From positions 1-39,579 of the forward strand of contig JAHEZD010000055.1 of assembly GCA_023251255.1 (NCBI GenBank): 39,579 bases of DNA. Reading direction: 5' to 3'. Origin of the DNA: Chitinophagaceae bacterium. Its GTDB lineage: Bacteria > Bacteroidota > Bacteroidia > Chitinophagales > Chitinophagaceae. The notes under the pieces are model-generated. The model was not told the DNA's origin and searched no databases. It saw only the letters and a program-made list of their open reading frames with translations. Shown in pieces: positions 1 to 39,579 of the stretch (positions are counted from its first letter, which is position 1; each line of letters starts with the position of its first letter). Made by a program: the position numbers and the translations under genes.

Positions 1-123
1 CCTTTTGCGTAAGCTTTTGGCCTTACCTACATACAGTAGCTCATCTTTGGAATCGAAGTACTTGTAGATTCCTGGTTGGAGTGGGACCGTATGGGCTATT
101 TGCTGAAACTGCGAAGCATTCAT
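1..123 (-). CDS. uvrC: UvrC excinuclease subunit, N-terminal 41 residues only (cut by window edge)
   Basis: Only the first 41 codons are inside the window; the gene runs off the left edge. The start ATG is at 123-121 and the frame stays open to base 1. The peptide has the GIY-YIG nuclease signature of UvrC: PGIYKYFD around residues 17-24, then LLYVGKAKSLRKR at 29-41, with YVG in place of YIG. This is the N-terminal nuclease domain that makes the 3' incision in UvrABC nucleotide excision repair. The stop of the upstream lipoprotein gene is only 6 bases before this ATG, so the two are probably co-transcribed. The family call rests on the LYVGKAK-x-LRKR motif, which is very typical of UvrC; other GIY-YIG proteins do not usually have it. 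Confidence 0.9.
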   Translation of the reverse strand, partial: MNASQFQQIAHTVPLQPGIYKYFDSKDELLYVGKAKSLRKR

Positions 124-129
124 TACATT

Positions 130-708
130 TTATTTATGCCAGGTAACGGTTGTGGTAGTCAGTACCCCTTTTGCATCCTTCCCTTCAGCATATTTCGTGA
201 TATAGAATTTTTGACCTGGCAACCAACAATAGTTCTCTGTAAAAGAAGAATCATTTTTAGATGAAATAACCCGGATGTCAACCCTGTTCAACTTTTTACC
301 TTCCTCATCCATATTGGCATCCACTGATTTAATATCCAAACTGGGATTAATGGAAGCATAGTTGAACGTTACGCTGTTGGTGGCTAAGCTCCTGAAAATA
401 CTTTCCTTATAAAACCGTTTTATGGACAAACTGGTTATATCCTTTTCAAGAAATTTCTTTGCCAAAGCGTTGAATTCGGTTGAATCTATTGGCACAGAGT
501 CTATTCTTGATTTGTCCATGAAAACAGCCTTATAGATTTTCGCTTTGGATTGAACAACTGAGCGGATATCCTCCCCAATATAAAAATTCACAGGGAAATA
601 GTTGGTTGTATCTTCCACAATAGCTTTTTCAGCTTGTTTATTTGTTCCGCTCTTGCACGATATAGTACAAACCAATATGATAATAATGAAAGGAAATATT
701 CTGCTCAT
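130..708 (-). CDS. Small predicted lipoprotein, unknown function
   Basis: A 192-residue protein starting at ATG 708-706. It begins with a hydrophobic signal (residues about 4-17) ending at Cys18 in the context T-I-S-C, followed by KSGTNKQ. This looks like a type II signal peptide, although the lipobox is not ideal. The rest is polar, with no motif I recognise. It probably sits in the periplasm or outer membrane. A TACTTTTG promoter element lies only about 5 bases upstream of the ATG, so the mRNA may have almost no leader. uvrC follows after 6 bases. The product could be a conserved lipoprotein that merely shares the uvrC transcript; nothing in the sequence ties it to DNA repair. Confidence 0.75.
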   Translation of the reverse strand: MSRIFPFIIIILVCTISCKSGTNKQAEKAIVEDTTNYFPVNFYIGEDIRSVVQSKAKIYKAVFMDKSRIDSVPIDSTEFNALAKKFLEKDITSLSIKRFYKESIFRSLATNSVTFNYASINPSLDIKSVDANMDEEGKKLNRVDIRVISSKNDSSFTENYCWLPGQKFYITKYAEGKDAKGVLTTTTVTWHK

Positions 709-712
709 GCTG

Positions 713-720
713 CAAAAGTA
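713..720 (-). promoter_or_regulatory. Bacteroidota-type -7 element for the lipoprotein-uvrC transcript
   Basis: The minus strand reads TACTTTTG here, a full match to the TAnnTTTG -7 consensus. The ATG at 708 is so close that transcription would start at or just before it. I see no good -33 TTG at the usual distance. Confidence 0.45.
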
Positions 721-732
721 TTTATATGAACA

Positions 733-762
733 ATAAAAAACTGCTGCATAACTGCAACAGTT
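733..762 (-). terminator. Intrinsic terminator after the sigma/barrel operon
   Basis: On the minus strand a 10-bp stem (AACTGTTGCA with TGCAGCAGTT, one G-U pair) and a 4-base loop GTTA are followed directly by a T run. It lies just after the stop of the beta-barrel gene at 789 and separates it from the lipoprotein gene. Confidence 0.65.
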
Positions 763-788
763 GTATTATTTTAAAAAAGGCAACCTGT

Positions 789-2285
789 TTATAATGATTT
801 TGTAAAGCCAATCTTCAAGCCATAGTCAAGCCTGTATTCCTTTATTGGATATTTTTCGGTATAGGTTGGTAAATGCTGATACCTTACCTGAGGGCCAAAG
901 TACCATTTAGTAGCACCTACTTTGTAGGTTATGTTCAACTCGGCACTGGAGTTTACATTCCACCTACGTAAAAAAGGCGTACCATCTGTATAAAGTTTGT
1001 AGTCAGTAGAAATGATATAAAGGTTTTTATTGAGTGTCAAGGTAGGTTGGATGCTTCCGCCAACGCTAAACCCTAAATGTCTACGCTGGAAAAAATCCCA
1101 CTGCAAACCAACTGGCATTGATATTTGATAAAGTTTATTATCAAGCTGCGATTCCTTGTAACCATTTGTATTGCTGAAACTTGAGTACTGGGTAATTGTA
1201 TCCAGTTTATTGTTGCTAACGATGGCTATGGTTGCCAATTTTGTGTTGGTAGAATATCCATCAATATAATACTGTCTAATATTGAACTGTATCCCACTCT
1301 TTAACTTGAGCCTTTTGGTCAGCCTGTACATAACGCCAAGGCCCACTTCCGTACCCATTGCCGGCTTATGCCTTACCACATCGTTTACGTTCACATTATA
1401 ATTTAAAGCAGTAGGGCCACTTGTTGGAGATGTCCGTCCTGAATAATTGTTCCTTTCCTTATCATCTACTAGTTTCCGATAGCTTATGGATGGGGTTATG
1501 TAAACTTGGAAATCAAGTTTAGATGGTCCTTGTTTGGAGAGTAGCGACGGCAATTGATATATGTTGCCTTCTTCAAATGCGGGGTTATCGTCAATCGATT
1601 TTTTGAACAAACTTCTAGTCTTTATTCGATCCTGCAATGAAGCTATCGATAGCTTATTGTTCCTCTGAACAGCAACTACTTCCTGTGCCCCTGATTCCTT
1701 GTTGATATTATTGACTGCTATTGAAGACGATGGAGCATTATCCATAAGCCTCCTTTTAATTTCCTTTTCTATGTTCTTATTACCTACAGCGATTAATTTG
1801 TCAATATTTTCCGATGCCTTATTTGCATCAATGATATGCGGTTCATATAAAACAACTTCGCTTTTAGCTATGTTTGGAACAGTTGCTACCAAAGGGCTTT
1901 CTTCAGAAAGCCAATCTTCATAAGCTGCCATCTCTTCTTCCCTTGCCTTCTCTTTTAACAAAGTCAATGTTCTAGTGGTAATGTTATTAGAGAACAATTG
2001 TTCTTGATAGCTAATATTCTTATTAGCTGAAACAGTTTCGTTTGTTGCAGTAGGTGGTTTTGAAATATTCAGAGTTGGTTCTGCAGGATGGTTATTAAGT
2101 ATTGTGGAAATAGTAAGTGCAGAAATGATGAACAACCCAAAAATGGTAAGGGCGGGCCATGCTTTTTTGGGGTGCAGTTCCTGATGGATGTTCCTCCAGA
2201 TCTTATCTGAAGGATACATTCTATGCTGTTTGGTTTCATCTTTCAGAAACTGCTCAAATTCATTATCGTTGTAAAGGTTTTCCAT
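789..2285 (-). CDS. Anti-sigma-like membrane protein with C-terminal outer-membrane beta-barrel-like region
   Basis: A 498-residue protein. Residues 1-42 are a charged, presumably cytoplasmic segment (DNEFEQFLKDET, then PSDKIWRNIHQELHP). One transmembrane helix covers about 43-62, followed by a long low-complexity periplasmic linker rich in Ser, Asn, Lys and Glu. From about 255 to the C-terminus there are alternating aromatic strands typical of a PorT-like or outer-membrane beta-barrel domain, ending in KIGFTKSL. The gene starts 26 bases after the stop of the ECF sigma gene, so this is probably its partner. The N-terminus lacks the zinc motif of classical zf-HC2 anti-sigma factors, so an anti-sigma role is inferred from position and topology. 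How one chain would span from inner to outer membrane is unclear. The C-terminal domain might instead be a soluble barrel-like fold. Confidence 0.7.
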   Translation of the reverse strand: MENLYNDNEFEQFLKDETKQHRMYPSDKIWRNIHQELHPKKAWPALTIFGLFIISALTISTILNNHPAEPTLNISKPPTATNETVSANKNISYQEQLFSNNITTRTLTLLKEKAREEEMAAYEDWLSEESPLVATVPNIAKSEVVLYEPHIIDANKASENIDKLIAVGNKNIEKEIKRRLMDNAPSSSIAVNNINKESGAQEVVAVQRNNKLSIASLQDRIKTRSLFKKSIDDNPAFEEGNIYQLPSLLSKQGPSKLDFQVYITPSISYRKLVDDKERNNYSGRTSPTSGPTALNYNVNVNDVVRHKPAMGTEVGLGVMYRLTKRLKLKSGIQFNIRQYYIDGYSTNTKLATIAIVSNNKLDTITQYSSFSNTNGYKESQLDNKLYQISMPVGLQWDFFQRRHLGFSVGGSIQPTLTLNKNLYIISTDYKLYTDGTPFLRRWNVNSSAELNITYKVGATKWYFGPQVRYQHLPTYTEKYPIKEYRLDYGLKIGFTKSL

Positions 2286-2311
2286 TTATATCAACAGCCA
2301 GTGTTCGGTTA

Positions 2312-2887
2312 TTATTTTAGTGCCATTAACCAATTGAGGTCCTCTTTTGGTCTTTCAATGATTCTTTTCTTGATCAGAACAGTTTCCAACATTGCTTTTG
2401 CCCTTGTGTACTGGCTTCTGCTGGTGCTTTCTTCTATATCAAGCATATTGCCAATTTCCCTGTGACTGAACCCTTCTATAGCATACAAGTTAAGCACCGT
2501 CCTGTATCCCATTGGCAATAACCTTATACATTCAACTACTTGCTTTGCCTGCATGATGGATGGCATCGTCTCCTCTTTTACGGATAGTGTTGTAGCATAG
2601 GCCAAATCAATACTGTCGCTGAATTTTTTATGCTTCTTCAAAAAATTAATGCAGGTATGCACAATAATCCTTCTTATCCATCCTTCAAAAGCTCCTTTAT
2701 TTTGGAAAGTGTGCATCTGGGTAAACACTTTAATGAACCCTTCCTGAAGCATATCTTCTGCATCTTCTCTATTGTGAGCAAACCTGTAACAAACAGACAG
2801 CATTTTAGGGCTGTACCGGTTATACAATTCCCTTTGTGAGGCAGCATCACTATGCAGGCATCCAGCAATAATGGTTTGTTCTGTCAT
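2312..2887 (-). CDS. ECF-type RNA polymerase sigma factor
   Basis: A 191-residue sigma-70 family protein of extracytoplasmic-function type. Region 2 spans about 20-85: RELYNRYSPKML, then NREDAEDMLQEGFIKVF, which is the core-binding and -10 recognition part. Region 4 spans about 120-175: LPMGYRTVLNLYAIEGFSHREIG, then a helix-turn-helix with SRSQYTRAKAML that would contact the -35 element. There is no region 1 or 3. ATG at 2887. The next gene, 26 bases downstream, encodes a membrane anti-sigma-like protein with a barrel domain, which suggests control by a cell-envelope signal. It diverges from the TonB-dependent receptor gene across 154 bases, so it could regulate that receptor, but this is only inference. 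Confidence 0.93.
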   Translation of the reverse strand: MTEQTIIAGCLHSDAASQRELYNRYSPKMLSVCYRFAHNREDAEDMLQEGFIKVFTQMHTFQNKGAFEGWIRRIIVHTCINFLKKHKKFSDSIDLAYATTLSVKEETMPSIMQAKQVVECIRLLPMGYRTVLNLYAIEGFSHREIGNMLDIEESTSRSQYTRAKAMLETVLIKKRIIERPKEDLNWLMALK

Positions 2888-2908
2888 GGGGATTAATTAA
2901 GTAACCCT

Positions 2909-3017
2909 AAATATAGGACATAAAACTGTTTGATATGCTGCTTACAGGTTTTTGTTACTGCATCAAAAAAATATTTTTTTGCAACAATGATGAAATTATG
3001 AAACCAGTCCTATATTT
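2909..3017. promoter_or_regulatory. Divergent control region with an 11-base inverted pair
   Basis: The 154-base gap between the sigma gene (minus) and the TonB-dependent receptor gene (plus) holds the same 11 bases in opposite orientation: AAATATAGGAC at 2909-2919 and GTCCTATATTT at 3007-3017. Both copies overlap the -7 element expected for the gene they face. Confidence 0.45.
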
Positions 3018-3018
3018 G
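3011..3018 (+). promoter_or_regulatory. -7 element of the TonB-dependent receptor gene
   Basis: TATATTTG fits TAnnTTTG and is followed by CAACAA. The ATG at 3042 lies 24 bases on, so the leader would be about 15-18 bases. The nearest upstream TTTG (2978-2981) is 29 bases away, further than usual. Confidence 0.5.
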
Positions 3019-3041
3019 CAACAACGTATCAAATATAGTTT

Positions 3042-5465
3042 ATGAATAAAATTATCTACTTCACCTTAGTCTTAGCAACACTTCTATTTAATGCCCCAGT
3101 TCAAGCAAATCCTTCTGGAACAGACAGGTTACCAGGAAAATCATCCTTATCAGGAAAAGTGATGGATGCAAAAACAGGAACTGTTTTGCAAGGAGCCGTT
3201 ATTTTTGTTCATGACATAAAGGTTACAGCGGTTTCGGGTAGCGATGGCTCTTTTTCAACAACAAAATTTCCTGCTGGCAAATATTTGGTGGAAGTAAGTT
3301 TTATTGGATATGCCACACTTATTGAAACAGTTGATTTAACCAATGATGCAATTAAAAACTTCTCCCTGGCCGAATCGGTTGCTGAACATGAAGGCGTTAC
3401 TGTTACAGGCGTAGGTTCTGCTACAAAACTGAAACAATCTGCTCAACCAGTAACCATTGTAAAGCGTACCGATCTGTTGCAAACCACTTCTACCAATATC
3501 ATTGATGCTCTAGGCAAGCGTGTACCGGGCTTGACATCCTTGGGAACCGGTCCCGCCATTTCAAAACCAGTTATTAGAGGCCTTGGTTACAATAGGGTTG
3601 TGGTTATTAATGATGGTGTCCGCCAAGAAGGTCAGCAATGGGGTGATGAACATGGAATAGAGGTGGACGAAAACAGTATCCAAAAGGCCGAGGTGATAAA
3701 AGGGCCCGCTTCATTAATGTATGGCAGTGATGCCATGGCAGGTGTGGTGAATTTATTGACCAATGTACCAGTGGAACAAGGAACAATCAAAGGCAATCTA
3801 GGCTATAATCTAATTGACAATAACGGCCTCAACAATTTCAATGGAAACGTTGCGGGTAATTTAAAAAATGGTTTCAACTGGAATATGTATGGCACCTATA
3901 AATCTGCCAAGGATTATCAGAATAAATACGATGGCAGGGTTTTTAACAGCCGTTACAATGAAAGGAATTTTGGGGGATATATTGGCATCAATAAATCGTG
4001 GGGGTTCAGCCATTTATTACTGAGCAATTTCAATCAGCACCTGGGCCTGGTAGAAGGAGAAAGGGATGCAACAACAGGCAGGTTCACTATTTTTGGAGGC
4101 ACGCCCAATGAAAGGGAGGCAACAAATGATGAGCTCAATAGCAGGTATTTGTTCACTCCTTATCAGCATATCAACCACTTCAAAGTTTCGAGTGATAACA
4201 GTTTTGCAGTTGGTACAGGAAGGTTGACCTTCAATATAGGTTTCCAACGCAACCAAAGAAAGGAATTCGGTGACCCAGATGCGTCCACAACACCGAACCT
4301 ATATTTTGATTTAAAAACCACTACCTACAATCTCCAGTACCATTTTGCTGATAAAAATGGATGGAAAACGTCCATTGGCCTAAACGGAATGCAACAGCAA
4401 AACGAGAACAAGGCAGAGGAAGTGCTGATACCTGCTTACAAACAATTTGACGCAGGCATCTTCATTTACACCAAAAAAACATTTAATAAACTAACCCTCA
4501 GCGGCGGCATTCGCCAAGATTACAGAAATGTAAAGGGAGATCAGTTTAATGAAGCTGGCACCGTGAAATTTGCTGCTTTCACAAAGAACTTTTCCAACAC
4601 AAGCGGAAGCGTTGGCGTGACTTATGAGGCAACTAAAAGCTTAACACTGAAGTTCAATGTGGCAAGAGGCTACAGGGCACCGTCTGTGGCAGAATTATCT
4701 ACCAATGGCGTGCATGAGGGCACCAACCGTTATGAATATGGCGACAACAATTTACAAACAGAAACATCCTTTCAGTTGGATGCTGGCGTAGAATACAATG
4801 CAGAACATTTTTCCTTCGCAGTAAACGCTTTTTACAACAATATCCACAACTATATCTACTACAGAAAACTGGAAGGAGTGGGTGGAAGCGATTCAATTGT
4901 TATCACACCTGATGGACCTGTTACAGCTTTCAAATTCAGTCAGGCAAGTGCTTCCTTATTGGGTTTTGAAGTGAAATTCGACATCCATCCACACCCATTG
5001 GACTGGTTGCATTTTGAAAACAGTTTTTCATTTGTAGCAGGTACGTTCAACCAAAGCTTTGAAGGAACCAACAAATTACCTTTTATACCAGCACCTAGAT
5101 TGCAGAGTGAGCTCCGTGGAGATTTTAAAAAACTTGGTAGCGCTATTAAGAACCTATACTTGAAATTGGAAATGGACAATGTAAGCACGCAGAACAGCAT
5201 TTTTTATGCTTACAATACCGAGACTGCAACAAGTGGCTATACATTGTTCAACATTGGAACAGGTGCCGACATCAGCAATAAGGGCAAGAAACTGTTCAGC
5301 ATTTATGCAGCCTTGAACAACATTACAGATGTAGCTTATCAAAGCCATCTAAGCCGTTTAAAATATACTGCCATTAACAATGTTACAAGTAGGGAGGGTG
5401 TGTTCAATATGGGCAGGAACTTCAGCTTAAAAATTGCCGTTCCTATTGACTTTAGACTGAAATGA
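3042..5465 (+). CDS. TonB-dependent outer-membrane receptor with CarboxypepD_reg-like N-terminus
   Basis: An 807-residue outer-membrane transporter. A Sec signal peptide covers residues 1-22 (cleavage near VQANP). A carboxypeptidase-regulatory-like beta domain, frequent in Bacteroidota receptors, spans about 36-110 (SGKVMDAKTGTVLQGA and FIGYATL). The plug follows at about 120-245, with PVIRGLGYNRVVVINDGVRQ, the QWGDEHGIEVD stretch and VIKGPASLMYGSDAMAGVVN. The rest is a 22-strand-type barrel ending in an aromatic-poor FRLK. The plug stretch GVRQEGQQWGDEHG resembles that of ZnuD-type metal or haem receptors, so a metal or metal-chelate substrate is possible; I cannot fix it. No SusD partner is next to it, which argues against a glycan SusCD pair. 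It diverges from an ECF sigma gene. Confidence 0.93.
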   Translation: MNKIIYFTLVLATLLFNAPVQANPSGTDRLPGKSSLSGKVMDAKTGTVLQGAVIFVHDIKVTAVSGSDGSFSTTKFPAGKYLVEVSFIGYATLIETVDLTNDAIKNFSLAESVAEHEGVTVTGVGSATKLKQSAQPVTIVKRTDLLQTTSTNIIDALGKRVPGLTSLGTGPAISKPVIRGLGYNRVVVINDGVRQEGQQWGDEHGIEVDENSIQKAEVIKGPASLMYGSDAMAGVVNLLTNVPVEQGTIKGNLGYNLIDNNGLNNFNGNVAGNLKNGFNWNMYGTYKSAKDYQNKYDGRVFNSRYNERNFGGYIGINKSWGFSHLLLSNFNQHLGLVEGERDATTGRFTIFGGTPNEREATNDELNSRYLFTPYQHINHFKVSSDNSFAVGTGRLTFNIGFQRNQRKEFGDPDASTTPNLYFDLKTTTYNLQYHFADKNGWKTSIGLNGMQQQNENKAEEVLIPAYKQFDAGIFIYTKKTFNKLTLSGGIRQDYRNVKGDQFNEAGTVKFAAFTKNFSNTSGSVGVTYEATKSLTLKFNVARGYRAPSVAELSTNGVHEGTNRYEYGDNNLQTETSFQLDAGVEYNAEHFSFAVNAFYNNIHNYIYYRKLEGVGGSDSIVITPDGPVTAFKFSQASASLLGFEVKFDIHPHPLDWLHFENSFSFVAGTFNQSFEGTNKLPFIPAPRLQSELRGDFKKLGSAIKNLYLKLEMDNVSTQNSIFYAYNTETATSGYTLFNIGTGADISNKGKKLFSIYAALNNITDVAYQSHLSRLKYTAINNVTSREGVFNMGRNFSLKIAVPIDFRLK

Positions 5466-5566
5466 TTGTTGACGAACCGCAGGTGGAGGTTTCCTACCGA
5501 TTGCCAAATAGTTGGCACCTGGAGTTAATCAATCAATTAACCGCTAAAGACATTAATTTGCATTAA
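5462..5566 (+). CDS. Possible 34-residue ORF overlapping the receptor stop (ATGA)
   Basis: The ATG overlaps the TonB receptor stop as ATGA, a junction typical of translational coupling. The frame reads 34 codons (MIVDEPQVEVSYRLPNSWH at the start, AKDINLH at the end) to TAA at 5566, 8 bases before the next gene. There is no signal sequence and no motif I know. It may be chance, or the remnant of a longer gene. Confidence 0.25.
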   Translation: MIVDEPQVEVSYRLPNSWHLELINQLTAKDINLH

Positions 5567-5574
5567 TTAAAATT

Positions 5575-6276
5575 ATGGCACAAGGAACTGTTTATCTTAT
5601 TCCGACCTTCCTGCATGAAGATGCTTTGCATACATTACCTGCTTACCTTATTGATGCCATAAAAAATTGCGATGTTTTTTTTGTGGAGAACGAAAAAACA
5701 ACCCGCCGCTTCTTCAAAAGACTGTGGAGGGAAATGGTGATTGACCATTATCAATGGCATACCATCCACAAAGCAGAAGATGAGGTAAAATCTGCTTTCA
5801 TCCAAGCTATCAAAGAAGGTAAAAATATTGGGATTGTAAGTGAAGCTGGCTGTCCTGGCATTGCAGACCCAGGCCAGATCTTGGTAGAGGCAGCTCAGCA
5901 AATCAACGCTGTTGTAAAGCCATTGGTGGGGCCATCCTCCATCCTGTTAGCCTTAATGGCTAGTGGCATGAATGGCCAATGCTTCCAATTTCATGGCTAC
6001 TTGCCAATAGATGGTTCGGAAAGGAAGAAGAAAATAAAGGAACTGGAGATGGATAGCCATAAAAGAAAATGCACCCAGATTTTTATTGAAACGCCTTACC
6101 GAAACAATGCCCTGATAAAAGATGTGCTGGACAGTTGCAACGCTGTGACCCAATTGTGCATAGCGGTTGACATTACTGCACCAGCAGAAAGTATCCTCAC
6201 CAAATCAATTAAGGATTGGAAGCAGCAAGTACCAGATATTCATAAAAGACTGGGAATATTCCTTATTCAGGCTTAA
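5575..6276 (+). CDS. SAM-dependent methyltransferase of the tetrapyrrole methylase/RsmI family
   Basis: A 233-residue protein with the TP-methylase fold. The N-terminus GTVYLIPTFL is a variant of the GxLYLVPTPIG start of RsmI. The motif VSEAGCPGIADPG (residues about 84-96) corresponds to the SAM-site SDAGTPxISDPG. PLVGPSSILLALMASG (about 116-131) matches the GPSAxxxALxxSG motif, and FHGYLP and FIETPYRN follow. RsmI 2'-O-methylates C1402 of 16S rRNA. This protein is shorter than standard RsmI (about 280) and the first motif is degenerate, so it may be a paralogue with another target. It ends 3 bases from the convergent M28 peptidase gene. Confidence 0.8.
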   Translation: MAQGTVYLIPTFLHEDALHTLPAYLIDAIKNCDVFFVENEKTTRRFFKRLWREMVIDHYQWHTIHKAEDEVKSAFIQAIKEGKNIGIVSEAGCPGIADPGQILVEAAQQINAVVKPLVGPSSILLALMASGMNGQCFQFHGYLPIDGSERKKKIKELEMDSHKRKCTQIFIETPYRNNALIKDVLDSCNAVTQLCIAVDITAPAESILTKSIKDWKQQVPDIHKRLGIFLIQA

Positions 6277-6279
6277 TAT

Positions 6280-7644
6280 TTACAAGCCGTATTTATCCAC
6301 CAAATAAACCAGCCCTGCCATATTCACTGCACCTAAAAGCAGTTCACGCTTGTTCACGTTTTCAAATACATCATTCCTTGCATGGTGCACATCAAAATAA
6401 CGTTGACCGTCGGGTTCCAACCCAGCTAAAGGGGTATTGAAAGCTTTATTCAAAAACCCAATATCGGCACCGCCGCCGCCAGCAAGCAGATCTTCTGTTC
6501 CATAAGGTTTCAACAATTTTAACCATGGCTGCATTTTTTCCATTTGCGCATTGCTCATGGTCAAGCCAAAACTTCTAGGTGTAAACCCACCGGCATCACT
6601 TTCCAGTGCGAAAATGTGCTTCTCTTTTTTTTCCTTAGCTACCTCAGCATATTTTTCAGCCCCTCTTGTTCCGTTTTCTTCATTGGCAAACAATACAAAA
6701 CGGATGCTATGTTTTGGCTTGTAGCCTAAGGCTTTAAAAGCTCTTGATACTTCCATCGTCTGTACGACCCCTGTTCCATCATCATGTGCTCCTTCTGCCA
6801 AATCCCAGCTATCCAAATGCCCACCAATGGTGATGTATTCATCTGGAAACTCACTCCCTTTTATTTCGCCGATTACATTATGGCCAATCGTATCCGACAA
6901 CATTTGCCCATGTGTAAGTAATGATACTTTAACAGAGGATTTCCTGCTTAACTGCCAAACATAGTCAGCGTCTTGAAAGCCCAAGGACACTGCCGGAATT
7001 TTCGGGAAACTGTCATTATAGACCATCGAGCCTGTATGGGGGTTATTGTCGGTCGATTCAGTCAACGAACGGATCATAATTCCAACAGCACCGTATTTGG
7101 CAGCGCGGCTTGCTCCATTTCTTCTATATATGCCACTTTCACCATAGCTTTTAAAGGGTCGTATATTAGTGGGATTGAACCCTGCATTGTAATACACAAT
7201 CTTGCCTTTAACTTCATCTTTCCTTTTCTCCAGTTCGTCAAAGTCTGCAACAGCTATTATATCAGCAATAATGGTTTTACTACAACCAAGCGAGTTGCCC
7301 AGTGCACAAGCATCCAATTGTTTTGTAGCTATTTTTCCATCAATTGTTGAAACAAGAACCTTGTCCCCTGTCCCCCTGACCCAATGTGGCACCATACACT
7401 CCTGCAAGTAAGCAAGTTCGGCACCTTGCTCCTTCATGGTTTTTAATCCCCATTGTTCTGCTTGTACCATTTGTGGTGAACCAGCCAATCTCCCCCCAAC
7501 TTGCTTTGTAAGTTGCCGCAACAAATTATAAGCTTTGCCATTACGCAAAATTTCATCCGACAACTTCTTGATGAAAATGGAATCTTCATCTTGGGCATTG
7601 GCAATAAAAGGTGCAACCAGGAGGAGGAGCAGTAATTTCTTCAT
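6280..7644 (-). CDS. Secreted M28 family zinc aminopeptidase/carboxypeptidase
   Basis: A 454-residue exported metallopeptidase. I chose the ATG at 7644, which gives a clean signal peptide (MKKLLLLLLVAPFIANAQ); an upstream TTG would add 20 residues that do not look like a signal. A PA-type insert lies in the middle. The M28 metal ligands are all visible: His in IGGHLDSWD, Asp in GAHDDGTG, the Glu pair in FANEENGTRGA, Asp in LESDAGGF and His in DVHHARND. The layout resembles the plasma glutamate carboxypeptidase (CPQ) group, so it probably trims peptides in the periplasm or outside the cell. Convergent with the methylase gene (3-base gap) and divergent from bshA. Confidence 0.9.
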   Translation of the reverse strand: MKKLLLLLLVAPFIANAQDEDSIFIKKLSDEILRNGKAYNLLRQLTKQVGGRLAGSPQMVQAEQWGLKTMKEQGAELAYLQECMVPHWVRGTGDKVLVSTIDGKIATKQLDACALGNSLGCSKTIIADIIAVADFDELEKRKDEVKGKIVYYNAGFNPTNIRPFKSYGESGIYRRNGASRAAKYGAVGIMIRSLTESTDNNPHTGSMVYNDSFPKIPAVSLGFQDADYVWQLSRKSSVKVSLLTHGQMLSDTIGHNVIGEIKGSEFPDEYITIGGHLDSWDLAEGAHDDGTGVVQTMEVSRAFKALGYKPKHSIRFVLFANEENGTRGAEKYAEVAKEKKEKHIFALESDAGGFTPRSFGLTMSNAQMEKMQPWLKLLKPYGTEDLLAGGGGADIGFLNKAFNTPLAGLEPDGQRYFDVHHARNDVFENVNKRELLLGAVNMAGLVYLVDKYGL

Positions 7645-7723
7645 GAGGTTAAAGTTAATTATGCTGGCAATATCCGTGCAATAAAAATGATGGATACACG
7701 TCAACCCTTTTTGAAAAGCGAAG

Positions 7724-7755
7724 TTTGTATTATTGATTTATGAACGGGATGTTTG
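7724..7755 (+). promoter_or_regulatory. Candidate promoter of bshA
   Basis: TTTG at 7724-7727, a 20-base spacer, then GATGTTTG at 7748-7755, which fits the -7 consensus at 7 of 8 positions. The spacing is right for a Bacteroidota promoter and would give a leader of roughly 90 bases before bshA. Confidence 0.4.
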
Positions 7756-7851
7756 CAATGCTTAAATAGTTGTTACTTGCAGAACTATTCATAGGTTATA
7801 GCCGATATTTCATCGAAGCGGCAATTGGCCATGTACTATTAACTAATAAAT

Positions 7852-8988
7852 ATGCGTATAGGAATTGTTTGCTACCCAACCTTTGGAGGAAGTGGCGTAT
7901 TGGCTACAGAATTGGGAAAGGCCCTGGCCGACAAAGGGCATCAGGTCCACTTCATTACTTATCAGCAACCTGTAAGATTGAACGTATTCAATGCCAATAT
8001 TTTTTATCATGAAGTACGGGTACCCACATACCCATTATTTGATTACCCTCCTTATGAAGTAGCTTTGGCAAGTACCATGGTAGATGTAATCATGAACCAT
8101 GACCTGGACCTGCTCCATGTGCATTATGCTATTCCACATGCTAGTGCCGCCTACATGGCCAAACAAATTGTATTGAACAAAACTGGCAGGAGTGTTCCGT
8201 TTATTACCACATTGCATGGAACAGATATAACACTAGTAGGTAGGGACAAAACATATGAACCTGTTGTAACTTTTTCCATTAACGAAAGTGATGCCATCAC
8301 AGCAGTGAGCGAGAATTTGAAAGAGGAAACTTTCAAGCATTTTCCCATTACTAAAGAGATCCAGGTAATAACCAACTTTGTGGACGTAAACCGTTTTGCA
8401 AAGAAACCCATTGATGCTTTCAGGAAAGTAATTGCACCCAATGGCGAAAAAATATTGCTTCATGCAAGTAACTTCAGAAAGGTCAAACGGGTAGATGACG
8501 TTATAAAAATATTTGCGGAAGTACGCAAACAAATTCCCGCGAAGCTGATGATGGTGGGCGATGGCCCTGAAAGGCCGTCCACAGAAAACCTGGCCCGGGA
8601 ACTGGGTGTTGACGAGGACGTGCGCTTTGTGGGCAAGCAGGAGCAGATGGAAGAAATACTCGCAGTAAGTGATGTGTTCCTACTGCCAAGTGAGTATGAA
8701 AGTTTTGGCTTGGCAGCCTTGGAGGCAATGGCTGCCAGGGAAATTGTAATAAGTACCAATGCAGGTGGTTTACCAGAGATAAACATTCATGGAGTAACTG
8801 GTTTTATGGCAAATGTGGGCGACGTGGCTACTATGAGCGCTTTTGCCATTGACATCCTAAAAAATGAACATAAACTTTCGGCCATGAAAGAAGCGGCCTA
8901 TGCACATGCTACCAAATATGATATTACCAACATCATCCCCATTTATGAAAAACTTTACAGGCAGTATTGCAGAACGGGTGACTGTTGA
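7852..8988 (+). CDS. bshA: BshA, N-acetyl-alpha-D-glucosaminyl L-malate synthase
   Basis: A 378-residue GT-B glycosyltransferase (GT4). It transfers GlcNAc from UDP-GlcNAc to L-malate, the first step of bacillithiol synthesis, in the cytosol. Markers of the BshA subgroup: MRIGIVCYPTFGGSGVLATELG at the N-terminus (glycine-rich acceptor loop), HVHYAIPHA at about 84-92, TTLHGTDITLVG at about 106-117, VSENLKEET, and the donor site LLPSEYESFGLAALEAMA with the GT4 E-x7-E pattern. Length and motifs match BshA throughout. No bshB or bshC is next to it. A long divergent region separates it from the M28 peptidase gene. Confidence 0.93.
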   Translation: MRIGIVCYPTFGGSGVLATELGKALADKGHQVHFITYQQPVRLNVFNANIFYHEVRVPTYPLFDYPPYEVALASTMVDVIMNHDLDLLHVHYAIPHASAAYMAKQIVLNKTGRSVPFITTLHGTDITLVGRDKTYEPVVTFSINESDAITAVSENLKEETFKHFPITKEIQVITNFVDVNRFAKKPIDAFRKVIAPNGEKILLHASNFRKVKRVDDVIKIFAEVRKQIPAKLMMVGDGPERPSTENLARELGVDEDVRFVGKQEQMEEILAVSDVFLLPSEYESFGLAALEAMAAREIVISTNAGGLPEINIHGVTGFMANVGDVATMSAFAIDILKNEHKLSAMKEAAYAHATKYDITNIIPIYEKLYRQYCRTGDC

Positions 8989-9011
8989 TAAAGGCACATC
9001 GGTAAGCTATT

Positions 9012-9038
9012 ATCAACAAATGCGCTAGTCTTGTTGAT
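9012..9038 (+). terminator. Weak hairpin, possible terminator of bshA
   Basis: ATCAACAA at 9012-9019 pairs with TTGTTGAT at 9031-9038, followed by GTTGTTTATTTTT. The stem is AT-rich, so termination would be weak. Confidence 0.3.
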
Positions 9039-9074
9039 GTTGTTTATTTTTATCATAGCAATCAATTGAAGTCT

Positions 9075-11207
9075 ATGACAAGATATTTACTTCTTATTTT
9101 CTTTGTTTCTTTTCTTACAGTAGCTAATTCGCAAATTGCTTATTTGGCAAGCAATGGACAAAATACCAATGGTACCTATACAGATTTGGGGACCAATGGA
9201 ACAGCTATTACCAACAATTTTACCGGTGCGACCATGACCTATGACGATGACAATTCCTCAGTCCAAAGCATTGGTTTTAATTTTGAATTCAACAGCGCCA
9301 TCTTCACACAGTTTGTATTGAACACAAACGGCTTTATCAAACTTGGGAGTGGGGCACCCTTATCAACAAATATTTTTTATACTACCACTTCTGGCACAAA
9401 CGGAGGATGCATTAATGCTGTGGACAGCAACTTGATTTATCCTTTCAATCATGATTTACAAGGGGCAACTTCACCAGAGTACCGTGTTTATACAAGTGGC
9501 GCAGCTCCTAATAGAATTTGTACCATCCAATACAAGAATGTTAAGGACAAGATGAATACAGGTGGCACGGACCTGCAGTATGCCAATATGAACTTCCAAA
9601 TCAAGCTTTATGAGACAAGCAATAACGTGGAGTTCATTTATAGTGCCTTTGCCATAACAGCCAACCCATCACTTTTCAAAACTGCAGCAGTTGGCTTAAA
9701 GGCAAGTAATGCCGCCAACTCCATTAACGTCACCAAGGGCTCATCCACATCGTGGACAGCAGCGACTTTCATCAATGGTGATTATGGCGGCAACTATTTC
9801 AACAACAGGAACAGCACGTTACCGGATGCTGGAAGGACCTACAGATTTGTAGCTTTGCTTGTACATGATATAGGCGTAAAGGCTATTTGGACGCAAAGTA
9901 AAGTGGCTACTTCGTTATCAAACCCATTGGTCATAACTGCAAGTATTGGCAACCTGGGCAATACCACCATGAACAATGTTACTGCTACATTGACGGTTAC
10001 TGGCGCAAATAGCTTTACTGATACCAAGGCACTGAGCTCCATTATAACACCCTTTAGTCCGGGATTCTATCCAGTTGTTACATTCAATAGCTTTAATGCA
10101 GCAAATATTGGCACAAATAATATTACGGTAACACTTTCGAGCGATGATGTAAGTACCAATAACAGCATGACCGTTCAGCAAGAAGTTACTGCGGATAAAA
10201 TGAGCTATATTTTTAATGGCATTGCCGATGGCGGCTATAATTTCGACAACCAATTGGCTGGCGATGTAGTAGCAAAGTTTAAAACTAACAGCAGTACCAC
10301 TATCAATCAAGTAAAGGTTGGTTTTATCAGTGCAGGTGTTCCATGCCAAGCAGTAATCTGGGATGCAACAGGAATGATTGGAAAGCCGGGCGCTATTTTG
10401 TGGCAATCGCCTATTGTTACCAGTGTAGCAGGCATCATGACTTTTAATGTGAGCCCATTGGTAACAGTAAACGGAAATTTCTACGTTGGTGGAAGGTTGC
10501 CTAATGGAGGCTTTAGCGGTATAGCGTATGAGACAGAAAATCCTATAAGGGCAAGTACCTTTATGTACCAAAGCCCGACAGGCGGCACTTCATGGGGTGA
10601 TTTCGGGAACTACGGGTATTACTATAGGCCAATGATCGAAGTGCAGTTTGGAGGATTGATTGTTCCTTTGAAATTCATTGATTTCTCTGCAAAGGATAAT
10701 ATGAACAATATCCTACTTCACTGGAAAACAACCGATGAAAGCAATAATCAAAATTTTGAAGTACAACGTTCAATGAATGGGGTAGATTTCATAACTATTG
10801 GCTCCGTAAATAGTTCTTCAACTAATGAGTACAGTTTTGCAGATGTTAATGTGGTCTCATTAAGTAGCACTATTTTTTATAGGTTGAAACAGAATGATAA
10901 AGATGGTCAATGCAGTTTTTCTTCAATTATAAAAATAAACCGCAAAGAAGGGAATAGTTTCTTGTTAACAGCAATCAATCCCGCGAAGGGCAGGATTGTT
11001 TTGCAACTACAAAACAGCGAAGCCAAAAAGATACAGCTTGTTCTTATGGACGAGAATGGAAAGTCAGTTTTGAAACAGGATGCAAATATTGAGGCGGGTT
11101 CTACTGTGATTATTTTAGCTGATAGCTACAAGTTGAACAAAGGGATTTATTTCGTAAAGGCCTTTACTAATAAGGAAGTCAAAACAATAAAGGTGATAAA
11201 AGAATAA
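9075..11207 (+). CDS. Secreted/cell-surface protein with T9SS type A C-terminal sorting domain
   Basis: A 710-residue protein. I take the ATG at 9075, which gives the signal peptide MTRYLLLIFFVSFLTVANSQ; an upstream in-frame TTG at 9066 would add 3 residues. The N-terminal third (about 20-255) is a Thr/Asn/Gly-rich beta domain of unknown function. Residues about 260-370 (HDIGVKAIW, then NPLVITASIGNLGN) look like a CARDB/Ig-like adhesion domain. Around 540-620 there is a fibronectin-like stretch (LLHWKTTDESNNQNFEVQRS) common in T9SS cargo. The last 80 residues (NPAKGRIVLQLQN, then KGIYFVKAFTNKEVKTIKVIKE) are a type A sorting domain, recognised by the type IX secretion system, cleaved and anchored or released. 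It is probably an extracellular adhesin or structural protein. Its stop codon is immediately adjacent to that of the convergent aminotransferase gene. Confidence 0.88.
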   Translation: MTRYLLLIFFVSFLTVANSQIAYLASNGQNTNGTYTDLGTNGTAITNNFTGATMTYDDDNSSVQSIGFNFEFNSAIFTQFVLNTNGFIKLGSGAPLSTNIFYTTTSGTNGGCINAVDSNLIYPFNHDLQGATSPEYRVYTSGAAPNRICTIQYKNVKDKMNTGGTDLQYANMNFQIKLYETSNNVEFIYSAFAITANPSLFKTAAVGLKASNAANSINVTKGSSTSWTAATFINGDYGGNYFNNRNSTLPDAGRTYRFVALLVHDIGVKAIWTQSKVATSLSNPLVITASIGNLGNTTMNNVTATLTVTGANSFTDTKALSSIITPFSPGFYPVVTFNSFNAANIGTNNITVTLSSDDVSTNNSMTVQQEVTADKMSYIFNGIADGGYNFDNQLAGDVVAKFKTNSSTTINQVKVGFISAGVPCQAVIWDATGMIGKPGAILWQSPIVTSVAGIMTFNVSPLVTVNGNFYVGGRLPNGGFSGIAYETENPIRASTFMYQSPTGGTSWGDFGNYGYYYRPMIEVQFGGLIVPLKFIDFSAKDNMNNILLHWKTTDESNNQNFEVQRSMNGVDFITIGSVNSSSTNEYSFADVNVVSLSSTIFYRLKQNDKDGQCSFSSIIKINRKEGNSFLLTAINPAKGRIVLQLQNSEAKKIQLVLMDENGKSVLKQDANIEAGSTVIILADSYKLNKGIYFVKAFTNKEVKTIKVIKE

Positions 11208-12407
11208 TCATTTTTTCCCTGTTGCTTCAACTATGCTTTCCATCAACCGATTACAGACCTGTGCCAGTTCTTCCTCTGTAATAATCAAAGGTGGGGCAAT
11301 ACGCAGGCAATTTGCTGCAAACAGGAACCAATCTGTTATTATCCCTTTTTCAATGCAATTTTGAATGATGGCATGGTTGGTTTCGAAGCTGTCGAATTGC
11401 ACAGCCATCCATAAGCCAAAATTTCTTATGGAAACGATTGAAGGATGGCTAATACTGTTTACCAAGATTTCCTGCTTCCTCTTTACTTGATCAATACAAT
11501 TACTCCCGAGCAAAACTTCCAATGCAGCCTTCCCTGCTGCACAGCTAACCGGATGACCGCCAAATGTGGTGATATGGCCAAGCACAGGGTCATGCGTTAA
11601 TGTGTTCATCAGTTTCTTATCGGCAATAAAAGCTCCTAAAGGCATCCCACCACCAAGGGCCTTGCCCAGCAGTAAAATATCCGGTACTACATCAAACTGC
11701 TCAAAAGCCCAAAGGGTTCCCGTTCTGCCAAAGCCACATTGTATCTCATCCAAAACCATCAGCACACAATGTTCATTGCATTTTTTCCTGATGGACTGCA
11801 GCCATTCTTTAGAAGGAGCAATAATTCCTGCTTCCGCCTGCACTGTTTCCATAATAACACAGGCTGTATTGCTATCGATGGTATCAATGGCTTTTTGGCT
11901 TCCATAATCAACATGGTAGATATCCGGCAATAAGGGGCGGTAAGCAGTACGCCAATATTCATCACCCATTACACTTAATGCACCTTGTGTACTACCATGA
12001 TAGGATTTGTTGAAAGAAATGATTTTGCTCCTCCCCGTAACACGTTTGGAAAGCTTCATCGCCCCCTCTGTCGCCTCCGCCCCGCTATTGGTAAAGTAAA
12101 TGCAGTTCAATGATGGGGGGAGGTTATCAGCCAACAATTTGGCATAAGCCACTTGTGGCTGCTGGATAAACTCACCATACACAATCAAATGCATGTACTG
12201 TTCAGCCTGTTGCTTAACAGCTTCAATTACTTTAGAGTTGGAATGTCCAATGTTTGCTACACTGAAACCTGAAATCAAATCAATGTATTGCTTGCCATTT
12301 ATATCCTGCAAGTAAATGCCATCTGCTTTCACCATTTCAATGCCAATTGGTGAAGGGGATGTTTGGGCAACATGATTCAAAAAAAGTTGTCGATGGGAAA
12401 GCATCAT
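11208..12407 (-). CDS. Class III PLP-dependent aminotransferase (acetylornithine/ornithine type)
   Basis: A 399-residue fold-type I aminotransferase. I use the ATG pair at 12407/12404; a GTG further upstream would add an unlikely leader. Visible family marks: ISGFSVANIGHSN near the N-terminus, FTNSGAEATEGAMKLSK (PLP phosphate site), SYHGSTQGALS, MVLDEIQCGFGRTGTLWAFE with the cofactor Asp, the Schiff-base Lys in LLLGKALGGGMPLGAF, and FGGHPVSCAAG. The family includes acetylornithine, ornithine and 4-aminobutyrate aminotransferases; I cannot fix the substrate from sequence, and no arginine-pathway genes are nearby. It diverges from the carbonic-anhydrase-like gene across 79 bases. Confidence 0.9.
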   Translation of the reverse strand: MMLSHRQLFLNHVAQTSPSPIGIEMVKADGIYLQDINGKQYIDLISGFSVANIGHSNSKVIEAVKQQAEQYMHLIVYGEFIQQPQVAYAKLLADNLPPSLNCIYFTNSGAEATEGAMKLSKRVTGRSKIISFNKSYHGSTQGALSVMGDEYWRTAYRPLLPDIYHVDYGSQKAIDTIDSNTACVIMETVQAEAGIIAPSKEWLQSIRKKCNEHCVLMVLDEIQCGFGRTGTLWAFEQFDVVPDILLLGKALGGGMPLGAFIADKKLMNTLTHDPVLGHITTFGGHPVSCAAGKAALEVLLGSNCIDQVKRKQEILVNSISHPSIVSIRNFGLWMAVQFDSFETNHAIIQNCIEKGIITDWFLFAANCLRIAPPLIITEEELAQVCNRLMESIVEATGKK

Positions 12408-12486
12408 AAAGCAAAGTAAGTTGAGATTTTTCAGAACATAAAGTATTTGCACAAGTTCATAACTTTAAACTCGAAACATAAAAAAT

Positions 12487-13023
12487 ATGGCCTACATACT
12501 TACCATCCTAGATAAAACCCCTCAACTTGGCGATAATTGTTTTGTTGCACCCAATGCTACCATCGTTGGTGATGTGGTTATGGGCAACGAATGCAGTATC
12601 TGGTTCAATGCAGTAATCCGCGGCGATGTGCATTATATAAAAATGGGCAACAAGGTAAATGTGCAGGATGGGGCAGTTATCCACTGTACTTACCAAAAGA
12701 ACCCTACCAATATTGGCAACAATGTCAGCATTGGCCACAATGCTTTGGTACATGGGTGCACCATTCATGACAATGTTTTAATTGGTATGGGAGCTATTGT
12801 AATGGACCGATGTGAAATACACAGCAATTCCATTATTGCTGCAGGCGCTGTGGTGCTTGAAGGGACCACAGTGGAAGCCGGGACCATTTATGCCGGCGTA
12901 CCTGCAAAGAAAGTGAAGGAAGCCCCGAAAGAACTGATCAGTGGTGAAATCAACCGTATTGCAGATAACTATGTGAAATATGCAAGTTGGTTTGAGATCT
13001 ATAATGAAGCAACCAAGAAATAG
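12487..13023 (+). CDS. Gamma carbonic anhydrase-like left-handed beta-helix protein
   Basis: A 178-residue hexapeptide-repeat protein of the YrdA/PaaY/gamma-CA group. The left-handed beta helix runs from about 15 to 150, with repeats such as GDVVMG, GNKVNV, GNNVSIGHNALVHGC and GMGAIVMD. Potential zinc ligands are in VIHCT, IGHNALVHGC and the nearby helix turn, as in gamma carbonic anhydrases (three His per site). A C-terminal helix packs against the trimer (ELISGEINRIADNYVKYASWF). Many such bacterial proteins have no proven carbonic anhydrase activity, so the enzyme role is inferred. ATG at 12487, in a single-gene context. Confidence 0.88.
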   Translation: MAYILTILDKTPQLGDNCFVAPNATIVGDVVMGNECSIWFNAVIRGDVHYIKMGNKVNVQDGAVIHCTYQKNPTNIGNNVSIGHNALVHGCTIHDNVLIGMGAIVMDRCEIHSNSIIAAGAVVLEGTTVEAGTIYAGVPAKKVKEAPKELISGEINRIADNYVKYASWFEIYNEATKK

Positions 13024-13204
13024 CTTCAATTGGAAAGCAAAGCATTTGTTCCATCTGAAGTTGCTTGCACAGCCAAAAGTGTTCATCCAATCGAGGAAGA
13101 ACCGTTGCAAACATAAAAAGTCAAGCCGCAAAATAAATCTGCCCCTTTTCACGTTATTATTTACACGATTGTATTCTTCGCCGGATAATATGGTCCATTT
13201 GTTC

Positions 13205-13229
13205 TCATTGACTCAGCGTTAGTCAATGA
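13205..13229. repeat. Perfect 9-bp inverted repeat with 7-base loop
   Basis: TCATTGACT at 13205-13213 and AGTCAATGA at 13221-13229. Allowing a 2-base bulge, pairing extends outward by five more pairs (TTTGT with ACAAA). No T run follows on either strand, so it is not an ordinary terminator. It sits 61 bases upstream of the small lipoprotein gene. Confidence 0.6.
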
Positions 13230-13289
13230 ACAAAACAAGGATGGCAAGTTTAATATTTGTACTTTAGCCAAGCACAAAACCCTTGAACA

Positions 13290-13502
13290 ATGAAAAAGTT
13301 AAGAAGTACAATCCTTATTTCAATAATGTTTACCATGCTTAGCTCCTGCAGCTTTTTTCAAAGCATTTTTGGTGGCGGAGGAAATAAAAATGGCTGCCCG
13401 AGCAGTGGCAGGAACGTTGGAGCAGAAAGGCTGGTAGAAGATGACCCAAAAAAGAAAAGCAAAGTACCCAAGGCCCCTAAATATAAACTTGATAAATTTT
13501 AG
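13290..13502 (+). CDS. Small predicted lipoprotein, 70 residues
   Basis: Starts at ATG 13290. A signal of about 19 residues ends in the lipobox L-S-S-C with Cys20, followed by SFFQSIFGGGGNKNGC. The mature part is only about 50 residues, basic at the C-terminus (DDPKKKSKVPKAPKYKLDKF). I recognise no domain. It is likely an outer-membrane-anchored small lipoprotein. AATATTTG about 31 bases upstream of the ATG may be the -7 element. A 13-base gap to ATG-proximal sequence of the next gene region (25 bases from stop to ATG) suggests co-transcription with the 96-residue protein that follows. Confidence 0.7.
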   Translation: MKKLRSTILISIMFTMLSSCSFFQSIFGGGGNKNGCPSSGRNVGAERLVEDDPKKKSKVPKAPKYKLDKF

Positions 13503-13527
13503 TATCCACATTTAAATCCAATCCTTT

Positions 13528-13818
13528 ATGAGCTACCAATTAACCACCAACATGGGAACAGTTGAAGCAGTTATTGATGACAACTGTGGCATCAAAAAAT
13601 TCAACAGCATTGCCAATATGCTGATGCGGGAACTGAAAGTAAAATTCCTTGGCAAGATTGACGACAGCGATACAGTTGATTGGCATTTCAAGTATAAGGG
13701 GCATCCATTAACATTGCACTACAATATTTATAATGGTGTGTCTATCTTTACCCAGAACAGGAACGATAATGAAGCTGTTAATGAAGTGGCAAAGTATGTG
13801 GAAAGCAAAACTTACTAG
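13528..13818 (+). CDS. Conserved-looking small cytoplasmic protein, 96 residues, unknown function
   Basis: ATG at 13528, 25 bases after the lipoprotein stop. No signal peptide or membrane segment. It is a compact alpha/beta-type sequence: strand-like LTTNMGTVEAVID, helix NSIANMLMRELKVKFLG, strand WHFKYKGHPLTLHYNIYNGVSIF and helix NEAVNEVAKYVESKTY. I do not recognise the family. Its TAG stop overlaps the TAG of convergent rsgA by 4 bases (CTAG palindrome at 13815-13818). Confidence 0.7.
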   Translation: MSYQLTTNMGTVEAVIDDNCGIKKFNSIANMLMRELKVKFLGKIDDSDTVDWHFKYKGHPLTLHYNIYNGVSIFTQNRNDNEAVNEVAKYVESKTY

Positions 13819-14741
13819 TACTTTTTGTCTTCCATCGTATCGAGGATGTTCATATAGCTAACATACCTGTCAATTGCAATACTGCCGTCATTGACGGCTT
13901 TTTTTATGGCACAATCCTGCTCGTTCGTATGCATGCAATTATTGAACTGGCAATCATTTAAACGCTCCCTCATCTCCGGAAAATAACCGCTTAATTCCTG
14001 TTTGGTAATATCCACTAGTCCCAGTTCCCTGATGCCTGGCGTATCAATAATCCTCCCACCAAAAGGCAGGTCGAACATTTCAGCAAAAGTAGTCGTGTGC
14101 AAGCCCTTGCCACTCCAATCACTTACCTCTTGGGTCCGCAGGTCCAACTGGGGGAAAACTGCATTGATAAACGTTGATTTGCCAACACCACTATGCCCGC
14201 TAAGTAGTGTAGTCTTGTCTTTCAGTAACGATTTTATTTCTTCTACACCTTCGTTCTTGGCAATACTTGCAAGGATCACCTTATAACCAATGGCCTCATA
14301 AGTGGTTTTCACTTCAGCAAACCGCTCCATTTCCTTCTTGCGATAAATATCGGCCTTGTTAAAGACAATGATTGCGGGCAAGTGGTACATTTCACAAGCA
14401 ACCAGAAACCTATCTATAAAGCCCGTAGATGTTTTTGGGTCACGCAAAGTGGCAAATAATAAACTTTGGTCAAGGTTGGATGCTACAATATGGTGCTGGT
14501 GTTTGTTGTGTGGCGACCTTCTCGCTACATAGTTCCTACGTACGTCAATTTTGGTAATAGTAGTGGTACTTTCCAGTTCATTTTCCATGTCCATTTCCAC
14601 CTCATCGCCCACAGCAATGGGGTTGGTAGAGGTAATTCCGTCAATTTTAAGTACCCCTTTAATCCGGGCATTGTACTGCTTGCCATCATTGGTCTTGACA
14701 ATATACCAACTGCCAGTGGATTTGTAAACGAGCGCCTTCAT
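13815..14741 (-). CDS. rsgA: RsgA, ribosome small subunit-dependent GTPase A
   Basis: A 308-residue circularly permuted GTPase that acts late in 30S subunit maturation. Start chosen at ATG 14741 (MKALVYKSTGSWYIV), which opens the OB-fold domain (about 1-70). An upstream extension would overlap batA and matches nothing. The G motifs are in permuted order: G4 NKAD at about 116-119, then G1 GHSGVGKST and G3 DTPGIRE. A C-terminal zinc knuckle follows (C-x5-C-x-H-x5-C type: CQFNNCMHTNEQDC). It lies 26 bases after batA on the same strand and may share the transcript, although the functions are unrelated. Confidence 0.93.
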   Translation of the reverse strand: MKALVYKSTGSWYIVKTNDGKQYNARIKGVLKIDGITSTNPIAVGDEVEMDMENELESTTTITKIDVRRNYVARRSPHNKHQHHIVASNLDQSLLFATLRDPKTSTGFIDRFLVACEMYHLPAIIVFNKADIYRKKEMERFAEVKTTYEAIGYKVILASIAKNEGVEEIKSLLKDKTTLLSGHSGVGKSTFINAVFPQLDLRTQEVSDWSGKGLHTTTFAEMFDLPFGGRIIDTPGIRELGLVDITKQELSGYFPEMRERLNDCQFNNCMHTNEQDCAIKKAVNDGSIAIDRYVSYMNILDTMEDKKY

Positions 14742-14767
14742 TGAAGCGAAGTTAGCAGTAAAGGCGT

Positions 14768-15775
14768 TTATGGAAACTTCTTTACAACCGTTAACCGCAG
14801 AAATAACTCCATCACAACCAGCCCCAAACCCACTGCCAAAAACCAAAAATATTGGTCCGTAAACCTGCTATAAGTAGTTAATTGTACCTTCGTTTTTTCC
14901 AATTGATTGATACTTTGGTAAACATTCTTCAAAGCATCCTTATCTGCTGCATGGAAATATTGGCCACCCGTTTCTTCCGCCATATTCTTGAGAAGCCCTT
15001 CATTGAATTCCAGTTTCTTTTTTTGTGTTGTGGTACCAAATTCCGTCTGCACCTGCACATCCATTTCTTTGTTGCTGCCAACTCCAATCGTGTATACTTT
15101 TATACCATAAGTCTTGGCCATGTCCTTAGCAATATCTGGAGGGATCATTCCACCAAAATCAACACCGTCCGTCAACAAAACAATTACCTTGCTTTTTGAT
15201 TTGGAGCTCCGCAACCTATCCACGCTTGTAGCCACACCACTGCCAATAGCTGTACCCTCATCTTGTAAATAGCCACTTTGGATATTGTTGATTTGTGCAA
15301 GCACCGTATTATGATCAGTCGTTATTGGGCACATTGTAAAACTTTGGCTACTGAAAATGGTAACACCAATCCTATCACCGGGTCTATTCCTGACAAATTC
15401 ACTAGCAACTTCCTTGCTGGCTTCCAATCTGTTTGGTTGGAAATCCTGTTCTGTCATACTTCCACTGATATCAAAGCATAGAACGATGTCAATCCCTTCT
15501 CCATCGGTCTGCTGTTCCGTAAACTTATGCTGAGGCCTAGCCAAGGCAATAATCAATGCAGTCAACGCCATACAACGGAGTATGAAAGGCAGGTGACGCA
15601 TGCCCACTTTCCAACTTGTTCTTCGTTGTAGAAAATGTGTTGTGGTTACACTGAACGATGCCGTTTGCTGCTGGTGTTTTTTTACATGCCAATATATCAA
15701 CAAGGGTACAGCCAATAATAATGGCAATACCCAAGGATAAGCAAAAGTGGTATATGTGAACCATTTGTACAGCAT
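14768..15775 (-). CDS. batA: BatA-like von Willebrand factor type A membrane protein
   Basis: A 335-residue inner-membrane protein. The start is set at ATG 15775 (MLYKWFTYTTFAYP) over an upstream TTG. A transmembrane helix lies at about 14-30, a second at about 62-79 (FILRCMALTALIIALARP), then a VWA domain with an intact MIDAS motif DISGSM (D102, S104, S106) and the later T and D of LLTDGVDF. A third helix near the C-terminus (WFLAVGLGLVVMELFLRL) anchors it. This layout is typical of BatA of the Bacteroidota aerotolerance operon, which follows moxR and DUF58. The usual batB-E genes do not follow; rsgA does. The precise biochemical role of Bat proteins is unresolved. Confidence 0.85.
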   Translation of the reverse strand: MLYKWFTYTTFAYPWVLPLLLAVPLLIYWHVKKHQQQTASFSVTTTHFLQRRTSWKVGMRHLPFILRCMALTALIIALARPQHKFTEQQTDGEGIDIVLCFDISGSMTEQDFQPNRLEASKEVASEFVRNRPGDRIGVTIFSSQSFTMCPITTDHNTVLAQINNIQSGYLQDEGTAIGSGVATSVDRLRSSKSKSKVIVLLTDGVDFGGMIPPDIAKDMAKTYGIKVYTIGVGSNKEMDVQVQTEFGTTTQKKKLEFNEGLLKNMAEETGGQYFHAADKDALKNVYQSINQLEKTKVQLTTYSRFTDQYFWFLAVGLGLVVMELFLRLTVVKKFP

Positions 15776-15827
15776 AAATTCCTGTTGCAAGTGTAAAACA
15801 TTTTGAGTGCCTTAACCTAGCACTTGA

Positions 15828-16799
15828 CTATTGTTGATGTTTATAAAATCTATTAATGGTTTCAATAAAGTTCTTGGCAGAGCCGATAGCAATATCATCT
15901 TCTTCTTTGGATGGTATGAACTTGGCGAACTTCACTGCGTCGGCCAAACGAAGCAATTGAAAATACTGTACCTGCGTTGGCTCTGTACCTACCATCCCTT
16001 TCATGCTCAATAAATATTCGTCTGTGGTTTTATTGGATGTATTCACCCTTAGCTGTGTGTCGGAATAGATCCTGCAGATACTTACCAGTTCTGTATAAAA
16101 TAATTTCTGTTGTTTTTTCTCCAAAAGGTTTTTCTGCTGTAGTGCATCTATCTGTTGTAATGCCCAATCATAAGGGCTTTTGCTACTGTCTCTTGGGGGC
16201 TTTGCAACGATCCTTTTCTTTCTTTTAAAGAACCACCACCATAACCCTAATAAAACCAGTATCGATGCTGCAGCTATTGCAGCAATCACTAACCAATCAT
16301 TCTTTACATCCACTTCCAGAATATCCTTGATGTCATGGTAATCTTGCAAGGAACTCACATCAACTGGCAAAACGGCCACGCCTAATGGCAATGCTAAAAG
16401 TGACTGCTGGTTGTTCAATAAAATATTCAGTTCAGGAAAGGACCAATAGCCTGAATCGAAAGAAGTAAGCCTTATTTTCTGGATGAAAGTATAGGAGTCA
16501 TTTACCTTAATCGTATCAATAGGAAAACGCAACACCACTTCCAAATGATTGAACGTATCCGGTACATTGAACCACTTAACAATATCGACCTTGCCCCTAT
16601 CCAAATCCTCCACTTTCAATTGCAGTTCCACTTGCTCACCAATCAATATTTTTTCCCTATCGATTGTTGCTGAAACCTTTTGCGAAAAAGCAACAAGTCC
16701 GAAGTGAAGGGTGAATGTCAGCAACAGTACTTTCAACCAGTGATTTTTCACCAGTGATTGTTGACTATTGACCATTGACCATTGACTTCTTTCTATCAT
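15828..16799 (-). CDS. BatD-like membrane protein of the moxR/bat operon
   Basis: A 323-residue protein. I place the start at ATG 16799, which overlaps the DUF58 stop as ATGA. A signal-type helix lies at about 23-40 (WLKVLLLTFTLHFGLVAFSQ), preceded by residues encoded by a short tandem repeat. A periplasmic beta-rich region (about 42-170) begins KVSATIDREKILIGEQVELQL, as in BatD-type proteins. A transmembrane helix at about 173-192 (LVIAAIAAASILVLLGLWWWFF) is followed by KRKKR and a helical cytoplasmic tail of about 130 residues (DWALQQIDALQQKNLLEKKQ). It probably works with MoxR, DUF58 and BatA in the inner membrane. A GTG within the N-terminus (before KNHWLK) is an alternative start that would skip the repeat. 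Confidence 0.75.
   Translation of the reverse strand: MIERSQWSMVNSQQSLVKNHWLKVLLLTFTLHFGLVAFSQKVSATIDREKILIGEQVELQLKVEDLDRGKVDIVKWFNVPDTFNHLEVVLRFPIDTIKVNDSYTFIQKIRLTSFDSGYWSFPELNILLNNQQSLLALPLGVAVLPVDVSSLQDYHDIKDILEVDVKNDWLVIAAIAAASILVLLGLWWWFFKRKKRIVAKPPRDSSKSPYDWALQQIDALQQKNLLEKKQQKLFYTELVSICRIYSDTQLRVNTSNKTTDEYLLSMKGMVGTEPTQVQYFQLLRLADAVKFAKFIPSKEEDDIAIGSAKNFIETINRFYKHQQ
16737..16788. repeat. Degenerate period-7 tandem array across the 5' end of the BatD-like gene
   Basis: About seven 7-base units: CAGTGAT, TTTTCAC, CAGTGAT, TGTTGAC, TATTGAC, CATTGAC, CATTGAC (plus strand, from 16738). CCAGTGATT occurs twice, 14 bases apart. The array lies entirely inside the first codons of the BatD-like gene. 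Confidence 0.7.
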
Positions 16800-17665
16800 G
16801 CCCTTCGGATAAAAAATTGTTGCAAGGCCTTTACATAATCCTGCCCCGTGGCTATTTGCATTAAATCTGCCCCAGCCAAGCGGAATGTTTCCTTTGCATC
16901 TTCTTGAATTTGCATGAACTGGTTTTGATAAGCATACTTGCTCATTGGGTCGCTGGTATCCAACCAAACTGTCTTCCCAGTTTCCGTATCTTCCATTTGT
17001 ATTAACCCAATGTCAGGAAGCTTGGCGTCTGCCTTGTCATATACCTGCACACCAATTACATCATGCCTTTTTGCTGCCACTTTTAATGCACTGTGGTAAC
17101 CGGCATCAGCAAAATCGCTCAGTACAAATACAATGCTTTTGTGCCGAGTGATATTATTCAGGAATTGTAATGCTTTTACGATGTCTGTTTGCTTGCGTTG
17201 AGGCTGCTGTGTCAGTAGTTCACGAACCATGTACAGTACATGTTCCCTTCCTTTCTTGGAGGGAATATATTTTTCCACCTTATCGCTAAAAAAAATAAGC
17301 CCTGTTTTATCATTGTTGTTCAATGCACTGAAAGCTAGCACGGCACAGATTTCAGTCATCAATTCCTTCTTGCTTTGCTGGTATGTCCCAAACAAACTAC
17401 TGGCACTTGCATCCACCAACAAAAACACACTCAATTCCCTTTCCTCCTCAAACATCTTGCTATAAGTGCTGCTCATTCTTGCACTCACATTCCAATCTAT
17501 AAACCTTGGGTCATCTCCTGCAGCATACTCCTTCACTTCCTTAAAGCTCATGCCTCGCCCCTTGAATGCCGAATGGTATTCACCAGTAAATAAATGATTG
17601 GTCAGCTTCTTGCTTTTTATTTCCAATTCACGGACCTTCTTTACTATTTCCTGTGTTGTAAGCAT
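16796..17665 (-). CDS. DUF58 domain protein (VWA-like, MoxR partner)
   Basis: A 289-residue protein with the DUF58 signature: GEYHSAFKGRGMSFKEVKEYAAGDDPRFIDWNVSAR in pieces at about 28-63, then a VWA-like domain starting FLLVDASAS with D-x-S-x-S. FVLSDFADAGY at about 180-190 fits the metal-site loop. No clear transmembrane helices, so it is probably cytoplasmic or peripheral. DUF58 proteins pair with MoxR AAA+ ATPases. ATG at 17665. The stop overlaps the ATG of the next gene (ATGA), indicating translational coupling. Confidence 0.9.
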   Translation of the reverse strand: MLTTQEIVKKVRELEIKSKKLTNHLFTGEYHSAFKGRGMSFKEVKEYAAGDDPRFIDWNVSARMSSTYSKMFEEERELSVFLLVDASASSLFGTYQQSKKELMTEICAVLAFSALNNNDKTGLIFFSDKVEKYIPSKKGREHVLYMVRELLTQQPQRKQTDIVKALQFLNNITRHKSIVFVLSDFADAGYHSALKVAAKRHDVIGVQVYDKADAKLPDIGLIQMEDTETGKTVWLDTSDPMSKYAYQNQFMQIQEDAKETFRLAGADLMQIATGQDYVKALQQFFIRRA

Positions 17666-17726
17666 GTTCTTGTTTGTACTCAGTAGAGGTATTGCTATTA
17701 AACCAGTTAACTAATTTAACCTTCTT

Positions 17727-18725
17727 CTATGGCACCTGTATCGTTTTCAAAATATCATCCACCAGCATTTCACTCGTTACATTTTCTGCTTCTGCTTCAT
17801 AGGTTATGCCAATTCTGTGACGCATTACATCCTTGGCAATTGCCTTCACATCATCGGGAATGACAAAGCCCCGTCCATTCATAAAAGCATGGGCTTTCGC
17901 AGCCAAGGCCAGGTTGATACTGGCCCTCGGAGAGCCTCCGTAACTGATCATGGCCTTCATCCTTCCCAAACCATATTGATCGGGGTAGCGCGTAGAAAAA
18001 ACAATATCAATAATGTACTGCTCCACTTTTTCATCCATGTACACTTCACGGACCAAATTCTTTCCTATCAAAATTTCCTGTGTACTTACTATTTGATTGA
18101 TGGTTGGCACTGCTGCACCTTGCACCTGCTGGCGGATAATCATTTGCTCCTCCTTCCTATCAGGATAACCAACAACAACCTTCAACATAAACCTATCCAC
18201 TTGTGCTTCAGGCAAAGGGTAGGTGCCTTCTTGCTCCAATGGGTTTTGCGTGGCCAGTACCAAGAAAGGTTCATCCAGTTTGTACGTTTGCTCCCCAATG
18301 GTCACTTGTTTCTCCTGCATGGCTTCCAGCAATGCGCTTTGAACTTTTGCGGGGGCACGGTTTATTTCATCTGCCAATATAAAGTTGGCAAAGATGGGGC
18401 CCTTGCGAACTGCAAACTCGTTTTTGCTCTGGTTGTAAATCATGGTGCCTACAACATCTGCTGGCAATAGGTCCGGTGTGAACTGTATCCTACTGAACCT
18501 GCCATGAACCGCTTGGGCCAATGACTTTATGGTCAATGTTTTTGCAAGCCCGGGCACCCCTTCCAGCAGAACGTGGCCATTGCTTAACAAGCCAATCAAT
18601 AATCGGTCCACCATGTATTGTTGACCAACTATGACCTTACTTAGTTCAGTTTTGAGTTTCTGTACGAAAGCAGCATGGTACTGTATCTTTTCATTGAGCT
18701 GCTGTATGTCTTCGGCTGTTTGCAT
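17727..18725 (-). CDS. MoxR family AAA+ ATPase
   Basis: A 332-residue AAA+ chaperone-type ATPase that heads the bat operon. Start chosen at ATG 18725 (MQTAEDIQQLNEKI); an upstream TTG would add 14 residues. Walker A is GVPGLAKT at residues 56-63, and Walker B is ILADEINRAP followed by AKVQSALLEAMQE. Sensor 1 lies in FLVLATQNPLEQEGTYPLPEAQ, and the arginine finger is in the AQVDRF stretch. The C-terminal lid ends in RHRIGITYEAEAE. MoxR proteins are thought to help metal insertion or complex assembly with VWA-domain partners, which here are DUF58 and BatA. The gap to the DUF58 gene is 61 bases. Confidence 0.93.
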   Translation of the reverse strand: MQTAEDIQQLNEKIQYHAAFVQKLKTELSKVIVGQQYMVDRLLIGLLSNGHVLLEGVPGLAKTLTIKSLAQAVHGRFSRIQFTPDLLPADVVGTMIYNQSKNEFAVRKGPIFANFILADEINRAPAKVQSALLEAMQEKQVTIGEQTYKLDEPFLVLATQNPLEQEGTYPLPEAQVDRFMLKVVVGYPDRKEEQMIIRQQVQGAAVPTINQIVSTQEILIGKNLVREVYMDEKVEQYIIDIVFSTRYPDQYGLGRMKAMISYGGSPRASINLALAAKAHAFMNGRGFVIPDDVKAIAKDVMRHRIGITYEAEAENVTSEMLVDDILKTIQVP

Positions 18726-18920
18726 GGCTACTTTTTTAGAAGTGTGAATGTACAAAGTAGCGGCCAAAGGGAAATTTTGAAATGGTTTTATTGGGAAAAT
18801 TTTTGGAAAGGCAAAAGATGAAGGATTGAAAGCAGGAAAATCCTGGATGTTTTGTATTTGACACTCAAGGCATCAATAAAATAATTGGATTGTTGGAGCT
18901 TACTGTTAAGTACCAATATT

Positions 18921-18950
18921 AAAAAGCCCATCAAAAATATATTTTGATGG
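18921..18950 (-). terminator. Intrinsic terminator of the second sigma/anti-sigma/barrel operon
   Basis: CCATCAAAA and TTTTGATGG (18928-18936 and 18942-18950) form a 9-bp stem with a 5-base loop. On the minus strand it is followed by GGCTTTTT. It lies 27 bases past the stop of the barrel gene. Confidence 0.75.
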
Positions 18951-18977
18951 ACTTTCATTTATATAGAAAGAAGGATA

Positions 18978-19817
18978 TTACCAATTACTGAACCTGATAC
19001 CAATGGCGTAAGGATATTGTTCCAATCTTGTAGCATCGTCATGCAATTTGTTGAAGCTATAGGAGCCATACAAACGCACGGGACCAAGGCCAACTTCTGC
19101 AATAGCCGCCAAACGGAAAGGCTGCAGGTTAAAGTCGCCCTTATACTTCACCTTACCACGGGCATCGCTCACTTGCTTATTACGGCTGCTCACCAAATAC
19201 CCAGCACTTACTCCAGCACTGAAACTGAACCCTTTTCTCCTATCTGGCGTGGTATTGATGTTAAGCATTAAAGGAGCAGTAATATACCCTACATACAACT
19301 TATTTTTCGAGAAACTGATTGAATCATTGAAGATATACGGATTACTGCCATCCTTTCTGTAGCTGATGCTGTTCTCATAACGGAAATTATACATTTCCAA
19401 ACCAAGTCCATATTTCAAGTTTACCACATGGTTAGTGATATTCAGTTTTTGCATGAAGAACCAAAGGTTAACATTGGAACTTTTTCCAGCCCTGAGTTTC
19501 ATGCTGTTTTCTGTAACTGGGCCTCCAGACCCTATGGACCTTAAATAACCACCAGCTTGTGCATTGGCATAGTTGGTTTGATCACGGAGGTTAGTAAATC
19601 CAAGATCGAATATCCACCAGTTGGTGCTCACATTTTTCTTCTTTTTCTCACCATTGCTTGAGCCGATGCTTATCTGTACGGACTTCTTTGGCGTTTTAAC
19701 GATGATGAAATTACCCACTTTAATCGTGTCCGCAGAATTGTTTCTGGTCGTGTCTGTTTGGGCAAAGCCTGTTACTGCAGCCATTAAAATGGCTGTTGCG
19801 AATAATGTCCTTTTCAT
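18978..19817 (-). CDS. Outer-membrane beta-barrel protein (PorT-like)
   Basis: A 279-residue protein with signal peptide MKRTLFATAILMAAVTGFAQ. A short basic linker (GEKKKKNVSTNW at about 55-66) precedes alternating strands typical of small 8- to 10-strand barrels: WWIFDLGFTNLRD, NLWFFMQKLNI, YGLGLEMYNFRYENS, GFSFSAGVSAGYLV and VRLYGSYSFNKLHD, ending in IGIRFSNW, where the C-terminal aromatic fits BAM recognition. It is the third gene of the operon with an ECF sigma factor and a membrane anti-sigma factor (21 bases after the latter), so it may be part of an envelope-stress sensing set. Function unknown. Confidence 0.85.
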   Translation of the reverse strand: MKRTLFATAILMAAVTGFAQTDTTRNNSADTIKVGNFIIVKTPKKSVQISIGSSNGEKKKKNVSTNWWIFDLGFTNLRDQTNYANAQAGGYLRSIGSGGPVTENSMKLRAGKSSNVNLWFFMQKLNITNHVVNLKYGLGLEMYNFRYENSISYRKDGSNPYIFNDSISFSKNKLYVGYITAPLMLNINTTPDRRKGFSFSAGVSAGYLVSSRNKQVSDARGKVKYKGDFNLQPFRLAAIAEVGLGPVRLYGSYSFNKLHDDATRLEQYPYAIGIRFSNW

Positions 19818-19838
19818 GATTTGATTTTTTTTAAGCGT

Positions 19839-20963
19839 TTATCTTAATGCTCTTGAGTTGGATGCAATGCTTTCTTTTGCATCATCGTTCTGTTTCCTGC
19901 CAAATAGCTTTTTGGCTTTTTTGAAGAGATTGTCTATTTTATCTTTCTTGATTTCCATGGAGCCTATGTAAACTGTTTTGCCCTTATTTTCCTCATCGTC
20001 AGTATCCAATTCCCTGTACACAGCATTCTGGGCAAGGATGGGAGCATTGCTACTATTCACTGTTGGGACAACCTTATTAACAGTGGCATTGTTGCTTTTT
20101 ACCGAAACAATAACCTGTTCTTTGGGTACTGCTGCTGCAATGATTGGCTCCTGCCTTTGAACAGGCACTTGATTTACAGCAATAGCGTTCTGCAGTGGTG
20201 CAATAGTAGTAAGTACCTGTTGACCATTGGTTACTGAACTTTTATTACCCTTTTTTTCACTAAGCTTCTTGGCATCAGTATGGTTTGCCTCTGCTGTTAA
20301 CTGCTGAACATTCATTGGAACTTGTTGGCCAGTTTTTACGCCTTCCTTGGTTCCTGTACTCAACGGATTAACTGGTGTTGGGGTTACAGATGGAACTGTA
20401 TTTTTTTTGTCTTGGTTAGCCGCGGTAACATCAATAGGGCCAATTGTTTTGCCTTTTGGCATAAGCAACCAGGCCATTACAGCAAAGAACAAAATGGCTG
20501 CTGCCACTGCTAACTTTTTGGCCCACATAAAAACAACTGGTCGGCGTTCCTCTTCTTTTTTGTACAATGCTTCCTTATCAGGATAAGCAATAAGTTCAGG
20601 TTGCAATTTTGTTTGTTTCAACAATGTAAATTCATCTTGCACGGCCGGGTGCTGCAGTACAAATGTTTCCACGGCTTCCCTTGAAGTTCCGTTCAATTCG
20701 TTATCTACATACAATAGGAAATTCTCTTGATAATTGGCCATATTGATAGCCCCTTCTTCAAAGGACCTGTATAGCGAAGCTTTATTGCCAAAAACCAATG
20801 CATCATCTATTTGAAGCACCGCTTCATTCAGCATATCCAGTTCTTGCTGCAAATCCGGATTGACCTGCACAAATTCCTCCACCTGCTGTTTTTGTTGCTG
20901 GTCAAGTTCGCCATCTACATAAAGTAGGAAAAATTCTTCGTAATTATTTCTGTTCAGGTTCAT
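19839..20963 (-). CDS. Membrane anti-sigma-like protein with duplicated N-terminal motif
   Basis: A 374-residue protein, ATG at 20963, 41 bases after the ECF sigma gene. The N-terminal 120 residues contain two copies of one module, about 70 residues apart: NYEEFFLLYVDGELD at 7-21 and NYQENFLLYVDNELN at 77-91, each followed by a helix and PxLQQEL/PAVQDEF. These resemble the sigma-binding helices of anti-sigma factors but lack the zinc H-x3-C-x2-C motif. A transmembrane helix lies at about 149-168. The remaining 200 residues are a low-complexity periplasmic tail rich in Thr, Val, Asn and Pro, ending with the basic stretch KKDKIDNLFKKAKKLFGRKQ. Probably holds the cognate sigma factor at the inner membrane; this is inferred from position and topology. 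Confidence 0.8.
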   Translation of the reverse strand: MNLNRNNYEEFFLLYVDGELDQQQKQQVEEFVQVNPDLQQELDMLNEAVLQIDDALVFGNKASLYRSFEEGAINMANYQENFLLYVDNELNGTSREAVETFVLQHPAVQDEFTLLKQTKLQPELIAYPDKEALYKKEEERRPVVFMWAKKLAVAAAILFFAVMAWLLMPKGKTIGPIDVTAANQDKKNTVPSVTPTPVNPLSTGTKEGVKTGQQVPMNVQQLTAEANHTDAKKLSEKKGNKSSVTNGQQVLTTIAPLQNAIAVNQVPVQRQEPIIAAAVPKEQVIVSVKSNNATVNKVVPTVNSSNAPILAQNAVYRELDTDDEENKGKTVYIGSMEIKKDKIDNLFKKAKKLFGRKQNDDAKESIASNSRALR

Positions 20964-21004
20964 TGTAGAATGTTTGAGGTTTGAGTTTAAGGTGTTCTTA
21001 CACT

Positions 21005-21496
21005 TTACATCACATTTTCAGGTTTCACTAAATAATCCCTTAAAGCCAATCTTGCACGGTGCAGGTAAACCTTTACCTGACTTTCGGAAAGGTTCATTAT
21101 CCTTCCGATTTCCTCATAATTATAGCCTTCGTAGTCCTTCAGCATTACCAAGCTCTTCTGTGTTTCGTTCAAACGGTTCAATGCTTCCATTAGAACCTTT
21201 TTGATATGGGTGGATGTTTGATTGCCCACTTTCGTCTCTTCATGGAATTCCTCTTTCAATTGTATCCTTTTATTCTTGCGGATATGGTCAATCATCTGGT
21301 TGTAGGCCACAGTAAAAAGATAGGATTTGCATTTATCGTTCTCCACACTCTCCCTGTTTCTCCATAGTTTTTCAAATGCTGTCTGTACGATATCCCTAGC
21401 ATCTTCCTCATGCCTAAGGTTTTTTACAATAAACCTGAATACGTTGTCGGCGTATTGGTTTACACAGTCATTATAGTTTTGCTCGGTCATAAACAT
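21005..21496 (-). CDS. ECF-type RNA polymerase sigma factor (second locus)
   Basis: A 163-residue sigma-70 family ECF factor. Region 2 runs from about 10 to 80 (NQYADNVFRFIVKNLRHEEDARDIVQ in pieces, FEKLWRNRESVE and KSYLFTVAYNQMIDHIRKNKR). Region 4 is at about 105-158 (LNETQKSLVMLKDYEGYNYEEIG, then SESQVKVYLHRARLALRDYL). ATG at 21496; a second ATG two codons in (21490) is equally plausible. First gene of a three-gene operon with an anti-sigma-like protein and a barrel protein. It is only distantly similar to the sigma factor at 2312-2887. Confidence 0.93.
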   Translation of the reverse strand: MFMTEQNYNDCVNQYADNVFRFIVKNLRHEEDARDIVQTAFEKLWRNRESVENDKCKSYLFTVAYNQMIDHIRKNKRIQLKEEFHEETKVGNQTSTHIKKVLMEALNRLNETQKSLVMLKDYEGYNYEEIGRIMNLSESQVKVYLHRARLALRDYLVKPENVM

Positions 21497-21560
21497 CGGG
21501 GTTGTTTCTGGTTGCCTTGTTGGAAGTGTTACGGTACAGCGGCAATTATGTTACAAAATA

Positions 21561-21588
21561 AACAAAAAAAATCCCCTCGATCAAGGGG
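21561..21588 (-). terminator. Intrinsic terminator after the Cys-rich small protein
   Basis: The minus strand has CCCCTTGATCGAGGGG (21588-21573), followed by ATTTTTTTTG. It lies 10 bases beyond the stop of the 71-residue protein and separates it from the sigma operon. Confidence 0.75.
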
Positions 21589-21597
21589 AAACAGTGC

Positions 21598-21813
21598 TTA
21601 TTGCTTAAAAGTGGCTGCAATTGGGTGGCCACTTACCGATTCGTAGAAGATAAAATCCGTATTGCTGCTTTTGGGTTCGGGTTTGCATTCCTTTAGGCAA
21701 CATTTTATGCAACCTGGTTTGCTATTGCTTTTTTTAAGCAGGTCAAAAGCTGCTAATACAATAACTGCAAACAGTGCCAAAGCAGAAAATTTGATAAGAT
21801 TGCTCCTTTTCAT
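21598..21813 (-). CDS. Small membrane-anchored Cys-rich protein, 71 residues
   Basis: Start set at ATG 21813 (MKRSNLIKFSALALFAVIVLAAF); an upstream GTG would add 15 residues. One hydrophobic helix lies at about 8-23, then a short basic loop and four cysteines close together: GCIKCCLKECKPEPK at about 34-48. The remainder is FIFYESVSGHPIAATFKQ. The Cys cluster could be a metal site or disulfide-linked if exported. I do not recognise the family. It is transcribed on its own: its own terminator follows directly, and mqnC, further along the same strand, ends 125 bases before its start. Confidence 0.65.
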   Translation of the reverse strand: MKRSNLIKFSALALFAVIVLAAFDLLKKSNSKPGCIKCCLKECKPEPKSSNTDFIFYESVSGHPIAATFKQ

Positions 21814-21938
21814 AACAGTTTGTTGGAACAGTGAAGATAAAAAAGACTTCCTAAACACTGAACAGAAAATGTTGAACGGAAGGATATGGAAGCAATAATT
21901 GATTCAATTTGCATCAATTAGTCTAACAGCCTCGCCGT

Positions 21939-23063
21939 TTAATAATCGATGACCTGTTCTTCTATCATTTCAGGTATTTCCCTCCACTCATACTGTTGGT
22001 TACGTAGCTGCGGCTCGAAACCAGCTTCTTTAATAGCATCCTGAATGGTCTTATAAGTGAACCTATGCGGTGCACCTGCTGCACTCACCACATTTTCCTC
22101 AATCATGATACTGCCAAAATCGTTGGCACCGGCGTTCAAACAGATTTGCGCAGTCTGCTTACCAACAGTAAGCCAACTTGCCTGGATATTTTTCACATTT
22201 GGCAACATGATACGGCTAATGGCAATCATTCGAATATATTCTTCCGCCGTAGTTAGGTTCTGCACGCCACGTATTCTAGTGAGCAATGTATCCACATCCT
22301 GGAAGGTCCAAGGTATAAATGCCAGGAACCCTTTTGCCCCAGCAGGCTTCATGGCCTGCACGTCGCGGATCCTAACCAAATGGATGAACCTTTCTTCCAG
22401 GGTTTCCACATGGCCAAACATCATAGTGGCAGATGTGGTAATGTTCAATTTATGTGCTTCGTGCATGATAGCCAGCCATTCGTCAGCTCCACATTTCCCC
22501 TTGCTGATTAACCTCCTTACCCTGTCTACCAAGATTTCGGCACCTGCACCGGGCAAAGAATCCATTCCTGCTTCCTTTAATGCTTTTAGAACTTCATGAT
22601 GCGTACTTTTTTCCAGTTTGGTTATATGCGCCACTTCGGGCGGCCCAAGCGTGTGCAATTTAATAGTGGGAAACTCTTCCTTTATTTCCCTGAAAGTCCT
22701 GGTGTAAAAATCAAGTCCCAATTCCGGGTGGTGGCCTCCCTGCAACAGCAATTGGTCACCTCCATATTTCAAGGTCTCAGTAATTTTCTTCCTGTAAGTG
22801 GGCATATCAGTGATATAGGCTTCGGCATGGCCCGGTATGCGATAGAAATTGCAGAATTTACAATTGGCGGTACACACATTGGTCGTGTTTACGTTCCTGT
22901 CTATTTGCCAAGTTACTTTCCCGTGAGGCACCTGCATCTTCCTGAGTTCATCGGCCACATACATCAGCTCTGTTAACGGTGCATGTTCAAACAAAAACAT
23001 TCCTTCCTCAATGGAGAGGAACTCAAAATTCAATGCTTTTTCATATAAATCTGCCAGCTTCAT
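21939..23063 (-). CDS. mqnC: MqnC, cyclic dehypoxanthinyl futalosine synthase (radical SAM)
   Basis: A 374-residue radical SAM enzyme of the futalosine menaquinone pathway. It cyclises dehypoxanthinyl futalosine to the spiro-cyclic DHFL intermediate. The [4Fe-4S] motif is C-x3-C-x2-C in NVCTANCKFCNFYR (about 63-76). Further MqnC marks: LLLQGGHHPELGLDFY, LHTLGPPEVAHI, DSLPGAGAEILVDRVR, TTSATMMFGHVETLEER, FIPWTFQDVDT, IQASWLTVG and GANDFGSIMIEENVVSAAGA. These fit MqnC better than the related MqnE. ATG at 23063. No other mqn gene is in the window. Expected to feed respiratory menaquinone, the usual Bacteroidota quinone. Confidence 0.93.
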   Translation of the reverse strand: MKLADLYEKALNFEFLSIEEGMFLFEHAPLTELMYVADELRKMQVPHGKVTWQIDRNVNTTNVCTANCKFCNFYRIPGHAEAYITDMPTYRKKITETLKYGGDQLLLQGGHHPELGLDFYTRTFREIKEEFPTIKLHTLGPPEVAHITKLEKSTHHEVLKALKEAGMDSLPGAGAEILVDRVRRLISKGKCGADEWLAIMHEAHKLNITTSATMMFGHVETLEERFIHLVRIRDVQAMKPAGAKGFLAFIPWTFQDVDTLLTRIRGVQNLTTAEEYIRMIAISRIMLPNVKNIQASWLTVGKQTAQICLNAGANDFGSIMIEENVVSAAGAPHRFTYKTIQDAIKEAGFEPQLRNQQYEWREIPEMIEEQVIDY

Positions 23064-23084
23064 ATTCTTTTCATTTTATAGGCG

Positions 23085-23092
23085 CAAAGGTA
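23085..23092 (-). promoter_or_regulatory. -7 element of mqnC
   Basis: The minus strand reads TACCTTTG, a full match to TAnnTTTG, 21 bases before the ATG. No clear -33 TTG at the usual distance. Confidence 0.5.
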
Positions 23093-23384
23093 AGGGGCGA
23101 AGCTGATGTCCTTATTTGAATTTCCGGTACTGGATAATCGCAAATAATCCTTTATTCAATATACATTTTACCTAGTTACGGTTTCCTGACAATGTCCAGG
23201 GCCTACAGACCAATAACTAGCAGCTTACGTTAATTAGAGAACTCCCCAAACGGAGGATTGATACAATTTGCCTTCCAGCAAATCCCATTGCCATACATCA
23301 AACTAATTTGCACAGAAGCAAATAACTATTGTCCAATTGCAACAAGGCTTACCTTCAACCAACTTTTGCATTTGTAACCATTGT
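23093..23384. other. Intergenic region between mqnC and the retropepsin-like protein
   Basis: The gene-free stretch from 23064 to 23384 is about 320 bases and carries divergent promoters. Apart from the mqnC -7 element I see no tRNA, hairpin or small gene that I can support. TAATTTG at 23304-23310 may be the promoter element of the plus-strand gene. Confidence 0.4.
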
Positions 23385-24581
23385 ATGCCTAGAAAGATTG
23401 TTGCGCCCTTATTTATCTTAATGGCTTTCTGCTTCGTGGCAAAGGCCCAGGAGGAATTTGTTCCGCCACAAGCAAAGCTTATTACTAAATTTCCGTTTAT
23501 ACAGCTTACAGGAGGAATCATTATCCTCAGGGCCCAAGTAGACACATTGAGGGATACGCTCAATTTTGTGCTGGATACCGGCAGTGGCGGCATCTCATTG
23601 GATTCCACAACAGTTGAAGAAAAGGGGTTTACCGTAACAAAATCGGACCGTACAATACGTGGTATTGCTGGCATGAAAACCGTTTCGTTCACTTATGGCC
23701 ATACATTGAGACTTCCAGGGCTAAAAGCAGATAGCCTTTCATTCCATATCAATGATTATGAACTGCTCACCAGTGTATATGGAATGAAAATAGACGGCAT
23801 CATCGGTTACAGTTTCATGCGCCGCTATATTATTAGGATTGATTATGACAACCAGATGCTGGAGATATACACACCTGGCATTTTCAAGTATTCAAGGGGG
23901 GGCTACCTATTAAAGCCCAATTTCAGCACATTACCATTGCCGATACTTACAGTGGAAGACGGGAAGGAAATTGTAAGCAGGTTTATTTTCGATACTGGTG
24001 CAGGGCTATGTTTTTTGTTGAGCAAGGACTTCATTGAAGACAGTAGCATCCTCAAAAAGCACAAAAAAATATACCCCACACAAGCAGAGGGCCTAGGTGG
24101 AAAGAAGTTAATGGATGTTACAGTGCTGAAAAGCGTGATGATTGGTCCATATAAATTCAGACGTGTTCCTGCTTATATTTTCAGTGATGATTACAATGTA
24201 ACATCCTACCCGCAAATGGGAGGCCTTATTGGCAACGACCTTTTGAGGAGGTTCAATGTGATACTCAACTATCCCGAACAATCGATTTACCTGAAGCCCA
24301 ACACTCATTATTCTGAAAATTTTGATTACTCCTATACAGGACTTGGTATTTACCTAATAGGGACGGAAATAACTGTTGTGGATATTATCAAAGGCTCCCC
24401 AGGAGATATTGCAGGCTTCAAAAAAGGGGACGTGATTTTTGCGGTGGACAATAATTTCTCCAAGAACATACAGGTTTTTAAAACCCTTCTGCAGAACACA
24501 GATGCACGCATTAAAGTGCTTGTACTTAGGGACAATACCCCTGTTGTTATTTCCTTGGATGTAAAAAATATTCTGAGGTAA
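23385..24581 (+). CDS. Exported retropepsin-like aspartyl protease with two DTG motifs and a PDZ domain
   Basis: A 398-residue protein. Start at ATG 23385 gives a signal peptide (MPRKIVAPLFILMAFCFVAKAQ); an earlier TTG would add 16 residues with no signal character. There are two aspartyl-protease-like lobes: FVLDTGSGGI at 62-70 (D64-T65-G66) and RFIFDTGAGLC at 199-209 (D203-T204-G205). Each is followed by the typical hydrophobic stretch of such a lobe (IDGIIGYSFM and MGGLIGNDLLRRF). A C-terminal PDZ-like domain follows at about 315-395 (IYLIGTEITVVDIIKGSPGDIAGFKKGDVIFAVD in pieces). Bacterial homologues usually need dimers of single lobes; here both are in one chain, pepsin-like. Probably periplasmic protein quality control or processing; substrate unknown. 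Confidence 0.88.
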   Translation: MPRKIVAPLFILMAFCFVAKAQEEFVPPQAKLITKFPFIQLTGGIIILRAQVDTLRDTLNFVLDTGSGGISLDSTTVEEKGFTVTKSDRTIRGIAGMKTVSFTYGHTLRLPGLKADSLSFHINDYELLTSVYGMKIDGIIGYSFMRRYIIRIDYDNQMLEIYTPGIFKYSRGGYLLKPNFSTLPLPILTVEDGKEIVSRFIFDTGAGLCFLLSKDFIEDSSILKKHKKIYPTQAEGLGGKKLMDVTVLKSVMIGPYKFRRVPAYIFSDDYNVTSYPQMGGLIGNDLLRRFNVILNYPEQSIYLKPNTHYSENFDYSYTGLGIYLIGTEITVVDIIKGSPGDIAGFKKGDVIFAVDNNFSKNIQVFKTLLQNTDARIKVLVLRDNTPVVISLDVKNILR

Positions 24582-24646
24582 TTTTCTGCTGAAGGCCAAC
24601 CAATACCATTATCGTTACCATCCCGTTTAACCTTCCTCCCAATCAC

Positions 24647-24654
24647 TATATTTG
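24647..24654 (+). promoter_or_regulatory. -7 element of the pheT operon
   Basis: TATATTTG followed by CAACCA, nearly identical to the element upstream of the TonB receptor. TTTA at 24626-24629 with a 17-base spacer may serve as a weak -33. The leader to the pheT ATG would be about 17 bases. Confidence 0.55.
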
Positions 24655-24677
24655 CAACCAACAAGTACAAGTAAACC

Positions 24678-27101
24678 ATGACGATTAGTTACAATTGGTT
24701 AAGTGAATATTTACCAGAAGTTATAGAACCTACGAGGCTCTCCAAGATCCTTACCTCCATTGGCCTTGAAGTAGAAAGCATGGAACAATATGAAAGCATT
24801 AAAGGGGGCTTGAAGGGGCTGGTAATTGGAGGAGTCGTGGAATGTGAGAAGCATCCAAATGCAGATAAATTATCTGTAACCAAAGTGAATATTGGCTCAG
24901 GGGAACCGCTACAAATTGTTTGTGGTGCACCCAATGTAGCGGCAGGGCAAAAAGTGGTAGTTGCAACAGTTGGCACAACTATCTATCCATCAACTGGTGA
25001 ACCTTTGACCATGAAGATTGCCAAAATTAGAAGTGTGGAGAGCTATGGGATGATTTGTGCCGAAGATGAAGTAGGCATGGGCAGCAGCCATGCAGGCATC
25101 ATGGTGTTGCCTGATGACGTTGCTGTTGGCCAGGAAGCTTCCTCCTATTTCAAGCCGCACAATGATATTATTTATGAAATTGGGCTGACGCCAAACAGGA
25201 TGGATGCTATGAGCCATTATGGTGTAGCAAAAGATGTCTGCGCTTACCTGTCACATCACAATAACAAGGACATTAAGCCAAAGGCCATTTTTGCCAACGG
25301 TTTCAAAGCAGATAGCCAATCATTACCTATAAAAATAACTGTTGAAAACAATGATGCCTGCCCGCGTTACAGTGGTGTAAGCATTGCAGGTGTTATGGTA
25401 AAGGATTCACCCAAATGGTTAAAGGACAAACTACTTTCCATTGGTGTGAGGAGTATCAACAATATAGTGGATATCACAAACTATATATTGCACGAAACCG
25501 GCCAGCCATTACATGCTTTCGATGCCAATGAAATTGCAGGCAACCATGTAATCGTCAAGAATTTGCCCGAAGGAACAGCTTTCATTTCACTGGATGAGAA
25601 AGAAAGGAAATTATCGGCAAATGATTTGATGGTCTGCGACGGTAATGAACAACCTATGTGCATTGGTGGTGTTTTTGGCGGATTGAAAAGTGGTGTAAAA
25701 GAAACTACCACCAATATTTTTTTGGAGAGCGCTTGCTTCAACGCTGTATCCATCCGTAAAACATCCCTGTATCACGGATTACGAACAGATGCTGCTACAA
25801 GATTTGAAAAAGGAGTGGATATTTCCAATACAGTGAATGTGTTGAAGCGTGCTGCCAGCTTGATCAAGGAAGTGGCCGGTGGTGAAATTGCCAGTGACCT
25901 GATTGATATTTATCCTGTTAAAAAAGAGAAGGCGGAAATTGCCATTAAGTACCACTATATCAAAAAATTGAGTGGAAAAAATTACCATCCTGATGCTGTA
26001 AAGAGAATTTTGCAGGCATTGAGTTTTGAAATACTGAAAGAAGGCATTGATGAAGTAAGGATTGCAGTTCCTTTCAGCAAGCCAGACATCAGCTTGCCTG
26101 CTGATATTGTGGAAGAAGTGATAAGAATTGATGGCCTGGACAATATTGACATCCCCTCCACCATCACCATTTCTCCATCTATTGATGAAATGGGACTGAA
26201 AGAAAGCCTCCGTGAAAAGCTGGCCAACTATTTATCTGGCCAAGGCTTCAATGAAATATTCACCAATTCCATTACCAACAGCAAATATTTCAATGAGCAG
26301 CAATCTGCTACCATGGTTAAAATGATGAATAACCTAAGTGCAGAACTGGATGTGCTACGCCCATCCATGTTGGAAACAGGGTTGGAATGCATCTCTTACA
26401 ATATCAACCGGAGGAATACCAATTTGCAGTTCTTTGAATTTGGCAAGACCTATCATAGCGAAGCTGTCGGCAAGTATGCAGAAAACGAGCATTTGGCTTT
26501 ATACCTAACAGGCTCCAACCATGAGGACGTATGGAGCGAAAAAGGGAAAGCCATCAATTTCTATAAAGCAAAGGGCATGGCCAACGCATTGCTGACATTG
26601 GCTGGATTGTCGGATATCCATTTCGCCAAAAATGAAGGACCGGGGCTGAACATTGACATCTTCAACGGGAAGAAATTAGTTGGAAACATGCAGGAGGTTC
26701 CCTCTCAAAAACTAAGTGCTTTTGACGTCAAGCAACCTGTTTACTTTATTGATATTGATTTTATCGTTTTGTTGAAATTGATGGGCAAGGAAAAGATCAC
26801 TTATTCGGAGGTTTCCAAATTTCCCGCTGTGCAAAGGGATCTGGCCATGGTAGTAAATAGGGGAACCACCTACGAAAACATTGAGTCCGTGGTTCATAAA
26901 ACCAAACTTCCCAAACTGCAGAACATCCGTTTGTTCGATGTGTTTGAAAGCGACAAATTGGGTGCTGATAAAAAATCAATGGCCATTAACTTTACTTTTC
27001 TGGATGAAGAAAAAACGCTGACCGACAAGGAGATTGACAGCATGGTTACCAAACTGGTCCAAAGCTTTGAAAAGGAACTTGGGGCAGAAATAAGAAAATA
27101 A
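24678..27101 (+). CDS. pheT: PheT, phenylalanine-tRNA ligase beta subunit
   Basis: An 807-residue protein of normal length for bacterial PheT. Domains in order: N-terminal MTISYNWLSEYLPE, a tRNA-binding OB fold at about 40-150 (VVECEKHPNADKLSVTKV, QIVCGAPNVAAGQKVVVA), B3/B4 editing region (RTDAATRFEKGVD at about 370-382 in part), B5, the catalytic-like core (SNSKYFNE to RRNTNLQFFEFGKTYH) and the C-terminal ferredoxin-fold anticodon-binding domain (about 715-807, KFPAVQRDLAMVVN and NFTFLDEEKTLTDKEID). It forms the alpha2-beta2 synthetase with PheS, which is not in this window. Its stop overlaps the start of the next gene by one base (TAATG). Confidence 0.96.
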   Translation: MTISYNWLSEYLPEVIEPTRLSKILTSIGLEVESMEQYESIKGGLKGLVIGGVVECEKHPNADKLSVTKVNIGSGEPLQIVCGAPNVAAGQKVVVATVGTTIYPSTGEPLTMKIAKIRSVESYGMICAEDEVGMGSSHAGIMVLPDDVAVGQEASSYFKPHNDIIYEIGLTPNRMDAMSHYGVAKDVCAYLSHHNNKDIKPKAIFANGFKADSQSLPIKITVENNDACPRYSGVSIAGVMVKDSPKWLKDKLLSIGVRSINNIVDITNYILHETGQPLHAFDANEIAGNHVIVKNLPEGTAFISLDEKERKLSANDLMVCDGNEQPMCIGGVFGGLKSGVKETTTNIFLESACFNAVSIRKTSLYHGLRTDAATRFEKGVDISNTVNVLKRAASLIKEVAGGEIASDLIDIYPVKKEKAEIAIKYHYIKKLSGKNYHPDAVKRILQALSFEILKEGIDEVRIAVPFSKPDISLPADIVEEVIRIDGLDNIDIPSTITISPSIDEMGLKESLREKLANYLSGQGFNEIFTNSITNSKYFNEQQSATMVKMMNNLSAELDVLRPSMLETGLECISYNINRRNTNLQFFEFGKTYHSEAVGKYAENEHLALYLTGSNHEDVWSEKGKAINFYKAKGMANALLTLAGLSDIHFAKNEGPGLNIDIFNGKKLVGNMQEVPSQKLSAFDVKQPVYFIDIDFIVLLKLMGKEKITYSEVSKFPAVQRDLAMVVNRGTTYENIESVVHKTKLPKLQNIRLFDVFESDKLGADKKSMAINFTFLDEEKTLTDKEIDSMVTKLVQSFEKELGAEIRK

Positions 27102-27391
27102 TGCAACTGTACATTGACGAACAACTAGCTTCCATCAAAACAAAACTTCAGCAACTACTGAAGCAATACCAGTTACTTCAAAAAGAGAACCAGCAGTTAA
27201 AAAAGGAACTGGAAAAAACCAAGTCTACATTTGTTTCCAAAACCGAACACCTTGAAAGTTTGCAGAAACAGGTTGATGTGCTGCAATTGGGCAGTAGAGG
27301 GCTGAACAATGAAGAAAAAGCAGCACTGAACAAAAGAATAGACAGTTATCTAAGGGAAATAGAACAATGTATCGCATTACTTAATCCATAA
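27101..27391 (+). CDS. Small coiled-coil protein between pheT and zapA
   Basis: A 96-residue protein starting one base inside the pheT stop. Residues about 8-75 form one long coiled coil with heptad Leu (LKQYQLLQKENQQLKKELEKTK), followed by a short helix (NKRIDSYLREIEQCIALLNP). It precedes zapA by 2 bases, so the two are very likely co-translated. The size and position suggest a ZapB-like or ZapA-associated division factor, but I see no diagnostic motif, so the role is inference. Confidence 0.8.
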   Translation: MQLYIDEQLASIKTKLQQLLKQYQLLQKENQQLKKELEKTKSTFVSKTEHLESLQKQVDVLQLGSRGLNNEEKAALNKRIDSYLREIEQCIALLNP

Positions 27392-27393
27392 GC

Positions 27394-27690
27394 ATGAGTG
27401 AACTGATTCCTGCAAATATTGTAATTGCCGACAGGACTTACCGCCTCAAAATTGAGGCTGACGAGGAGGAATTGGTCCGTAAAACCGGTAAGATCATCAA
27501 CGAAAAAATCCTGGAATTCAGGAACGAATTTGCAGGCAAGGACATGCAGGATTATGTAAGCATGGCCCTTCTTTGGTTTGCTACTGAACAAAACAAAGCC
27601 GGCGCAGAAATGATTAAGCTAAAAGAAACTGCTGAGAAGCTTACAAGTTTTGAAAACTACCTTGACAGAGTGATAGAAGAAGCAAAATAA
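27394..27690 (+). CDS. zapA: ZapA, FtsZ-associated cell division protein
   Basis: A 98-residue protein with ZapA features. The N-terminal NIVIADRTYRLKIEADEEE is the beta hairpin and loop, followed by helix RKTGKIINEKILEFRNEFAGKDMQDYVSMALLWFATE (in pieces at about 28-64) and a C-terminal coiled coil. ZapA crosslinks FtsZ filaments at the division ring. Length matches the family. It is the last gene of the pheT transcript: a strong bidirectional hairpin at 27782-27818 follows 90 bases later. The spacing between stop and hairpin has no further ORF. Confidence 0.9.
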   Translation: MSELIPANIVIADRTYRLKIEADEEELVRKTGKIINEKILEFRNEFAGKDMQDYVSMALLWFATEQNKAGAEMIKLKETAEKLTSFENYLDRVIEEAK

Positions 27691-27755
27691 AATTTGACCT
27701 ATTTGCCAAAATATGAAGTCATCCCACTTTCGGTTATTTCATAAGTAGATTATCT

Positions 27756-27776
27756 CTTTCATTACAAAAATGAAAG
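27756..27776. repeat. Small hairpin downstream of zapA
   Basis: CTTTCATT at 27756-27763 pairs with AATGAAAG at 27769-27776 (loop ACAAA). It lies between the zapA stop and the terminator, in the 3' untranslated region. It may protect the mRNA end or belong to a small RNA. Confidence 0.45.
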
Positions 27777-27781
27777 GAAGT

Positions 27782-27818
27782 AAAATAAAAACCCCGAAAA
27801 TTTCGGGGCTTTTATTTT
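27782..27818. terminator. Bidirectional intrinsic terminator between zapA and the convergent lipoprotein
   Basis: CCCCGAAA and TTTCGGGG pair around a single central A, flanked by AAAATAAAA and TTTTATTTT arms, which give T runs on both strands. Serves zapA (plus) and the lipoprotein gene ending at 27847 (minus). Confidence 0.85.
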
Positions 27819-27846
27819 GGTAGGTAGGTTACGGATCAGGTACTAT

Positions 27847-28260
27847 TTAGTTACCACGTTGAAACTTTAAAACATTCGTATATCCCCAGTCGCCGTTGGC
27901 CAATGAATAGCGTATCATGTAGTACATGGTTTGGGCCTTGGGGGCACTATCTATAACAGTATAAGATTTTGATTGGGTGGAATTACCTGTAGGCACAGAT
28001 TGGTAAATGCTGCAGAGGTAATTGGGGCTGTCGCCAGCCATTACCTCAATTTTGGTAATGTTCTTTTCGTAAACTGTAGTGAAGTTGATTTGCACTTTCC
28101 CACTTGCATTGCTTGCAACCATACTGGCTATGGCAAGATTTGCATCCCTGAAAAAGGAAGAACTGGTAGTTTGTTCCTGTACCAGCTCAATAACATCATT
28201 CTTCTTGCTACAAGATGCCATTAAAACGATTACTGCGATTGCTGAAAACACTTTTTTCAT
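27847..28260 (-). CDS. Predicted lipoprotein, 137 residues, unknown function
   Basis: Signal MKKVFSAIAVIVLMASC ends in a good lipobox (L-M-A-S-C, Cys17), followed by SKKND. The mature part looks like a fibronectin-III-like or other beta sandwich: KVQINFTTVYEKNITKIEVMAG, LCSIYQSVP, YTVIDSAPKAQTMYYMIRYSLANGDWGYTNVLKF (in pieces). It ends with RGN. ATG at 28260. It has its own promoter upstream (28354-28384) and shares a terminator with zapA. Probably anchored in the outer membrane facing the periplasm or surface. Confidence 0.75.
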   Translation of the reverse strand: MKKVFSAIAVIVLMASCSKKNDVIELVQEQTTSSSFFRDANLAIASMVASNASGKVQINFTTVYEKNITKIEVMAGDSPNYLCSIYQSVPTGNSTQSKSYTVIDSAPKAQTMYYMIRYSLANGDWGYTNVLKFQRGN

Positions 28261-28353
28261 TTCCTGAAATATTGAGAGTTAGTTTTTACTCGGTTACTTT
28301 TCAGGTAATTCAATGGAATGATTGGATTGGAAATTCTATAGGATTGGATATTT

Positions 28354-28384
28354 CAAAAGTACGTTGATAGTTAGGCAAACGCAA
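28354..28384 (-). promoter_or_regulatory. Promoter of the lipoprotein gene, -33 and -7 elements
   Basis: On the minus strand TTG at 28384-28382, a 20-base spacer and TACTTTTG at 28361-28354 give a full-spacing Bacteroidota promoter. The leader to the ATG at 28260 is about 85 bases. Confidence 0.6.
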
Positions 28385-28493
28385 TGCCAATGCATAAATA
28401 TGTCCTTTTTGAAAATTAAGTTATTGATTTTCAATACAAATTTACTTTCCCTCTTTTGGCAATTCTTCCCCGATTAACACTTTGTGTCCTAAA

Positions 28494-28589
28494 ATGGGAC
28501 CAAATACCAATACGATATGATGCCATGTCTTAAAAAATCTCGACTGTTGGTATCTATATCCCATAAATCCTTTATCCTGTGAATACCAA
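28494..28589 (+). ncRNA. Candidate structured leader or small RNA upstream of rny
   Basis: A long imperfect hairpin: ATGGGA (28494-28499) with TCCCAT (28559-28564), a 4/5-base internal loop, then ATACCAA (28504-28510) with TTGGTAT (28547-28553), and a 36-base apical part. A second ATACCAA at 28583-28589 could pair with the same TTGGTAT instead, giving two exclusive folds. The gene-free stretch is 28261-28749; apart from this and the lipoprotein promoter I see nothing in it. Confidence 0.4.
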
Positions 28590-28749
28590 TTGTCCAAAGG
28601 CTACTTCGGCGTATATGGATCAAAAAATCCCTGCATTTATGTTGTCTCTATTTAATTATCTTCGCCGTCTATCGTTCACCAAATCAATTCAATAATGAGG
28701 TGTGTAACGGAAAATACGATTTTGAACCATTTTAAAACATTCCACAAGC

Positions 28750-30315
28750 ATGGAGCCAACAGTATTATATATTATCATTGGTGTAGTAGCACTAATAGCA
28801 GGGGTTGTAGCGGGTAAGCTGATTTTTACCAAGGACACAAAAAACAGGGTAGCAGAAGCAGAAGCACAGGCACAGGTTATTTTAAGGGAAGCCGAATCCA
28901 GGGCAGAAACAATTAAGAAAGAGAAGCAGCTTGAAGCAAAAGAGAAATTTGTACAGTTAAAGGCCGAGCACGATAAAGAAGTGCTGGAACGTAACAAGAA
29001 AATAAACGATTCCGAAAACAGGGCAAAGCAGAAAGAACTTGCCATCAACCAAAAAGAAACTGGTCTTGACAAGCAAATAAAAGAAAACGAAGCCATCAAG
29101 GAAACCCTCAATCGCCAAATTGAAGTGGTGAACCAGAAGCGTACCGAACTTGAAAAACATCAAGAGGAACATATCCGTAGGTTGGAGAAAATCGCTGGCC
29201 TCAGTGCCGATGAAGCCAAGAACCAATTAATTGAGAGCCTGAAAAATGAAGCCCACACACAAGCATTGGTATTGCAGCAGGAAATTATTGAAGATGCAAA
29301 GCTGAAAGCCAATAAAGAGGCCCGCAAAATTGTTATCCAGTCCATCCAGCGTACCGCTGCAGAGCAGACCATTGAAAATACAGTGACCGTTTTCCAATTG
29401 GAAACAGACGAAATCAAGGGACAAATTATTGGTCGCGAAGGCCGTAACATACGTGCCATAGAAGCTGCCACTGGTGTGGATTTGATTGTTGATGATACAC
29501 CTGAAGCGGTAATCCTTTCTTCATTTGACCCATTACGTAGGGAAATTGCCCGTTTAAGCTTACAGCGTTTGGTGGCCGATGGTCGTATCCACCCTGCCCG
29601 TATTGAGGAAGTCGTGGAAAAAACCAGGAGGCAGTTGGAAGAGCAGGTGATGGAAATTGGTGAACGTACCGTAATTGAACTGGGCGTTCATGGACTGCAT
29701 AAGGAACTGGTGAGAATTGTGGGTAAAATGCGTTTCCGTAGCTCCTATGGCCAGAATTTATTGATGCACAGTCGTGAAACCGCCAATCTTTGTGGTATCA
29801 TGGCTGCAGAATTGGGCATGAACCCTAAACTGGCAAAACGTGCCGGTCTGTTACACGATATTGGTAAGGTTCCTGATGAAGAAACAGAATTGAGCCATGC
29901 CCTATTAGGTGCCAAACTGGCCGAAAAATATGGTGAAAACCCTGCTGTGGTAAACGCCATTGGAGCTCACCACGATGAAATGGAGATGCAGTTCGTCATC
30001 TCCCCCATTGTGCAGGCCTGTGATGCTATCAGTGGTGCAAGGCCAGGCGCCAGGAGGGAAATCATGCAGCAGTACCTGCAACGTATTAAGGACCTTGAAA
30101 ATTTGGCCTGTGCCTATCCTGGTGTGGAAAAAGCCTACGCCATTCAAGCAGGTCGCGAATTGCGCGTAATTGTGGAAGCAGATAAGGTTACCGATGGCGA
30201 CAGCGATAAACTCAGCTTTGAAATTGCCCAGAAAATACAAACTGAAATGACCTATCCCGGCCAGATCAAAGTAACAGTAATCAGGGAAAAGAGGGCTGTG
30301 AACTTAGCCAGATAA
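28750..30315 (+). CDS. rny: Rny, ribonuclease Y
   Basis: A 521-residue membrane-anchored endoribonuclease that starts mRNA decay. An N-terminal transmembrane helix lies at about 6-26 ([18 protein letters not shown]), then a long coiled coil at about 33-190 rich in Lys, Glu, Ala and Gln. A KH RNA-binding domain follows at about 208-270, with [17 protein letters not shown]. The HD phosphohydrolase domain (about 330-430) has H in LMHSRET, the HD pair in [13 protein letters not shown] and IGAHHDE. Length is normal for the family. ATG at 28750. A strong terminator follows at 30338-30371, and a long structured leader region precedes it. Confidence 0.95.
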
Positions 30316-30337
30316 AATTTCAATCCTTTAAATAGGT

Positions 30338-30371
30338 AAATCCCAAATTTCGAAAGGAGCTTGGGATTTTT
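30338..30371 (+). terminator. Intrinsic terminator of rny
   Basis: AAATCCCAA (30338-30346) pairs with TTGGGATTT (30361-30369) and continues into TT. It begins 22 bases after the rny stop. Confidence 0.75.
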
Positions 30372-30547
30372 GTTTGCATTTAACCTCTGCTTAAACGCAT
30401 TTATCAGCTTCCACAAACTCCATGGCAAGAAGTTTTTTATTGCCCCTACAGAATTTTACCAAAATTATTAATTCCTGCTCGAGCCGCTATAAATCACAAT
30501 CCCACCAAGTTGGATATATTGTAGTAACATCAGGTCGTTGATAATTT

Positions 30548-30597
30548 TGTGACCAATTTTTTGCGACCGTTTAAAAGGTCGCAAAAAATTGGTCACA
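30548..30597. repeat. Perfect 21-bp inverted repeat with 8-base loop
   Basis: TGTGACCAATTTTTTGCGACC at 30548-30568 and its exact reverse complement at 30577-30597, with loop GTTTAAAA. The T run is inside the stem, not after it, so it is not an ordinary terminator. It sits in the 514-base gap between rny and the M16 pair (30316-30829), which otherwise holds only the rny terminator and a -7 element. Confidence 0.85.
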
Positions 30598-30682
30598 GTT
30601 CCTGTTAAAGGTTTTAAAGCTTCTAAATATAATCAGGGGTTCTTTTTACATAATTCAACAAAGCATTTGCATGCAAGCACGA

Positions 30683-30690
30683 TATATTTG
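30683..30690 (+). promoter_or_regulatory. -7 element of the M16 peptidase operon
   Basis: TATATTTG fits the consensus. TTTG at 30666-30669 is only 13 bases upstream, closer than usual. The leader to the ATG at 30830 would be about 130 bases. Confidence 0.4.
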
Positions 30691-30829
30691 CTTCTGTCAA
30701 AAAAGGCTGAAAAAGGGATTATGACAAATGATGAATGGTGCAATTCCGAATAGGAGTGCTGCCGGTGAAAGACTTATTGAAATACTGCTGCCCATCCGCA
30801 AATTAGCAACAAGAAATTAGCAATTTATA

Positions 30830-32068
30830 ATGATACAGTACAACCGTTTTGTTTTGGACAATGGACTTCGTGTCCTGGTTCATGAAGACCATAGCACTCC
30901 CATGGCTGTGGTTAACCTGATGTATGATGTGGGCTCCAAGGATGAGAATCCCGAACAAACAGGTTTTGCCCATCTTTTTGAACATTTGATGTTTGGTGGC
31001 AGTGTGAACATTGACGATTATGATGAACCCTTGCAGCGTGCAGGTGGCGAGAACAATGCCTATACCACCAACGATATCACCAATTATTACTGCACCATGC
31101 CAGCAGAAAATATTGAAACTGCTTTTTGGCTGGAGAGTGACAGAATGTTGAGCCTGGCTTTCAATGAAAAGAGTTTGGAAGTGCAACGCAAAGTGGTGGT
31201 GGAAGAGTTCAAGGAGCATTATATCAATAAACCTTACGGCGATATATGGCATAAAATGCGGGAACTGGCCTATAAGGAGCACCCTTATCGGTGGATGACT
31301 ATTGGCAAGGAACTGAGCCATGTGGAAAATGCAAAAATTGAGGATGTCAAGAATTTTTTCTTCAAGCACTACCGTCCTACAAATGCCATTTTGGTGGTGG
31401 CCGGGAAAGTAAAAGTGGAAGATGTGAAAAAATTGGCTGAAAAATGGTTTGGGGACATTCCTGCTGGTGAAAAGTACAACCGTAACCTGCCACAGGAACC
31501 AGCACAACAGGAAGCAAGGTTACTGGAAATAAAAGCAGATGTGCCGCTGGATGCCTATATCAAAGCATGGCATATGGAAGCAAGGTTGAACAAAGGTTAT
31601 TATGTAGCCGATTTAATCACAGAGATCTTGGGCGGCGGTGGCTCATCAAGGTTGTACCAAAGCTTGGTAAAAGAAAAACAATTATTTTCCAATTTGGACT
31701 GCCATCATTTTGGCACAACGGATACTGGTTTGCTTGCCATTGAAGGAAAATTGGTGAAAGGGGTGAAGATGGAAGACGTGGACAAGGCCATTGCAGAAGA
31801 AATAGAAAAAATAAAAACGGAATTGGTAAGCGAAGCCGAACTGCAGAAAGTAAAAAACAAAACCGAAAGCATCATTGCCTTTGAAGACATGAGTGTGATG
31901 AGCAGGGCCAACAGCTTGGCCATGTATGAACTGCTAGGTGATGCCTCATTAATGAATACCGAACTGGAGAAATACCAAGCTGTTACCGTGGAAGATATCC
32001 GCGATTACAGCATCAAGATTTTTGATGAAAAGAACAGTAATACCATCCATTATTACAGTAAGAATTAA
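30830..32068 (+). CDS. M16 family zinc peptidase, active subunit
   Basis: A 412-residue M16B-type protease without a signal peptide (MIQYNRFVLDNGLRVLV). The inverted zinc motif H-x-x-E-H is HLFEH at residues 48-52, in GFAHLFEHLMFGGS. The third ligand Glu lies in the VVVEEFKEH stretch about 75 residues later. The substrate-clamp R/Y motif is in GGGGSSRLYQSLVKEKQLFSN (in pieces at about 267-285). It probably forms a heterodimer with the next gene product, which lacks the zinc motif. Likely cytoplasmic or periplasmic peptide turnover. ATG at 30830. Confidence 0.92.
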   Translation: MIQYNRFVLDNGLRVLVHEDHSTPMAVVNLMYDVGSKDENPEQTGFAHLFEHLMFGGSVNIDDYDEPLQRAGGENNAYTTNDITNYYCTMPAENIETAFWLESDRMLSLAFNEKSLEVQRKVVVEEFKEHYINKPYGDIWHKMRELAYKEHPYRWMTIGKELSHVENAKIEDVKNFFFKHYRPTNAILVVAGKVKVEDVKKLAEKWFGDIPAGEKYNRNLPQEPAQQEARLLEIKADVPLDAYIKAWHMEARLNKGYYVADLITEILGGGGSSRLYQSLVKEKQLFSNLDCHHFGTTDTGLLAIEGKLVKGVKMEDVDKAIAEEIEKIKTELVSEAELQKVKNKTESIIAFEDMSVMSRANSLAMYELLGDASLMNTELEKYQAVTVEDIRDYSIKIFDEKNSNTIHYYSKN

Positions 32069-32069
32069 A

Positions 32070-32099
32070 TTGTGAACGTATCTCCAGCCTGGTTCACAA
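32070..32099 (+). repeat. Small hairpin between the two M16 genes
   Basis: TTGTGAAC (32070-32077) pairs with GTTCACAA (32092-32099). No T run follows. It could tune expression between the two subunits. Confidence 0.35.
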
Positions 32100-32196
32100 A
32101 ATGTTGATAATAGATTAGGTTTTCAGACTAAACTGACATCCACAAAAAAGACAAAGAGGAATAATCCTCATTTCATTATCAGATTAGGAACAAACA

Positions 32197-33480
32197 ATGT
32201 TAAACAGACAAGAAGCCCCTGAAATAGTTGATGCAGTCGAATTCAATCTTCAACTAAAGCAAGTAGAGAAATTTACACTAGATAATAACGTTCCAGTGTA
32301 TGCCATTAATGCTGGCGCCCAGGATGTGGTTGTGGTGGAACTGGTTTTTTATGCCGGTAACTGGTACGAGGAAAAGAACATTGTAGCTGCCACCACCAAT
32401 TTCATGCTGAAGAATGGAACCAAAAGCAAAACGGCCTTCTCCATTAACGAGCATTTTGATTTTTATGGTGCATATTTGAACCGTCATTGCTACAACGAAA
32501 CATCAACCCTTACGCTCCATACATTGAGCAAGCATTTGCCCAAGTTGTTACCCGTAATGAACGAGGTTTTAACGGATAGTATTTTCCCTGACGATGAGCT
32601 GGCACTGTACAAACAAAACCAAAAGCAAAGGCTTGAAGTCAACTTAAAGAAATGTGATTTTGTGGCCAATAGGCTAATAGATGAATACCTATTTGGTATT
32701 GACCACCCTTATGGGAAATACACTTCCCCAGCAGATTATGATGCATTGCAAAGGGAAGAGTTGGTTAAGTTCCACCAAGATTTCTATACCAAGGGCAACT
32801 GCATGATATTTGTTGCAGGCAAGCTTCCAATAGATATACAGCAGCAGTTGAACAATGTGTTCGGTTCTTTGCCTTTGAACCAGACTCCTATCAATAACAT
32901 CACCCATCACATTGCTCCTGCTGAAATCAAAAAACAGCATATTATCAATGATGAAAATGGTGTACAGGGAGCTATCAGGATAGCAAGACCATTCCCCAAT
33001 AATCGCCACCATCCAGACTTCCAAAAAGCATCTGTGCTGAACAATATTTTTGGCGGTTTCTTTGGCTCAAGATTAATGAGCAATATCCGTGAGGACAAAG
33101 GTTATACCTATGGTATCCATTCCTATATCCAGAACCATATCCATGATACTGCTTGGCTTATAAGTACAGAAGCTGGTAAGGATGTTTGCCAAGCAACCAT
33201 TGATGAAACCTACAAGGAAATGGATATCCTCCGCAATGAGATAATTGATGAAGAGGAACTGGACCTGGTCCGCAACTTTATGATGGGCAGTTTATTGGGC
33301 GACCTTGATGGGCCTTTCCAAATCATGACACGTTGGAAAAACTACATCCTCAACGGTTTGGATGACCAATTTTTTTACAGTGCCATCAATACCATTAAGA
33401 CAGTTAGTGCTGAAGAACTGCAGTACCTGGCAAAAAAATATTTAAACCCCAGCGAATTTTACGAACTTGTGGTTATCTAA
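32197..33480 (+). CDS. M16 family peptidase-like subunit lacking the zinc motif
   Basis: A 427-residue M16 fold protein. At the place of HxxEH it reads TTNFMLKNGT, so it cannot bind zinc in the usual way. The C-terminal half keeps the R/Y clamp: GGFFGSRLMSNIREDKGYTYGIHS (in pieces). In M16B pairs one subunit carries zinc and the other completes the chamber, as here. The gap to the active subunit gene is 128 bases. A terminator hairpin begins right at its stop. ATG at 32197. Confidence 0.9.
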   Translation: MLNRQEAPEIVDAVEFNLQLKQVEKFTLDNNVPVYAINAGAQDVVVVELVFYAGNWYEEKNIVAATTNFMLKNGTKSKTAFSINEHFDFYGAYLNRHCYNETSTLTLHTLSKHLPKLLPVMNEVLTDSIFPDDELALYKQNQKQRLEVNLKKCDFVANRLIDEYLFGIDHPYGKYTSPADYDALQREELVKFHQDFYTKGNCMIFVAGKLPIDIQQQLNNVFGSLPLNQTPINNITHHIAPAEIKKQHIINDENGVQGAIRIARPFPNNRHHPDFQKASVLNNIFGGFFGSRLMSNIREDKGYTYGIHSYIQNHIHDTAWLISTEAGKDVCQATIDETYKEMDILRNEIIDEEELDLVRNFMMGSLLGDLDGPFQIMTRWKNYILNGLDDQFFYSAINTIKTVSAEELQYLAKKYLNPSEFYELVVI

Positions 33481-33520
33481 AAAACAGATGCTACATCCTT
33501 TGAAATGTGGCATCTGTTTT
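33481..33520 (+). terminator. Intrinsic terminator of the M16 operon
   Basis: AAAACAGATGC (33481-33491) pairs with GCATCTGTTTT (33510-33520), with inner ACAT/ATGT pairs and an 8-base loop, directly after the stop codon and ending in a T run. Confidence 0.8.
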
Positions 33521-33539
33521 CCTCCTTAAATACCATTCC

Positions 33540-33902
33540 ATGCAAAAGTTCATCACCAAAACATTGATTACATCCGTAGCGGTGCTTATTGCATCCGTCA
33601 TGCTTTCGGGTATCAATGTGCCCGATGCACAAACAGCCTTATTGGTAGCCGTTGTGCTTGGTCTGCTCAATACTTTTGTGAAACCCGTTCTCGTAATACT
33701 CACCATTCCCATCACCCTTTTCACATTGGGACTGTTCCTATTTGTTATCAATATCATCATTGTAAAATGGGTGGCCACGTTGGTTCCTGGATTCGCCGTA
33801 AAAAGTTGGTGGGCTGCTTTATGGTTCAGCATCATCGTTTCATTTTTCACTTCAATCATAGAAGGTTTCATCAAAACCGATGACAGAAAGAATAATGAGT
33901 AA
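33540..33902 (+). CDS. Phage holin family (superfamily IV type) membrane protein
   Basis: A 120-residue protein with about four transmembrane segments: LITSVAVLIASVMLSGI (8-24), ALLVAVVLGLLNTFVKPVLVILTIPITLFTLGLFLFVINIIIV (33-75, two helices in pieces) and a last helix around WWAALWFSIIVSFFTSII. Start at ATG 33540; an earlier GTG would add 11 residues that lie inside the terminator hairpin. The composition and the NTFVKPVLVILTIPITLFTLGLF core match the Mycobacterium-4TMS/holin-like family, found widely in bacterial chromosomes without any phage. No lysis genes are near. It ends in KTDDRKNNE. Function unknown. Confidence 0.8.
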   Translation: MQKFITKTLITSVAVLIASVMLSGINVPDAQTALLVAVVLGLLNTFVKPVLVILTIPITLFTLGLFLFVINIIIVKWVATLVPGFAVKSWWAALWFSIIVSFFTSIIEGFIKTDDRKNNE

Positions 33903-33971
33903 TACGGACAGACAGAATCTTAATAGGCAAAAAAACGCCAATTTTTACCTTGCTGTTTTTTATCGGCTGGA

Positions 33972-34688
33972 TTATAGGAAAGATACCGCCCTCTCCAAAT
34001 CTTCAGGTGTGTCAATTTCCACACCCATATAATCCGTAACCACCATTTTCAATAGAATACCGTTTTCCAAGTAACGGAGGCATTCAATTTTTTCGGCAGC
34101 TTCTAACGGTGTCATTTCCCAGTTGGTAAAGTTGATGAGTGCCTGCTTGCGAAAAGCATATACACCAATATGTTCAAAATAGGTAGGTATTACTGTTTTG
34201 TCTCGATGATAAGGGATAGGGCTTCTGCTGAACATCAAACTGTTCATTTCTTTATCAACGGCAACTTTTACATAATTGGGGTCAGCAATGAATTGCTCTT
34301 CTGTCAGTACCTGCATTAAAGATGCTACCTGAACAGTTTCGTTATCAAAAACCTGTAACAATTTCTCCAATGGCTCACGTTTTACAAAAGGTTCATCGCC
34401 CTGCACATTTACTACAATATCCACATCCATCCCTTCAATGGCTTCAGCAATCCTGTCACTGCCACTTTCGTGCGGTTTTTTGCTCATCACCGCCTTGCCG
34501 CCATTCCCCACAATTTCATTGAAGATGATGTTACTATCGGTAACTACCCAAACTTCGTCAAATAAGCCTGTAGCAATTGTATTGTCATAAGTGTGCCGTA
34601 TAACTGTTTTACTCCCTAGCATCTGCATAAGCTTGGCTGGAAAACGTGTAGCTGCATAACGGGCAGGAATGAATGCTGACTTTTTCAT
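33972..34688 (-). CDS. kdsB: KdsB, 3-deoxy-manno-octulosonate cytidylyltransferase
   Basis: A 238-residue enzyme that activates Kdo to CMP-Kdo for lipopolysaccharide inner core synthesis. Family marks: [16 protein letters not shown] at the N-terminus (nucleotide loop), [23 protein letters not shown] (about 70-83), [10 protein letters not shown] (about 93-102), [11 protein letters not shown] (about 153-163), [14 protein letters not shown] and [15 protein letters not shown] at 34688, 14 bases after the stop of the SH3b gene on the same strand, so probably one operon. No other lps genes are adjacent. Confidence 0.95.
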
Positions 34689-34702
34689 TAACGCTATTTT
34701 AT

Positions 34703-35449
34703 TTAAACTCCTGAACCAAAAATTACGAACACTTGCCCTTCCTTTTCAAAAAATTCAAGTTCTGCTATATCAAAATCTTCTGAGTAAAACTTTATTGATT
34801 CTATGGCATAAGGATTGGGAACACCTTTTTCATCCAAGGTTTGTAGAACAGTAATTTTATGGGTGCTGTTAATTGTTTTGGATGAAAAGGGAAATGGCGA
34901 AGATGCATTAATAAACCTTTTGAATTCTGGCAGCGCTCTAAAAAGTTGGAACACATGCTGCAAATCTATATTGGGCAATATGTACATGCTTGAGCCATAT
35001 TCATAACCAATCATTTCATGATGTTCGAACCCATTTTTATAAAAAGATTTCCGTATCCAACAAAGACCTTCTTCTTCATCATCTACCCCATTTCCTCCAT
35101 TTTCAACAGGGGGGCCAACTAATGCAGAAAGTTGCTTGAAATAATTTTTCACCGAATCAGTCCCTTGTTTTGGTGGGGGATATTTAAAAAGGTAAATACT
35201 TGCCACATACCCTTCTTTTTCTTTGTATTTAACCCTTGCCCAAACAGTTTGGAAACCTTCCACCACAAGTGAGGAATCATAGCTCAAAACAGTCACTTTT
35301 TCTCCATAATTAATTTTGGCTATTAAAGTGCAGGAAGCGGATTGCCCACTCCTTAAACTAAGCCCACTTTTTGCGGCTATATACATTTCTTGAACCTTGC
35401 TTGCTAATACCGAAAAAGGAAGCAATAACAGTAGTATAGTAAACCTCAT
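34703..35449 (-). CDS. Exported SH3b-domain protein, unknown function
   Basis: A 248-residue protein with a signal peptide ([17 protein letters not shown]) and an SH3b-like domain at about 20-90 ([24 protein letters not shown], then YGEKVTVLS and [15 protein letters not shown]). The rest (about 95-248) is unfamiliar, with an acidic patch [11 protein letters not shown] and a C-terminal [16 protein letters not shown]3b domains often bind cell-wall peptides. It is the first gene of a short operon with kdsB. TATTTTG upstream resembles the promoter element with a one-base spacer. Confidence 0.75.
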
Positions 35450-35536
35450 TTTTCAATTTGCCGATGAATGGGCAAAATAAAGGAAATCGGTGGTTTATTA
35501 AATTGTTCATGCAGATACTTATAGGCAATAAACCAG

Positions 35537-35544
35537 TATTTTTG
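35537..35544 (+). promoter_or_regulatory. -7 element of the TrkA-RyR/TIR/nSTAND operon
   Basis: TATTTTTG matches TAnnTTTG, 37 bases before the ATG of the first gene. No clear -33 at the standard spacing. Confidence 0.5.
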
Positions 35545-35581
35545 TTAGCACCCAACTAGCGTTAACCATATAAAACTGATT

Positions 35582-37540
35582 ATGAGCTCTCACAAGCCCA
35601 ATGTAAAAGTAAATCCGGTCCTTTTTCCATTGATTGTAATACTAGTTTTTACATTGTCTTTCATTGGGCACCAAGCTTGGCTTCATCATGAGGGTAGGGA
35701 ATTCAGCTTTTTTGGTGTTGTATATGCAACACTGTGTTTCTTTTTGATGCACCACGTGGACCCTGTTCCAGAAAACACGTACATATTGGCAGCTCAATAC
35801 CTGGCCGCATTACTTATTTGCACCAGCATATTTTCATTGGTTTGGACAAAAGTAAAAAAGGCCTATCTCGTTTACAGGATTGGCATTACCTACAGGAACC
35901 ATATTGTTATCTTCAGGTTGAACAATATTGGAAAGACATTGGCTTTGGAATTGTTGAAAAAGGGATACAAGGTAATTGTGGTGGAAACAGATCAACAGAG
36001 CCCGTACATAGAAGCAGTAAAAGCCCATGGCGGTGTTGTGTTCACAGAAAAACCTTCTGATTTCAAAACATTGGGAATGGCTGCTGTTGGCCATTCACGC
36101 ATCTGTATTTTGACAAGCAATCGTGATGAAATCAACATTGAAATTGCTGGCAACCTTTCCAACTATCTGCTGAAGCATAGTCACAAGTCAAAGTCTGAAG
36201 CACACAAAATAATGGTTCACATCAACAATCCTGCAAACGAAAATATTTTGAAGGATTACTTTGACATTCACAATGAAGATGACCATTACGATTTGGAAAC
36301 CTTCAATGTGTATGAATCGGCTGCAAAAAAAATCTACGATACTTATACACCCTACAAATACATCAACCCATCTGACAAGGAATCTGAAAATGCCATTGCT
36401 GTTGTGGGGTTCAATGATGTAGCAGAATCCTTCATAGTGGAAAACATGATTTTGAGCCAGTATCCGGATACCGGTAAGCTTAAGATTTATATGGCCGATG
36501 AAAAGGCCGACGAACATTTCAATTACCTCAACTACAAGTACCCATACTTTCATGAATTCATTGAAATTATTCCAGTGAAACTTTTGAATGGAACATTCTT
36601 TGCCAATTTTACTTGGTCCAAAACGCATATTGAGAAAATGAGCAAGATTAAGGCGGCTTATTTCTTTGGACCCAAGGACGCAGACCTGATAACCGCTGCC
36701 GCAAGCTTCAGGCAGTTTCTCTACACACAAACATTGAGCATTACACAGGTGCCTATTATTGTTTGCTTACCGGAAGATACAGGCGTAATTGACTTATTGG
36801 ATAGCAATAGGCAATCAGGATATACGGTGAGCCAGGCTTTCAGTAGCAAATTGGGTATACAGACCTACAGGCTTATTACCAATACTTGCACAGCAGAAGG
36901 CTTAATAGAAGAATCGGAGTTTACCCATAAGCTCTCCAAAATGATTAACTTTTTCTATGCCATCAAATATGAATTTGCTTCATTGCTTGAAAGCAATTAC
37001 AACATAAAGAATGCTACTGCCATTGCAGATAAGTTGGAAAATGAATTGTTGTCATTTCCTGAAGGAAACAAACCAATGAACGAAAGGGAAATGGAAAAGC
37101 ATTTGTTATTGATGCTTGAAAAAGATACCAATATTTCCTACGACGAGCTTTACAAGTATTTTTCCATAGAAAAACATTGGCACCAATTGTCCTATCGTAA
37201 AAAGGACTCTAACAGGTATGCCGCAAGGCAAGTGGCCATGAAAGTCCACGCATTTAAGTATCTTGGCTGCTGGCCAATGACCAAGGAAAACATTACCAAG
37301 TTTTTCCCAAAGCTTGCACCTATTGAACATACCAGGTGGTGTGCAGAAAAAATGGTGTTCAACTTTAAGTATGGCCCTTATCCTGCAGATAAAACCGAGA
37401 AACTTTTGCTTAAAGAAGTGTTGAAGATTCATGACCAGTTGGTGCCTTATGAAAGATTGAGTGACCATGACCAAGAAAAAGACCTGAACATATTTTTGAT
37501 GGTACCAATACTGAACATGATTAAGTCCATAGCTGAATAA
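35582..37540 (+). CDS. Membrane protein with channel-like N-terminus, two TrkA-N/Rossmann-like domains and a C-terminal RyR domain
   Basis: A 652-residue protein. The N-terminal 90 residues hold a helix at about 13-34, a shorter hydrophobic segment at about 42-57 (SFFGVVYATLCFFLMHH) and a third at about 67-88, arranged like the TM1/pore/TM2 unit of RCK-gated channels, but no TVGYG-type filter is present (HHVDPVPEN instead). A TrkA-N/RCK-like Rossmann domain starts at about 106 (HIVIFRLNNIGKTLALELLKKG) with a degenerate glycine motif and an acidic strand end (VVETD). A second Rossmann-like unit starts at about 271 (AIAVVGFNDVAES). The C-terminus (about 581-640) is a RyR-type domain: IEHTRWCAEKMVFNFKYGP, then HDQLVPYERLSDHDQEKD. 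RyR and TrkA units in bacteria occur in nucleotide-linked conflict systems. The next gene (TIR) starts 27 bases after its stop. ATG at 35582. Confidence 0.85.
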   Translation: MSSHKPNVKVNPVLFPLIVILVFTLSFIGHQAWLHHEGREFSFFGVVYATLCFFLMHHVDPVPENTYILAAQYLAALLICTSIFSLVWTKVKKAYLVYRIGITYRNHIVIFRLNNIGKTLALELLKKGYKVIVVETDQQSPYIEAVKAHGGVVFTEKPSDFKTLGMAAVGHSRICILTSNRDEINIEIAGNLSNYLLKHSHKSKSEAHKIMVHINNPANENILKDYFDIHNEDDHYDLETFNVYESAAKKIYDTYTPYKYINPSDKESENAIAVVGFNDVAESFIVENMILSQYPDTGKLKIYMADEKADEHFNYLNYKYPYFHEFIEIIPVKLLNGTFFANFTWSKTHIEKMSKIKAAYFFGPKDADLITAAASFRQFLYTQTLSITQVPIIVCLPEDTGVIDLLDSNRQSGYTVSQAFSSKLGIQTYRLITNTCTAEGLIEESEFTHKLSKMINFFYAIKYEFASLLESNYNIKNATAIADKLENELLSFPEGNKPMNEREMEKHLLLMLEKDTNISYDELYKYFSIEKHWHQLSYRKKDSNRYAARQVAMKVHAFKYLGCWPMTKENITKFFPKLAPIEHTRWCAEKMVFNFKYGPYPADKTEKLLLKEVLKIHDQLVPYERLSDHDQEKDLNIFLMVPILNMIKSIAE

Positions 37541-37567
37541 AAAACTAAAGCCTTTACCAAAACTAAA

Positions 37568-39094
37568 ATGCAGTTTCAAAAAGATATATTTATCAGTTAT
37601 GCCCATATAGACGATGAGTCTCTGATTGCATCCCAAAAAGGATGGATTTCAGAATTTCACCGTGCCTTGGAAATAAGACTGGCACAGCTTTTAGGCAGAA
37701 GGCCGGTTATTTGGCGTGACCCATCCTTACAAGGCAACCATATTTTTGACCAGCAGATTGTAAGCCAGTTTTCGCAGGTAGCACTGATGATTTCCATACT
37801 TACACCACGTTATGTAAAAAGTGAGTGGTGCGTTAGGGAGGCCAATGAATTCTATGAAGCCTGTGAAAAGAATCTTGGTTTCAGTTTGCAGAATAGGGCA
37901 AGAATTTTTAAGGTTATCAAAACACCTGTTCGTGCAGACCTGCATCCTGAAAAAATACAGAATGTTTTGGGTTATGAATTTTACAGCACCGATCCAAGCA
38001 GCGGCAGGGTAAAAGAATTCGGCCAGGTATTTGGCCAGCAATCGGAAATTGCCTACTGGGAAAAATTGGATGACCTAGCTAATGATATTTGCTCCTTTTT
38101 GGAAGGAATTGAAAGCATTAACAGTGTTACTTCATCTGCTGGTGCCAACGCAGCCGATGCTTCTGCAGGAACCGTTACACCAAAGCAACGCAAGAAAATT
38201 TATTTAGCTGAAAGCAGTTATGACACGTTGGAATTCAGGGACAGCATTAAACGCGAACTGCAGGATTTGGACTATTCCCTTCTGCCCAATAAGCAGTTAC
38301 CATTGGTTGCCCCTGTACTCAATGCAGAAATAACACATTTCATGCAGGAAGCAGATTTGTCCATTCATTTATTGGGTTCAGGTTATGGTGTTGTTCCAGA
38401 AGGGACACAGAAATCAATCGTTGAAATACAGAATGAAATCGCTTCTGCACAAAGTGCAGCTAAGGGTTTACCAAGATTGATATGGATGCCTGAGAGCAAT
38501 ATGCCGACAGATGACCGTCAACAAACTTTTGTAGACAAATTGGCCAGTGGCAAGGAAGGCATTGCGGGTGCCGATTTGATTGTGGGAAGCCTAGAAGATT
38601 TCAAAAGTATAATTTCCGACAAGCTTAAGCGTTTAGAAGAGGAGAAGAAGCCTGAACCTGTAACACTACTTTCTAATGCAGCGGTTGCAAGTGAAAAGAA
38701 AGCGAAATTGATTTACCTTATTTGCGACATGCAGGATATGGACCTAATAAAACCTTTGGAAGATGTACTGTATGATAATGGACACGAAGTGGTTATTCCC
38801 ATTTTTGATGGTGAGGAATCGCAAATCCGGGAAGACCATATAGAGAACCTGAAAATATGCGATGCTGTAATTATTTTTTATGGCAATGCAAACGAACTTT
38901 GGTTAAGGAGCAAGATGAGGGACTTTTTGAAGATTAGTGGTTACGGCAGGGAGAAACCATTGGACATAAAAGCTGTTTATATTTCCCAACCAGACAATGC
39001 TTCCAAGCAGCGTTTCAGGTCAGTGGAAGCAGAAGTAATCAATGCAATCAATGAAGTACCAATCAATAAATTAAATACCCTGTTATCAAAATAA
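37568..39094 (+). CDS. Three-domain protein: TIR, DUF4062-like and a second TIR/Rossmann-like domain
   Basis: A 508-residue soluble protein. The N-terminal TIR domain covers about 1-180: DIFISYAHIDDES at 6-18, then the catalytic-type motif S-x-W-C-x-x-E at 85-91 (E91 the putative NADase Glu). A Ser/Ala/Gly linker (about 184-204) leads to a DUF4062-like unit at about 209-355: KIYLAESSYDTLEFRD, then HFMQEADLSIHLLGSGYG. The C-terminal unit (about 378-495) reads KLIYLICDMQDMDLIKPLEDVL, then CDAVIIFYGNAN, again a TIR/Rossmann-like pattern but without a WCxxE motif. Neighbours: 27 bases from the TrkA-RyR gene, 12 bases to the nSTAND1 gene. It is probably the effector, cleaving NAD+ or making a cyclic nucleotide signal; which of the two is inference. 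Confidence 0.85.
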   Translation: MQFQKDIFISYAHIDDESLIASQKGWISEFHRALEIRLAQLLGRRPVIWRDPSLQGNHIFDQQIVSQFSQVALMISILTPRYVKSEWCVREANEFYEACEKNLGFSLQNRARIFKVIKTPVRADLHPEKIQNVLGYEFYSTDPSSGRVKEFGQVFGQQSEIAYWEKLDDLANDICSFLEGIESINSVTSSAGANAADASAGTVTPKQRKKIYLAESSYDTLEFRDSIKRELQDLDYSLLPNKQLPLVAPVLNAEITHFMQEADLSIHLLGSGYGVVPEGTQKSIVEIQNEIASAQSAAKGLPRLIWMPESNMPTDDRQQTFVDKLASGKEGIAGADLIVGSLEDFKSIISDKLKRLEEEKKPEPVTLLSNAAVASEKKAKLIYLICDMQDMDLIKPLEDVLYDNGHEVVIPIFDGEESQIREDHIENLKICDAVIIFYGNANELWLRSKMRDFLKISGYGREKPLDIKAVYISQPDNASKQRFRSVEAEVINAINEVPINKLNTLLSK

Positions 39095-39106
39095 CAACCT
39101 CAACCA

Positions 39107-39579
39107 ATGCTAACAGATACAAATATTTTTAACCCATTCCCAGGTCTTCGTTCTTTTGAGGAGAACGAGGACGTGCTATTTTTTGGAAGGGAAAAACAAG
39201 TGGATGAGCTGGTGAAGAAGCTAAGGCTTGTTAAATTCCTAGCGGTTATTGGTTCATCGGGCAGTGGTAAATCTTCATTGGTAAAATCAGGACTGATTCC
39301 ATCATTGCACAGTGGTTTTATGTCTGGAGCGGGCAGTAATTGGCGCATTTGCACATTTAGGCCAGGCAACAACCCTGTTGGGAATATGGCCAAAGCTCTA
39401 GCTGCAAAAAATGTATTGTATGATAACCTTGAAACAGAAGAAGACGAGTTTACTTATACCTCCATTAATGAAAGTACATTAAGAAGAAGCAGTCAGGGTT
39501 TAGTGGAAGTGTACAAACAAAGTGGCATTAATACAAAAAACAATCTCCTCATACTCGTTGACCAGTTTGAAGAGATTTT
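39107..39579 (+). CDS. nSTAND1-type STAND NTPase, N-terminal 157 residues (cut by window edge)
   Basis: ATG at 39107, 12 bases after the TIR gene; the frame is open to the window edge. The start NPFPGLRSFEENEDVLFFGRE (residues 9-29, in pieces) is the hallmark of nSTAND1 proteins. Walker A is GSSGSGKS at 49-56 and Walker B is LLILVDQFEE at 147-156. STAND NTPases are large signal-dependent switches, often with C-terminal WD40, TPR or other repeats as ligand sensors; that part lies beyond the window. Probably the sensor/regulator that turns on the TIR effector. There is no effector domain fused at the N-terminus, which fits a separate TIR protein. Confidence 0.88.
   Translation, partial: MLTDTNIFNPFPGLRSFEENEDVLFFGREKQVDELVKKLRLVKFLAVIGSSGSGKSSLVKSGLIPSLHSGFMSGAGSNWRICTFRPGNNPVGNMAKALAAKNVLYDNLETEEDEFTYTSINESTLRRSSQGLVEVYKQSGINTKNNLLILVDQFEEI

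What the first reader, a model, noticed from the sequence alone, without database searches (positions are those of the whole stretch)
35582..39579. Candidate three-gene conflict/signalling system: TrkA-RyR membrane protein, triple-domain TIR protein, nSTAND1 NTPase
Three genes lie 27 and 12 bases apart on one strand, with a promoter element in front. Seen: a membrane TrkA-N-like/RyR protein, a TIR protein with an intact S-x-W-C-x-x-E, and an nSTAND1 start. Known: TIR NADases and STAND NTPases act in bacterial immunity, and RyR and TrkA-N units appear in nucleotide-centred conflict systems (recalled, not checked). Inferred: nSTAND1 senses a trigger, the TIR protein destroys or converts NAD+, and the membrane protein responds to the product through its Rossmann/RyR parts, perhaps by disturbing the membrane. 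I do not know this exact trio as a named defence system.
Basis: partly seen in the sequence, partly recalled or inferred. Interest (0 to 1): 0.88.

Follow-up and report, generated by a model that had tools for sequence, protein, structure and literature searches.

The report
TIR operon with RyR-domain membrane protein
A bacterium carries an operon in which an enzyme that probably makes a signal from NAD+ sits beside a channel-like membrane protein bearing the domain by which animal ryanodine receptors bind such molecules, so a signalling link long debated in animals may have a simple, testable bacterial counterpart.

Summary
The three genes are real. Gene A (35582-37540): membrane segments, K+-channel-like RCK/TrkA unit, second Rossmann-like unit, ryanodine-receptor (RyR) domain. 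Gene B (37568-39094): TIR with intact S-E-W-C-V-R-E, DUF4062, third alpha/beta domain. Gene C (39107->): nSTAND1 NTPase, continued on the next contig with a hydrophobic segment, coiled-coil-like stretch and WD40. Same-strand TonB receptor, PhzF, GNAT and carrier genes follow. The trio recurs contiguously in two other genomes (in one of them without detectable WD40); in a third, A-B and C are apart. B-C is an older pair whose membrane neighbour varies: A, SLATT/DUF4231, or a carrier-like protein; in the carrier group the TIR glutamate is lost. A-like proteins sit directly beside a TIR gene in 9 of 12 genomes (0.02 expected; one of the nine decayed). A's RyR domain keeps four residues that a 2026 preprint places at the 2'/3'cADPR site of a phage RyR protein. 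Best reading: C senses, B makes a cADPR-type signal, A reads it and disturbs the membrane: Thoeris-like logic with a new effector. Defence, chemistry and channel activity are untested. The preprint cataloguing TIR systems was not readable; priority is open.

The parts
35537..35544 (+). TATTTTTG, candidate -7 promoter element (Bacteroidota type, consensus recalled)
   Evidence: 38 bases before the ATG; no TTTG at the usual upstream spacing
35582..37540 (+). Gene A: membrane segments - TrkA_N/RCK - second Rossmann-like unit - RyR, 652 aa; putative signal-gated effector
   Evidence: secondary structure of a low-confidence model; single copy in genome at E <= 0.001
35597..35857 (+). A residues 6-92: hydrophobic segments 6-36 and 66-92 with a weaker 41-62 between; region aligns with TM1-pore-TM2 of a K+ channel, selectivity filter not kept
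   Evidence: hydropathy; HMM alignment to L156; L156 is Ion_trans_2 + TrkA_N
35903..36256 (+). A: TrkA_N / RCK domain (res 108-225)
   Evidence: Pfam 1.7e-10
37286..37489 (+). A: RyR domain (Pfam res 569-636) holding H583, W586, H617, D634
   Evidence: (below cut-off)
37568..39094 (+). Gene B: TIR - DUF4062 - third alpha/beta domain, 508 aa; putative NAD+-processing signal maker
   Evidence: single copy in genome at E <= 0.001
37820..37840 (+). B: S-E-W-C-V-R-E motif, E91 the presumed catalytic Glu
   Evidence: Glu present in 10 of 85 aligned B proteins and in L165, none of them from the carrier-linked group
38195..38428 (+). B: DUF4062 (res 210-287)
   Evidence: 0.008 here, above cut-off in L025 and L165
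39107..39579 (+). Gene C, 5' part: nSTAND1 NTPase, Walker A GSSGSGKS (res 49-56), Walker B LLILVD (res 147-152); continues in contig C153 (locus L003, codons from base 199 to the stop at 2814): rest of nSTAND1, hydrophobic segment, coiled-coil-like stretch, WD40
   Evidence: about 1028 aa by adding the lengths of the two pieces; orthologue L169:8436-11525 is 1029 aa

Best explanation
A Thoeris-like TIR signalling system with a new kind of effector. C (nSTAND1, here with WD40) detects a trigger through its C-terminal part and oligomerises on ATP. This brings the TIR protein B together and switches it on. B's first TIR domain converts NAD+ into an ADP-ribose-type signal, most likely 2'cADPR or 3'cADPR. 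The RyR domain of A binds it, and the RCK/membrane part of A opens or rearranges, depolarising or permeabilising the inner membrane and stopping the cell or the phage. Shown here: domain make-up, conserved catalytic and ligand residues, gene order, recurrence of the trio, and the A-TIR linkage. Inferred: trigger, activation by oligomerisation, identity of the signal, channel opening, and defence as the purpose.
For: Trio contiguous in the window, in L042 (recorded as Chitinophagaceae) and in L165 (another family of the window's class, B 50% identical); in L041's genome A-B (L041) and C (L169) are separate. In a tree of 27 of 86 B sequences the four A-linked B proteins form one clade, support 0.992. 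An A-like protein is directly next to a TIR gene in 9 of 12 genomes, 0.023 expected; in 5 of the 12 it is the genome's only TIR_2 hit at E <= 0.001. After collapsing lineages it is 6 of 7, or 5 of 7 if family f17 is represented by one of its two negative members instead of G177 (one search used G177). Partners differ (TIR-WD40, TIR-Fib_succ, TIR-Sel1, TIR-DUF4062 + nSTAND1), so the link is to TIR itself. RyR residues H583/W586/H617/D634 are all present in 8 of 12 A-like proteins; all 8 are TIR-adjacent, one of those TIR genes being decayed. In PMC13232231 (parts 1-2 of 6 and passages read) H75/W78/H100/D117 contact the ligand, with the same H+3-W and H+17-D spacing. The TIR Glu is kept in all four A-linked B proteins. 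The N-terminal part of A is homologous to 2TM-RCK K+ channels.
Against: No activity tested. The K+ selectivity filter is not kept and the L165 homologue has only one hydrophobic segment at the N-terminus, so a classical pore is doubtful. Pfam does not see RyR in the L165 homologue at 0.01, nor WD40 in the L165 C protein at 0.001. All four RyR residues are kept in only 8 of 12; three of four in L152, one of four in L038, L153, L154; L038 is TIR-adjacent all the same. H and D of the tetrad are also RyDEP's catalytic dyad, so A might destroy the signal. No defence island around the genes in the window; PADLOC gives only weak hits, best 2.5e-4. In 75 of 85 B proteins, those of the carrier-linked group, the TIR Glu is absent. 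The AlphaFold model of A is poor (pLDDT 52).
Confidence: 0.55

Rival explanations
1. NAD+ depletion: B is itself the executioner (like Swarozyc or SARM1), activated by C; A is only a co-transcribed K+/redox regulator that responds to the changed NAD(H) or ADPR pool.
For: Single-domain structural matches of B are SARM1, AbTir and plant TIRs, plus SPARTA TIR-APAZ chains; DUF4062 is reported as an NADase family (PMC13174449); TrkA_N/RCK domains bind NAD(H) (recalled); in the genome scan B has A beside it in 2 of 79 loci only.
Against: Does not explain why A-like proteins keep to TIR genes of quite different architecture or why the cADPR-contact residues are kept in the A proteins of the trio loci. 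The DUF4062 Glu column is not conserved even among close relatives (S in L042, D in L102).
Confidence: 0.15
2. A is the brake, not the effector: a membrane-held RyR protein that hydrolyses or soaks up the TIR signal (as phage RyDEP does) and keeps B's activity in check.
For: H and D, the RyDEP catalytic dyad (H75, D117), are both present in A. In PMC13232231 six of eight tested phage homologues bound 2'/3'cADPR, the homologues other than RyDEP did not cleave it, and the two studied further acted as sponges; no RyR effector is described in the parts read.
Against: A has membrane segments and two Rossmann-like units that a sponge does not need; it is the first gene in front of B, the place taken by SLATT/DUF4231 membrane proteins in L031, L043 and L157.
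Confidence: 0.12
3. Not immunity: a stable envelope or nutrient signalling cassette in which TIR-DUF4062, nSTAND1-WD40, an outer-membrane receptor and a carrier-like protein act together, with A as a regulatory variant.
For: Gene order carrier - B - C - outer-membrane protein is kept in most of 79 scan loci (carrier 72, C 75, OMP/TonB 67), most of them recorded as Cyclobacteriaceae, Flammeovirgaceae or Cytophagales; the TIR Glu is lost there; the window genes are followed by TonB receptor, PhzF, GNAT and a carrier related to those.
Against: Glu kept in all 11 aligned B proteins outside that group; B is patchy in the phylum (10 of 296 genomes, own included); SLATT neighbours and a Caballeronia plasmid copy resemble conflict systems.
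Confidence: 0.13

Closest known systems
Thoeris (TIR ThsB + effector)
   Same: TIR protein with intact S-x-x-C-x-x-E beside a protein with a candidate ADPR-signal-reading domain; four TIR partners of A-like proteins also match Pfam ThsB_TIR
   Different: Effector has TrkA_N and RyR, not SIR2-SLOG or macro domain (those effector types from the title and abstract start of PMC11204291); separate nSTAND1 gene
Swarozyc (DUF4062 NADase)
   Same: DUF4062 domain in B
   Different: In B it sits between a TIR and a third alpha/beta domain; no HTH/winged C-terminal domain seen
TEP1/NWD1-type DUF4062-NACHT-WD40 proteins
   Same: Same three ingredients: TIR-like domain, STAND NTPase, WD40
   Different: Split over two bacterial genes, with nSTAND1 rather than NACHT
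SLATT/DUF4231 nucleotide-centred conflict operons (grouping recalled)
   Same: Order membrane protein - TIR/B - nSTAND1 with WD40 in Caballeronia plasmid L157, and SLATT/DUF4231 - B - C in L031 and L043
   Different: A takes the place of the SLATT protein in the window group
Phage RyDEP / animal RyR R12 domain
   Same: RyR family and the four ligand residues
   Different: Fused to RCK and membrane segments; a cellular gene beside TIR, not a phage evasion gene
2TM-RCK K+ channels (MthK/GsuK-like, names recalled)
   Same: TM-pore-TM-RCK order and homology over A residues about 17-200
   Different: Selectivity filter lost, RyR domain added

Membership tests
Thoeris | TIR protein with catalytic Glu | tested here: met
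   S-E-W-C-V-R-E, E91; TIR matches of the model at probability 0.99-1.00 but E 1.5e-3 or weaker
Thoeris | Effector of a known ThsA type (SIR2-SLOG or macro domain) | tested here: not met
   Pfam of A up to E 0.1: TrkA_N, RyR, DUF7648 only
Thoeris | TIR makes a nucleotide signal that activates the effector, giving phage defence | not testable with these tools
   needs biochemistry and phage assays
TIR systems of Yirmiya et al. 2025 (doi 10.64898/2025.12.03.692087) | Listed there with a RyR/TrkA effector | not tested
   paper not held; only its title seen in reference lists
Swarozyc | DUF4062 domain | tested here: met
   below cut-off in window B, above it in L025 and L165
Swarozyc | Conserved DUF4062 Glu | tested here: inconclusive
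   E at the column in the window, S in L042, D in L102; the match to KpSwz E97 could not be aligned
Swarozyc | C-terminal portal-binding HTH/winged auxiliary domain | tested here: not met
   third domain of B is alpha/beta in the model; no HTH hit
STAND defence NTPases (Avs-like) | STAND NTPase with Walker motifs and C-terminal repeats | tested here: met
   nSTAND1, Walker A/B, WD40 in the window gene; WD40 not seen in the L165 relative
STAND defence NTPases (Avs-like) | Effector fused at the N-terminus | tested here: not met
   nSTAND1 begins at residue 10 of C
2TM-RCK K+ channel | TM-pore-TM followed by RCK | tested here: met
   profile alignment to channel L156; for window A only, L165 has one hydrophobic segment
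2TM-RCK K+ channel | K+ selectivity filter | tested here: not met
   filter of L156 aligns with a non-matching stretch of the A profile
RyR-domain signal binder | Four ligand residues (H, W, H, D with H+3-W and H+17-D spacing) | tested here: met
   H583, W586, H617, D634; all four in 8 of 12 A-like proteins

The most novel reading that the evidence does not exclude
A bacterial TIR-cADPR-RyR axis: a TIR enzyme makes a cyclic ADP-ribose isomer that directly gates a membrane protein through a RyR domain, using the residues shared with animal ryanodine receptors. This would be a new effector class of TIR immunity and a minimal counterpart of the disputed cADPR-RyR link in animals, with the STAND sensor encoded separately and the membrane effector exchangeable (RCK-RyR or SLATT).
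Probability: 0.38. Interest if true: 0.92.

Novelty: new variant of a known kind. Interest (0 to 1): 0.78.

Why it matters
Whether cyclic ADP-ribose acts directly on ryanodine receptors has been argued over for decades (recalled). PMC13232231 (May 2026) showed that RyR domains of phage proteins bind 2'/3'cADPR and said this supports future studies on animal RyR receptors. Here a bacterial gene cluster pairs a TIR enzyme with a channel-like RyR protein that keeps the same contact residues, and A-TIR pairings recur in several lineages. That makes the question testable with small soluble domains, and points to an effector class for TIR signalling that I did not find named in the paper listings I saw.

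Tried and rejected
Known defence models: PADLOC gave only weak hits for A, B and the C piece. Plasmids: A none; B two Caballeronia records at 23% identity. Viral contigs: no relative of A or B confirmed (short peptide patterns, so close relatives only). Cyanobacteria: 65 of 244 genomes matched A's profile at E <= 1e-15, every listed match lying within model positions 1-232 (channel/RCK part), so not A; B in 1 of 146 at E <= 1e-20, the centre genome itself. Fold of A: model too poor to search. Idea that DUF4062 is the active site of B: dropped, because its Glu column is not conserved among close relatives. Idea that the trio is the conserved unit: dropped. Genes of 561 aa in L033 and L032 that I first took for SLATT are RNase E/G; the SLATT relatives there lie divergently on the other side of B. 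Literature: searches showed no paper joining a RyR/TrkA membrane protein with TIR. Some listings were capped (20 of 42, 25 of 125, 15 of 67, 10 of 69), and the library holds open-licence papers only.

Rows dropped before counts: L080 (my ORF picker lost B, so 79 of 80 loci). RyR-only and channel-only hits were not counted as A-like, and not all partial hits were fetched; the 12 A-like genomes are those in which both RCK and RyR parts align. G034 first looked TIR-less by ORF picking; the family search applied to all 12 genomes showed a decayed TIR there, counted as adjacent. The tree used 27 of 86 B sequences: all 11 that keep the TIR Glu and 16 of the 75 that lack it. The 12 genomes are not independent (three share the window's subfamily, two a genus, three are f17); the collapsed 6 of 7 takes G177, the positive one, for f17.

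Full report
What is there. Three + strand ORFs, 35582-37540, 37568-39094 and 39107->end, are separated by 27 and 12 bases. A and B are open throughout and occur once in the genome at E <= 0.001. The window is the whole of contig C149; its last 201 bases match the first 200 bases of contig C153 with a one-base length difference. On C153 (L003) the nSTAND1 frame runs from base 199 to a stop at 2814: rest of nSTAND1, a hydrophobic segment and a coiled-coil-like stretch (both by eye), and WD40 repeats. It is followed on the same strand, with gaps of 3-92 bases, by a TonB-dependent receptor, a PhzF-like protein, a 184-aa protein that I read as GNAT by eye, and an 858-aa carrier (MFS_1 below cut-off) that is homologous to the TLC/HEAT/cNMP carriers described below. 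If this is one operon, it has at least seven genes; that is inferred from strand and gaps across a contig break, but L169 shows C, TonB, PhzF, GNAT and carrier contiguous on one contig.

Gene A. TrkA_N is clear; RyR is weak in the window copy but passes the cut-off in L035, L036, L037 and L151 and is found by profile and by sequence against solved structures. In the L165 homologue Pfam does not report it. The N-terminal 92 residues hold two strong hydrophobic segments and a weaker one between, and the region aligns with the TM1-pore-TM2-RCK part of the channel L156 (Ion_trans_2 + TrkA_N), although the selectivity filter is not kept. The AlphaFold model is poor (pLDDT 52, 3 sequences); its secondary structure follows the order three helices, Rossmann-like, Rossmann-like, helical end.

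The RyR ligand site. PMC13232231 (bioRxiv, May 2026; parts 1-2 of 6 and passages read) reports that a phage RyR-domain protein binds and cleaves 2'/3'cADPR, with H75, W78, H100 and D117 at the ligand, and that these residues are shared with animal RyR R12 domains. In A the pattern H583-(+3)-W586 ... H617-(+17)-D634 has the same H-W and H-D spacings; the W-H distance is longer. All four residues are kept in 8 of 12 A-like proteins, three of four in L152, and one of four (D) in L038, L153 and L154. The correspondence rests on motif, spacing and HMMER alignment to animal RyR chains, not on alignment to RyDEP itself, whose sequence I did not have.

Gene B. First domain: TIR with S-E-W-C-V-R-E. In Foldseek only 4 matches reach E <= 0.001, all with TM-scores of 0.23 or less (GsuK, two helicase-complex chains, plant NLR RPP1); the TIR matches (SARM1, AbTir, MyD88, TLR, RPP1 and RUN1 TIR domains; SPARTA TIR-APAZ chains) have probability 0.99-1.00, E from 1.5e-3, and TM-scores of about 0.45-0.63 on single TIR domains. 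Second: DUF4062. Third: an alpha/beta domain without a family name. In 85 aligned B proteins the TIR Glu is present in 10 (window, L041, L042, L043, L102, L028, L029, L030, L031, L033) and absent in 75, one of which is a gap; L165, added later, keeps it. The DUF4062 Glu column is E in 7 of 85 and already S in L042.

Recurrence. A genome scan with B (80 loci kept of 89 relatives) and neighbourhood analysis: C lies just downstream of B in 75 of 79 loci, 3 of the 4 misses being contig ends; A is upstream in 2 (L041, L042). In the loci from the genome search, C followed B in 8 of 10 foreign places. Contiguous A-B-C: window, L042 (its C crosses a run of N), and L165 from another family of the same class; L165's C has nSTAND1 at 3.5e-97 but no WD40 at 0.001. 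In L041's genome A-B are without C, but a 1029-aa C lies elsewhere, followed by TonB, PhzF, GNAT and carrier. The four A-linked B proteins form one clade (support 0.992), next to the two cyanobacterial ones (0.629).

Exchangeable partner. Where A is missing, B-C often has another membrane protein beside it: SLATT/DUF4231 on the same strand in L031, L043 and Caballeronia plasmid L157, and divergently in L032 and L033; or, in 72 of 79 scan loci, a carrier, which in L025 shows TLC ATP/ADP-transporter and HEAT domains and a sub-threshold cNMP-binding domain. In L028-L030 and L102 I found none of these adjacent by phmmer.

A goes with TIR. Full-length A-like proteins are rare: 5 of 395 phylum genomes and 3 of 345 class genomes (two are the same as before), own genome included in each. 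In 12 genomes with A-like proteins, looser ones included, a TIR_2 gene is directly adjacent in 9; in G089 it is the third gene away, with a NACHT-FGE protein next to the A-like gene; in G354 and G378 none was adjacent, on short contigs. Chance expectation is 0.023 genomes (gene number estimated as genome size/1050). After collapsing lineages it is 6 of 7 with G177 standing for f17, 5 of 7 otherwise. The partners differ in architecture: TIR-WD40 (G002, G013, and a decayed one in G034), TIR-Fib_succ (G216), TIR-Sel1 (G177). The functional pairing is therefore RyR membrane protein with TIR; STAND or WD40 parts are the likely sensors.

Setting. Twenty-four other window ORFs were scanned with Pfam. 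Best hits are housekeeping or generic (peptidases, RNase Y, tRNA synthetase, cytidylyltransferase, TonB receptor, sigma factor, RsgA, Bat-type MoxR/DUF58/BatA genes and the like). Two carry secondary, weaker hits to families named after conflict systems (bpMoxR on the MoxR protein, GT4-conflict on a glycosyltransferase). PADLOC was run on A, B and the C piece only.

Mechanism. The simplest reading is sensor (C), signal maker (B), signal-reading membrane effector (A). Thoeris works in this way (abstract start of PMC11204291), and PMC13174449 (outline, parts 1-2 of 6 and passages read) speculates on WD40 sensing, NACHT oligomerisation and TIR-like activation for TEP1. The weak points are the lost K+ filter, the one-segment homologue in L165, the possibility that the H/D pair of the RyR domain hydrolyses the signal (then A would be a brake), and the TIR-dead cassette, which suggests that B-C can have a non-catalytic role.

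Novelty. I did not see it as a named system in the listings, some of them capped. The preprint most likely to contain it (Yirmiya et al. 2025, seen only as a title) is not held. I rate it a new variant of a known kind (TIR nucleotide signalling) with an unusual effector. Earlier comparative-genomics papers on nucleotide-centred conflict systems (Burroughs et al. 2015) may have noted RyR and TrkA domains (recalled, not read); the 2020 eLife paper PMC7159879, searched for words only, has neither.

Noticed in passing
L044-L120 (except L102), e.g. L050: Syntenic cassette, mostly in genomes recorded as Cyclobacteriaceae, Flammeovirgaceae or Cytophagales: carrier (TLC/HEAT in L025) - B - nSTAND1-WD40 - outer-membrane barrel - ~430 aa unknown - ~1450 aa fn3 protein; the TIR Glu is lost in all 75 of its B proteins aligned. 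Looks like a domesticated TIR-STAND signalling unit.
   Followed up: partly
L003:2907-9558: TonB receptor, PhzF, GNAT-like and carrier genes follow C on the same strand; the carrier is homologous to the cassette carrier (6e-39) and the TonB receptor shares a piece with an outer-membrane protein of the cassette (1e-11).
   Followed up: partly
L126-L146 (many with open frames of about 880-940 aa): Many genomes of one unnamed genus (g49, family f17) carry long proteins matching only the RyR end of A; two read in full (L039, L040) have a P-loop-like motif ahead of it. Possible further RyR-based conflict proteins.
   Followed up: no
L152:6594-13715: A differently built set: 906-aa TrkA_N-RyR protein (RyR below cut-off), NACHT-FGE protein, a 247-aa methyltransferase-like protein (by eye), TIR-CSD protein.
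   Followed up: partly
L037 / G034:C65:146231-146599: The TIR gene beside the A homologue is decayed (stop inside; a WD40-like remnant follows), while A is open; its close relative G013 has an intact TIR-WD40 gene.
   Followed up: partly
window 39379-39579 and L003:1-200: Contig break inside the nSTAND1 gene: the overlapping ends differ by one base in length, probably an assembly-end error.
   Followed up: yes
window 14768-18767: Bat/aerotolerance-type gene run: BatA/VWA protein, DUF58 protein, MoxR-type AAA ATPase (which also has a weaker hit to bpMoxR of MoxR-vWA-beta-propeller conflict systems).
   Followed up: no
L157:5647-13047: Caballeronia plasmid pSBC1_3 holds DUF4231 - TIR/B-like (annotated as two ORFs) - nSTAND1 with WD40-like repeats, so the B-C core with a SLATT-type partner also occurs in a betaproteobacterium.
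   Followed up: partly
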